64,000 nucleotides of DNA, from positions 7,500,278 to 7,564,277 of the forward strand of contig NC_134030.1 of the NCBI RefSeq assembly GCF_964204645.1, in the 5' to 3' direction. The notes under the pieces were generated by a model. It was given only the letters and a program-made list of their open reading frames with translations. It was not told the origin of the DNA and ran no database searches. This document shows, in pieces, positions 1-64,000 of the stretch (position 1 is the first letter of the stretch; each line of letters starts with the position of its first letter). A program made the position numbers and the translations under genes. The stretch is from Tubulanus polymorphus. Its lineage: Eukaryota; Nemertea; Palaeonemertea; Tubulaniformes; Tubulanidae.

Positions 1-485
1 ATTTCATCCTCCGCAGTTTAAGTATTTGAAATTTTATCAGTGCTTCAATTTGTCGGATTATATGAAGTAGCTCTTTGACGCTTGATTGATGGATTACTCC
101 AGACTCGATTTAGATCCTTATTTTTGACATTATTAACAAGTACAGATTGTGAACCCATTCAGGGTAATCTTAAAGCAGGTCACACATTAGCCTCAAAGCC
201 GCTGCAACAACTATGCAGTGACAATTTACCAGCAGCATTGTAGGCGAAAAATTTTCCCGCACACTAGCAACAACAATGCAGCTTCAAGTGCTTCTTTGGT
301 CAGTGTTAAAGGTCAAGTGGCCAATTAATCAATAATATGATCGTGACGCATGCACATAGAAACTAAATCCTGCGGCACTAAGGCAGAATTAGGCGCACCC
401 TTAGGCGAACTTGCGGCTTTGCGTCAAAGAAATGTAGCATGTTAGATATCGGCAAAACACCTAGAAATTGCCCCCGCATAAACCA
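1..485. other. No gene seen
   Basis: I see no convincing exon, splice pair or repeat here. The sequence is ordinary AT-rich spacer leading into the minisatellite that begins near 486. Confidence 0.5.
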
Positions 486-1612
486 GGGCCATCACCAAAC
501 CAGGGCCATCAACCAAACAGTGAATCTTAGGTCACCAAACCAGGGCCGTGAAACAAAATTTTAATCTTAAATCACCAAACCAGGGCCGTGAACCAAATGT
601 TGACACTTTGGTCACTAAACCGGGGCCAGCAACCAATCTTTGACACTAAAGTCACCAAACCAGAGTCATGAACTAACTTAAAACCTTAGGGACCGAACCA
701 GGGCTGTGAACCAACTTTGATTTGGTCACCAAACCAGGGCTGTGAACAAAGGACTCAAGTCACCAAACTAGGGCCATGAACCAAACTTTGACTCTTAGGT
801 CAACAAAACAGAACCATGGACCAAACGTTGACTGGTCCCCAAACCAGAGCTGTGAACCAAACGTTGACTCTTTGGTCACCAGACCAGGGCCGTGAACCAA
901 GCTTTGACTCTTTGGTCACCAAACCAGGGCCGTGAACCAAGCTTTGACTCTTTGGTCACCAAACCAGGGCCGTGAACCAAGCTTTGACTCTTTGGTCACC
1001 AAACCAGGGCCGTGAACCAAACTTTGACTCTTTGGTCACCAAACCAGGGCCGTGAACCAAACTTTGACTCTTTGGTCACCAAACCAGGGCAGTGAACCAA
1101 ACTTTGACTCTTTGGTCACCAAACCAGGGCCTTGAACCAAACTTTGACTCTTTGGTCACCAAACCAGGGCCGTGAACCAAACTTTGACTCTTTGGTCACT
1201 AAACCAGGGCCGTGAACCAAACTTTGACTCTTTGGTCACCAAACCAGGGCCGTGAACCAAACTTTGACTCTGTGGTCACCAAACCAGGGCCGTGAACCAA
1301 ACTTTGACTCTCTGGTCACCAAACCAGGGCCGTGAACCAAGCTTTGACTCTTTGGTCACTAAACCAGGGCCGTGAACCAAACTTTGACTCTTTGGTCACC
1401 AAACCAGGGCTGTGAACCAAACTTTGACTCTTTGGTCACCAAACCAGGGCCGTGAATCAAGCTTTGACTCTTTGGTCACCAAACCAGGGCCGTGAACCAA
1501 GCTTTGACTCTTTGGTCACCAAACCAGGGCCGTGGACCAAGCTTTGACTCTTTGGTCACCAAACCAGGGCCGTGAACCAAACTTTGAATCTTTGGTCACC
1601 AAACCAGGGCAA
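486..1612 (+). repeat. 40-bp minisatellite
   Basis: A head-to-tail array. From 841 to 1600 the period is exactly 40 bp (about 19 units), each carrying aaaccagggccgtgaacc, then an a/gctttgactc variant and tttggtcacc. From 486 to 840 about nine or ten older units differ in length and sequence, so the array decays leftward and is homogeneous to the right. Two unit subtypes (actttgactc and gctttgactc) are interspersed. Each unit has self-complementary ends (ggtcac near the start, gtga-acc later) and could form a short hairpin. No open frame runs through it, so it is non-coding. A nearly full unit recurs inverted near 2919. Confidence 0.95.
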
Positions 1613-2015
1613 TGAATGAAATGTCTAAAGCTATCAAAGTCTATAATAACACAATTAACTCTGTTGTCTTCACGAATCTATATTTGAGGTTGAAATGATT
1701 TACGTGGAATGGAACTAATGACGTTGTTAATGTAAGAATCATCTGTATACAATATTGTATATCAGTGCTGCTGCTGCTACCGGTTTTATTGGCGCTGTGA
1801 GGGATTCTCTAAATCAACAAACATGTTACTGTCATCGATTTATTGCTGCTTTTCTCTACAAGACATATAAATTTGACATATAAACTTGATCCTAGTTGGA
1901 ACTGGTGAGTGCCGGTGAGAAGACAAATGATAAAATATGAAAAGCCAATAAGAAAAAGCCATATGAAAAGAAAAATATGAAGAGAATGTAAAACAGTATA
2001 AAATGCTGGTATAAA
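1613..2015. other. Spacer, no gene seen
   Basis: AT-rich spacer between the 40-bp array and a short duplication. No supported exon was found. Confidence 0.4.
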
Positions 2016-2205
2016 GAGTGGAGTCCGAGAGCAATTCGATGGTCTAGGTCCTGCTGGCCTAGATGGCGGGCAGGGGTCTATTCCTACCTCGACTCAAAAG
2101 CACAGAGAACAATATGAAGAGTGGGGTCCGAGAGCAATTCGAAGGTTTAGTGTCCTGCTGGCTTAGCGAGCGGGCAGGGGTCTATTCCTACCTCGACTCA
2201 AAAAA
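2016..2205 (+). repeat. Two-copy tandem duplication (~102 bp)
   Basis: The segment starting at 2016 (agagtggagtccgagagc) is repeated from 2118 (agagtggggtccgagagc). Both copies continue through a cctgctggc motif, a gcgggcaggggtctattc motif and end in tacctcgactcaaaa. They differ by scattered substitutions and small indels. Function unknown; most likely a simple local duplication. Confidence 0.85.
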
Positions 2206-2918
2206 GATTCTGTGCGCTGAAACAAAAAAGACTGTAAAAGAAAAGAAAAATGGCAAATGATGAAATATGGCTGTATTTTATTCGTTCCGCTGGGTTCAAG
2301 TGTAACTTAAAAAGACAATGAAAAAGATTGTTTTTTATCTATTTTGTAACACGTAGACATAGGCAGTTTATAAACATTGATTAATTAATCTTATGAAAAG
2401 GATTCCATAAAACAGCTTGCTCATATAAAGCTTCTAACAGCAGTAGTAGTAGAGAGATAGAAAAGTCTAATCTGACTATCAACTGTCATTATTCCACAAT
2501 GGTTTCATAATGAGAATTATGACATGTAGAATTCGTGAAGCAACATGAATAGCCTTGTTAGTTTTTGATCTATCCGAATCGGCCATCATTCTTGTCCTTG
2601 GTTTGTGTTAGCCCTCCACACAGCATTGTAAGTGTAGATGTTTGGTCTGGTTCGGGTGAATCCTTTATACCTCCCACCCTCACAACAATGTTAAGTTTAG
2701 TTTCTTTTGGATAATGGTTTGGTTTGGATAATTTAGAGATTAACACCTCTACAACTGAAACTCACCATTTGATAAACGAAACCTATTTACAGCAACATTC
2801 CATGAAACTTAAATTGATGTGGACAATCCCCAACATAATACCAGCGTATAGTCATATAACCACTAATTGGACGGCTAAGAAAAACTAGAAAGGAATATTT
2901 TGAATAAAGTATAATAAG

Positions 2919-2955
2919 AGTCAAAGTATGGTTCACGGCCCTGGTTTGGTGACCA
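2919..2955 (-). repeat. Solitary inverted copy of the 40-bp unit
   Basis: Read on the minus strand this contains ggtcaccaaaccagggccgt, then gaacca and tactttgactc, so nearly one whole unit of the 486-1612 array lies in opposite orientation about 1.3 kb away. It could be one end of a foldback element whose other end is the array, or a dispersed unit. No matching target duplication was identified. Confidence 0.9.
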
Positions 2956-3171
2956 ATTGAGGAATCATCTATAGAAATGAGGCCTTTTTTTTTCAACCCT
3001 GTGATTAGTGTTTGATCATTTGGTATTTGATCATTTGAATTCCTCCATCCCTGAGTTATGTGAATGATGCAATCGATTAAGTATTTATATCTCTTAATTC
3101 AAGTGATATGATCGTGAAAAATGGCAAATCGTTTTTGAGGTATTGTAGACAAGAGTGATGACATAGGAGGA

Positions 3172-3800
3172 GACAAGAGAGTTGAGGAGGCTTGATGGGA
3201 GGGCATTGAGGGAGGCTTGGTGGGAGGGCATTGAGGGAGGGCTAGGGGGGAGGCATTGAGGGAGGCTAGGTGGGTGGGCAGGGAGGGCTTGGTGGGTGGG
3301 CATTGAGGGAAGGTGGGGTCTGGGAGGGATGGGGGTCTGGGAGGGAGAGCGGGAGGGATGGGGTTTGGGAGGGAAGGAGGGCGGGCGGGGTGGGGTTTGG
3401 GGGGAAGGGTGGGAGGGATGGGGTCTGGGAGGGAAGGAATGAGGGTGGGTGGGGTGGGGTGGGGTTTGGGAGTGTGGGAGGGACGGGTCTGGGAGGGCGG
3501 GAGGGACGGGGTCTGGGAGGGCGGGAGGGATGGGGTTTGGGAGGGCGGGAGGGATGGGGTCTGGGAGGGCGGGAGGGAAGGGGTCTGGGAGGGCGGGAGG
3601 GAAGGGGTCTGGGAGGGCGGGAGGGAAGGGGTCTGGGAGGGTCGGGAGGGATGGGGTTTGGGAGGGCGGGAGGGATGGGGTCTGGGAGGGCGGGAGGGAA
3701 GGGGTCTGGGAGGGCGGGAGGGAAGGGGTCTGGGAGGGCGGGAGGGAAGGGGTCTGGGAGGGTCGGGAGGGATGGGGTCTGGGAGGGTCGGGACGGGAGG
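3172..3800 (+). repeat. G-rich minisatellite (24-bp unit), G-quadruplex prone
   Basis: The first part (about 3172-3300) repeats a gagggaggcttggtggg-type motif. From about 3300 the unit becomes ggggtctgggagggc followed by gggagggaa, 24 bp, with occasional 25-bp variants. Every unit has several runs of three or more G on the plus strand. All three plus-strand frames stay open only because the period is a multiple of three and the composition lacks T-A-initial codons, so I do not call a protein here. Confidence 0.95.
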
Positions 3801-3804
3801 TTAG

Positions 3805-6618
3805 GTGAGTTGAAGTGTTACAATGTTTTAGTTAGACAGATGGGAATTGTGAAGATGAGAGAACAAATCACTGTCAAATCACAGGATGGAGTAATGCAGT
3901 GATCTATACTCTATATCTGCACACTATGTTACATGTATCTGTAACTGTTCAATCGGTCCAAAATCTACAGCAAAATTGTGAACACATTTATTGTGACGAA
4001 GGAACATAATTGATAACAGTTGTTGACAGTTGTTGTTAACTGTTATTGACAATAGAGACCAGTTTCTGATTGATTGAAAACTTTAGAGATGTTACTTATT
4101 GCTGCTCTGTTGTCACTGATTATTGTTTCTTTTTCTTTTCAGAATGAAATAAATGCAATAGAATCTACTAAGTTATGTTCAAAGCTAATGACGGATTTCT
4201 CTACAGAATTCTCAGGAGTCTCTGTCGACGATTTGAATTATTTTCGAACTAAAAACTGCTGTTTTAATCTCATCTGATGTTTTACTCTCATTTCAGAAAT
4301 ACACAGCAGCAGGTAAAACCTGTTTGGAAATATATCATCAGTATACATTATCTATCTGGTTATTTTTCATATCACAGCAGTTTGAGGTGAGTTTTCAATC
4401 ATTTAAATCCTGATCGAAGTTGAAATTATCGATGTCTTATGTTTTTCATACATATTTTCAGTGGATGGAGCGATAGAGGTTTTAGTGCCTAACAGCCGAC
4501 CTCAGATACCGTTAGCTTAAAACATTGAGTAAAATGGTGAGATATGGTTTGAAACTGCTCTTATTTCATGACAACTTCATGTAATGTATGCTTCTCTACA
4601 ACATTTGTATTTTAGGGGGCAAAATGTAGGTGAACCATTGCAAATCTGCAAACAGTAAACATTGTGTTCTACAAATTAAACACAAGTGGTGAGTGCCAGA
4701 ATTTACAACTCATAAGACCTGGTTCAAAGTTCACCTCAAACATATTGCTAGATCCTCCTCACATGCATCCTGATAATTCTGCAAACAAGTGAGATGAACG
4801 CTGTGAGCCTCAATCTGAAACAGCACTCATTTCATAACAACTTGACTGACAATTGATAGCATTTATGCATTTGTATTTTAGGAGCCAAAATAAGCGGAAC
4901 CTTTGACAGAATCTGTGAATGCTAACACTAGGAATTCACTGAAGATTTGTAAATGATGGACATTATTTAGATCCTCTCAATTCATAACAAGCATCGGTAA
5001 ATATCTCTGCAGATTCCAGTCTCTATAAAACTTGCTACTGTTAGACTAAATGTATGAAGTCATTTCCTGATAAAAAGTTTTTCTTTTATGACCATCCATT
5101 TCCATAAATAGAACGAATGACTTCTGAGCGAGAAACATTGGAGAATTTGAAATCGTTCTACGAGATTTAAACACCATAGAACTACAGTCAGTTATTAAAA
5201 TCAGTTAAGGTGAATTTTCAATCACTTCTATCCTGGTAAAAGTTAAGAAATTATGAAGTCAAAATTATGCAACTTTTGTACTTTAGGGGCCAAAATAAAA
5301 CTGAACCTCAGCTAATATGCATACAGTAGACATTGCAATTGAGTGCTACAAATCAAAACACAAGTCAGAAGTGGTGAGTTTTATTTCAATTGATTGGTGT
5401 AATTTGTGGTGATTTATCAGTTATTAACTTTATTTATCATTTTTTGTCCGGTTTCAATAGATATGTCTTCAAATCAAGTCAGGAAAATGTTTTTGGTTTC
5501 TGATGGGTCAATTTCAGCAGAAAGATATCAATGCTTTTTGTACATTTTATTTTAGAGTATATTCTATTCAGACGTCTCAGAAATCTGCATATACTCAACA
5601 TATGGTAGGTTTTCAGTCTAAAGTACACGAACAAGCTACATTTTCTATTTATTTCACTAATTATTTTCTAGTATAATTTCTCTCTTTCCAGAATGCGATG
5701 CACCACACACAAATTGCAGCTGGAGAAATTGAGAATATTCACCTTCAAATATTGAAGAAGCTCATTGTTGCTGAAGTTGCTGTTATTTCTATAAGAAGCC
5801 AAGTAATTTTCTCCACACGATTCAACCTGGTTTTCGCTTGTTATAAAACTTTGTATTTCAATTATTTGTAAATTCTTTTTTTGTTTTTCAGTAAATCCCT
5901 AGTGCTCTTAACTTAATGACATTATGGCTCTTGGAAGTGAAATCCTGCTAGAAATGGAAATGCTATGGTACAACACTTAAAAGACTGCCATCAGATAAAC
6001 ATAAGTTTGAAAATGGTTGGTTTTCTAATAGTATTTAGTCTTAATTTCTGACTGTTAGAGTTTTGTAAATACGATGCTAGTTGTACTCATGGTATGATTT
6101 TTTCGCAGCGTGAAATTTGTCCAATAGAACAGTTTGAAAGTTGATCAAAGATTGAATAATGGTGTTTAATTATTTGGAGTTCTATAAGGTAACTATAAAA
6201 CTCTTATGAAATTCCCAGAGTATCTGAAATCTGTGTCGCGAGATAGACTGATGATGATGAATTATAAGCATTAGGGGTAGGGCAGGGCACTGTCTATGTC
6301 GGTTCGGATTTAAGTAAACTCTTAGTCTTAAAATAAATTGTTAGAATTAATAAGAATAATGAACTTTTATTTGTTATACGAACTGGAATATTTGTGAACT
6401 CTTGTTGTGGTATATTTGAGCTGTGTGATGCCATGAATTATAAGCAATAATGAACTTTTAATTAGAAATATTAGTGTGATACATTTGAAATGGCCAAAAA
6501 AGTGAAGTGGCCGTGGCTGCCACAGCTGCTACGGTCCTGGTCTCTATGGTCAGAAATTCATGCCAGAAAACATGGATCATGCAATGTTATGATTAAATTA
6601 TTCTCTTATGTATTGTAG
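3805..6618. other. Non-coding stretch with splice-like borders
   Basis: No reading frame long enough to support a protein exon was recognised. Many polypyrimidine-AG and GGTGAG-type motifs occur (for example ttttcttttcag ending at 4141 and ggtgagttttcaatc at 4387), and related segments recur between 4.38 and 5.39 kb. This may be a spliced non-coding transcript, the 5' part of the transposase-like gene that follows, or decayed repeats. Translation of the region just before 4141 gives a hydrophobic string, but that is what a pyrimidine-rich intron end encodes. Confidence 0.35.
4384..5392 (+). repeat. Diverged segmental repeats
   Basis: Segment 4384-4440 resembles 5208-5262 (both ggtga, ttttcaatca, then tcctg). 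Segment 4608-4695 (ttttaggg, caaaat, then cacaagtggtgag) resembles 5280-5388, and 4820-4890 is a third, weaker relative. The repeated blocks begin after a TTTTAG and end before GTGAG, like duplicated exons with their flanking introns. Divergence is high, so the duplications are old. Confidence 0.6.
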
Positions 6619-7109
6619 GCGGTTTCTGTCTTATCGATTGTAAAATCAGTTGATGAACTGCTTCATCATGTTACGACCAAGCAGGATAAAATATATGGTT
6701 GCCCTATTTGTCCCCCAAGCATATTTAAACCAACATTTCTCAACCGGACCAAACGGTATTTTCAGAGTCACATTCGAGCAGGTGTTCATGTGCAAGGTAA
6801 GTTCCTAGATATCACACATGAATGTGACACTTTCAGGTTATGAGATTAAATTTTTGTTTAGGAAGACATGACAAGCTGCTCTATGGTCAACAATTATGCC
6901 TAGATCATTTTCCCTTATTTTTTCTTAAAGAGCCTATTGGTTGATTTTCCAGGTGAAATAGTTTTAGCCTGCCATTTACCATGCCATTCAAAAGACAGCT
7001 CGCATGGTCACTACCACTGCCCCTGATGCAAACGGATCATTCGCAGAAAATCTGACTTTACGACACATGTTCTGAAATGTGAACACGAAAACTTACTAGG
7101 GGATATTCT

Positions 7110-7612
7110 GTCCGAACGTGCAAGACCCGTTGTAGAAGCTCCATCCGAACGTGCGGGACCGGTTGTAGAAGCTTCGTTCGAACGTGCGAGTCTGTCGTAG
7201 AAGCTCCGTCCGAATGTGTGAGACCTGTCGTAGAAGCTCCATCCCAACGTGCGAGACCTGTCGTAGAAGCTCCAGCCCAACGTGTGAGACCGGTTGTAGA
7301 AGCTTCGTTCGAACGTGCGAGTCTGTCGTAAAAGCTTCGTCCGAATGTGTGAGACCTGTCGTAGAAGCTTCATCCGAACATGCGAGACCGGTTGTAGAAG
7401 CTTCGTCTGAACGTGCGAGACTGTCTTAGAAGCTCCATCCGAACGTGTGAGATGGGTTGTAGAAGCTTCGTCCGAACATGCGAGACCTGTCATAGAAGCT
7501 CCATCTGAACATGCGAGACCGGTTGTAGAAGCTTCGTCCGAACATTCGAGACCGGTTGTAGAAGCTCCATTCGAACATTCGAGACCGGTTGTAGAAGCTC
7601 TGTCCGAATGTA
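7110..7612 (+). repeat. 33-bp coding minisatellite inside the pseudogene
   Basis: About fifteen units built on gaccggttgtagaagcttcg, then tccgaacatgcga, encode an 11-residue repeat of the form ARPVVEASSEH. It lies between the zinc-finger and SWIM segments. Some units are short by a few bases, which shifts the frame and produces stops (for example at 7198). The intact units all keep one frame, which suggests that the array first expanded while the gene was coding. Confidence 0.85.
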
Positions 7613-8318
7613 TCTTGTTTCACATAGTCTTCATGGTGCTGGACATCCAATCCACGTGCTGATCAAGACAACAGCACTGGCGTTACTTAAATGTGAAAGC
7701 GAGAACTGTCAAACTGCAGCAGCAACCAGCACACGAGGTAGAAAGTCGATCAATTCATGGAGACCGAATGACCGATATATATTCATGTCAGTTTATAACG
7801 GAACTGTTCATAACTGGGCTTGTTTTGGTAGGTGCATTGTGCAATATGACATAATTAAAGACAAGATTATGTGTAAGTGTTGCTCAGTAATGCGAGGATG
7901 TGTTCATAAGACTGTTGCGAAATGGTATTTGAGGCAAGCCGGCATAACTCATACCACTGAACCCTATACAACAGATACGCAAAATAGGGGTATTGACTCG
8001 ACATATCCACCACGTGAGATCAGTGTAATGGTTGATTATATTAATACCAACAAGCGAATTCCAGCAAATATCTCCCATTACGATTATAGTACCAAGGTTT
8101 GGGAATTCAAACCGAAAGAAACGCAATGTGCATGTGGGTCAAAATATTTATGTGAGATGTTGTATTCAATGAATGGGAAGATTGTGGATAAAACCACAAT
8201 ACAAGAAGGTATATTAATTTACACACATCTGTGTACTTGTTCTGTTACTACGTATATATTATTCTGTAGGCACTAATTTAAGCTCATTTTTCTATTTTTT
8301 CAGATGTCATGGTATTTG

Positions 8319-8607
8319 TTAACCCTTTCAGTGCTGACTAATTAATACCCTATAGTGCTGGAGAAAATTTGAAAATTCTAAAAAATTCCACCCTAGTGTG
8401 TTGAACAATGGAAATACCACTATAGTGCGTCTACACCGCAGTGCGGTGTATCGTTAGTTACTAGTATTTCACTATGTTTGACACTTGCTGCCATTTTTCA
8501 ATAGAGATAATTACAAGTTACATCAATACACCGCAGTGCGGTGTACTAGCAAAATCCATCACTGATTTATACACCGCACTGCGGTGTAGACGCACTGAAA
8601 GGGTTAA
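8319..8607 (+). mobile_element. TTAA-flanked MITE nested in the pseudogene
   Basis: It begins ttaaccctttcagtgc (8319-8334) and ends gcactgaaagggttaa (8592-8607), a perfect 16-bp terminal inverted repeat that includes TTAA at both ends. That is the target preference of piggyBac-like and Kolobok-like elements. It holds three copies of a near-perfect palindrome tacaccgcagtgcggtgta (8432-8450, 8527-8545, 8570-8588). Removing the element and one TTAA reunites VFV and KQCQDCC of the host reading frame, so it inserted into a coding exon. It has no coding capacity. A diverged relative lies at 36027-36295. Confidence 0.92.
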
Positions 8608-11213
8608 GCAATGTCAGGATTGCTGTACCTTTTATAGATACCAGGAATATACAGATGGGGTACATAATTTCAACGACAGCCTCTTCTTGACTCTAAGACT
8701 ATGTCTAATGCTTCGATCAGGCTTGAAGGTAATATGATTATGCAAAATTGGTATTGGGCTTAACCAATCAATGATTATAATGACCCACATTTTTTCCAGG
8801 AACTGAATTATATTGGGTTTTATTTCAGAACCACTCAGCCATCGGAAGGGTTACATCGATGATTGAAGATATGTTAGATGCTACCCTACATCATCAGAAT
8901 ATTTTAGATGCGTATTTACACTTTGAGGCGCTATGTGAGCATAGCTATGACTTCTTGTGTGTTCAGTGTGGAGACCACCCTGCCATATTAGCGTAAGATG
9001 TTTGCAAAAAGGTTTCATTCAAGTTAAATGGTATGTTTCCTTTCGTTCTATGATTGAAATTAGAATATTGGAAGATGTTATTGTATGGTGGTGTTTATGT
9101 TTTTAGCGAGTGACTTAACTCCGCCTGCAGACTGCCCGGAGGTTGTAGATATGGACAGATTTTATTCTGCTCTCGGTAATGACGTAGTGTCGGCTGGATT
9201 TCTGAAAGGTGAGATTTGTATGTGAATGATGTCTGTGGTGTTCTTTATTTGTTTCTTTTGATTACAGTGGGCAATTATTTCTCTTTGGTATGTTCCAGGT
9301 AGCAACCGACCAAGTTTGCAGGCATCATTTAAACACTGGGCACTGTGGATCGGAAAATCGAGGAAAGATGATGGGATGGCTTACAATACTGAATTTGTTA
9401 AATGCCATCTTTTAGAAGACATACCACAGTGTGAGGAGCATGACCTTACTGCTGAACACCTGATAGCGTTCATGTGCGATAAAGAGGTAGAATATCCTTG
9501 GTATGTACAAAATGCAACTAATACTTAGTTACCATAACGCAAATTATTTGCATCTGGAATGTATTTGTCAATTTGCTTTTCAGTTTAAGGCTGATGATGT
9601 CAAGAAAGTTTGCAAGAGTTTAGTACTTAAGTCAGTTCCTTCAAAGATTAATGATAATAAAAATATTCAAAGGAAAGTGTTCGGCAATCATCAGATGATT
9701 AAGAGATTTTTAAAGCTTTGGGGTGCATCTGGTGAGCAAATTATTGAATTGATTAACAATTTGAATTGCAATAAACTTCATTCAAATATCTGTTCTGCAT
9801 TATGCTTTAACAATTGTTACATCATCTGTAATTCAACCTAGAGCTTTGTTTTCAGGTGGCCTTCTGTTAGCTACATGTCCACACAACATCGTTTATGGGA
9901 TGAAAGTTCTTTTATGAGGTGAAAGCCCGCGGGATCATGTCGACATCCTACTAAGTTTGCAACATCAACCAACGATAGTTTTATGTGATATGGCCCCAAT
10001 TATTGCCAAGCACGGGAACAGTCGTCAACCTAATATGTTTCGGCCCAACAATGGAAGGCTGGCACCAGCGAATGAACAGACAGTTAAAATGGCGAAGGAG
10101 GGACGATTACAGTTTGATCTACCATGCGTGACGTATACGGCTGGTGTCCACAGTACTGGTCATCCTGTTACCGGTAGTTCAAACAAATATGTATTATTCG
10201 ACCGTTTCCATTAAGGAAACTGTAAATAGGATTCAGAGTTACTGAGGCGCATTACGATTGTCCCTCAGCTAAATGGATGGATCAATTCTCAATCTCAGGA
10301 GCAGGTGAATTCATCAATACGGCGTGACAATTACTTCCTGGATTCGCTGGGACCAGGAAAACAGGTATTCATGACAAGATTAATATTGCACCTGTGGAAT
10401 GAAAAGAAAAACAGGGTTATGACGAAAAAAATGGTCAAGAGATTCGGAGATGTGTGCTTAGATGAATTGGAACGTCCATTGTTTACTGACATCGGTCATT
10501 TATCTTTTCAGATGCAGCTAGTGCTTTACTTGATTTAGGGTTAGATGTTATCCATTCTCAGCGAGTCGATGATGCCGCAACTGCATTACTCAATCTGGCC
10601 TCAATCGACGAACATAAATCAATGGAAAACACGAGTTCCAAAATCAGGGAATCAAAAATGAAACCATGTAACATAGTAAAGAATGTGTATTCCCTTAGAA
10701 AAGACCCACAAAAGGTTAGAAATATGTGCTTATCACTCACCCATATGTAATCCGTACCATCTTACTGTTATTATTATACATGTAAATGTTTTAATCTACA
10801 GGCGAAGAAAAAGGATAGCTTTGTGTACACGGATAACTGTAAACCCAGAAAGAAACTGAAAACATGCTCGTCAACACGGTAAATTAGAAAATTGGGATTT
10901 TACTCACTGAAAATATTCATTTTTTAGTTGTTTTGTACATAGTTATGTATTTCTTTCTAGTGTGATTAAGGCCACAATGCACCAGGGTAGTTTGGGCTGG
11001 CAGATGCAAGTTTTCTCTATTCAAGGACAAAGTGGGGACCAATATGCCATTTGACAGGGACCAGGAAGCCATCTACCTTGAGATTGATATACTGCCACTT
11101 ACTTCAGACTTCTGCAATTTGAAAGTTTAAAGACAAATGAAAATTTTTATATTGTGCCGGCCAGTACAGACCGGACCTACTGTTGTTCTGTTTGTAATGG
11201 TTTCATTGACAGT

Positions 11214-11303
11214 GAATCATGTATCCATTAAAACAATGGAGTCATCCCCTGATTCGTCGAATCATGTATCCATTAAAACAATGGAGTCATCCCCTGATTC
11301 GTC
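11214..11303 (+). repeat. 45-bp exact tandem duplication
   Basis: Two adjacent copies of a 45-bp segment beginning aatcatgtatccattaaaac and ending cctgattcgtc. Near identity implies a recent slippage or duplication. Confidence 0.9.
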
Positions 11304-11370
11304 TCATTATGCTGTGCCGTGATTTTTGCTGTAGATAGCCTGTTCACAAACTCTGGCGTAGAAATAGATG

Positions 11371-11646
11371 ATTAGAACCCGCTATATACAGATTTAAAAG
11401 ATTAGACTAGAATCAGAATCGAAATTAAACTTGCGTAAATGAAGAAATAACTAGAACAACTTATGCACAAAATAACAAACCTCTCAACCTAAGCACTTAA
11501 CACCCCGCGCTCTACTTTTTCAATTAACTTTTTCTTCCTATTCCTCCTGTTTTAGTTATTTCTTCACACCTGACGATGGTTTCTAGGGAGACTCCAAAAC
11601 GTTGTGTCTTTTAATTCTTTTAGATTTGTATATAGTGGGTTTTGAT
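11371..11646 (+). mobile_element. Inverted-repeat element with hammerhead-like motif
   Basis: The left arm 11371-11404 (agaacccgctatatacagat) is the inverse of the right arm 11613-11646 (atttgtatatagtgggttt). Just inside the right arm is CTGACGATGG (11570-11579), a possible stem, then CCAAAACGTTGTGTC (11594-11608). ACAC at 11566-11569 could pair with GTGT at 11604-11607. This order recalls the hammerhead ribozyme core (CUGANGA, stem II, GAAA) known from Penelope-like retroelement termini. The GAAA is here AAAA and stem II is weak. I call it an inverted-repeat remnant with a possible degenerate ribozyme. Confidence 0.55.
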
Positions 11647-11843
11647 CTTATTTTGATTTTTACTGAAAATTGAAATTGAATATTAATGATGGGCTTTCTG
11701 AGATGGATCAAGGGCATGAGATATTTTACACACTCCATGTAACTGCATTAGTTTGTAATTGTTTCTACCTCAAAACCCAGTTCCGGGGATGGGTTCCACT
11801 GTTCTGGGCATGTTTGTATAAACTTGTATAATACAATAAACCA

Positions 11844-12271
11844 GCTTAATTCGTATCTCTTGGGACCGTGGTTTTTTTCTACGAATTAGACATTATACGG
11901 ATTATACATAATTAGTATTTTCTATGAATAAGTGTAATTCGTAGAATTAACTATTTATCTATCAATTCGTATAAACTACGAATAAAAGCCAGCTAAAAAT
12001 TTTTTCCACTGGCATTGGAACAAACGCCACGGCCACGGCCATTCATTGTTCAGACTTGACTGACTGACAAGTAATTGATAAGCTTGCCAATCACTGCCAG
12101 CAATGGGATAGAATTACGCGTCGTATTTTCTTTTGTTTTTAAGAAAAGGGACCTTGGATAAGGCTACGATTTACGAAGTACGAATTAACCGATGGAGATT
12201 AAAGGGAATAATGGAGGGAAAAATCGGGACCCGTCTTTTTTATATGAATTAGGTAGTTATACGAATTAAGC
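11844..12271. mobile_element. Non-autonomous element with 13-bp TIRs
   Basis: It starts gcttaattcgtat and ends atacgaattaagc, a perfect 13-bp inverted repeat. Subterminal sequence is rich in further tacgaatta/taattcgta motifs on both strands. No target duplication or coding region is evident, so the superfamily cannot be assigned. Confidence 0.7.
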
Positions 12272-13047
12272 AAGGTTGACTCTATTGTAAATGGGCTTAT
12301 AGTCCCCACAGTCAATAAAAGTTGACAAATATTGACAGGTTTTCTTTTATCTTGGGACTTTGTTTTGTATGAACTGTTGTGATCACTTTATTGTTGTGTT
12401 GTGATCCTGTTATTTGAAATAAATGTATATTTTCTCTGTTGTTCCATTTCTGATTCAGACGCCAGCAGTTTCATAGACTGCGTACATGATAAACCTTGCG
12501 TAAGCGATAAACCTACATCCCATAGGTTCAGTTTCATAGAAAATGATTTACTCAAAAGATATTCATTGATCAGGAAAATTGAAATTGAATCGAGTTAAGT
12601 TTTCTAAGGAACTGAGCCGAAGGTCCATCAATTGCGTTTGAACATATTTTATTTTGAAGAAAAAATCCAAACATTGATTCCTCTATACAGTATGTTAAAC
12701 GGATCCTGTGGACCCGGTTTCACTAGCATAGTTTAACTTTATCCTAAATCAATTTAGGAGTTTATTGTGAAAATGGACCCTGCAGGGAATGAAATACTCA
12801 ATCGGTGTATGTGTATGAAACTGCAGGCTACTAAACTGATTAAAACTCCCGCATCATTGACCAATTCCTACCCGGGGTACAGTTCAGGTCCAATCTGTCG
12901 CACATGCAGCACAGTGCGCGATAGTCGCAGTTTTCAAGTGTCCTCGAAAAAATATTGGTTTCGGGGAAAGATAAATGAGAGGCACGCTATCTGTGAGCCA
13001 TTGAATATTAACTGCCTTCCCACTAGGCCTAAACCATAATGCGAATG
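12272..13047. other. Spacer, no gene seen
   Basis: Short open frames are present but show no domain, codon pattern or splice context that I recognise. Confidence 0.4.
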
Positions 13048-13259
13048 CAGGGTCCGATCTAAGGAAGAAAGCCACTTGCCCATATTCTGAAATTCCTCTA
13101 AAATTGACTTGCCCTATACAGTCCAATTACTGTCAGCACAATCATCTAATATCGATTGCGAAAAGGCTTTGAGAAATAAAATGCGCTAGCCCAATAGGCA
13201 AGTGGTAATGATGACCAACTCGTCCCGGACAATCAGATATATGCTTAGATCGGACCCTG
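13048..13259. mobile_element. 212-bp MITE with 16-bp TIRs
   Basis: Left end cagggtccgatctaag (13048-13063) and right end cttagatcggaccctg (13244-13259) are perfect inverse copies. An inner pair ccacttgcc/ggcaagtgg extends the foldback. A gaat occurs close to each end and may be a 4-bp target duplication or chance. No coding capacity. Confidence 0.85.
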
Positions 13260-14190
13260 GAATTGGAAGCAAACTGAATGTGAAAGAATTGCGTGGGTCT
13301 TTGCCTTTTTAAAGTTGATGCCCTTTTTATTTCACTGGTAGTCGTGAAATGGCCCTGGATCCGCCCCTGTAGTTTCACAGGTATGCGATTAACTCCTTTA
13401 TCAATATTTAAGATGGGCAACCCCATAGTTGGTTCGGCAAACATAATCCTCCTGCTTGTTCAAATAATTGAAACCTGATATGTGAGGGTTTCATTTATTC
13501 TTACTCTGGGCTAGGCTCCACAAGAAAACTTCCATATAGATTTTGATTTCTTCATTTCAAGAGTTAAACCGATTTGTGAAACTGTACCCTGGTATGCGAG
13601 GGTTTTAATTAATCTTAATATGGAATGCGAGGGTTTTAATTCACCCCGGCGACCCGGGGTCAGGAGCTATAATCTACCTAATCTAATCTGCTCCAGCCCA
13701 CCCCATCCTCGCTTGCCAGAGGTCCGGTTTAGCTCCCGATCTCGCTTCAAAAATCGGCTTTCCCTTCTTTTGACGTTGAAGATTGGCCAGCTCTCAAATT
13801 CCTACAGATCCGATGGTTGTAGTGGTTATTGGCGCCATGCGCATGATGCGTACGTTCAGGCGCGGATCTATTATGAAATATGAAAAAGGGTTTTTTAAAT
13901 GCCCGCAGGATGAGAAAAAAGCACCGTTTTGCTCCCAGAGGCAGTGTTTCCAATGGTCCTCTTGAAAAGAGTTTGGAAAAACATCATTCTTTGTCCTTTA
14001 TAAAAAGAAAGTCCTTCCAGATTTCATGTTTATCTATTTTTTGTCGCGAATTAAACAGTTTGAATGGGAATTGAGCTGCAATATGTATTTTACTGGGTGA
14101 AGGTATTGGGAAAAATGCTTCTATGGGTCCTCATTTTACTGGAAAGTACTTCTTTCTCGGTCAAATAGTCCTCCTTAACTTGCCGGAAAA
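13260..14190. other. Spacer with old repeat remnants
   Basis: The motif ggatccgcccctg near 13368 recurs near 30520 and 47043, suggesting element ends. The sequence tatgcgagggttttaatt is partly duplicated between about 13593 and 13645. No gene is supported. Confidence 0.4.
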
Positions 14191-15052
14191 GGGGCCGTGC
14201 ATAAAGTACGTACGCTTGACTTCCGGGTATTTTTAACCCCCCTCCCCTTGAAAGCATATTGTACGTTTTTTTATAACCCCCCTTGCGTACATACTTTTAG
14301 GGGTAACCCCCCCCCCCCCCAGTAAAACAGAATTTTCAGGAATAATGGTTTAAAGAAGGCAAAATCCACCCTGATTCAACAGAGTTCCTGCTGACGTTGA
14401 TCAACGATCTTCCATGGCGACGAAATGAAAGACTGAAAGTTGGGAATTCCCGAGATCCAAATATAATATATTGAATGCAACAAACCCAGGGAGACCGGTT
14501 TCGCAATTAAGGCTGTGTTTGCTGTACATTAAAGGAAGACGGGTTTACCCACAGACATAGATGTTTATATTAAAATAATGATCACAATAAAAATAAACTA
14601 TTGTTTGTTTTATTCTACTACCTATTGAATATAATTATGAACAGATGTATCTATCATTTCAACAAATTTATCTTACACTATAAGATCCGTTTTTATTCTA
14701 CTGGTTCGGTTTTTACTCGTAACCCCTACAACGTATTAAATTAAACGAATAAGAGTTCATTCTGCATCCTCGCAAGGGTACTGTAATGTCCAATGTGACG
14801 AAATAATCCAACAAACTTCAAGTAATATATTCATTTTATTTTCACTAGACACACTTAGGATCGTCGGCAAACGGGGATATTTGTGAAATTCACATTATGT
14901 TTCGTGCACAAAGTACGTACTATTAATATTAACCCTCCCCCCTTGGAAAGTATGTACGTTTTTAGCTGACCCCTCTCCTCCCCCTGTACGCTTTTGTACG
15001 GATTTTAAGAACCCCCACCCCCTACGGACGTACGTACTTTATGCACGGCCCC
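14191..15052. mobile_element. 862-bp TIR element, long form
   Basis: The left end ggggccgtgcataaagtacg is matched in inverse by the right end acgtactttatgcacggcccc, in a TIR region of over 25 bp. Flanks read aaa on both sides, consistent with a 3-bp target duplication. C-runs lie just inside both ends. No transposase is encoded. The copy at 44990-45409 is the same element lacking 14423-14866, so this is the fuller form. Superfamily uncertain; a 3-bp duplication would fit PIF/Harbinger-like or CACTA-like classes, but the ends do not decide. Confidence 0.9.
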
Positions 15053-15304
15053 AAAGTCCGTCCTTGTCAAAAAGAAGAGTGAGAGATTGTGTTATGCAGT
15101 ACCGAATAGAGCTGGGGTTTTTTAACGAAATCACGTTGCTAAATAAAAACAAATTCCATTAAATTGCTTGTTTTGTCTATTTTAACCTTCGAAAATGAAT
15201 GATAAATTACGGCTTGTCTCGTTAGTGCGTTTGATACGATTGAAATGGTTGCCAGTCCCTAAGACCTGTAACCAGTCTATGATCTAGTCAGACCCATCGT
15301 GCTG

Positions 15305-15358
15305 AGGCGCATGTTTGAAATTGGTTTCTATAAAAACCGATTTCAAACAAATGCGCCT
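15305..15358. repeat. Near-perfect hairpin
   Basis: The arm aggcgcatgtttgaaattgg, running into ttt, pairs with aaaccgatttcaaac followed by aaatgcgcct, with one mismatch and a 2-nt bulge around a short loop. It could be a foldback repeat or a hairpin RNA precursor. The sequence alone cannot tell. Confidence 0.6.
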
Positions 15359-16288
15359 TTGGTTCACATGTATTGAGAGTGGAAACTGATCGATTCATTA
15401 AGCAGGTTGAAGATAGGACCTGCTTAATTTGTAAGACGAGCACCCCCTGCACTTTTTAATGGCATGCCTTACCCTATCGATGCCCGGCTACCGTCATTGA
15501 TGCGCTCGCATCGTTCTGTAATTTTCTCAATCATTCTACGGAGCAAAATTACATTTAACCAGACCATAATTGACATGAGTCTGGTTCATCGCTTGAATTA
15601 GGTTATCGACGTAGCTAAACAACGATACCAGGAGCGGGTGTTAAATTGAACATGGCTTACACAGTTTTACAGGAGCGATCTTTGGAAGGCGGATGTTTCA
15701 GAAACGTCTAATCGAATTTTGCCAAACGAAAGGACTACATTAGTCACGCGAGCGTCTTAGTACACCGTATCATGGAGCGCCGTGAAACCGGCCACTCTCG
15801 GGACTGGGTGAACCCGAGTCCTTATTCTCAAGTTGTAACTGGGTCCACGCCGGGGACCTCACGATTCCTGCTAATTCTTTTAACCGCATGCAGCCAGTTT
15901 TAGAAAATAAATGTTCACGCCGTTAATCAGTAATTCAATATTCGATAAACATCTATTGCTTCCTAACACTTTTTACTGTTTTGCTTCTATGGATTATCAA
16001 CTATTTGAAATCTCTACCCAAAAATAGCAATAAGATTTACAAATTTTCGACAAGCACGAACCCGTTGTTCACCAGAGGATCGGACCGGCAGTCATTTGAA
16101 TTGAATCCGAAGCCGCTGACGTATTTTATTGCAGTCCACATCAAAGCCCAATCCGTGTTTTAATTCTGGTGACTCACAAACACTTCCGGGTTCTAAGATT
16201 TTACTAACGCTTTTTTGTTGATTTTCTCTTTGATTTTTAAGTTATCGAGCGTTATTCATACCGTGAAGGGATTTTTCTTACGGGTAAG
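15359..16288. other. Upstream region of the Ig gene
   Basis: No exon was recognised. This probably contains the promoter and 5' UTR of the lachesin-like gene that starts at 16289, but I see no clear TATA box or other diagnostic element. Confidence 0.35.
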
Positions 16289-19200
16289 ATGTTGTGCAGG
16301 TTTCTTACGATTCTGATGTTGATGTATTCCGCGTCAGAAATAGGTAAGTAATCATAAGTCGTAGCTTTCCGCTGCCTATTTTTGATTGCATTCAAAAATG
16401 AGTAAACCGCACCCAACCATTTATGATATGAATTTATAGATGCAGCTCAGCAACAATCTGCCATTACTAAAGAAATAGAGCAGGAAACGAGACGTGCTGG
16501 TGATGATGGACAACTCGAATGTACCGTCACTAATCCAGAACAATATCCCGTAAGTCATATTCATAATTCAGTCTGGAGACTAGAAGAAAGCTAGGTTGTC
16601 GAACAACAATAAACTTCAAACAATCACTAATCAGGGCCCAGTTTACAAAATAGTTGAACTCAAATTTGTTGTAATTGCCGTTGATTACTTCATATATTCT
16701 TCGATCAGGACAACAATTCAAACTTAACCGTTTTAGCCGCTTAACCTTTTTCATGAAACTGGGCCCAGAGCTTCAACAGAAGAGAACACTCAGGAATCTC
16801 TTCCCCCGAACAGATGTTAGATCAATCAAATCTGCTCCGGTCCGACACGACACACCCCTGCGACACTTGAGTACGCACTTACGTGAATTTTTGATATCGT
16901 CGGAAATCCAGACGCGGTGCCGGCCCCAGTTGCGGCCTCACTGCATTGTTCTATAGACCAATAAGAGTGTTGCGTTATGACATGTTTGGGCTATTGTGAC
17001 AATCCTCTCGTTGCAGATTATTTAGTATGAGCAGCACTTTCAAAATTCTCTTCAGCTCAATACATTAGGCAAATTCTTATTACTCTTATCCTCAATAAAA
17101 TACTGACAAACTCGAAGAATTGTACTGACAACATCTTTCTGAGGTTGGCAGCTCTGCTTATTTCAATACGGTGACTTTTCTCCATGGTGGAATCCACGTT
17201 GAACAAGGATGGCCACTAACCTCTGAAAATCGTAGAAAGTCTGAGCAATTTCTTCGCTTTAAGAAAGTCAGGGAACTAGATCGCGCGTAAAATCAAACAT
17301 TCAAATTTATTTTCTATAACCTCAATTGTTGCATTATGTACGATAAGTCAGTTTTGCTCCTTTGTTCCATTATTTGCCACGATTATATCGAGTTTATTGA
17401 GTTAAACTAATAATCATTTTCAGTTATTTTACACAAAATTTAATGCCTCTTGTCCTTTCCTATCAGGTAATTAAGTTCGACTGCAATTTTGTTTGTTTAT
17501 CCAAAGTGACCGCTGAAGTCCTGTCTCCTTCGGCCATAAGGTCAATAATACAGTTTTCTTCAAAAATTTACAGGTTTTCTGGATTCACATGGCGAACAGC
17601 GGGCCGAAATACATAAGCGCAGACACGACAATAACGTTGGCGAACTTCGACGTCGGGAACGGTCAATTGAAGTACGAAGTTCGCACGCAGAGAGTCGATT
17701 CGAATACTCTATATCGTCTAATCATCAGGGCTCTGAAAGAGGAAGATGCCGGCAAGTACCGCTGTCAAATCGGAGTCCCCGGCACTGATCAACCGTATAA
17801 AGACGGTATACTCGTAGTTCAAAGTAAGTTCAGAACAAATGACTGAAAAATCATCTAAAAGGGTGAGCGGCCACTCTATACGAATTCATCATTCTCCCCC
17901 AGCAGGGATTTGAACCTGATTCGATCGCTAAACTCGGCCGCGGCACGAAACCCTGTCGCACTAGACCGAGAGCGCAGGTTTGCCGCACGAAAACTTGCAG
18001 CGACAATCAGATTGACGGTTGTATATAATCGCTGAGGCAAATTTCTTGGATAAACTATAGCTGGTAAAACCTGGGCTAAAATAAAACAGGATTTCTGATG
18101 GGCTAATAATGACATCATCTAACATGCGCATGTAGCTGTGCACTCGGGCTAGTTAAGCAGGGTTTCTGACCGTGGCGAGTCTCGATGCGTGCCATCAGGA
18201 TGCAAATTCATGGGAATCAGATTTAAGTCGGAGAAATAGATAAACTATGTAGTATTCAGCTAACGAAACAATAGAAAGAAAACTACTGTAATATTCAAAT
18301 CTTCGTTTTGATTAGATTTTATTTCATGACATTTCGATCAATTTTCTGAGTACTAAAGATAAAGGACAAATGATCAAAATGTTGTGAATAAAAGCTAAAT
18401 CGTGATGAAGATTTTGATACGTGTACCGCTATTTGCATTCCTATCGTTTGAAATAGATTTGCAATGATTAAAAACTTAATTCATCCTTCAACACAGTATA
18501 AATGGATATAAAAATGATGGTTTATTCAGACTGCAGTTTCGCGGGGCGTAATGTGTTCAAAAGATTAAAGAGAAATATCCCAAAATGATTTATCCTGGAC
18601 TCTAATGAATACACTTTAGTTCTTAATTAGACATTCCACTGTGAAAGGAATGGTAAGCGTTACGTGTCAAATGTAATCTCTACCCTGCTGACATTGGATA
18701 TCATTATTCCTTTCAGGGTCGCCGAAGATCGACGAGTCTCGCACGTCGAAAGGACCGGTTTATGTGAGAGAAGGCGAGGACTATAATCTGACCTGCGTAG
18801 CTGAGGGAACGCCTCAACCGAGAATCACGTGGACTCGTGTTAAAGGAACTGCACTTCCAAATGGTCTTTTCAAAGTTAAGGTAAATGGATGGTCATTTTA
18901 TTGATTGTAGCTTTAGAAGACAGAGCTGCATGCCGTTCCTGATTTTCACAGTCAACCCCCGATATACCGCCCACATCGGTGCAGAATGATTTGGGCGGTA
19001 TAGAGAGTATGGCGGTATATCGGGGGTGTTTTACTATGTATTTATATATCTGCCAACAGGGGCTGTTGGCAGACCTGCGAAGAGCATGTCCTTATTTGTA
19101 GCAATTTTTTTTTACTTCGTCGTATGTCGAAGAAGTCTTCTTAATGGTTCTGGAGACCTGTCTGGAATGAACTCGCTCACAAAATGCTGTGCATGTTAAC

Positions 19201-20436
19201 TCGTCTTTTGTGCAATACACTTTAATTACGCAATTAGCGCCATTTAAAACTTTACCAAACAAAGATGAAACGGTGTGAAGATAATTTCGTGAAACGCTCC
19301 AATTATGCATTAGCTACGTTGACCCTCAACCTGCCCAGCGAGGCGGGACTTGTTCCTTTTCCCAAACTGTCTGGAACTTCCGATTTTCTCGACGAAGTCT
19401 CAAGGTTCATGGACCTCTTGTTGTTTTTTTTTTCACGAAATTTATGTAAGAATCTATTTACCTATTTTCAGGGTAATGTTTTTGCGCTGACTAATATAAC
19501 ATTTGATCACCGTGGAGTCTACCGGTGTAACGCCGATAATGATGTACGACCACCGGCGCAACAAGATATCGAAGTAAAAGTCTACTTCCATCCGAGGCCT
19601 TACCCGTTCAGAACCAGCGTCGGACAGATGCCTGATAAAAACTATAAGGCTGAATTGGATTGTCTGGTCGAAGGTAGGTTCATAAATCTCGACTTCAGGA
19701 TTCCTACTACTCCTTGATTACAAATCTAAATTGAAGAATTGTTTCCAAGCACCTTGAACCACCTCTAATTTTGAGAAATCGCTCTAAAACTCCTTGAATT
19801 TTGTGAAATCGCTCTCATTTTGTATTGATATTCGTTATATAGGATTCCCCGAACCGGAAATCCAGTGGGCGTACCTCGAGAACGACTTCCGAAAGATGAT
19901 TACGAAAGATTCGAAACACGATATTTTCGAAACGAAAGCGAAAGGTCCATCGAAAATGAAGGACGGCGACATCTGGTCGACTTTGGTGATACGTAATGTC
20001 CAGTCCGGCGATTATGGTACCTACATATGTCAAGCAAAATCGAATCTGGGGACTTATGAAACACGTATTAAACTCTACTGTAAGTACTTCATACTAAAAC
20101 TATCCATTTGTCAAGCTCATTTGTCAGTTCCTTCATTGGTCTCATATAACACCGCCCAAGATTTTTTAGGTGAATGGGTTGCCACCAGTTTCTTCATTAA
20201 GCTAATCAGATGCGCTGTTTCACCGGCAGATTCACTAAAACAACGCATCTGATTGGCTAGGTACGTAAACATATGTATGTATATGGTTGATGGTATATTT
20301 TTCAGATACTCCGACCTGTCAAGGAGCGTTGTGTCCGATGGAAACTGTTGGTTTATCGAGCAGCGGCCAGACAACAATTTCTATTCTCATGTTGCTCGCC
20401 TCAATCGTTTCCAGCCTGCGTTTCATGTCCGTTTAG
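16289..20436 (+). CDS. Lachesin-like three-Ig GPI-anchored adhesion protein
   Basis: Seven exons in consistent phase: 16289-16343, 16440-16549, 17574-17823, 18717-18880, 19472-19673, 19843-20079, 20306-20436 (1149 nt, 382 aa), all GT-AG. Residues 1-18 (MLCRFLTILMLMYSASEI) look like a signal peptide. Three Ig domains follow. The first has LEC ... VFWIH ... EDAGKYRC; the second has LTC ... ITWTR ... HRGVYRC; the third has LDC ... IQWAY ... SGDYGTYIC. The tail ISILMLLASIVSSLRF ends the protein with no cytoplasmic part, as in a GPI signal. The layout matches lachesin/IgLON-type neural adhesion proteins, which act at the cell surface in homophilic or heterophilic contacts. Introns carry a tRNA-like repeat (17.9-18.2 kb) and a snapback element (18.95 kb). 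The start is the only ATG giving a signal peptide. The exact orthologue is uncertain. Confidence 0.88.
17893..18205. mobile_element. tRNA-like inverted-repeat element, copy 1
   Basis: Lies in the intron between exons 3 and 4 of the Ig gene. The left part contains cagcagggatttgaacctga (inverse of a GGTTCAAATCC B-box-like string) and ggccgcggcacgaaaccctg. The right part contains gcagggtttctgaccgtggc and tgccatcagg, inverse of the left. It is a diverged copy of 50818-51295. Confidence 0.75.
18953..19030. mobile_element. Snapback repeat in an Ig-gene intron
   Basis: Arms caacccccgatataccgcc (18953-18971) and ggcggtatatcgggggtg (19011-19028) are nearly perfect inverse copies. A third partial gggcggtata lies between them at about 18993. 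It is probably a tiny MITE. It sits between exon 4 and exon 5 and does not touch the splice sites. Confidence 0.8.
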
Positions 20437-20705
20437 AACCCGGCAGTCTAGTATTCTCTAGTTTTTGTACACTCACGAATGAAACATTGTCACCGGTTTT
20501 GTTTTGTTGGAATGATGAAAGTATTGTATTTATTCATTCCCAATGGATCATAGGGGATCTGTGGGTAGGCCAGATACACAGTCGTGGAAAACTCTCTGAA
20601 TTCCAGTAAAAAAGAGTATGGCATGTGTGAAGATTTTTTCATGAAACAATCCAAACATTGTACCTGAGCTTTAGGCCAGTACGTTCACTGGTAAGAGTTG
20701 GGTAA

Positions 20706-20751
20706 TACCAAAAATTCATTTAGACTAATAAGTCTTTATGAATTTTTGGTA
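20706..20751. repeat. 46-bp hairpin in the presumed 3' UTR
   Basis: Perfect 14-bp arms taccaaaaattcat (20706-20719) and atgaatttttggta (20738-20751) enclose an inner agact/agtct stem with a four-base loop. It lies 270 bases after the lachesin-like stop, so it would be in the 3' UTR. Confidence 0.7.
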
Positions 20752-22267
20752 ATACTAATATCGTAAGAGAACGGATACCTTTTTGTCAATAGTCGCATTC
20801 ACACTACATAACTACATTCTAAATTTACTAGTCTGTTCCAATTTAGAAGCATTCACATGGGTGAAAAGTCCATTCTAAATTAGTCTGTTCCATTTTATAT
20901 TGGACTGATTTAGACCGACCAAAAGGACCAATCTATGTCTGTTCAAAATATTAGAATGGCCTTCTCTCTGTTTGAATAGTTTGAATTGCCTGTCAATCAC
21001 AGTGATGTATCTTGCTGGACCAATTATAACGGATGATTTAAAAACTGTGAAGACATTGGTCCTTTTTCAGGTATGGGCCGAATTAGAGCAGACAATAGTG
21101 TGAATGAGGCTATTAAATGATGATCGTGGCACTCCCGTCAAGTATGACTAACAACCGTCTGTGCAACTGGCCCATCACAATTTTCAATCATTACCGAAAT
21201 CAGGTCTATCAATTAATGATCATTGTGATGATCTCATATATTATTGTGAATATAGTCTGTATATACATATACCTTAATTGCAAGGTCTATTGATTATTAT
21301 AGATTTACACACTGATTTTTGTATTTTACAAATGATAGAAAATTGATACTTTACGTATATTTTAGAAATTACATTCCAATCGGGTAAAATGTCTACGATT
21401 ACATCAAAATTATTTTATTTGTTTGTATAGTTATTTCATCGTGTAGTTTTTGAAAGAAAAATTTGAACATTCCTGTCAATTTTTAGAACAATGTCCATGC
21501 ATCTGTCCGTCCTTGGCAGCTTGTATCATATAGTTTCTTCTGCATCGGTTTTCGCAGATACCAGAATGTGATGAAGCTTTATTTATAAGCCATATTATTA
21601 GATTTTCCTTGTAAATTAAATTTGGGTGTTACTATTATCTGGCAATACGGAAAACATTGAGTCTTGCTCGTCACTTTTCTGTAAATTTATAAATTGAAGA
21701 TTAGGAATTGTGTTTTACAGCGTATTTTAAGTTCATCATAACTCATAATTTTTCAAGCCAATGACCAGACTAAGACAATCGTTTTGTACTCGTAACTTGT
21801 TTCTGTAAGTGAGTTTTGAAGTTCCATCAATCTAATCATCAGATAAGAACATATTCGGTGAGAAAATTCTTCTCCAATATAATAGGCCCAAGATTACAAC
21901 GCGTACTGCCCCTATTTTTCTGCATACCTTTTAATCTATACTGGTCAGTTTAGAATGCCATAGAATGCCATTTTCAAGCTTTAAATGTTTTAATTAAATT
22001 CTATATAACAACTGAATGTGTGGCTATTCATTTTATAATGTATGTTAAATGCAGTTGGGATATTTACGTATTTATTTCGCATATTTTACTTTGTATAGAC
22101 TACTTGCATTCCATTATGTTTTACGGTGAGCATTTTATTCCTATAATCCCTCCGTATGATTTTTCAAAAGGATCCTCTCCGATTGTGAGGGAAATCCAGT
22201 ATAAGATATACCTTCATTCTTTTACGTATCGAAATCTGTCCAATGATGATATCTTGTATTTTATACG
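20752..22267 (+). other. Probable 3' UTR or spacer of the Ig gene
   Basis: AT-rich, with no credible exon. The first strong AATAAA cluster on this strand after the stop is at 22268, so a long 3' UTR is possible but unproven. Confidence 0.35.
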
Positions 22268-22291
22268 AATAAATTATTTAATAAAAATAAA
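22268..22291 (+). terminator. Polyadenylation signals
   Basis: AATAAA at 22268-22273 and again at 22286-22291, in the right orientation to end the lachesin-like transcript about 1.85 kb after its stop codon. Confidence 0.4.
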
Positions 22292-24188
22292 GCTATTATA
22301 ACAAATATGTATACGTCGTGGTGTTTTTGGTTCGAAGTTGTATAGTGTTTATACAACTTTCAATGATATTTGCATTTTCATGGTCTACTTTCTTTAAGCA
22401 AGTTTACGAAGTAATACCTTTAGTATGATGAAGCTAAGCCCTGATTTGTGCTTTCTTTTCACAAAAATATCAAAATGTGCTGATAAGTGCTACTGATGAT
22501 TAACAAGTTATCTAAAAATAAGTTGATTGAAGTACACAAGTGAGTGTAGTTACTGTATTGATCAAGGCAATTAACAAAAGTGAAATTTATTGGTCAGTTA
22601 AAATCCCGGGAACGTGCAAACAACAGTGTTAGTAGAATATTGACTAAAAGTGGTCTCAAAGATCTGTAATAAGATCTTGTGAATAATATTTGATATGTTT
22701 TAATTCTACCTGTGGCATGTGAGTCTGCCGCTTTACCTGATGCTAATACATTCGCCGAAAAGATAGTTCTATTAAAAGTAGCTTGGAAATAGATTATAAA
22801 AGCAAATTTCCCTTAAACAAAACTTTGAAGTTGAACAAATTATGCATTTTAATCTAACTAGTGTCGAGTAATGAATGAAATCTGCCTTAGAAAAAATAGC
22901 TATATTCCTCACATGCCACAGTAGAACAATGCGGCTGTGCTAGATCGATTACGATTACGATTACGATTTATTTACACTCCAACCATTTACATGGTATATG
23001 GAGGAAAACTATTACACATGTATATACAAATATTTACAAAACAACACTAAAGTGATTAAAATTTAGAGAATGAAAACGTAACGAAATATATATATACATC
23101 AACTATTTACAATACTATATATACTATTGGAGGGATCTTAACTCTTTAGTGCTGCCCCTATATATAACGATAGCGGAATTTCTGTGAACTAAAATAGCAG
23201 CTCGTATTTTCCACCGGAATCCAATCTAATAATTGAATGATATCGCCATATTCTTTTAGCTAAATATATTCTACTTCATAACCACAATGTAACTGTTAAT
23301 GGGGTCACGAAGCCGGACAATGGAATGGTAAAAAGGCACAAACCTGGGAAAATGATTCCCCGGCCGCGTTTGATAAGAAAAAACACGCCGGGTCAATATC
23401 TCTGGGTCTCAAAAATAACGACTATCAGATTTTCTGTAATCCTTCAGTAATCGACCTTAAATCATCACTTGAAAAAGAGCGGCCCCTGGTTAACGGTTAC
23501 CTGGTATTGAGTTCCCTCCTCGCATGGTGACATAAGAAGTACAAATATCTTCCCACTTTATCTATTGCAAAGTGATCTTGAATATTTGGCACATTAAATT
23601 CCACCCCTTTCAAATTTGCATCATGCTCAGAATCGGACCAAGCATTTGGCCATGGCAAGCATAGATGTAGTATTATTTTCTAGGCCCTCTAAAGGCTACT
23701 CGGTCCAGTTGCATTTTGGAGTAGGCCTAACAATTATCGACTGAATGATGTCCTCATTAGTTGTAAATGAATAGATACATCAATAGATTATTGATGGCAG
23801 TAAATTATAACGAAATACTGAAAACGCTGCCATTGCACCACAGATTTTCGCATTTGCCCCACATCTTCCATTACCTTCTGCTGTAGTTAGACACGTCACT
23901 CAGAAATGATTTTAATTGCAGCCCGGGTATAGAAATGATTTTAATTGCAGATAAAATCTCCCTTTTTGAAAAATCTTTGATTTCGGAGATGGAAAAATTC
24001 ATTTTAACTGCAGATTTTACGATGTCAAGTCATTTTTGCCGAAACGAATTAGGGCTATCCATTAGATCGTTTGGAATTCAGACTATAGTAGGAGCCACTG
24101 CTGTCAAATAGAAATAACTGAAAGCGCGTTATAACAGTACCAGTAGACACAGTTCTCGGTATGGAGCCATGGTGAACCCAGTAAAACC
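22292..24188. other. Intergenic, no gene seen
   Basis: AT-rich spacer between two plus-strand genes. It contains a short attacg microrepeat near 22950 and a MITE end at 23149. The promoter of the next gene should lie at its right end, but no clear element was found. Confidence 0.4.
23149..23205 (-). mobile_element. MITE end, GTGCTGCCCC family
   Basis: Begins gtgctgcccctatatataac and continues to tgtgaacta. Its inverse matches the right ends at 48795-48887 and 51198-51295. Only one end is recognisable. Confidence 0.65.
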
Positions 24189-27100
24189 ATGCTATTACGC
24201 CGTGATCAATGGATTGGATTTATAATTCTGTTGATCTCGTGTACGATCGGTAAGTAGATTAAGTAACTGAAAACACGATAAATGTACATTATCAGAAAAA
24301 ATAGCGGTAGAAATCTAACACAAGGAATTATACACTGGCAATTTTTTCTCTGAAAAGAATACTTCAATATTTTTTTGGTAGTATACGACATTTTTTGCAT
24401 CAACCATGAAAACAATTTTCATATAAAAAAAGGTCTCTTCGATCGAAAATTACCTTAATTAACACGCGGAATCATTCATATGAAAAGCTATCGTTGTTAT
24501 TCATAGTATTGCAGAATAAGACATGGAAGAACTTTAACGAATATTCATCAGATTTTTCACGCATGCTTTTAGTAATTGATACAATTATACAGATAAAGTA
24601 ATCGCACTTCTAGCAGCCGACATTTGATGCTGTGTTTAGTGGTGGTCGCTGGAATTTATTCAATCAATTGAAGTGTTTATACCCATTTGTCAAGAAAAAT
24701 CTCGCTTATTAGTTGACTTGTATATGTATAACGTTTGGTGGTTTGACTGTTTGTTCAAAAACATGTAAACACGTCCGGAGGAATGTTGTACGATTGAGCA
24801 CACGAAAAAACAAATGACTGCGGATGATTTTTCCGAACCATCCGACCAAAAATGATGGCACATTATTCCCACGCGCGGAATGTTCCCTTTAGATTTTTCG
24901 AAAGCCTTTAGGAATTTTTGTAGCAGCCAAATTTGTGATTATTACCCCGGGTAAAGATCCCCTTGTTTCTACTACGATGTTCAACCGAATACTGACTGTA
25001 TGTTTCACATCCTGACATTTTCGATTGAGAAAAAAAGACTTTTGGTTTGTTACGTACGTCCAATGTATACACTTCCATTGCGTGCAATCGTTGCGTGGGG
25101 ATACAAGCTCTGTTCTCAAGAACAATTCAGTTGTTTCAATAATTACCGGTATCCGAAATATCTTATTGATGTTACGGACGCCGTGTACGTATCTCTCCAG
25201 ACAGAAAGAGAGGCATAGAAAGAAAAAAGAGACGAAAAACAACCTTGTTGTTTATCTGGCAAATAGTTCCTAAGTATATTTCTCACATCCCAACGATGAG
25301 CTGTGTACAAACGAACATTACTGAGTTTATCCGATGTTATTAATAAAACCTCGGCTACAAGAGTGTCTATAGTTCAAGGAATTGCCGGGGCAGTGGGTTA
25401 TTTGATTTATGCTTTTCATAATTGAATTTTTCAGATTCTATAAATTTCTGGCTAACGCGCGTGTTTTGCGTAACAACTCAGCCGTAGTCGTCTGCACTAA
25501 AACACGTGGCGGTTGTTATCCGGGAAACGAAGCGATCGTCGAAATCTTCTCCACATAAAGCCAACATTAACCATAAGCCTTCGATTTTGTGAGCAGGACA
25601 CCAAAATATAAGAAAAAATAGAAACTTTAATGTGCCTTGAATAAGAAGTAAGGTCCTGTGTCAATGTCTGGATGCCTGAATGATACGATACAGTGAATTT
25701 TGCTATATATTTCGGAGAATTTCGAATGGACCAACCTTACTCCGGCATCAGTTTCGAATAAGAATTCCAACGTAAATCACTCCATCCAATTAACATAACA
25801 AAATAACGTATACGGCGATATTGAATATACATATATTATGCCTCGGGGTATAGGTAATAAAGTGAACTCTCTCTCTCGACTTGGGGACAATTTTCGCCAA
25901 TTGAGAGTAACAAGTAATAATTCATAGGTTGTAAATTATCCGGCTTATTATCTATAGACCTCATTTCCCACCCAGTCATCAGGGCTGCGCTGTTACACCG
26001 CAAACTACACGACTCGTAATAATCGGCCGTCAATTTTAGTGACAAGCATTGGCGGAAATTATGCCTCCAAATTTTTGCGCTTTGAATACGCAGTTTTCTC
26101 GTGTATCTTCAGTTCCGGGGTTAGTTCGGTGAAGTATTCGAATGCTACACATTAGTTAGCTATATAAATATCGATCATCTGTCATGAAGCAGGAAGACTT
26201 TATTTTGTTACTGAGAAATTATCAGTTATTTTGAAAACGCGGGAGGTCGGAGTATGGAATCTAACATATTTTACAAGAACCCATGGTGCACAGAAAATTG
26301 AGTATCTGATTATTTTGTGTCTGTTACGACAGATTGATGCAAATGACGCAAAGAAAAAATGGGTTTAGGTTAAAAAAAATTGATACATTGTTTCCATTTC
26401 CGCGGAGGTTAAAAGTTGACCCGGCCGGCCACCTAGGTATAAACCCTGTACATTTCTTTTTTTGAAATCATGATCAAGCTAACAGACCTGGAAGCTATAG
26501 AATTTCATTGGAGTTAACAAAATGACCCGACCGATTTGGAGAAACAAGATGTCGTTTTTTAGCCTTATGATATGATTTTGATATGATATGATATGATATG
26601 GTTTATTTTCATGTAAATTTTTTACAGAATTAATGAATAAACAAATATTAAAAATGAAATGATATTAAATGAAGAACTTCTTTGAAGCAACATTCTTACG
26701 CGTGGAGAGCTATAGACGAATTTCCTTAGTAACTCCCTCTTACGTATATAGCCATATGGATTATACTAATCGATTTAGATATATATATATATATATATAT
26801 ACGTGAAGACATACCTTGATTAGCGTTTACATACAGGGTACACATTATATACATACATACACAAATTATTACGATATTATAAACATTTATAATGGGTATA
26901 GCCCCGAGCTTAAATGAATAGACCAGACACAACATAGGGTCGTTAATAAAATATTTGGACAAAGTGCCTAATACAGTCTGTATATACATGTATCATATAT
27001 CGTCGTGTTTGCGTTACCAGATAACGTTGTTACTGCGCTAATTAGATGCGTTTTCGGTTTTCAGGTGCCACTTTTTCTAAAAATAGACAATGACAATAGA

Positions 27101-30100
27101 TTTTTTCAAATCGCTTGATGTATATATACAATTAAACTTGTTACAGCACTGCCGAGAAAACGGTTTGTGAATGTGGCATTTTGTGTAAGTGTAATCGAGA
27201 AATCGTTAAGAAAATCGTGTAATTACAAAGAATACTATTACTTATCGCGATTGAATGAGTAACACCCCAAAATAGATACATAAACAATTACACAAAATAA
27301 CGAATTTACACGGACTGAGAAAGAAAATGATCTTTAACGAAGTTTATATCGCCAAATTCAAAAGGACGATACACCCACTTAACGCGTGACAACCCGTCGA
27401 GTTTACAACGCGCTGCGTGACAGAACAAAAATGCATCCCGGGGCTATCTGAGCACGAAAAATATGTTAAGGGTTTCAGGAACAATGATTGACTCAGAGCG
27501 TAAAATCAAAGACAGTTATTTCGCAATTCAATGGGAACAAATACGAAGAACATACGGTATGCGCGTAGGAGACAATCAATATCCTTGAAGAAAGAATTTT
27601 ACAGATCCAAATTGACGATATTGAAAACTATCTCACTCGCGTCCATACGTGTATTAACGATTCAACTCTAAAATTCAAAAATTAAGATTTGAATTTCTTA
27701 TGCGTTGAGGCACAAAATCGTGCGCTACATTTCATATTAGTTTCTGGCGATAATCAACTGATCGTCAGATCTACATCCCAACGCACACATAGTGTAACGC
27801 GGAAACTCAGAAACACGGAAACAAACATGTTTGATCTCGAAAACGTTGTTCCCGAAACCATGTTTCTCGTTTCTCGTAAACGCATCCGACACAGGGAAAC
27901 GCTAGGAAACGTATATTCATATCTCCTGTTTTCCTGTTTCCTCCTGCATCTGCGTTTGTTGATCATTCATAATTCATTTCATTTCAAAAAATGAAAAAAT
28001 ACGAAACCTGAAATTTACTCCGGCAAGGTTCGATCTCGAGTCGGCCAATTAGTGAATGCAAGGGAAATAGGGAAATACTACATGGGAGCATGGAGCAATT
28101 AGTCAGAATGATTTCCCATTGTGGAAGTCACTTCAATGGCTTGTCATTTTTTCAGTTGGAGAAAGAATTCGCCGCATAATTAGTATAATATATATTTATA
28201 ATCGATAATATGTACGTTTGTTTTTTTTTTAGGGTTATGCAACGACGACGCTAATGGAGGCAAATTCCACGGAGCGTATCAAACGTTATGCAGGGTATGC
28301 AGAAATGCGAAATCGTTCGAAGACTGCGAAAAAACAGGCTCTTATATAACCTGTCCCGAAAATAAGGTAAATAGTTTGTAGAGAGTTTTTTTTGTAGATA
28401 ATTTCAGTAAACTATTGCTTAAAAGATTTAGATATCGTTGTATGTCATATCTAGATTTTGGTAACGTGCCATATCAAAGATGTAGTGTTAGATACGAAGG
28501 ACGGGTGGCGCCTAATGTTAGCGTTACTTAGATCCCCAGTTCATGAGATAAAAAAAAGGTGAAAAAATATCAACAAAACCAGGGAGGCAGGTGGGGAGTC
28601 GGCCCTCCCCAAAAATTTTGGAAAACGTAATAAATTGTGGTCTTTTTGCAAATTTTATTGTTATATAAAATAGAGCTGCCTTTTTCGGCGTACTCTGTCT
28701 CCCACAACCCCCAAAAACTACAATTTCTATGTACGGCCCTGAAAATGAAAAACCCCGCGGAACTGAGTGCGTTCAAACACACTGGCGTCTGTGATGCTCC
28801 TCGTTTTATCTCCGGATATTTTGTTGGGAGATTTTCTACTGACCGGCGCCTCTGGTTCGCTCACACAGAAATTGATGTCCCCCGTGTCGACCTTGGCGAC
28901 TGATTACTCTAGGCGACGGTAGACACGAAGCAGGTGCTTTTATGATGGCGTAAGACAAATTACAAGCTCGCCATATTTCCGGACAGAACAGAGTGCTTAC
29001 ATAAACAAATGCACGTTTTTCATTCTCAGACGACATGTATGACTGATATACACGTTAAGGCAAGCGGCAAATTTATCATCAACAGAAGATGTGTTCGTAA
29101 AAAGGTTCGTTCAGTTGCATTAAATCAGACCGAGTGTATTCTTTTTTCACAAAACTAGGCGGTAATTTGAAATTGTTGAGATATTTTCCCCGTATCGCAT
29201 AAGTTGAATGATCGCTCCCCAAAAAGCAGACGTCCGCGGATTGAGCCGCGTATGGTCTACAAAAATTCGACATCATTAGAAATCTCCCATGTATTTTTAC
29301 ATGTAGTACAAAATAATGTCATACACAAAATAAACTTCATTACGATCTGCGCGGACGACTATTCAGTTCTCCATCTCCATTGGCGACTAAATTATAAACG
29401 AGACCCGCGGGATTACTTATCCACGGATTCGCACGCACGCAGACGCACAATATAGATAGTCGTCACAGTGAAAAAATACATCATGCACAAAATGAATGTA
29501 GCGCTGTTATAGATGATCCATATCAGAGCTATAAAAGTTATCGCAAAATGGGCAAAAATGCAAATCTATATGGCATCAAAACTCCACTAAAGCAGCGTTA
29601 GTGGCTGTCTATAAAAGACGTTCAAATAAAATTGCATAATGTTGACCCCCTCTCCCATGTCCACAGAATTTCACTAAACCCCTGCCTCTGTCCATAGGAC
29701 AAAACGCAATTAAAGACATCGGATATCAAGTCATGTAAACTATTCATGTGAACTATTTCTCCCCTAATTCGAGGTTGCAGTCATCATCCATGTAATGCAG
29801 GAAGAAGAAAGATGTCCACAATCAAACAACCCCGCTCCTCCTTGTCCACAAAAGTCAAAAGTTCACAAGCCCCCTCAGCCTATTTCATGGGCATCCCCTT
29901 AAACCCTAATTAATTTCGATTCGTTGAAACTTAAGTGGAATTGAGCTCCAGATGACCATACGAGCCTTTTCATGATTGTTATGCTATGCTGCAATACTGT
30001 TAAAGTCTGTTCACAGTGTTAGTTTACAAACTATTCGTTGTACTTTTCTGTTGCAGTATTGCCACAGGAAACGTAAAACTAGTGACACGGAATGTTCCAG

Positions 30101-32750
30101 CGGTTATGTACGGAAACAATGTAGATTCTGTTGTCAAGGTTACGACTGTGATAGAAGCGTTCCGAAAATACGACTACCAAGTAGGTTTTAAGTGCACGCA
30201 TCAATTGCCAGGGGTGCGCTTACGTTCAAAATATCGAGTTGCGTAATAATCTTGATTTAGCTCAAATTGGCCGTACTGGTCTTATGGCCAGTCGCAGATT
30301 ATTAGTTACTGGTCGTTCATTCTATCTTCAGGGTCAAATTTAAGAGGTTGTCTCGGGGGTCCGCTCATCCTCTCGCAACTTGCATCTTTTCGGGTGTATT
30401 TCGTCGAAAATACCCAACACCTAGGGTAGGACCCACTTGTAGCCTTGGGCGTGGCTGCTTTATCCGAGAAATGCTTTATCCTTTTCTTTTTTTCTGGAGC
30501 CCGCACCTTCAAATTTTCCGAGATCCGCCCCTGATTTTGGAAATTCTAAGTGAAACGGTTTGAAATGTTCCCTCCGCAAAAATCATCAATTCCCACTAAA
30601 TCTGAAGCTGTCGTGCAAGAGATCATTAAGTCGGCGCTCGTAGTTTATTTCGGATATTGTAATTTAACTGTCAGATTGTATAAAGCGAGTGTATATCAAA
30701 TCATGCAAATCTGTATGAGAACGACAGAAAAGCAATTCCTTTTCGCATAGTTATCGGCATTTTCCATGAAGAATGATACTCTCGTAACAGTCTCTTAAAG
30801 AGCGGGAGGGTTAGGAGTGAAGGCGGTTGAATGCGAGGTAAAGGGTCTATACTGTAGTTCACGTGCATCGCAGCGTATCATTTGGCTGTAAGCTGAAAAC
30901 TAACATGGAAATCTGACGTAGGAATCAAGATATTAGAACTAAAATGAGTTGCTTTGTTGATGCGCCTCTCTGAATCGACGGTGAATCCGCGCTCGCATGC
31001 CACAAGTAGAATCTTTCATTACCAGACGATTGCACTGTCAGGAAACGACTGTATAACACATACGTAAAAGTAAATGATGGATAATATACTCTTTTGTGCG
31101 CGTATTCGGCATTCCAATATTTGTTTTACGTCAAGCTGAATAGCAAAATTGCCCACTCAATAACTACCGATACTCCGACAACAACGAAGGAATTGGGTAA
31201 CATTTCCCATTCATATTGATTAATGTAAATATTTGAGAACATACACAATGTTCAGAGTATCATCTATACATATAACGCGTCAAAAAATATATTTCTATGA
31301 ATAAAAGTGCGAAATATGCCGTCTCCAGGCCAAAGACTAGGTTTAACTCTAGTTCATGGACGTATAAACTAGAATTTCTCTGATTTTATACTTCGATGGG
31401 TCACCTAAGATAGTCAGGTTTCTCAGTATATTCGTTGTATTGGTGTGAATTAGTTGAGTCCATATTCTGCCGACGTGCGTAAACGAATAAGATAATCTTA
31501 GCTAACCCTCCTTATATTTGTAAATGATAACATGTTGAAGTTTCCATAAGTGTCATACCAAACGATTGGTTTCGGTTAGCGAAGGAAGGTGATTGACAAA
31601 TATACGTCGAACTAACGGGTAGACTCTTTAACGGGGTTACGGTGGCCGATTCGGGCCGCGCCAACATTTTTGAACGAGAAAATACTGGAAAAAAACTGAT
31701 AACGAGAAAAATACGCCATACAATGTAAATATATTTTGTCTGCTTTTACAGAAGATTGCGCAGCGTGGGGAAATTGGACTCGCTGCGATAACGCGTGCAA
31801 AGGCAGAAAGCGACGGAAGCGTGACTGCACGAAATACGAAATAACACCTGATGGGAACATGATACATTTCACCCCCGTCCGACCGAAATTATTACTCAAC
31901 GATACGTTCAACTTTATCTCCGATAGTTATATAATGACGAAAAAGAAATTAGAAAGACAAAGTGAACGGTGTTGGCATCCGTTAGTGTGTAATGGTGAGT
32001 TCAGGTTTTTAAGTTCAATTTCGAACTTATTTCACGGAAAGTACATGGCAGGCTATATACATAGATAATAAATTGAACAGCGGTGAGGTGAGACAGGCCT
32101 ATGCACATTCGTCGAAAATAGTGTGGAAAAGGGGAAAATGATAATAAATATAGCTGCAAAGCAGCGAAGAGATTTTCAGCACCAAAAAAAACAAAAAATA
32201 AGACAAACAATTTTTCATCAAGTACAATTATTCAAACAGAGAAAGAAAAGTAGCATTTCGTATGCGCACTGCACTCAAAACTGATTAAGAAAATGTCATG
32301 GAATAGTACAGAACCCGTTGTTTATTCTTAGGAACAGAAGCCAACGCACCGAAAGCAACCGAGGAAAGTAAGAATTCCCAAGTCAAAGACGACACTCAGA
32401 AGGCGGTGAACGAAACCTCCGTTCTAACTGACAAATCAGAAAATTGTCTAACTTTGTAAGTTTGGCTTGATTGCGTTAAACACACATTATTCTTTTCGAT
32501 TTACATATCGCCCCCGCTGTATACGCGAGATGAGTTCTTAATGATGTTCTCTACTTCTTAATGATTTTCTAGGAAAGGAAAATCATTGACGGATGGTGGA
32601 ACCAATGTTAATGATAATTCGACATATTCTACGCTTTGTACGGGTGAAGTTACAGAGAATCGAAAGTCGAACTGTTGCATTTTGCTCGGTAGCAATCTTG
32701 TATTTAAAGGTTTATTTGTAATATGGACTGTCGTTTATATCCTGTTGTAA
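24189..32750 (+). CDS. Secreted Ly6-like plus TSP1-like protein with GPI-type tail
   Basis: Six exons: 24189-24249, 28233-28366, 30057-30180, 31752-31994, 32332-32455, 32573-32750 (864 nt, 287 aa), phases consistent. Residues 1-20 (MLLRRDQWIGFIILLISC...) are a signal peptide; upstream ATGs at 24161 and 24170 read out of frame. Exons 2-3 encode ten cysteines spaced as in Ly6/uPAR domains (LCRVC, EDC, ITC, YC ... QCRFCCQGYDC). Exon 4 encodes CAAWGNWTRCDNACKGRKRR and RDC, the start of a thrombospondin type-1-like module, though the rest is not canonical. Exon 5 is a hydrophilic, Thr/Glu/Lys-rich stalk. The final residues (LFVIWTVVYILL) are hydrophobic and terminal, fitting GPI attachment. I infer a cell-surface or secreted protein; its partner is unknown. 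The first intron is 4 kb. Confidence 0.8.
26403..26475 (+). repeat. Dispersed repeat, copy 1
   Basis: The string ggttaaaagttgacccggcc with ccctgtaca and a following catgatca is closely matched at 35358-35432. It lies in the first intron of the Ly6/TSP1 gene. Family unknown. Confidence 0.6.
26566..26601 (+). repeat. ATATG microsatellite
   Basis: Repeated gatat/atgat units (gatatgatatgatatg) in an intron. Short and imperfect. Confidence 0.8.
26778..26801 (+). repeat. (AT)n microsatellite
   Basis: An uninterrupted at run of about twelve units in the first intron of the Ly6/TSP1 gene. Confidence 0.9.
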
Positions 32751-32817
32751 ATGTTCGCGTCTTGCGGCGTTTTATGTGTACATGTTTTAATGTATTTAAA
32801 AAGATATGATTTTTATC

Positions 32818-32829
32818 AATAAATAAAGG
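32818..32829 (+). terminator. Polyadenylation signal of the Ly6/TSP1 gene
   Basis: caataaataaagg lies about 70 bases after the TAA stop and contains overlapping AATAAA signals, so the 3' UTR is short. Confidence 0.7.
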
Positions 32830-32839
32830 ATTTACTGAA

Positions 32840-35070
32840 ATCTACTCTTTGCGCTAAAAATCATTCTGGACGGAGCGAATATTTATCTACTCTAAAATGC
32901 TTTTTCGCTTTTCAATGGACGCACTAGGGATTTCGATTAGTTGGGAGTAAAGGGGGTTCGAACCTACGCAAATCTACGAGACACGAACGATGAAATACTC
33001 GACGAGAACCGATGCGTTCTTGTATTTGTGTTGTCGACCAAAAGACGATGGCGTTTAGTGGAGGTTTTAATGTGAAAAACATGTAATATGCCCGCCTTGT
33101 CAAAAATTCTTCAAACAATCTACGAGGACCTTCGAGTTTGAAAAGGATGTCGATGTTAGTAATTGAAATACGATGGAACAGGGTGGAACTCTTCCAGATG
33201 GTAGTTGTCGAATATCTCCCATTATTATGGACCCTTAACTCGCTGAACAGATATTTAATTATTGTTCCCAAATACTTCAGCTACATATATCATACATAGC
33301 GTCAGCCGCTTGACACTCAATCCGTCATCTATTCTGGACCAATGATGATCACAATTAATAAACCGGGTTCAAACTTGGGACACCCACATCATCAACTCTC
33401 AGGTTCAGTGATGTATAGTGGGACATCCATTTTCGTCCTCTATCCATCACCGCACCACTCGTGTTTCTTTTGCTTTGAATGGTGGAAGAATAGCCATACT
33501 CTGACGCGGAGAACAGATGATTAGTTCAAATCTACTTTATACAAAATTCAATTGAATAGTACTAAACATTAAACTAAATTAACAAAAAGGATGTTTTAGT
33601 GAATAACCAACATTTTCATGCTATTTTCTGAAATATTTTGTTGAAGCACGAATTAATTCACCATCCTCGACTGCCATGTAGCATTCCCACCTAACTCCAC
33701 GACTTAACTGAATAATAACCAGTGCGCAAGTTAAATATCTCTCCAGATCAGAAATCGTAGAGAAATACAAAAACCTCTCGAAATAGAAACAAGAAGCATT
33801 TGAAATACATCTATGAATTCAAAACTGTTCAATTTACATTTGATTGAATTAGTAAATAAGGCAACGTAAATGATTTTTCTATCGTTATCGAACTTGTGTA
33901 GAAACGAAAGAATATGGTTCTACGTCTATATCATATTTGTTTGACAGTCGTTTCTATACGAATCGATGAACTTGGCCCATAGATACCACATGCCCATGGC
34001 GAGTGCCAGAAAAATCCGATCAAAATTCTAGGACTAGAAACAATTTGGAACAAAATTTAGCGAACGACATGTCCTGTTTGTATGGCCATTTTATCCTGTG
34101 CGCGTTTGATCAGGTTAACAGGTACGGATCCAAGCTGGATGAAAGGGGGAGTTCATCTCATATGAAAAGAGCACTTTTAAGTCGTGGTCCCGGTTCACCG
34201 GCGAGCGCTGCAGACACAAAGTGCTAGTAGAGAAGTCTGGGGCCCTCCCCGGAATGATTTTGAAAATCCAGGTACATTTTTTTGCAATTTTAGTGCATAT
34301 CATACCAAAATCAGTACAGGGGCTAAGAAGCCTATATCATTTGGTTTTTCAAATGAGTTACTTGGTCAGAGAGGGGAGATTTAACCCCCTCCCCTCCCCC
34401 TTTGGATCTACCACTGGTGTAGTTCATTAATAAAATGCGCCGAGATGATCCAAAATGTATTTTGTATAGTTAACCCATGAGACACCGTCCAGACTTGGAA
34501 AGTGGTCACCTGCTCATTAGGAGACACCGGCCAGAAAATCGTCTCCTACGCATATGAGGACAGACAGACACACTTTCTTTTGGTCTCCTATGCCCGAGAT
34601 AGTCCGGTCGGTTTATTTTATAATTGGCTCACGAGAATCATTTGATAGTTCAGCAAAATTCCAATAGATGGCGAAAATGTCGCAATTAGTAGCTATCACC
34701 TATACTCAAATCAGGACCTCTCTGGATCAGTATCAGTAATTTCTGGGTTCGAATCTGGGACATCCATTCAGCATATGGACCAGTCATATTCACTATCGAT
34801 AATAATGATTGATCCTGATCGTTTGATCCTTGGACACCGCGTGGCAATCATCTAATCTAGACCACACAGATTCTGAATCAATAAAATTACTGGCTTCAAT
34901 CATTGCAAGACGTCCTGGTTCATCCTCTCTCTGGACCAGTGGGAATCACAATCAGCAATGACTAGCTTCAAACCTAGGTCACCAATATTCTCCTCAGAGT
35001 CTAAACAAGTCGAAACTATCCTTCATTTCAGTGAAAACAGACAAATTCGTATCTAAGTTCTGATAAACAA
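32840..35070. other. Convergent intergenic region
   Basis: No gene seen between the plus-strand Ly6/TSP1 gene and the minus-strand NFRKB gene. Three related segments (about 33331-33390, 34726-34780, 34931-34985) share a tctggaccagt, a gggttcaaac and a gggacac-type string. Around 34190-34420 there is a decayed element-like stretch with a gggagatttaaccccctccc end. Confidence 0.5.
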
Positions 35071-35082
35071 TATGTATATTTC

Positions 35083-35088
35083 TTTATT
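35083..35088 (-). terminator. Polyadenylation signal of NFRKB
   Basis: TTTATT on the plus strand is AATAAA on the minus strand, 534 bases beyond the NFRKB stop codon at 35622. Confidence 0.45.
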
Positions 35089-35357
35089 TAAATTACACGC
35101 ATTATTCCTAAAACTTCTACATCCGCATGTATAATTAGTTTACATGAATACGATATTCTGTAGTAACAATAATCATTTTTCAACAATAGAACCAACCACT
35201 CCTACTACAAACATAACTATCCTTTAGTTAAATCAATAGAGATGAAAGGATGTTCTTGACCTCCTCCCTGATAGACACTACCATTAAGGATTGCCACCCT
35301 CAAAAATGTCCTATGACCTTATATGGCTAAAAAAAAGTGTTTCTCATTTCTGCTGAG

Positions 35358-35432
35358 CTTAAAAGGTTGACCTGGCCAGCCGCCTATCTACCCTGTACAC
35401 AACTTCTTTTTAAAATTTGAGTCATGATCATG
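35358..35432 (+). repeat. Dispersed repeat, copy 2
   Basis: Contains cttaaaaggttgacctggcc, ccctgtaca and gtcatgatcatga, matching 26403-26475 in the same orientation. It lies in the presumed NFRKB 3' UTR. Confidence 0.6.
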
Positions 35433-35621
35433 ATTTTTCTTTAGCCTTATACTGCCTAACAGCGATTTACTCTATAGACACTTTAAACAGAAACATAGCC
35501 GTGAAAAGATCACTAGTGACATCATACAGGGACTTTAGGCAGCCATGCATTCAAGGAAGGGTCTAATAGCACTTTCTAAACAAGTCACAAAAATAACAGA
35601 AGTGATTGATGCGGCACGCTT

Positions 35622-38600
35622 TCAAGTATCGCCAGGCAGTTGATCGAGCATTATCGACGAGATTGCCGCTTGAGTCTCACTTGCCATAGTCATAGCAACA
35701 GAACTGTTTGGTTGTTGTATTACATTTACACCGGCAGCGGGGGCCGCTAATCGAACAGTCTGACCGATACCGGGTGGTGGTGTTATTATCCGAGCGTACA
35801 CGGGTCCAGTTTTTGATTTCGCCGCGCCAGATGCCGGTGGAGACTTGCCCTTCGATGGTAGAGGCGGAGTCGGCACTTGACGGACAGCTGTCGTTTGGCC
35901 ACCAGCCTGCGTAATGAGGAATGTTGTCTGAGCTGGTTTACCTCCCGGCTGCGTTAACACCGTTTTCACTAGTTGAATATTCTGAGCTGGCTTTCCTCCT
36001 GAAATATCGATGAAATGAGACATATTTTAACTCCCTCTAGTGCTGGAGATAATTTGGAAATTATAAAACATTCTAACCCTATGTGTTGAGTAACAGGCGT
36101 ATCGCTATAATGTGCCCTCACTGCATTGCAGTGTATTGTCAGTTACAAATATTTAAATGTTCGACAAGTATAGCTATCTTCATCAGAGATAACATCTAAT
36201 TACTAATTACATCTAAACGTCAAAATGCGATGTAGTAGCAAAATCTATCCCCGATTTATACACCACACTGCAGTGTAGACACACCGAAAAATATTTTTTA
36301 CTATGAGCCAGATTTTCATTATGTTTACAATAGACTCCTTACTCGGAAACAGTCCAACTCACAAAACTGCCTTTTTTGTGAAGATTTTTCACTTTCAACC
36401 GATTCTGCGCAGGTCAACTCGTTAATGCCCCTACCTGAGGTTATTTGTTGAGGTCGCACTAGTTTAGCCGCTTGTGCCTGTGCTGCTGCCTGTTGAACCA
36501 GTAGGTGCGCTGGTATTGCGCCTCCCTGACTCGACACCAATTTAACACCCGTTGATGCGGCCGCTGCTGCAGCTGGTGGATGAAAACGAATTGTGATTAA
36601 ATGGATTATCGACTTTGTTTACAAGTCAAGTCGAGCAGATACGCAATTAAATGAGATGAATATATGAGAATTCAGCCAAAGATATAAAGTTCTAGAGTAG
36701 AAGGTTTATATATCGAGTGATATTTTGGCTTAAGACTATTATAGCCATCATCAGGCGCTCTTGTGATGGCTAATAGTCTCTTGCCAAAACTTTGCTCAAT
36801 TTATGAATCTTCTACTCCAGAACTTCACATCACTGGCTGAATTAATTTTTTGTTTACAACATTTATCCATATCATTCTAAAGCAAAAACTGACCTTGTTT
36901 TAACGCGAGGCCGCTTTGACCAACTTGATGAACAACCAGACCACCCTGTCCGCCTTGACCGACGATCTTAGCTCCCGGTGAGCCAGGGGGCGTAGCCGTG
37001 CGGCCGGCTTGTAATATTTGACTAATTACTCCCGATGCTGAAACAAAAGTGATTCATATTCAGCATTACATGCTGCTCCAGATTTAAGTGGGGTCTAGTT
37101 TTTATCTCGTAAACTTACCCGAACTGGTTGAAGCTGGAATCGTGGTGCCTCCTTTTGTAACGACGCTTATTTTGCCCGTAGATGCTCCGTGTATCCCACC
37201 CGATGTCGGCTTACCACCGGCGGATAACGTCAGAGTCTTATTCGTGCCGACCGACATCGGCTTTCCACCAGTCGCCATCGCAACAGCTTTCCCTCCGGCG
37301 ACGATAACGGGTTTTCCCCCAATTGACATGGACAATGGTTTACCACCAGCCATAGACAGCGGTTTTCCAGTGGTCGTCATGGACACAGGCTTACCGCCGA
37401 CGACGGACAGCGGCTTTCCAGTTGTTGCCATTGAAACAGGCTTGCCGCCGACGATTGACATGGGCTTCCCACCGATCAGAGATACTGGCTTACCGCCGGC
37501 AGCCATTGTTACCGGTTTGCCGCTTATAGCCATAGAAACAGGCTTCCCACTAATCATAGAATGCTGAGACGTTGCGCTAGTAGCCATCGTTACGGGTTTT
37601 CCTCCTGAAATAAACAACTCATACTTTGAACCTCTAGCAATTGTTCTAAAAGAGAGAGTGAGAGCCAATAGTGTAATAACAGAGTATCCAATGATCATCA
37701 GATACGCATGAAATGAATTAATCTCCGTTAACTGAAACAATCAATAGGCAGGAACAGTTCTCGGGCTCAGGCTCCAACTCAACTCAGAAATTACTATGCC
37801 TTAAATCCCATTGCATTATGGATAAGATGTATCTAGGGCCAATAGCTTAATTTTGTAAAGGCAAAGAATATATCAAGACAAAGAAAAAAAAGTTTCCGTC
37901 GATGATAATTTTTATCAATGTTGACTAAAGGTTAATTTTTCAAATATTTGATGGGTGGGATGAAATCTTCAATTTCATTTCACAAAACTTTCCCTAAAAA
38001 GTTGTGAGTCAGCACTTATACCGTAAGCGAAGACTTTATGAGTAGTTAATGCTGTGTCAAATTTCAAAATCTACCTATTTTGATTGTCTGTAGCTGTTGG
38101 CCGTGTTTATGCGTCGCGTTGACGGTGTTCGCCAGTAGATTTCCCATCGTCACCATTTGCGGCTGTTGTTGCACCAGTCGCGCCATAACCGGTTTGGAAA
38201 TCGGTGGAGTGCCCGGTTTTGGATTCGTCGCTGGTATGGAAGTCACTTTCGGACTCACGGCCCGACCCGCCTGAAAGAAACGAGGGTTGAAAGGTACATT
38301 TAACGATCAGAGACCGGGTCAATGTTGTTTTAGGTTTAACGCTTTTACAGGTATCAAATGGCAGTCCTGAATGATGCAGACAAACTGAGGGTTGACTGTG
38401 ATTGAGATGAAAGATAAACACCAGACATAAGACATTTTATCACCACTGTTAAAGGTGGATATCCAGGCTGCATGCTTCATTTGTGAATGCTTTAAGGGGG
38501 AAAGCATCAGCGCATAGGACGAGAACTCCACAAGTCGCCCGTAGCAATCAACGAACTTCCCTCTGGCAACAGTACGCCAACGGTCTATGAATTGAGAACT

Positions 38601-41600
38601 TACCTGTGATTCATTGGTGGAAGACAACACTGTCGCAGATTTTGAGCCGGCGCTAGAAATGACGACCGATTCCGATTGCTGAGGCTGTTGTTGTTGTTGC
38701 TGTTGTTGAATGATACTAAATGCTACAGGTTTACTACCGGCTGTCAGGTGTCGTGGGCTGTTTGGCTGTACGAACGTAAATGCCATCGGTTTGCCACCGG
38801 ATTGATTAAACATCAGACGTTGACCTAACATCGTCGCTTGCTGCAAAGCTGCCGCTGCGGTCGCTGGCTTACCGACTTGTACGCTAGTCGGCATCAACCC
38901 TTCTTTACTTATAGCTTGTGCCTGCTACAAGAAATAGAAATTTCATTCAGTGAAGGTAGGTTTGAGTAGAGTACAGTAAATTAATCCGCATATTATTTGT
39001 GGTTCCCTAAACATGAATTTATGTAAAATGCGATGTTTAATCTATTCTCATAGACCAGATTATTTTCATCTTTTAGTCCCAAATGATTCACAAAAAGTCA
39101 GTCATTTTGGCAGCGAACAAAACAGAAAGCTTTCATCAACAGGGTGTGGCCCCTAACATTCACTTATCTATGAATTTATATAAAGTGATGACAAAAGACT
39201 CCCTGAGTGAATCTGCAGGTAAATAGGTGAAATTATTCTCAAAATGTTGAAATTAATTCTTAAATCTTTCATGAACTACGTATTGATAAAGAAAAATCTC
39301 GTCAATAACATATCCAAGTTTCCAAGGTTTTCAGCTAATAGCAAAATTTGTTCAGTTTCCTGATTTCTGAATCTTGAGTTCGCTGATTTCTAAAGTTTTC
39401 CAGGTCAGTGGCCACTCTGATTAAATCGTCGATCACAACTCACCTGTAATAATCCAGCGACACTAACTTTAGGACTAGCAGACGCGCGCGACGTTGTCAC
39501 ACGAGATGACGACGTAACGCTGAGCGATCGACCGAGGGCCGGAGCTCCGATCAGCGCCGATACACGCGGCGTCGTCGGTGCGCTCAATATTTTCCCCGAA
39601 CTGGTGGTGGCGGGTGGTAGCGTTTTTACAGCGGCACTGGCACTGGACGCGGCCATGTTTAATACGCTGGACACCGAACGAGTAGGTGTCAGTTTCGTCA
39701 GCGACGTTACCGGAGACGACTTGCTGATTTGTTGCGACAGTAAGGCTGTATCGAGTATACAATCGGCATCTTTCTTCATCTGCAAAAACAGAAGATTGAG
39801 CAATAGTTAACCACGCTTAAATCAGAGACATTGCCAACTTAAGACTTTTGACTGGGATTAAAACAAAATCATTTTCTGACTTTCCTATCCGTAACATGAA
39901 ATTTTGCTTAACTCTGATTAATTCTGCCAGTCTCAGTGCGTCCAGGTTAGGCAGTTTACTGTAGTTGCCCCTGATATTACAGTTAACCTCAATTGATGTG
40001 GTTCACTTGATACTAGTTCGTTCAATCCAGATTAAACCAGATAACTAATATACAGTTATGTATCAAGGATAAGAACAAAATGCCTATCAACTCATCCAGA
40101 TTAAGTGAGACGAATGCTTAGACAATTTGTACCTTCGGTGGTCTGGGTTGTTTTTGAGTAAGGGCCTTCTTGGCTTTTACGGCAGCTCCTTGGGCTTGGT
40201 GTATCCGTTCTACAGAAAATTTAAAACATATAAAGTCAAATGTTGTATCCACTCTTCCGACATAGTGTGGCATGCAAGGGCACACGTCGCCTCGCCGATC
40301 TTGATTTCCAAGCTTAAGACAAATTCTTACCGAATTCCGTTTCAATGCGATTTCTGTGTAGATAAATCCACAGTTTTCGATTGACGTCGTATTTTACACA
40401 CGGGTCTTTCTCGTAGTGCAGCCGATCCAAAGCACCGCTAACTACTGTATTTATCTGCAGGAACAAACGAAATACCGGGGTAAAACTAGGGGTACAGAGG
40501 TGCTGAGCCTTCTTGGAAACTGGGGAAATGCTCGACCCAATCGGACAATTACGATATCCAACACCCCTGGTGTTCATTTACAGAAATCAATGAATTTCAG
40601 AACAATCACAGAACAAGACATGGGCTGCCATTTTGGTAACTAATCATACATAAGTGCCCATATGAGGCTATTTCAACGTCCCCTAAAGGAGAAAACAATA
40701 TGTTCAACTATATACCAATCCAGCAACTGTATCCTATGTAAGTGCTCGGTCACGAGTGGAAGTCAACAAACTAACCTGAGAATCTGTGACCCCCGGTGCA
40801 ATGAACAGCGAATCTTTCAACAGTTCACAGATATCGCTCCGAGTTCCTTCCCCATTCGGCAGACGCGCCGCAGCATCCCTGACTGTAGAAAAATGTAAAT
40901 GATAATCACCTGATTAAATCCGAGGAATTTCTTGGTTTAAAATGTCACCATTTATTCATTTTTATTGAATATCGTATTGATAAAGGGACGCGTGGTCAAT
41001 TGCATTATCCAAATTCCCTGAATTTTCCAGAGGTTCCCCCAAATTTTCTGATCCTCTGATTTTAACAGGATAGAGGCCACCCTGATTTTCTTTCGTATTA
41101 AAATCCAAGTGTTCTTCTTTTACGTACCTAGAGTGAGTATGGTTACGTAAGCCGGTCGATCGCCGATCAGCAAAGCGTGTTCCCGCGCTTTATTCATAGC
41201 GCCGTCTTTCGTATAGACGCCTTTCACCGGTCCGACGACCGCCTCGTAGCCGTGCATTCGATACGTAAATGCTTTGTGCGGATTCTCGAACCGTTGTTTC
41301 TCTTGTACGCGGAATATTCGTCGTTCGTCTTCCGTTGTATGCCGTACTACGAAAGATGTCCGTCTGCAAGAAAATTTCATTTTTTTCTGAAGACATTTTC
41401 AAGATAGTCTGCTTTGATATTTATCAGGGTGTTACCGGTTTCCCTACTTCATTTTCCATAACTTAAACATAAATTTTCCATAACAGCCTATAACCTAGAA
41501 CAGGCAATGCAGACCCATTCTAAGTAAATAATTGCTAATAGTCAATACCATCAACTAAGTGCTTTCATAAAGTATAAAGTTTGTTATCAAATATGTAGTA

Positions 41601-44600
41601 AGACATTTAGGTATAATGCCTAAAATAGAAGGAAAATTTCCTTTTCTGCCTTTGCCTATCCGTACCATAAACAAAGAAAATGATATTTCCATATCATTTC
41701 CCAGGCCTGGTATTAATTCCCATTTTCAAACTTTCCAAGACTTTCCAAACCACGTAATAACCCTAATTTGTTAATCATTGGATCGAAAATTTGATCGGGG
41801 AATTCATTCGATTCATTGTATCATTCTCATCAACTTACACTCTAGGTGGTGGAGGTGAACCTTCGCGATTATCCGTCAAGTCAGATGAAGCAGCACCTTT
41901 CAGCTGCATCCAATGCCGACACAACGGAATCAGCGCGGCGTCATCATCACGGCCTTGGCCAATCCATTTCCACAGTTGGGCCCGTTCCTTATAATCGACC
42001 AGTGGAACAAAGTTATCCAGAGTTAAGCCTGAAATTAAACACGAACACTCAGCGTTTGAACCCATCTCCTCCTGATAGAATCTTTCTAAGACTAGTAGTA
42101 GGAGCAAGGAAATTGAATCTTCAAAAGATCTGAATTCCCTGTGTTTCATAAGTAAGAGGTTAGATTCCTTGATTTTCCCAGCAGGAATTTTTTAATCCTG
42201 ATTTTTCCTGATCCGTACAAACCCGATCTTTTTAACGAAATTCTAACTTATGTAACCAGAACTTCTGTAATAAGATCAACGAAAGTGCAGACTCACCTAA
42301 AATGTCCCCGGAGAAGAACTTGAGTGCCGGACTGACCAACTCCATCCAATTAATATCCGTCGAAAACCAAGTATTAGTCGCGCTAAATGCCGTGTCCTGC
42401 CACTGTCTTACTTTCTCCTCCAACTACAAAAATAAACGTGACAACATTTTATATCTGTAGGTAAACTAACACGCTGTAACCCTCTCAATAGTCCTTCACC
42501 TATAACATTTTAAGAAGTACTCTAGGCGATGCGCTGTGAGCATATGTACCCCCTAGGCCTAAGTCCTCACACATCTTCGGATATTTGTCATTGGTCTATC
42601 TATTTGAATAATTATTGCACTACATATAATATCTGTTGTCCACTGTCCTATATTTTGACGCTATGTATCCATAAACTGTAAAGTCTGTCAAGACATTTTA
42701 CTAAACAAACCGTATTTAAATATCATTATTATTATTATCATTATCATAATTATTTGTGAAACATACTTTTGCTGTCGACACTCTGCCCTCCGGCGCTTCG
42801 CAGATCAAATCTTTCAGTAAACTGAAGAAGCATGCGTGTTGTCCGTAAACGAGCGGTTTCACGCGCAGTGACGCCGACGATTCGTTCGTAGCCTCGCTGT
42901 CGTATTCATCGGCTTCCTGTTTGACGCCCTCTAGTGCCGTTGCTGCGAGACTGTCCTCTTCATCGTTATGAGACGAAGTTGATGCCAATTTCTCTTTGAT
43001 TTTTTTCCTTCGAAATGCGTCTTTCGTCCGCACTCTCTTCTTAGCCGTTGAGACATTTGCCGTCCCACCTTAATCAATAGATCAAAAAGCAATTGTATGT
43101 ACTCATTTATTGATGTAATCCTCCAATGCCTCATGCAGAAAATATCCAATGACATCTGCTATGATCAGTGGAAATCAGAAGCTAGGTCGGGTATACCGTA
43201 CCACCCAACCTGTCCAAAAGTCTGTGAGATTCGAGAACATTAGCAGGAATCACCACGTGATGCTTTTAAGGCTCAGGTTGCAACACTTCCCCACTTAAGG
43301 CTTCCTCCACAGATTTAATCTGGAGGACGATTCAGCCTCCCTTTTGTGTTGAGCAGCTGAGGAAGGAAACAATCGACCACCTCTTTTCCTAACTGTTCAG
43401 AACACTGACTGAAAAGCGGACATTCGACCCTCAACTGGGTCTTGAAATTATCCTGAAAACCCATAACAACGAACGGACGTCATTGTGCGAAATAGTCAAG
43501 GAGAGACGACGACGGATCCATGCTAGGGCCATGCTGCCGGATGTATGAATTTTCAAGTTTCAAGTACAATTTAATGATATATTTAGTAAAAGGAACAAGG
43601 AATCATGAACTCAATAGTGTCAGAGATTGCGTAGACCTACCTTTATCAGCGGCGGTGGCTGGTTCGGTTGTAGGTGGTGTTTTCGGTGGAAGTTTTTTGA
43701 CATTGTGAACTCTTTCGATGATATCCTGTAACGTAATACCGGTCGTATCCAGTTCCGGATGTTCCTGAAAGTATGGCGAACGAAGTGAACCGACGACGAT
43801 TATTGCGTTATTGCCTATTTCAACTCACGAAGAGGATTACAAACTCCGAATATTCAGTTTATGAATGATATTCACCTCCATGTCTATTTTACGTTTTTTA
43901 TGTTTGATTAACATGTTCATGTAGTCGTCGTCTGTGACTTCGAATGGACTGGCGGGACCGGAATCTAGTAATATTTGACAATACAGATGATCGGATAAAA
44001 TTTCTGATGAAAGCGAGAATCATCGTAAAAATTATCAAAACGTTTTTAGACGAGTCTTACCGGACAAATCACCATTGATGGCGCTTTGAGGCATTAATGT
44101 CGATACGACAGAAGGAGGGGTAGCCTCGACGCTTGGTTCTGAGTAAAGTTTCCTCTTTTCACCAGCAGATGATATCAGATCTGAATATGAAATAGACAAT
44201 TGTGAACAGCATTACTTTGGTAATACTGCAGTCAGACCCAAATAGTCCAGCTTTCGCTCTAATTTCGTACAGTCCACTTAAACATGGATGTAAATATATA
44301 CATGTATAACGTTTGTAAAATGTTTGATCATATTATTACATTCTCAGTGCATTTACTGTTAACAAAAAATGGATTAAAACAATTCTATCCAGATCGAAAA
44401 CATATTTCGGCAAACCTTGTATGAGGTGTTCTTCGTCAGATGATGTGTCTGGTTCCCCACATTCTTCACGAAGTTCATGTAAAATCCTGGAAACCAACGA
44501 AATAAGTCATTATAGTTAATGCATTATAGGGTTTTTTGCCAACATAGAAGTGTCTACTGAAGACATACCTGAGATATTTTTTGCGAACGCGTTTCTCCAA

Positions 44601-47191
44601 ACCGAGCTCTTGAAGTTGCGGAGGTGGACGGCGAAAGCGTAGCGGTTCGTCGTTAGGAGTCGTTTGTCCGAGTTGACTGAATATCGACTGGATAGAAAAG
44701 AAGGTATTTCTCAAACAGTTTTCATAACACTGAACCGAATGATAATAATCTATGAACAACATAAGAGTTCAAATGCAAGAACATTTTTCATTTAACCACA
44801 TACATCATTAGTAGGTCGCAACCATAGTGGATTTCAAAACATTTCTATACTACATTTCCACTGTTTCCAGTTCAACTAGATTCTTGACTTAAACAGTTAA
44901 CTTTCTAAGCTTGAAATTCTTAAAACCAAGACTTATATGACATTAACTAACCGACCATGGTTGGTTGCCTAACAGTTCATGAGACATATGGGGCCCTGCA
45001 TAAAGTACGTACGCTTGACTTCCGGGTATTTTTAACCCCCCCTCCCCCTTGTACGCTCATTGTACGTTTTTTTATAACCCCCCCCTTGCGTACATACTTT
45101 TAGGGGTAACCCCCCCCCAGCAAAACAGAATTTTCAGGAATAATGGTTTAAAGAAGGCAAAATCTACCCTGATTCAACAGAGTTCCTGCTGACGTTGATC
45201 AACGATCTTCCATGGCGACGGCAAACGGGGATATTTGTGAAATTCACATTATGTTTCGTGCACAAAGTACGTACTATTAATATTAACCCTCCCCCCTTGG
45301 AAAGTATGTACGTTTTTAGCTGACCCCTCCCCTCCCCCTGTATGCTTTTGTACGGATTTTAAGTACCCCCCACCCCCCCTACGGACGTACGTACTTTAGG
45401 CACGGCCCCTATCACAAATCTGTTAGGCAATGCTGACCATGGCGTTTATTAAGATGATTAATGATTACCATATGATTTGTATTAGATGGTCTTTTGGTTT
45501 GCTAATCTAAGAGAGCCCATCTAAACACCCATCGCTCGACAAACAATTCCAACTGATTATAAATTCCTACCTGTCTGCACACGAGTATTTCTTTCAATAA
45601 CTTAGTGTAATAGCGCTGTTGTTGATAGTGATATTCTCGGAGTTTAGCTTTCTTGCACAATACGGAATATTTCGCGATATCCGGAGAATACATGCCACCT
45701 ATAATTACAAAATATCAGCACAAAATAAATGCAATTTCACAAAAACCTTCAACACGGTGACCACTTTTATTTGACTCGCTGTTCTCGCGACCTTTCCCTG
45801 CACATTGTTTTCCTCGACTTGATCTGCTTAGAATACAACCAATTAACACTGTCTCAAATACATAAGGCATAGACTGCGTGATTTTACGCGCAATCCATCA
45901 ATCTCAACAAATGTCCTTGCCCTTTTAGCTATTTTACAAAATTCCTAGACTTTACTAAAAAAAAAGAAGAAATTTCTCCGACTTTTCCGGGTAAGTGGCC
46001 TCCCAGTTAAATATTGCAGCAAAGACAGACTCCCCCTCAAGACCCAGCATTACTTAACAGAAGGAAATACTGCAAAACCGACAGATCATTTGGTACTGAT
46101 AAAATTCCTCGGAATTTTGCAGGAATCCCGATAGCCTGGATTGTTGTATCCAGACTATGGTTAGCCTTAGTATATAAAGGCTATATTTTAAGTTCTGTGA
46201 AAAAAAAAACATTTGGATCTTTTACTTGATTTAAATTCATCTCATATCAAACTCACCACGCAGATTTGCATGCATAGCCTGGACTGGATTTCCGAACTTC
46301 ACATTTTCCCAGTTCAATAACATTCTAGGCATGAGTAGAAGAAATTCAAGAAATCAATTCATCAGGAAATATTATTTCAAAGTTTACAGCATTTCGCGTT
46401 TATTTTGGAGAAATATATATCGGAGTAACACTCACTTCACAGTTGTATTTCGTTCCGATTCGTTGTTTTCCGGGAAATCTGGAAGAAATTTCTGTAATCG
46501 AAAAAGAAATTCTTATTGAATAATAGGATCTATGATCAAAAATCTTTGTAAGGCTTAGTCATTTCCCAAACGAAGAACAGCAATGAGTTAAGCCTGTATA
46601 TCTTACTTCTAGGTGACGTCTCTGTTCAGCTGTAAGTACCGTGTCCCAAGTTTTCTTGCTAAGAACCTCCTTAAAAACATTATCCTGAAATAAAGACACA
46701 AGTGATTAAAGAAAAGCACAAACTTGAAGCAGGATTGATAAAACTGAATGGAGCGGGGATGGGGTCCTGTTACACATGCAAAAAGGAATAATGCTTTCAT
46801 GGATGTGGACCACACGATGGCTGCTGCGGAAGCAAGGCTTTCAATCCCCCAAAAAATTTAAGCTCAATTTTGGTGTAATCTTCTATTTCTGGTAGGGGCA
46901 GCAGTAAGGGGCTGGCTGATTTTCAGAGGTTTGGATGAAAAAATGAAAGGGATGGCTGCCAAAGGGATGGCCGCCCCTCTCAAACCTGTTGTGGAGATTA
47001 CTGGTTTTCGGATGTGAAATAAGTCCTTCAAAATTGGCCTCTGGATCCGCCCCAGCACCGTTTAAGACAAACTTAAAATAGCAAAAAGATTTTTTTCTTA
47101 CGTATTCAAGGAGTGCTTGTGGCAATTCTACAATTTCATTGCCAAGTAGACATTTCTCCTTCTCGCTGTCAGAGAGACAAACCTCCATCAT
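35622..47191 (-). CDS. NFRKB: NFRKB, INO80 complex subunit G
   Basis: I rebuilt 24 exons: 47102-47191, 46607-46684, 46436-46491, 46257-46324, 45571-45698, 44569-44687, 44416-44486, 44061-44180, 43876-43964, 43641-43764, 42767-43068, 42297-42423, 41839-42028, 41128-41363, 40776-40882, 40331-40454, 40133-40209, 39444-39779, 38604-38924, 38075-38270, 37119-37604, 36894-37037, 36435-36566, 35622-35998. All are GT-AG, phases join without error, and the sum is 4098 nt (1365 aa; human about 1300). Residues 10-140 resemble the N-terminal DEUBAD-type region that binds UCH37 (KYSVLC ... QQQRYYTKLLKEIL). Residues 525-676 are the winged-helix-like domain (NPHKAFTYRMHGYEAVVGPV, SGALDRLHYEKDPCVKYD). The C-terminal half is low complexity with GGKP repeats and a poly-Q. 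NFRKB sits in the INO80 remodeller in the nucleus. An additional 5' exon upstream of the first ATG is possible, because a ttttttagtag acceptor-like string precedes it. Confidence 0.93.
36027..36295 (+). mobile_element. TTAA MITE, diverged copy in NFRKB intron
   Basis: Starts ttaactccctctagtgctgg and follows the same internal order as 8319-8607 (tgctggagataatttg, gtgttga, a broken cagtgta palindrome, agcaaaatctat, tttatacacc). The right end near accgaaaaat is decayed. It fills over half of the last intron without touching its splice sites. Confidence 0.85.
36669..36843. mobile_element. Foldback element in NFRKB intron
   Basis: Outer arms (aattcagccaaagatataaa and the inverse of acatcactggctgaatt) and inner arms (gactattatagccatca and tgatggctaatagtc) make a long imperfect hairpin. 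The minus strand has CTGATGATGGCT (from 36754) followed by AGCCAAAAT, similar to the CTGACGATGG/CCAAAAC motif at 11570. Both arms carry a version of it. Confidence 0.75.
37119..37604 (-). repeat. GGKP tandem peptide repeat exon
   Basis: One NFRKB exon encodes about fifteen imperfect repeats of eight to eleven residues, typified by GGKPVSMA, TGKPLSV and GGKPMSI. Further GGKP or GSKP motifs occur in exons 38604-38924 and 35622-35998. The plus strand is open across most of the same exon, which is an antisense shadow. Confidence 0.9.
38690..38709 (-). repeat. Poly-glutamine codon run
   Basis: CAA/CAG codons encode a run of eight Gln after SKPVAFSII and before PQQSE in NFRKB. Such runs are typical of length variation in transcription-related proteins. 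Confidence 0.85.
44990..45409. mobile_element. 420-bp TIR element, internally deleted copy
   Basis: Left end ggggccctgcataaagtacg, right end gtactttaggcacggcccc. It is flanked on both sides by TAT, a clear 3-bp target duplication. It matches 14191-15052 from end to end except that 14423-14866 is missing. The join at 45220/45221 falls within a shared CG. It lies in the NFRKB intron between 45571 and 44687. Confidence 0.93.
46810..47055. other. Decayed element in first NFRKB intron
   Basis: The stretch ends in ggcctctggatccgcccc, the same type of end seen near 13368 and 30520, and has no coding sense. It is probably an old DNA-element remnant; the family is unknown. Confidence 0.4.
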
Positions 47192-48794
47192 CTACTAAAA
47201 AACGGATTATTTGGAATATTCAACATAGAGTTCTATTCGATAAGACAAAACGAGAAAAACACAAATAACACACAAATAGATTCAATAAAATATTGTGAAT
47301 TTTGATTGATTGCCGAATCGACTTATTTTACAGAATTTCAAACGGTAAATGGTCAAAGTTCTTACCTGTAACTGATTTCAATCTATCTGTTCTGCTATTA
47401 TCAATCGTGAAAACGATATAATAAATAGATGTAGATAGTTTAACAGTTTTTTTCTGTTTTTGGTTCCCATAAATATGAATGTGCGGTATACAACGCGTAT
47501 TAGATATCGGACTGTAAACCACCGGGCTCGGAACCGGACTCAGACTCGCGTGCCACAGTAAGAATTAATTTCTAGTTTAGGCCTATTTACAATCAAATAA
47601 ATAACCATTCCAAAAATAAATTAAACTCACTGAAAAATGGCTGATGTGATAGAATGCTTTACTAAGGGGATCCGTTATAAATGGAGTATACGTATTGAAT
47701 ATATATTACGCAAAATAGATCAGAATCAGTCTACCTAGTGTACGCATATCGTTAATTTGGTTAAATGACCACAGCTATGTGCGTAGATCTAACTTAATGA
47801 ATAGTCTCCTATTACATGACTGACACCTTGACGAGCGGTGTACGGTCTCAGCGAGGAGTCCATGACTCCACGAGGAGAGAGCTTTCCATTGCTGTGCCGG
47901 GGTCTCCTGGCCAGGTTCAACCATACCAGACAAGTCTAGGGGTTGAGGCCAGACGAAGATCAGTCGTTTCCAAATTTCTCAATCTGCCACAATTACGTGT
48001 CCATTTTTTTCTACATGTATTTCGTAGTATCTCAACCTACTGGCATTGTGTTATCGGTAGGAAGATATGATTGTTGTCCAAGAATATTACACAAGTACAT
48101 TATAAATACACTATAGTTGATATGATAGAATGCTTGATATACTTTGTGAGATATATACATTCTTTGATGAATTGTCGTCAAGCGTCGTTTGATTTTCAAA
48201 GGCCTGATTTTTTCGGTTTTTTTATTAAGAGATAGTAATATTACGTTGGAATATACAATTTGTTGGAAATTATTGTAATAAGTATGACTATAGAATGTTG
48301 ACGTTGTTGTTGCAACATTTTCACGATTAAATCATGTAAAGTTTTTTGGTAATCCCAAGTTATTTGTTAGTATTAAGCATGATTTAAACCTCTATTTATG
48401 ATAATGAAACACGAGTTTTACTGGTTTCATTGAGTCTGGGGTTATATCCATGCTTAAGATTAAGTATAAAGGTGTTCCAATAAATAAAGTGTGTTCTTAA
48501 TATAGTTCTTTGTTTTGAATCGGTTCCAAACAGGACCGCATTTAGGAGAAATAATGGATACGTATCCGGGATACGCATTAAGTGCCCTTTTCTCAAATAT
48601 TTTATTCCTATATGCTATACGGAACTGTCCTTTTTCTGGGTTCTCTGCTCCCTCTCCCTTGCCACCTCTAAAACAAGAATGCTAGACTGAGGTACGGCCC
48701 TGGGTGATACTTCTCCGCAGTCGGATGCTTTTAGCTGCCGGGTTATGATTAAGTCTGATCATTATTTTTTTTTAAAGTAATGTCGGTCGAATCT
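47192..48794. other. Upstream of NFRKB, no gene seen
   Basis: It should contain the NFRKB promoter and possibly a 5' UTR exon. A gcgtgccacagtaagaatt string near 47546 matches the repeat family at 48795 and 50782. No coding exon was recognised. Confidence 0.4.
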
Positions 48795-48887
48795 GTGAAC
48801 TAACTTTTCCCGCGTGCCACAGTAAGAATATTGAGCCGTCGAGTTAGTTCATATATTCGCTGTCAATAGAATATATAGCGGCAGCAC
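48795..48887 (+). mobile_element. MITE end, GTGCTGCCCC family, copy 2
   Basis: Carries gtgaactaac, cgtgccacagtaagaata, an inverse gagttagttca, then tatatagcggcagcac. It is the same order as 51198-51295, so it is one terminal portion of that element. gtgaactaac and gttagttca(t) can form a hairpin. Confidence 0.75.
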
Positions 48888-49174
48888 CTGATAGTCAAAT
48901 GAATCTTGACGCAGTTGTCGGCGTTCCGGACTCTTAACTGCCTATACGCCCTAATGAATGTAACCCACCCTGGCATATAACTCCTAAACATTCTATCATT
49001 GCGGTATAACAACGTGCAATCATAAAGGTCTGGCTTATGTCGACAAGCGACGCGACGCCTACCGACTCCTACCCGGATGCCTGAGACTCAAACCGGCGAT
49101 CCTCGCAGCCGGCCGCTTTGACCTTGGAGACTCCAAGCTTTGACTGTCCTCCGATTCCCAGTAACCTACGGGCA

Positions 49175-49204
49175 ATCATCTCAATGCGATGATATTGAGA
49201 TGAT
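49175..49204. repeat. Perfect 10-bp inverted repeat
   Basis: atcatctcaa at the left and ttgagatgat at the right are separated by ten bases. Immediately upstream (49080-49130) are tRNA-like strings (inverse of GGTTTGAGTCTC), so it may be part of a SINE-like remnant. Confidence 0.6.
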
Positions 49205-49579
49205 CGCTCGTAGCAGCAACTGAGCTCGACTAGCGGGATACGAGATCCGCCCAGTTGCTCCCCTGCTTATGTTGGTTACGATTACAGGCAACTGCACCGG
49301 CTCAGATGGTCACGTGATAAGCGTTTTGAGAATACATTTAAATTGTTTGGAATTATTGGGAAATGCATTTCCAGTTGAAAAGCAATTTCTTTTCATTTTT
49401 GTCCAGATACTTAGCCAAATTGTATTCAGCAGTGCCGATCATCGAAACTACAGGTCTGAAAGGAAAGTTATCTTTATAAACTTTACATAAACTTAAGGCT
49501 TAAGCAATTTGCCAACATTAAGTTTCATTTTATGATGCATTTTTGATGCATTTTTTACATAAACTTAAGACTTCAGCAA

Positions 49580-50683
49580 TTGGCAAACATCTGTCAAATT
49601 GCCATGACTGTCAGGTCTCGTTTAGTGAAAAGAATTTCAAATCTTCTGATTCAGATTGCAAAATTGGAGAAGCACTTTTTATCAAAACTCAACACGTATT
49701 TCGTTCTGTCTAGTTTTAAATCAGATGTAACCACGTATTACATTTTACGTCTGCTGACCAAAGCGATAACATGTTGCTGTTGGGTTTTGCTGTTGCGAAG
49801 TCTGGAAGATTTATCGACGGACTGCTTGAGTTTGGTGAACACGTTTATTATCTTGACAGGAGTGATTTTATTGGTCCAATTCTCAAACGCCATGCAGGTA
49901 TGGTGCAATAAATTTTCAAAATGATCAGAAATCAACTAACGATGCTGATAAGTTTAGAGCGATTAACAGTCGTGTTCTTTCCATTAAAGTCTAACATCAT
50001 TTGCACTAAAACAGCGTGTAACGTGTGTTTAATGTTTATAGTTATTCTGACTCTTACCACCCAAGGCTGGCAGTATTTCACGAGAGATATTAAACTAATG
50101 AATGCTTTTTGTCCATTTAGACGAAACCTGCTGGTCGTAGTTTTTTTTTATAATCCAATTTATTAACATCAAACTGATATACGATACAAAAGAAAGACAC
50201 CTGTCACACGGGAATAACCCATTATGGACAGGTTGTGGTGGCTCGTCGTAGTGCGCCCCCTCCTCGAATTAGAAAAAAGCAATGAGCCTGATACACTTAT
50301 TAGGCATACTTGTGCCATTCTTTGGTATAGCTCTTGCAAATATAATTCTAGTGTTTTTCTCTGAATAAAGCGTCTAAAAGACGCTCGGAAATGAGCACTC
50401 AAAAATGAATGATAATCAAGCTATAGTACTAGCGGTTTCGGTAATAACAACTTTCGCTTTATTCGAAATGCCAATAGCCGGTCACAAGTTGCTTAATAGA
50501 TTTTTTTTCTATTTCAAAGGTTTTATCCCAAATCTTAATTTCTACTATGCGGCAGCTCTGTTTGTTCAGCTTGATTCCTCTGTTAATTTTGTTGTTTATT
50601 GTTTGTCAAATGGGCAAAAGACCCGTGGAAACAACGGATGTTATTCAAACTTACTTCAAACTTACTTGAGACTCCCTTTCTAA
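49580..50683 (+). pseudogene. Broken rhodopsin-family (class A) peptide-type GPCR
   Basis: Three frames together spell most of a seven-helix receptor. 49.67-49.92 kb gives a helix 2-3 segment (YYILRLLTKAITCCCWVLLL, MQVWCNK). From 49921 the frame shifts and reads NQLTMLISLERLTVVFFPLK, the end of helix 3 with ER in place of DRY, then helix 4 (VCLMFIVILTLTTQGW). Helix 5 (GILVPFFGIALANIILVFF, about 50.31 kb) lies in another frame and is followed by stops. Helices 6-7 (VSVITTFALFEMP, VQLDSSVNFVVYCLSN) are read from 50405. No splice sites explain the shifts. The family resembles invertebrate FMRFamide-receptor-like GPCRs, but the exact type is unclear. A sequencing error cannot be excluded, though several breaks argue for a true pseudogene. 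Confidence 0.75.
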
Positions 50684-50817
50684 AAAAGGAGATTCATCTT
50701 TGATAAAGTTTTACTCTTGATAGATATCTGAACGAACATGTTACTAGAATGAAAATAGATTAAAAATGGATTCATAACTAGCGTGCCACAGTAGGGACGT
50801 CAGATCTAAGCTGTTAC

Positions 50818-51295
50818 GTGCTGCCCCATTACATATCATTGGCGGTGACATCCTCCCTCTGCAGGGAATCGAACCTGATGGCATCGCTACACTCAGCCAC
50901 GGCACGAACCCCTGCATCAGTAGACCGGGTGCGCAGGTACATGCGCAGCTTTCCGAACGAAAACTGGCGGCACCAATCAGATTGCTCGTTGTATAATCGT
51001 TGAGGCAAATTTCAAGGAAGAACTATAAATGGGAAAACCCGGGCTAAAATAAAACGGGATTTCTGATTGGCTAAAAATCACATCATCTGAACTGCGCATG
51101 TATCTGCGCACACGGTCGATTATGGCAGGGTTTCGTGCCGTGGCAATCTCGATGCCATCAGGTTCGAATCCCTGCCGGGGGAGGATGTGGCGGTGATTAT
51201 GTGAACTAACTTATTACTCGCATGCCACAGTTAGTAATTCTTGCTATTGGATTAGTTCGCATATTTACCGTTAATGTTATATATAGGGGCAGCAC
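50818..51295. mobile_element. tRNA-like inverted-repeat element, copy 2
   Basis: Ends gtgctgcccc (50818-50827) and ggggcagcac (51286-51295) are inverse copies. Inside, about 120 bp at the left (tcctccctctgcagggaatc, gaacctgatggcatcg, ccacggcacgaa) is the inverse of 51090-51190 on the right (cgtgccgtggcaatctcg, catcaggttcgaatcc, ctgccgggggagga). The strings TGGCTGAGTG and GGTTCGA-TCC on the minus strand look like pol III A and B boxes, but they are only about 17 bp apart, so no functional tRNA is present. Copy 1 is at 17893-18205. Confidence 0.8.
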
Positions 51296-51552
51296 TTGAT
51301 GGTCATGATCTGACACCATCTGATTGCAGGCCGGGTCCACTGATGCAATTCTTTAAAAATCTTTCTTGTCATTTTCTACATCAACTAGACGTGAATCAAA
51401 TGATTACTCTAACCAATTATGACCAACCCCTCCCGGGTCAGGAGTGATGCGTACTAAAAACTTTCTAGCACAGTATCAAAAGATTGCTTTAGTCCATGCA
51501 AGAGCCATTAGAAGTGGGGGTCAAGAAGAACACACATTTTAAAGCAAATAGT

Positions 51553-51558
51553 TTTATT
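51553..51558 (-). terminator. Polyadenylation signal of the UGT gene
   Basis: TTTATT on the plus strand gives AATAAA on the minus strand, 136 bases beyond the UGT stop codon. Confidence 0.6.
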
Positions 51559-51693
51559 TCCAATGGTGACAATTCGTTTTGCTTGGGACAGTATACTATT
51601 TTCAAAATAACTTATTTCTCGCGTACCATATAATAATTGCTAATATTATCGTTGCCATTGGTAAAGCATCTTTTCTGATAGATAATTTTGAAT

Positions 51694-53289
51694 CTAAGAT
51701 GTTTTTTGTTTTGCTGGTTTTCCACTGAATATACAACGACAGATGCAAGTTATCAAAGCATAGATAACAATAACAGAAAATACAATAGCAACGAAAGCAA
51801 TAGCTATAAGGTCTAAAAACAGAAATTCAAAGATAGACATCTTGTTCGCCGGTGTTTGCAAATGTTCGCTGCCATATTCGATGACGTGTTCGACCCATCG
51901 AGCAGCTTTATCCCGTGGCGGTTCCTCCATACGGAACAACTTACTCATTCGTAGCACGTTTGCTTTGTACGTCTGGACTTCGATCACCCGTCGGATTTTC
52001 GTCACGAGATCATCGACATCGAACTCGATCACATTCATGCATTCGGCGAAACCTTTTACTTTCGCTCGGAAACAATTGTAATGTTGGTCGGCGTGCATCG
52101 GAAAACCAATCATAGGTACGGCATTATACAATGCTTCGGCCTGTCCATTAGTCCCGCAGTGCGTTAGAAAAAGTTTTGTATTTGGATGCGCTAGGAGGTC
52201 ACTTTGCGGCAACCAGTTCAACAGTTTGACATTTTTTGGCACAACGAACTTCTTCTTTTGAGAATCGTTGAGGCTAAGTCGCCAGACTACTTGTTGCGGT
52301 ATCTGACCCAGAGCTGTAAAGAATTTCTCCAATGCGTAATCGGGCAGAGAACTGAATAGAGATCCGAATGAAAAAACAATAGCTCCTTGCTTCGAATTGT
52401 CCATCAACGATTGTAGGTCGTTTGAAAGTAATTTCGGAGGTCGGGATGCCAAACCTCCAACGTAAATTACATTTGGCATTGACATACGTGCGCAGTCCAT
52501 GTATGGACTCTGGTTTTGCAACCAGATTGCTGATTTCATTGCTATATCTCTAAGCGAGTTAATCTCCGTGTGTCCTTTTCTGTGAAGGAAATCGATGAAC
52601 TTCTCCTCTTCGACGAAAAACTCGGGCAATGAATGCAGAATAGCTGACCATTTCAGTATTTCGAACCTGGTTTGAATATTGTTGCCTTCGTGTAGAAGCA
52701 TACACGGCAATACCGAACTGTAAGGATGCATTCGTAGCATGTACGTGTAAAGTTGAGTGCTTAAACCTGCGAACGGAATCCCGAGCCTGAACGGAATGAT
52801 GTGATATGCGAAGAACAGACTGTCACAGACGGCGAAATCGAATTTCATCGCTTTCAACTTGGCAAACAGCTTTTCATCGGTTACAGCGCTGTACGAATCG
52901 TAGTGAAGTTTCGGTTTGAACGCGCTCTGGGCCATCTCAGCTTCGTTTTTCTGCGCAAAAATTCCGGATCGAATTTCTTCTTCCATGACATCCGGCTGAG
53001 CCATCGTCGCATTTGGCGAGTAATAGTGTACATACTTAAGTTCTGCGAGGTATTTCAACTGAGGTGGTTGTTTGTAATGCGTGTCCGTAAGGATGTACAC
53101 TTCGTGGCCTCGTTTAATTAAACCATCTGCCACGGCTGCATGCTCAGCTAGGTGACCGCCAACAGTCATCGGCATCATTAGGACACGCGCACCATTTACA
53201 GCAACATTGCTTAGCGACAACAACAACAACAACAACGACAACGACAACGACAACACGGCAAACATCGAAATCCTCATCTGAAAATTCAT
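51694..53289 (-). CDS. UDP-glycosyltransferase (UGT family, GT1)
   Basis: A single uninterrupted reading frame of 531 aa, the usual UGT length. It would transfer a sugar from a UDP-sugar to small lipophilic acceptors in the ER lumen. Residues 1-33 are a signal peptide with an LSLSLSLLLLLLSLS core; VGGH with His46 is the expected catalytic base, and CDSLF further on holds the likely partner Asp. Residues 358-402 carry the UGT signature (NWLPQSDLLAHP ... THCGTNGQAEALYNAVPMIG ... HADQ). Residues about 494-520 form a C-terminal membrane helix, and the end KPAKQKTS has Lys at -3 and -5, a dilysine-type ER-retrieval signal. The start is the first ATG of the frame (53289); M5 at 53277 is an alternative. 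The frame is open further upstream only to a GTG. The substrate cannot be inferred. Being intronless is unlike its neighbours and may reflect retrocopy ancestry. Confidence 0.95.
   Translation of the reverse strand: MNFQMRISMFAVLSLSLSLLLLLLSLSNVAVNGARVLMMPMTVGGHLAEHAAVADGLIKRGHEVYILTDTHYKQPPQLKYLAELKYVHYYSPNATMAQPDVMEEEIRSGIFAQKNEAEMAQSAFKPKLHYDSYSAVTDEKLFAKLKAMKFDFAVCDSLFFAYHIIPFRLGIPFAGLSTQLYTYMLRMHPYSSVLPCMLLHEGNNIQTRFEILKWSAILHSLPEFFVEEEKFIDFLHRKGHTEINSLRDIAMKSAIWLQNQSPYMDCARMSMPNVIYVGGLASRPPKLLSNDLQSLMDNSKQGAIVFSFGSLFSSLPDYALEKFFTALGQIPQQVVWRLSLNDSQKKKFVVPKNVKLLNWLPQSDLLAHPNTKLFLTHCGTNGQAEALYNAVPMIGFPMHADQHYNCFRAKVKGFAECMNVIEFDVDDLVTKIRRVIEVQTYKANVLRMSKLFRMEEPPRDKAARWVEHVIEYGSEHLQTPANKMSIFEFLFLDLIAIAFVAIVFSVIVIYALITCICRCIFSGKPAKQKTS
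53218..53253 (-). repeat. CAA/CGA microsatellite coding the UGT signal core
   Basis: Plus-strand caacaacaacaacaacgaca and acgacaacgacaa repeats encode alternating Leu and Ser in the UGT signal peptide. Confidence 0.85.
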
Positions 53290-53379
53290 GAATATTCCCC
53301 TTATTAAATTCTGTGTTATTTCGTCAAGATATGAACTAAACTGAACTGAAATGCCCTTAAGTATTGTCGTAGTAGACAC

Positions 53380-56300
53380 GACCGAATGAACGCACTGGAC
53401 TCCAGTTTGGAGAATTAATTATGCCTTTGTCCCTTAAACCATTCATTATCTGGGCAGAGATATGTAGGGCTACTGTAAATCTAAGATTTCACAGATTTAC
53501 TTTAAAGCCTTTCAATAAAACTGTAGAGCTTAATTAAATGCAGATTTACTCACACGGAGCAAGCAATAGCAAACTGTTTGTACATCTACCAGAATATCTT
53601 ACAAAAAAAGACAATTTAGACATCTTGAGCGATGTGTAGCTGGTGAAAATTATTCTCAACTTACCTTGCAGCCCTAGTTCACTCTGTACACTATTTGCAT
53701 GGAATAAATCCACACTAATAATATAGCATTCAATTCATCGACTATTCTCTAGTCTTAGAAACGACTATTATCGTAGAAACCACAGGTGTCAAAGGTGTTT
53801 TGCCAATACCATCCATATGTAGTAGAGCATGTATAACAATCGACAGATAGTTAAGTTATTATTAGATTTAATTGGGAAATAGTTGTAGATACTAGATTTT
53901 CCACTATACATAGTCTAATCGTTTGTAATGCCTGCCAATGATCAGGATGTATGCCCGACACAATTTACATTGATAAAGTCTTGCCATTCTTCAAATGCCA
54001 GGTCTTAGTCCTATAAGTGGCATAAAGAATTATTGTATGGATTGTACCAACCTGAAATACATATCTCAAAAAACATATCTTGCTTGGAAAACACAATGTC
54101 CTCAGTTTCCTTGGGATCCATTTTTAATCAATAAATAAACGCTATGTAAAAGAGGATTCGAAAATTGGTTCTATGTGCTTTTGGAGGTTACCAAATGTTA
54201 ACTTGCAGTGGCGTTGTAGTGGAGCGACTGCAGCCGCATAAGCCGTGGCAATTATCTACTGTTTGACGTTTTTCTCTTTGAATACTATGTTTTTGACAAA
54301 ATATCATAATCTGTCAAAAATCAGCAATTGGTCATGGCATTCAAAAATTGCTTGCAACACGCCTGACTTGGGTAGTAGGTACACAGGACTATAAACAAAT
54401 TGTGGCAGCCAATCAAGCTGCTGCAGAACTCTATCAAAAAACAACACAAATACATTAAGAGAATCTTAGATTTTAAGCATCAGTTTCATCATTTATTATT
54501 GAAATGATAATACCAGTTATACTATTGTGTTAGTTGGTATAAAATTCTTTTTATTTACACGCTTATCTGTTTCTCAGATGACCCATATAATCATCGTTGT
54601 CTTATCAAATTTGATGTGGTGACGTAGGTAAATGCTTCAGAGGAGAAATGCTCATTTTCATTGTAAAATTTGAGGAAATTAGGCTAGCACAGGTACTTGT
54701 TACATAGAGCATGCCCGCAATATGGACACCTTGCATGCATTTGAGTCATAGCACCAGCTTCAACTAGCGGACACAAAAACATGAAATAGTTCTAAGTTCC
54801 GATGAATAGTCATCTCGCAATTGTTGTGACTGAAAATGAGCATTGTTAAAAAAAAGACTAGAAAGTATCAACAACTAGTACTTGAATTATCATAGGATTG
54901 ATGATTCCTTTAAAATCAGCCTTTGAACTAGAATATTCATTCGTGACTAGAGCCATGTGAATCCGCGTTGAGACAATGAAAAATCTACTGCAAATTGCAT
55001 GAATGCGTGTCTATGCGAACTGGTATTCATCACACAGGTGTCAGTAGCGTAGTGTAGCATAGCGTGGTAGCATAGCTGATGAAAATTGATTGGCGTAAAA
55101 AATTACATTCATATTTCAAATATTCCATCGAAATCGTCGTAATTAAAAATTGTGTAGAATACTGCATCTTACATAGAGCTTCATAATAGTTTATAATCAA
55201 GTTATAGCCTTCGAACCTTATCAAAACGATATATGTTTATATAGTTGTTGACAACCTTTTTTCAGTAGCTCTGAACATATTAAATCTGTTTAGTGCATAT
55301 GCAATTTAAAAACTACCTCTTTGGTGTTGTTTAGTCACATCGGTGGTGTGACTGGGCAAATTACATCGTTTCTGTCACTGCAGCAATTCAGATACTTTTA
55401 ACCATGTCATGTAGCATGTGAAATAACAATTTAATACATAGTTAAACAACTCCATTTAAAAATCTTGATTTTAAGGGCATACACACGTATTCATAAAACT
55501 CTTACTGCTTAAATCCGAACTGGTTAACAATTGAAAGACATATAAAAAACCTTTGGCCCATTTTCTCAACTTCACAGCATAATTCATCAACTCAATCATC
55601 AGCAAATAGTTGGCACAGGACCATAATTATTCAACTTATTACAGATATAATCGATTACTTTTCAAGACAGGTCAAGGGCTTGCTATAGTATGCCTATGCT
55701 TACATCATAATACAGTCAATTGCCAGAAATAAATGTGTAAAGATTGCATGCAAACTTGCATTAGACATGAGAAATAGTTGTACATTAACAAATATTCAGA
55801 CTTATAGCCTATGTCAGTAAAAGCTTGCTTTCATAGGGAGAAGGGGCATGGTTATTGCATGTATGGCGAGGACTTATTCTCATATGGTATAATGCAGGAT
55901 ACATGCCTTTCAAAGAGCTAAAATCCACATCAACACGTGAATCAGTGCATACCACATAAGCATGCCGAGCACAAAGCGGGATGGTTCTGCTTGGCAGCAT
56001 TTACGAAACTACTTACAAAAATTAATTTTCTTAAGCAAACTGCATTTGAGATGTCCCTAAAAATGTTCTTAAGCTAATACGTTCTGCAACCCCAACGCTA
56101 AAAACCTATATGACAACGATATAGAATATCCTCTGATACATCAACGAGGTATAAAGATGACCAATTTTACCCGTTTTGAATTGTTTTCAGCATGTAAAGC
56201 TTCGTATTACTTTCGTACACACATTTTAGAAGTTCTCGCAGCACAAATGCCCTATCGCTTTAGTTTTAAGAAGAAATATCACGCAAATGCAGATACACAA

Positions 56301-56526
56301 TGTTCAAAGCTTAAAATACACAATTCTATATATATATAGATATGTACATAGTATGTACATGAATGGTATATTAGTTTATCTCCATGCACACATCATCTTC
56401 ATCGTACGTATTTCCAAATATTCAAGAGGTCGTAATTTTCCAAAAAAATATCTATGTAAATATCCGCTTTTTAATTGTTGTTCGCGTAAATAATATGATA
56501 CATTCCCGCGGCGTTTTTGGTCCATT
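53380..56526. other. Spacer and PHLDB 3' UTR, no gene seen
   Basis: AT-rich. It should include the UGT promoter at the left and the 3' UTR of the PHLDB gene at the right. No coding exon or clear poly(A) signal could be assigned with confidence. Confidence 0.4.
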
Positions 56527-59500
56527 CTAGAATTGTGTGTAACCCTCGGCGCCGCTGAAAATCACATCGATCCAGATACGCATCGCTTCCGGACTCGGCG
56601 CGACGAAAAAGTACGTTCGATCCCACGTTTTTACGCAGAACGTCAATTTCGGGTTGGGACTTTTCACCGTTTTCATGTGATCGACGAACACGTCTTCGAT
56701 CGATTGAAAGTATATTCCGCCTTTCGGCTTCGCTTCGTCTTTGTCGTTGAAATAGACAAGCGTTCGTTTCATGCGGTCGAACAGGAACCAACGTTTGTGC
56801 CACGAACGGAATTTGCCGCCCATTTTGTTCAAGTATCCGCGACACGTCGTCGGCGTGATCGACACGTGCGTGCACAAGTCCAGATTGTGTCCGGCGGATT
56901 CGATGTGCGCTTTCAAATCGAAGCTCGGATCACGTACGGGAAGATACCGCGTCAGAGGACGAGACTGAAATAAATGAAGAAATCGATGATTACTAATGAT
57001 GAGTAGATAGATCCAGTTTAAGTCTTTAGCCAGTTTCATACAATTCCCAGAGGCTGATCCACGGGGAACTTATGTGACGTCCATCAAATTTTTTTGATGA
57101 GTGTCTTTTTTCATCATGTCTCTGAAGACAATTGATGCCTTTCAGTGCAAGAGTACACCTGATATCACCTTTTTCAAAATGGAAAACGAACTAATTTTAA
57201 CATAGACAAACTTCACAGAAAAATTATGTTTCATGACAAACCTGTTTGTTTCCTTTTTCAGTCTGTCGTAGTTTAACTTCTTGTTGTATGATTTCCTCTC
57301 GTCGCGCCATCTCGTCCTTGAGCTGTTTCTCTAGTTCTTCCCGCCGATGTTTTTCCGCTTGTAACGCTATAGCATTTGCTTCCTGTCCGTGCACCTAAAA
57401 AATAGCAAATTGAAATTACGTAAGACACTTTGTAACAATCAAAAGTTTCCCACTTGTCTGTCAATAAGCACAGTATGTAATAATCTAGAGAATGCATATT
57501 TTATGACAATTTTACATCTTCCAGTAAAGAAAACTAGCGCAAACCTACTAAAAAACCATACAAATATGACAATCCAAGCTGTATGATGAACATACATGGC
57601 AGTAGTATGAGACCAGTGCAACAGGCAAGCAATCAACCGATTCGCATAGAAAACAATGCATTATGTATGAATTCTCCTGAAACATTTCAATCAATGAACT
57701 CAACAACTACTGTTACATAAATGTTAATGGGGTAACGAACTGTAATGCATGCATATCTAGGTATAAATGGCCTTAAATAGACAGCTGTTGTCTCCACAGT
57801 TGTTATTGTTGAATATATACGTTTATGAAGCATTATTTTGTCTACAATTTGTTGTACGTTTGATAATAGATATAAGCTAAATATCAATCATTTCGTAGAA
57901 TCCCAAAAAGATTTTCAATTGAACGCTGCCAAGTCTGGTATTCTGATAAGAACCAATGGTAGAGCATCAGTGATGCGGATTTGCACAATCCCTATTCCAG
58001 AATTCTGAATACGAGCGTTAAACAGGTGAAACTGGATAATTTTGTACATAAACCCGAGTCCCTCTCTAATAGTCGTCCAACACAGATTTCGAGAGCTCTT
58101 TTAATCAATCTTTTGTCTCCGTGAGAAAAGACAAGATCAAGTTTCAGTCTGTCTCCATCAAATATAGATGAAATTCCGAACCTATAAACGGCGTTTACTG
58201 CTTTTGCTTTCGCACAACCTTACCTTCTTTCTGGCCATTAACCTCGAACGCAATGATTTCCTATTTGGCCAACAACCTGCCATTTCAAGCCTCCTTCAAT
58301 TATTCCGGTGAAATGCACGCTATTTATTAATGCACAATGAAGCAAAATCCGAGCATTCAAACACAGGCTAACTGATCAAATCAACCTCCAGTAAAAGCCG
58401 TGCCATACAATTTCGATCAAAGCACAAATCCACGCACAAAGACTCGATAATATCTCACTAGCCACAATATCTGAAAGTTATGCTTAAGTCCTCTATGAAG
58501 GTACTACAAGACTGACTGACTGTCTGCGTAGTAGTGATCCCTTTAGTTAACTCCCGCCGGTGACAGCTGCAAGTGATCCCACCAATTCCTATAGATCCAT
58601 ATTCGATGAGAGCCAATACCTGGCAGCAACAGGTTTCAAAACTAACCCGTTCCAGGCACTAAATCCGAACTACCCTGATCGAGCCCGCTATCTATAAACT
58701 AGGTTCGAGCACATTCCAATGATCGCTCTCATACCTAATAAAGACTTTTATATCATCTCCTATCTCTTTCCATGTACAATTGAAACTATACCAACCACTT
58801 CTCGGAAGAAGATAAACATTTCCGACCTTTGTTGTTATAAGTCTTCAGAGCTATGTGCACAGGAAACGCGCTAAGATATGTATGTGTGCGTAAGTGTTTA
58901 GTTGACATTCGCTACATAGGATATCCTGATCGATGAAAATTTCTAAATGATTTCAATCACGTCATGAAGTTTAAACAGTTCTCGTCGTGGAGTAAGCCAC
59001 CAAACTAGTTAGAATGTCCAGGCAGTGGATTTTTCAAATTTCAAAAGAATGAATTATAAATCTCTAGCACTTATGGCAATGGATATGAGCTTAATGATTC
59101 CGAATGACATTTCTATACCTTTTATCTACTTATTGCACATATATTCTTATACTGTCACCTCCAACATGAATATATTCCAATTCAACTGAATTCTCAATCG
59201 AATCCCGGTATCAGTATGCATCGCATCTCTTTTATTCTGTACAGAGCATCTTGTATCGTACAAGTATCGTACTGTATTGCCAAATGAACTATCGCTATCC
59301 TCACCGCAAAAGCATTATACTGCGAACACCAGCTCAAAACACCTGCAACTGAGTAAAACTTATACACCACGCCAAACCCAAGGTAACCAAAAGCCAACAC
59401 TCACATAGACTAAATATTTAGATAACCACTTAATTCTAAACTGATCCTATACAGTGTTAAAACCTACGTTCTATGAACACAGCATGGCAAGGCTTAATAA

Positions 59501-62500
59501 TGGCACTTTTGGATCCGAGCTAATAGAATTTCTACAGCCGACTATTTCATTATTTTTGCGTTACTCATCCTCCAATGCGCGCAACCCCTCTGGGACAACG
59601 CATTACTGTCAAGTACAATAAAAATATCCGTATCTTTCCGTATTCGGATACTATCGATGTCATTTCATCAAACGGAATGAATCTTACGACAATATATGCA
59701 GATGTCAAAACGTACATCATCTCGATGCAGTTTGGGAATATGAAATTTTCTGAATTAGCAAGCGACGACACGATTGCAACTAAGACAATCAATCTAATGC
59801 AATTTCTTTGTAGGTAATTGGCAAAACCTAACACATTAGCATATTCTTACTACCGCCCAATATCATCTTAATTTTACCATAAAACTTGCTGTTTGAAATC
59901 CTAGCGATCACCAGTTCTGCGCATTGATATAATCTATGCACATAGTTACACCACTAGAATCATCATTGAAGCATTGATTGAAATAAATACTAATTTATAC
60001 CCAAGAGGACAAGGTCATTTCAGTTGGTGACACCTTTGAATTATACCAAGCTGTGCAAAACATCGGTCTCAATTGACAGTATGATTGTTTAGTTTGTATT
60101 GAACTGTGGTCTGCAAAGGTTTGACAAATTAGTGTCACTCAATAATGAGTCATTATTGTGTATTTTGTAATTGTGCTGTTATTTGTTTGCAGTAGTGTAA
60201 AACATAGATATGAGAATACATTCATTATCAGGGCAAATCAATGAATCAGCTATATAACTTTTAGAAAATAGGAAAAAGGTCATATCTACGCTTTTCATTT
60301 GTTTGGACTTTGCTACCAAAAAATATGCATTATGTTATTACAAATAGAAACAAGAAAACTAACTCGAAAAATGACACATATATCGATTAGTATTGTGGAC
60401 AGTAAATGATCTAATATAAATTATATGCAATTAGGGATCAATAAAGTTATTTTGAATATGAATATATCGATCATTGAATTGAATTGACCGGCAACCAGTC
60501 CAGCCCTTATGTATATTGATGACATAATGCACATTTCTTTCAAATATAATTAAAAAAATTTTTCAAAATTACAATAATTTATGAAATATTCAATTACAAA
60601 ATAAACGCCAAAATTCGCAATCATAATTGTTATAATCATAAACACATACTATGTGTCAATGAGTGTAAACATTATTGTAACATTTTTTACGGCGTCAAAA
60701 AACATCCATGGGATCTCTGAATGAAGCATAGTTCAAAATACAAATATATACCAAAAAGTGACCAAAAAATATGAGTTTTTCAACAGTTATATAACAGAAA
60801 TAAACAGTACTGGATGTGTTAACACCCATTTCAATTCACTGATTATCTTAACTTCTGAACTCAAAGATTAAAAGCTAATATCAAGCTAATGCCACGTAGC
60901 GTAATTCCAAATATTCTCAAATCCAACTTTATTGATTATTCAGCATAAACAGGCGTAAAACAAGTGTTTTATGAGAGAAGATGCGCAGAGTCATAAATTC
61001 CTAGACATTTATTAGTTGCGTAATCTAATATATTGTGGTGTGAAGGTGAATGTTAAACCAGATAGTGTGTGTTTTTATCACTTGTTTACATATACAACAC
61101 ACTCCTCAACAGGTGTAGCTTGTTCACCAAAAAAAGCACTAAGATCGTAAAAACTGTTCTTCATTAAGAAAAGCCAAGAATACATAGCTGCATACAGGTA
61201 TCTGCAACCCAGACTCAACTCTTCAGACATTCGATACTTTATCACCGTTTTGTTCTTCGATCGCCAGGGCTTCACCTGGACTTCAGACATTTTTATTTGC
61301 ATTGATGAAAAGAAAATGGAGTAAAAGCACCAGACATTCGAAATTTTATCACCCCACTTTCATAAAGTGATCGTAAAGACTTTAAGTCACAATAGTGAAT
61401 GTCTGAAGGCAGTGGTTCATCGTTGCGGGTAACCTGTATTTTGGGATTAGAATACAGAACTAAATCGTGCAAAATAAAAAACATCAAGCAAGCTGTGAAT
61501 TTTGCAATAATTCCTGAGGGTTAGAGGTGAAGAGGGCAGCGGTGAAGTGTTCATGTTATACGGTTGTGATACATTACGTATCTTTTTTTGGTTATATAGA
61601 TATGTATGTATATGTATATATATTATATAGTTAGAACTACAGGTACCTGGGTCTCCAATAATTTTAGTTTTTCAGCTTGGGCCTGGGCTATTAAACGTTC
61701 CATTTCCAAAATTTTGTCATGGGGGTCGTCGGAACTACTAATACTGAAATAAAGAATAAGAACACAACACAATAGAAAAGTGTGCATGCTATGTTCACGG
61801 GGTAGGGGGTGGTAATTCTTACGGTATACACGTGGGAGGAAAGACACTCAAAGGCTCAAAAGCGCAATAAGCTAAAACTATTAGCATCATCTGGAAAAAT
61901 AGTGAAACTGAATTGTGCGGGACTTATAATGATGGACCAAGATCCGGCGTTGTGACAGAAAATCAGTTATTTCAACTCGTTTGTAAAACTCATGATCACA
62001 AGCGTGGAAATGGATCCTGATTTGCAGTATGAAATACTTAAACTGAATACATTGACATAATAAAAGAAAGTTATAATATGGAAACGACTAAACGACACAG
62101 CAGTTCATTCCCTTTGTTTCATTTGAATCTTTTCTCCCAGGCCATGCTACCGTTTTTTTCTGTAATATGCTATTCTGTTAGTAAGTCTGTAAAATGATCA
62201 TGTTTTTGTTTATTTTTACCTTGCTTTACATCGTTTAGGATCTAGGTTTTGTGCCAATAAAAGGTTATATTCCTAGTGAAGGACTTGAACATGGCTAACT
62301 CAAACATGGCCAACATAAGATGCAGTGAGAAGGATGCAGTAGGTAGAAAAGATTTCGCTCGCAAACGCTGGGAAAGAACTTTTTTCATTAATCGAGTTGA
62401 AAACTACCTCATTTCTTTCTCTGACGGAGTGTCACTGCTACTTGCGATACTCGAATCCTCTGATTCAAGGGAATTAAAGCTTTTACAGTTTGTCTCGCGT

Positions 62501-63585
62501 TGCTTGCGTTCTTCCCACTGAGCCCGACCTTCGGTCGCGGCGCGTTGTTTCAACTCGTGGAGACGTTTTTTCTGTTCTTCGATCACAGTATCACCTGCAA
62601 TGAAAGCCAAGTGAACTCATCGAATCTCATTCTACTGATTAAAATCGTCTAAAGATCTCAACAAAATAATTCCAAATTTCCGATAATTGCCTCTTGGTTC
62701 AGTTTTTGATGTCTTTTGAATGATAAATATTTCAAAATCTGTATAGTATAGTTTGAAGTTTTATCAGCAGATGGCCCCTCAGTGGCTCTTGCATCATATT
62801 ATATGGAGTAGGTAATTTTATGGTCGAGTTACGCTATTATTAGTTATTACTGGTTGTTCAACGCTTAAGTAGATCTTGTATTATCCTATTATAACAGTCA
62901 TTGCAACCGAAATATTGCCGGCATCGTAAACATAACACTCATTTGCGCTAACAGGCTATTCTGTGGTGGTAATGAACACTGGTTTCTCAAATAATCTGCC
63001 AGTTTTCCATTTCCAATAAGAGCATATTGCCTATCCGCATCCAGAAGCAATTGGGTGCCTACCCTGATAAAGATGACACTCAAGTAGAGAAACAGCTGAG
63101 GAATTACCGGTACCTCTCCACGGAGACATGACTGGGCTAGGGCAGAATTTTTGGCTGGGGAATGAGAAAAAACAAAAGCAAACAAATTTGAGCAGATTGG
63201 AGCCACGATCACACAAGCGTTTTTGGACCAGAACAACCATTCACATGGGTGCCAAATGGACCCAGGTTAGGTCCGAGTAAAATTTGGCCCATGCCCAACT
63301 ACATAGCGCGAACTCAGGTCTGAACTGGTCATTGCAGCTTTGAGCTCAATTTCATCGAGGACGCCACCACTCTATATATATATATATGGCTCCTGTGTGT
63401 TTGAAATCGGATGTACCTTGTTGTTCAAGGATCAGCAGTCTATTCTTCTCTACTTCTATCATACCCGCCGACATTTTCCTGTCGGGACTCATCGATTCCG
63501 ATCGAATCTTTTCGATCAGTTCCGTGCTGCGATTGTGCGCCGAGTTTTCAGATTTCGCTGGACATTCATCGCACGACTGCTTACT
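56527..63585 (-). CDS. PHLDB/LL5-type protein, C-terminal part (gene runs off right edge)
   Basis: Five 3' exons are readable: 63417-63585, 62408-62594, 61647-61743, 57242-57394, 56527-56964 (1044 nt, 347 aa), phases consistent and all GT-AG. The upstream exons lie beyond 64000. The first four exons encode charged coiled-coil and linker sequence (EEQKKRLHELKQRAATEGRA, KILEMERLIAQAQAEKLKLL, EELEKQLKDEMARREE). The last encodes RPLTRYLPV and a PH domain (TTCRGYLNKMGGKFRSWHKR, IYFQSIEDV, TFCVKTWDRTYFFVAPSPEA, MRIWIDVIFSGAEGYTQF). This is diagnostic of PHLDB1/2/3 (LL5). These proteins bind PIP3 and link cortical microtubules (via CLASP) to adhesion sites. A 4.2-kb intron separates 57394 and 61647. 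The paralogue cannot be named, so no symbol is given. Confidence 0.9.
57395..61646 (-). other. 4.2-kb intron of the PHLDB gene
   Basis: No exon with the right phase and homology was found inside. Most of it is AT-rich filler. It could hide an alternative exon. Confidence 0.5.
63373..63387 (+). repeat. (TA)n microsatellite
   Basis: A ctatatatatatatatgg run in an intron about 30 bases from the 63417 donor of PHLDB. Confidence 0.8.
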
Positions 63586-64000
63586 CTGAAAAATAAAACG
63601 ACGAAAAAACTCGATTATCGATGGAAGGTCTTATAGGTTATTCGCAGTCATCTCATAGCCGACGGCTACTAACATGACAGTCATCGTAGTGACTGGTGTG
63701 GTCTATACAAAAGTTTGGTAACATCTCAAATTGTTTCCAGGGTTCGAGTACGGTATACAGACGCGATAAATGGATTCTGCGAAAAACATTTCCATTATGC
63801 CACCGATGTGACGAGTTGATAAGATCTACATTTTTTCCGGAGTCGAGCCGCGATGGTATATATTCACAATACAAATCTATCAATCCCGACCAAGCAATTA
63901 CGCGTACGAAAACCAGTGGTCAATGCCGGACGACGTTGCGACGGCACCCGCGGCTAAAATTGCCGGCTTGTACAAACAGGACAGTTAATTTGGCATCTCG
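63586..64000. other. Window edge inside the PHLDB gene
   Basis: This should be intron upstream of exon 63417-63585. No further coding exon could be recognised before the window ends. Confidence 0.4.

Follow-up and report, generated by a model that had tools for sequence, protein, structure and literature searches.

A short inverted-repeat transposon with tRNA-Ser-like ends, nested in an older MITE of Tubulanus polymorphus

Nested MITEs in the 64-kb window

The window analysed in this work is the whole 64-kb stretch of Tubulanus polymorphus DNA. It contains a PH-domain gene and, at 51694-53418 (minus strand), a UDP-glucuronosyltransferase encoded in one uninterrupted frame of 574 codons, which is an intronless gene or a retrocopy; some 400 bp separate it from the nested elements described below. 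Two tandem repeats are also present, one at 3094-3902, where several proline/serine-rich or glycine-rich frames are open on both strands, and another at 7011-7619 (minus strand), encoding (S-D-G/E-A-S-T-T-G-L)n-like units.

The segment 50818-51295 consists of two nested, unrelated MITEs, a younger inner one inside an older outer one. The initial annotation had described a single element here; its boundaries were wrong and two families had been merged, as seen from the empty-site alignments and from the ends and duplications of the inner MITE. The features are as follows:

50818-51295, no strand assigned: outer, older MITE, GTGCTGCCCC...GGGGCAGCAC; shown by empty-site relatives whose alignment crosses the junction without a break
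50840-50848, no strand assigned: left copy of the target-site duplication TGGCGGTGA, read directly
50849-51187, no strand assigned: inner MITE, 339 bp, with TIR CATCCTCCC and foldback arms; both ends are shared by 40 genome copies, each of which has a private target duplication of 8 or 9 bp
50849-50948, minus strand: left inverted arm (L type), 84% identical to the inverted right arm; tRNA-like sequence reads outward
50858-50904, minus strand: tRNA-Ser(AGA)-like block, A box/D arm followed by T arm/B box, without anticodon and variable arms
50865-50875, minus strand: B-box string GGTTCGATTCC of the inner left arm, string match
50890-50899, minus strand: A-box-like TGGCTGAGTG of the inner left arm, string match
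51092-51187, plus strand: right inverted arm (R type), foldback partner of the left arm; B-box half reads outward
51161-51171, plus strand: B-box string GGTTCGAATCC of the inner right arm, string match
51188-51196, no strand assigned: right copy of the target-site duplication TGGCGGTGA, read directly
17890-18188, plus strand: old copy of the inner MITE, diverged and with a degraded right end, 79% identity, aligned with 15 other old copies
23134-23199, plus strand: partial relative of the outer MITE, from sequence comparison
48781-48897, plus strand: relative of the outer MITE, 73-74% identity

In a genome-wide DNA search, only 50849-51187, with small overhangs, recurred. Dozens of copies about 99% identical were found on most large contigs (97-100% for the best 40 by score), and the spread of the inner MITE is therefore a recent burst. 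The family has some 900 copies: a 27-mer from its core has 923 genome matches within three mismatches, against none for the reversed control pattern, and a 29-mer from its right end occurs exactly 281 times. Every copy begins with CATCCTCCC and finishes with GGGAGGATG, the flanks differing from copy to copy. Of the 40 copies with intact ends, 29 have a perfect duplication, which measures 9 bp exactly in 19 copies and 8 bp exactly in the other 10; no perfect duplication is 5-7 or 10-13 bp long. The arms, about 100 bp each, are 84% complementary, with a single-strand folding z of -17, which bears out the foldback of the initial annotation, with arms at 50849-50948 and 51092-51187. Its ends, however, are not GTGCTGCCCC, which belongs to the outer MITE, but CATCCTCCC...GGGAGGATG (50849 and 51187), bordered by the 9-bp duplication TGGCGGTGA. 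The diverged copy reported at 17893-18205 was also recovered, at 17890-18188.

With its TIRs, its duplications of fixed length and its high, homogeneous copy number, the inner element is a MITE, and at 339 bp it is too short for a transposase gene. Neither a SINE-type 3' tail nor duplications of variable length were found in the 40-copy set. Given TIRs, fixed 8-9-bp duplications and no tail, only cut-and-paste transposition in trans fits. Retroposition by a LINE, of a SINE or of an opposed SINE pair, would account for the A-box and B-box strings and for the tRNA-Ser similarity presented below, but it is very improbable: the duplications are fixed at 8-9 bp, the inverted ends are identical in all copies, both boundaries are defined by TIRs, and there is no 3' tail or A-run. 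Two opposed SINEs without shared TIRs, the case named earlier as a refutation, are excluded by ends and 8-9-bp duplications common to all 40 intact copies.

Regarding the outer MITE, it measures about 130-160 bp (130 bp between GTGCTGCCCC and GGGGCAGCAC once the insert is removed), has GTGCTGCCCC strings at 50818 and 51286, and probably has its true ends some 10-20 bp beyond GTGCTGCCCC and GGGGCAGCAC. The insert and one duplication were removed, and the joined flanks were compared with copies retrieved using the relative at 48760-48900. The alignment runs unbroken across the junction in nine loci, and GTGCTGCCCC...GGGGCAGCAC is therefore older and was present before the inner insertion. The separate ends at 23149 and 48795, previously assigned to the foldback family, proved in sequence comparison to be relatives of this outer MITE.

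Similarity of the arms to tRNA-Ser(AGA)

Fifteen older copies, whose identity to the young one is 81-92%, yielded an ancestral consensus of the inner family (340 bp). Read outward, the left arm of the consensus is collinear with tRNA-Ser(AGA) genes from this genome, the A box/D arm being followed by the T arm/B box. The 5' block reads TGCCGTGGCTGAGTG--TA--GCGATG, against TGTCGTGGCCGAGTGGTTAAGGCGATG in tRNA-Ser(AGA), and the 3' block CAGGTTCGAATCCCTGCCGA, against CAGGTTCGAATCCTGCCGA; the two are joined by CCAT, and neither the anticodon loop and arm nor the variable arm of the tRNA has a counterpart. The alignment score is 45.75, whereas 1000 dinucleotide shuffles compared with all tRNAs at hand gave a mean of 18.8 (sd 2.6) and a maximum of 37.8, and the best of 2068 real 340-bp windows reached 23.75. 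None of 5000 shuffles reached the score of the 3' half of the tRNA-like arm taken alone, and 11 of 5000 reached that of the 5' half. Isotypes other than serine scored 21 or less, in a comparison of seven isoacceptor types for six amino acids (Ser, Ala, Thr, Arg, Gln and Cys) in which serine had been picked by eye, on its visible resemblance, ahead of scoring. In the copy within the window, block 50858-50904 aligns locally with tRNA-Ser(AGA) at 35.75 (shuffle maximum 27.5). The right arm retains the 3' half of the likeness, with a score of 30.25.

Neither the Rfam tRNA covariance model (RF00005), applied to the window and to the old inner-MITE copies, nor ARAGORN, applied to the inner-MITE arms, recognised a tRNA. 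For the Rfam model this is expected because two tRNA arms have been lost. The same two results, together with an abnormal spacing of the A and B boxes, would suit an ordinary MITE whose resemblance to a tRNA arose by chance or by convergence on TTCGAA-rich motifs. That explanation is nevertheless unlikely: the similarity lies in two collinear blocks of one isotype on one strand, none of the 1000 shuffles or 2068 real windows reached its score, and two end-only elements of the kind described below (L128 and L140) are still closer to tRNA-Ser in the 5' half (TGTCGTGGC).

The initial annotation had suggested a MITE that captured a SINE. The presence of sequence derived from a pol III gene in the arms is supported by the scores above, but the source appears tRNA gene-like rather than SINE-like: the captured piece has neither a tail nor a SINE body. 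A tRNA-Ser-headed SINE could instead have inserted near the end of a DNA transposon, and an inverted duplication could then have carried it to the other end as well, a route made conceivable by the known capture of a V-SINE inside the mammalian mariner MITE MER6 (PMC6887750). We regard it as having a small but real chance, given that the arms contain no SINE body or tail and that a tRNA-Ser query of the genome led only to tRNA-gene-like places (15 of 15 candidates), with no tRNA-Ser-headed repeat among the matches.

Both arms had been credited with A-box-like and B-box-like strings. Perfect B boxes do occur in both, GGTTCGATTCC (50865-50875, minus strand) and GGTTCGAATCC (51161-51171, plus strand) being the only perfect B-box strings of the 64-kb window, but by string match the A box is confined to the left arm; no match was found in the right arm, where it has been lost. 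The starts of the A and B boxes are 24 bp apart, compared with 53 in the tRNA, a spacing too short for normal TFIIIC binding. With this spacing and without the right-arm A box, pol III transcription of the inner MITE is doubtful. The boxes are most likely relics, retained as part of a transposase site and not for use by pol III. There is perhaps a slim chance that TFIIIC or other pol III factors continue to bind the two B boxes of these tRNA-derived TIRs and thereby aid transposition or spread, whether by keeping chromatin open, by outward pol III transcription or by contacting the transposase; a class II element would then depend on class III gene machinery.

The ends as a putative mobile unit and candidate transposases

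Searching by pattern for right ends that adjoin a foreign interior gave 37 places, some of which were fetched. Among these are end-only elements of 98-111 bp, consisting of an R-type end and an L-type end and nothing else, and flanked by duplications of 8-9 bp (CTCCCAGCA at L133, TACTAAACT at L138 and CCAATCAT at L137). In another element (L091:773-1303) the inner-MITE ends enclose a different interior, with a 7/9 duplication. The terminal 46-52 bp or so are thus common to elements with different interiors or none. The end-only elements and their duplications suggest that some 50 bp at each end, most of it of tRNA origin, would suffice for mobilisation. Alternatively, these elements could be rarely moved products of internal deletion, which would leave the point on end sufficiency unaffected.

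The interior of the relative at L091 (897-1132) is itself an abundant repeat of about 236 bp, with 1588 first-look candidates and copies 90-96% identical. A longer element was suspected at C5:23107997 and at copies on C7 about 3.48 kb apart, and was rejected: the locus is a NEIL3 gene with introns, preceded by a solo TIR-like stretch. This 53-bp stretch lies about 150-200 bp before the NEIL3-like gene start (L127, G000:C5:23107970-23110470; L132, G000:C7:1225690-1225890) and has about ten copies, three of them on C7 at a spacing of about 3.48 kb. The flank outside the TIR is common to the copies, which therefore arose by ordinary duplication and not by transposition.

Merlin and Mutator elements generate target duplications of 8-9 bp, and on this length a transposase of either type is proposed for the inner MITE; both MULE and Merlin transposases are encoded in the genome. 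Mutator MITEs also resemble it in having duplications of about 9 bp and long TIRs (about 100 bp), and Merlin (IS1016-like) elements and their MITEs in having 8-9-bp duplications. The linked transposase that the initial annotation had proposed to look for was not found: the inner-MITE TIRs are absent within 1.5 kb on either side of some 30 MULE loci, a span that may be too short, save for one chance MITE insertion in L054, and within 0.9 kb on either side of the Merlin loci inspected (6 of 43 matches). We know of no MULE with tRNA-derived TIRs. The MULE families L036/L037/L042 and L039/L041 were rejected as the TIR source, having other ends and tandem subterminal repeats; their elements carry inverted subterminal arrays of a tandem unit of about 16 bp (CCACTAGTCCGGGGGT and variants).

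The inner element is thus, with good probability, a non-autonomous class II cut-and-paste transposon of 339 bp with tRNA-Ser-derived ends, mobilised in trans, that lies within an older MITE. Its terminal inverted repeats would go back to a tRNA-Ser gene or pseudogene from which the anticodon and variable arms were lost, the reduced piece having become duplicated head-out at both ends. A transposase from elsewhere, of Merlin or Mutator type, may then have come to recognise CATCCTCCC together with the tRNA-derived T-arm/D-arm sequence.

Relation to known elements and significance

Like tRNA-derived SINEs, the inner MITE carries A-box and B-box strings and resembles tRNA-Ser, but it differs from them in having no tail and in possessing TIRs and fixed 8-9-bp duplications. 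A parallel among DNA transposons is MER6/MER6A, a mammalian mariner MITE containing a V-SINE that has lost its tRNA head and lies in the interior, apart from the 24-bp TIRs and TA duplications of the element (PMC6887750). In both cases a DNA transposon spreads a piece from the world of pol III genes and SINEs, but whereas the SINE piece of MER6 is interior, the tRNA part of the inner MITE lies within the TIRs themselves. MITEs with SINE pieces are already known, and no report of one with tRNA-derived TIRs was found in the literature searched, Repbase and Dfam being outside the search, so that the family may already be catalogued there.

To our knowledge, the origin of the inverted ends of DNA transposons is mostly unknown. 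The inner MITE would offer a traceable one, its ends, down to the 98-bp mobile minimum, being largely a rearranged tRNA-Ser gene. It would indicate that a host gene sequence can turn into a transposase recognition site, and it makes the role of a B box within TIRs in mobility testable.
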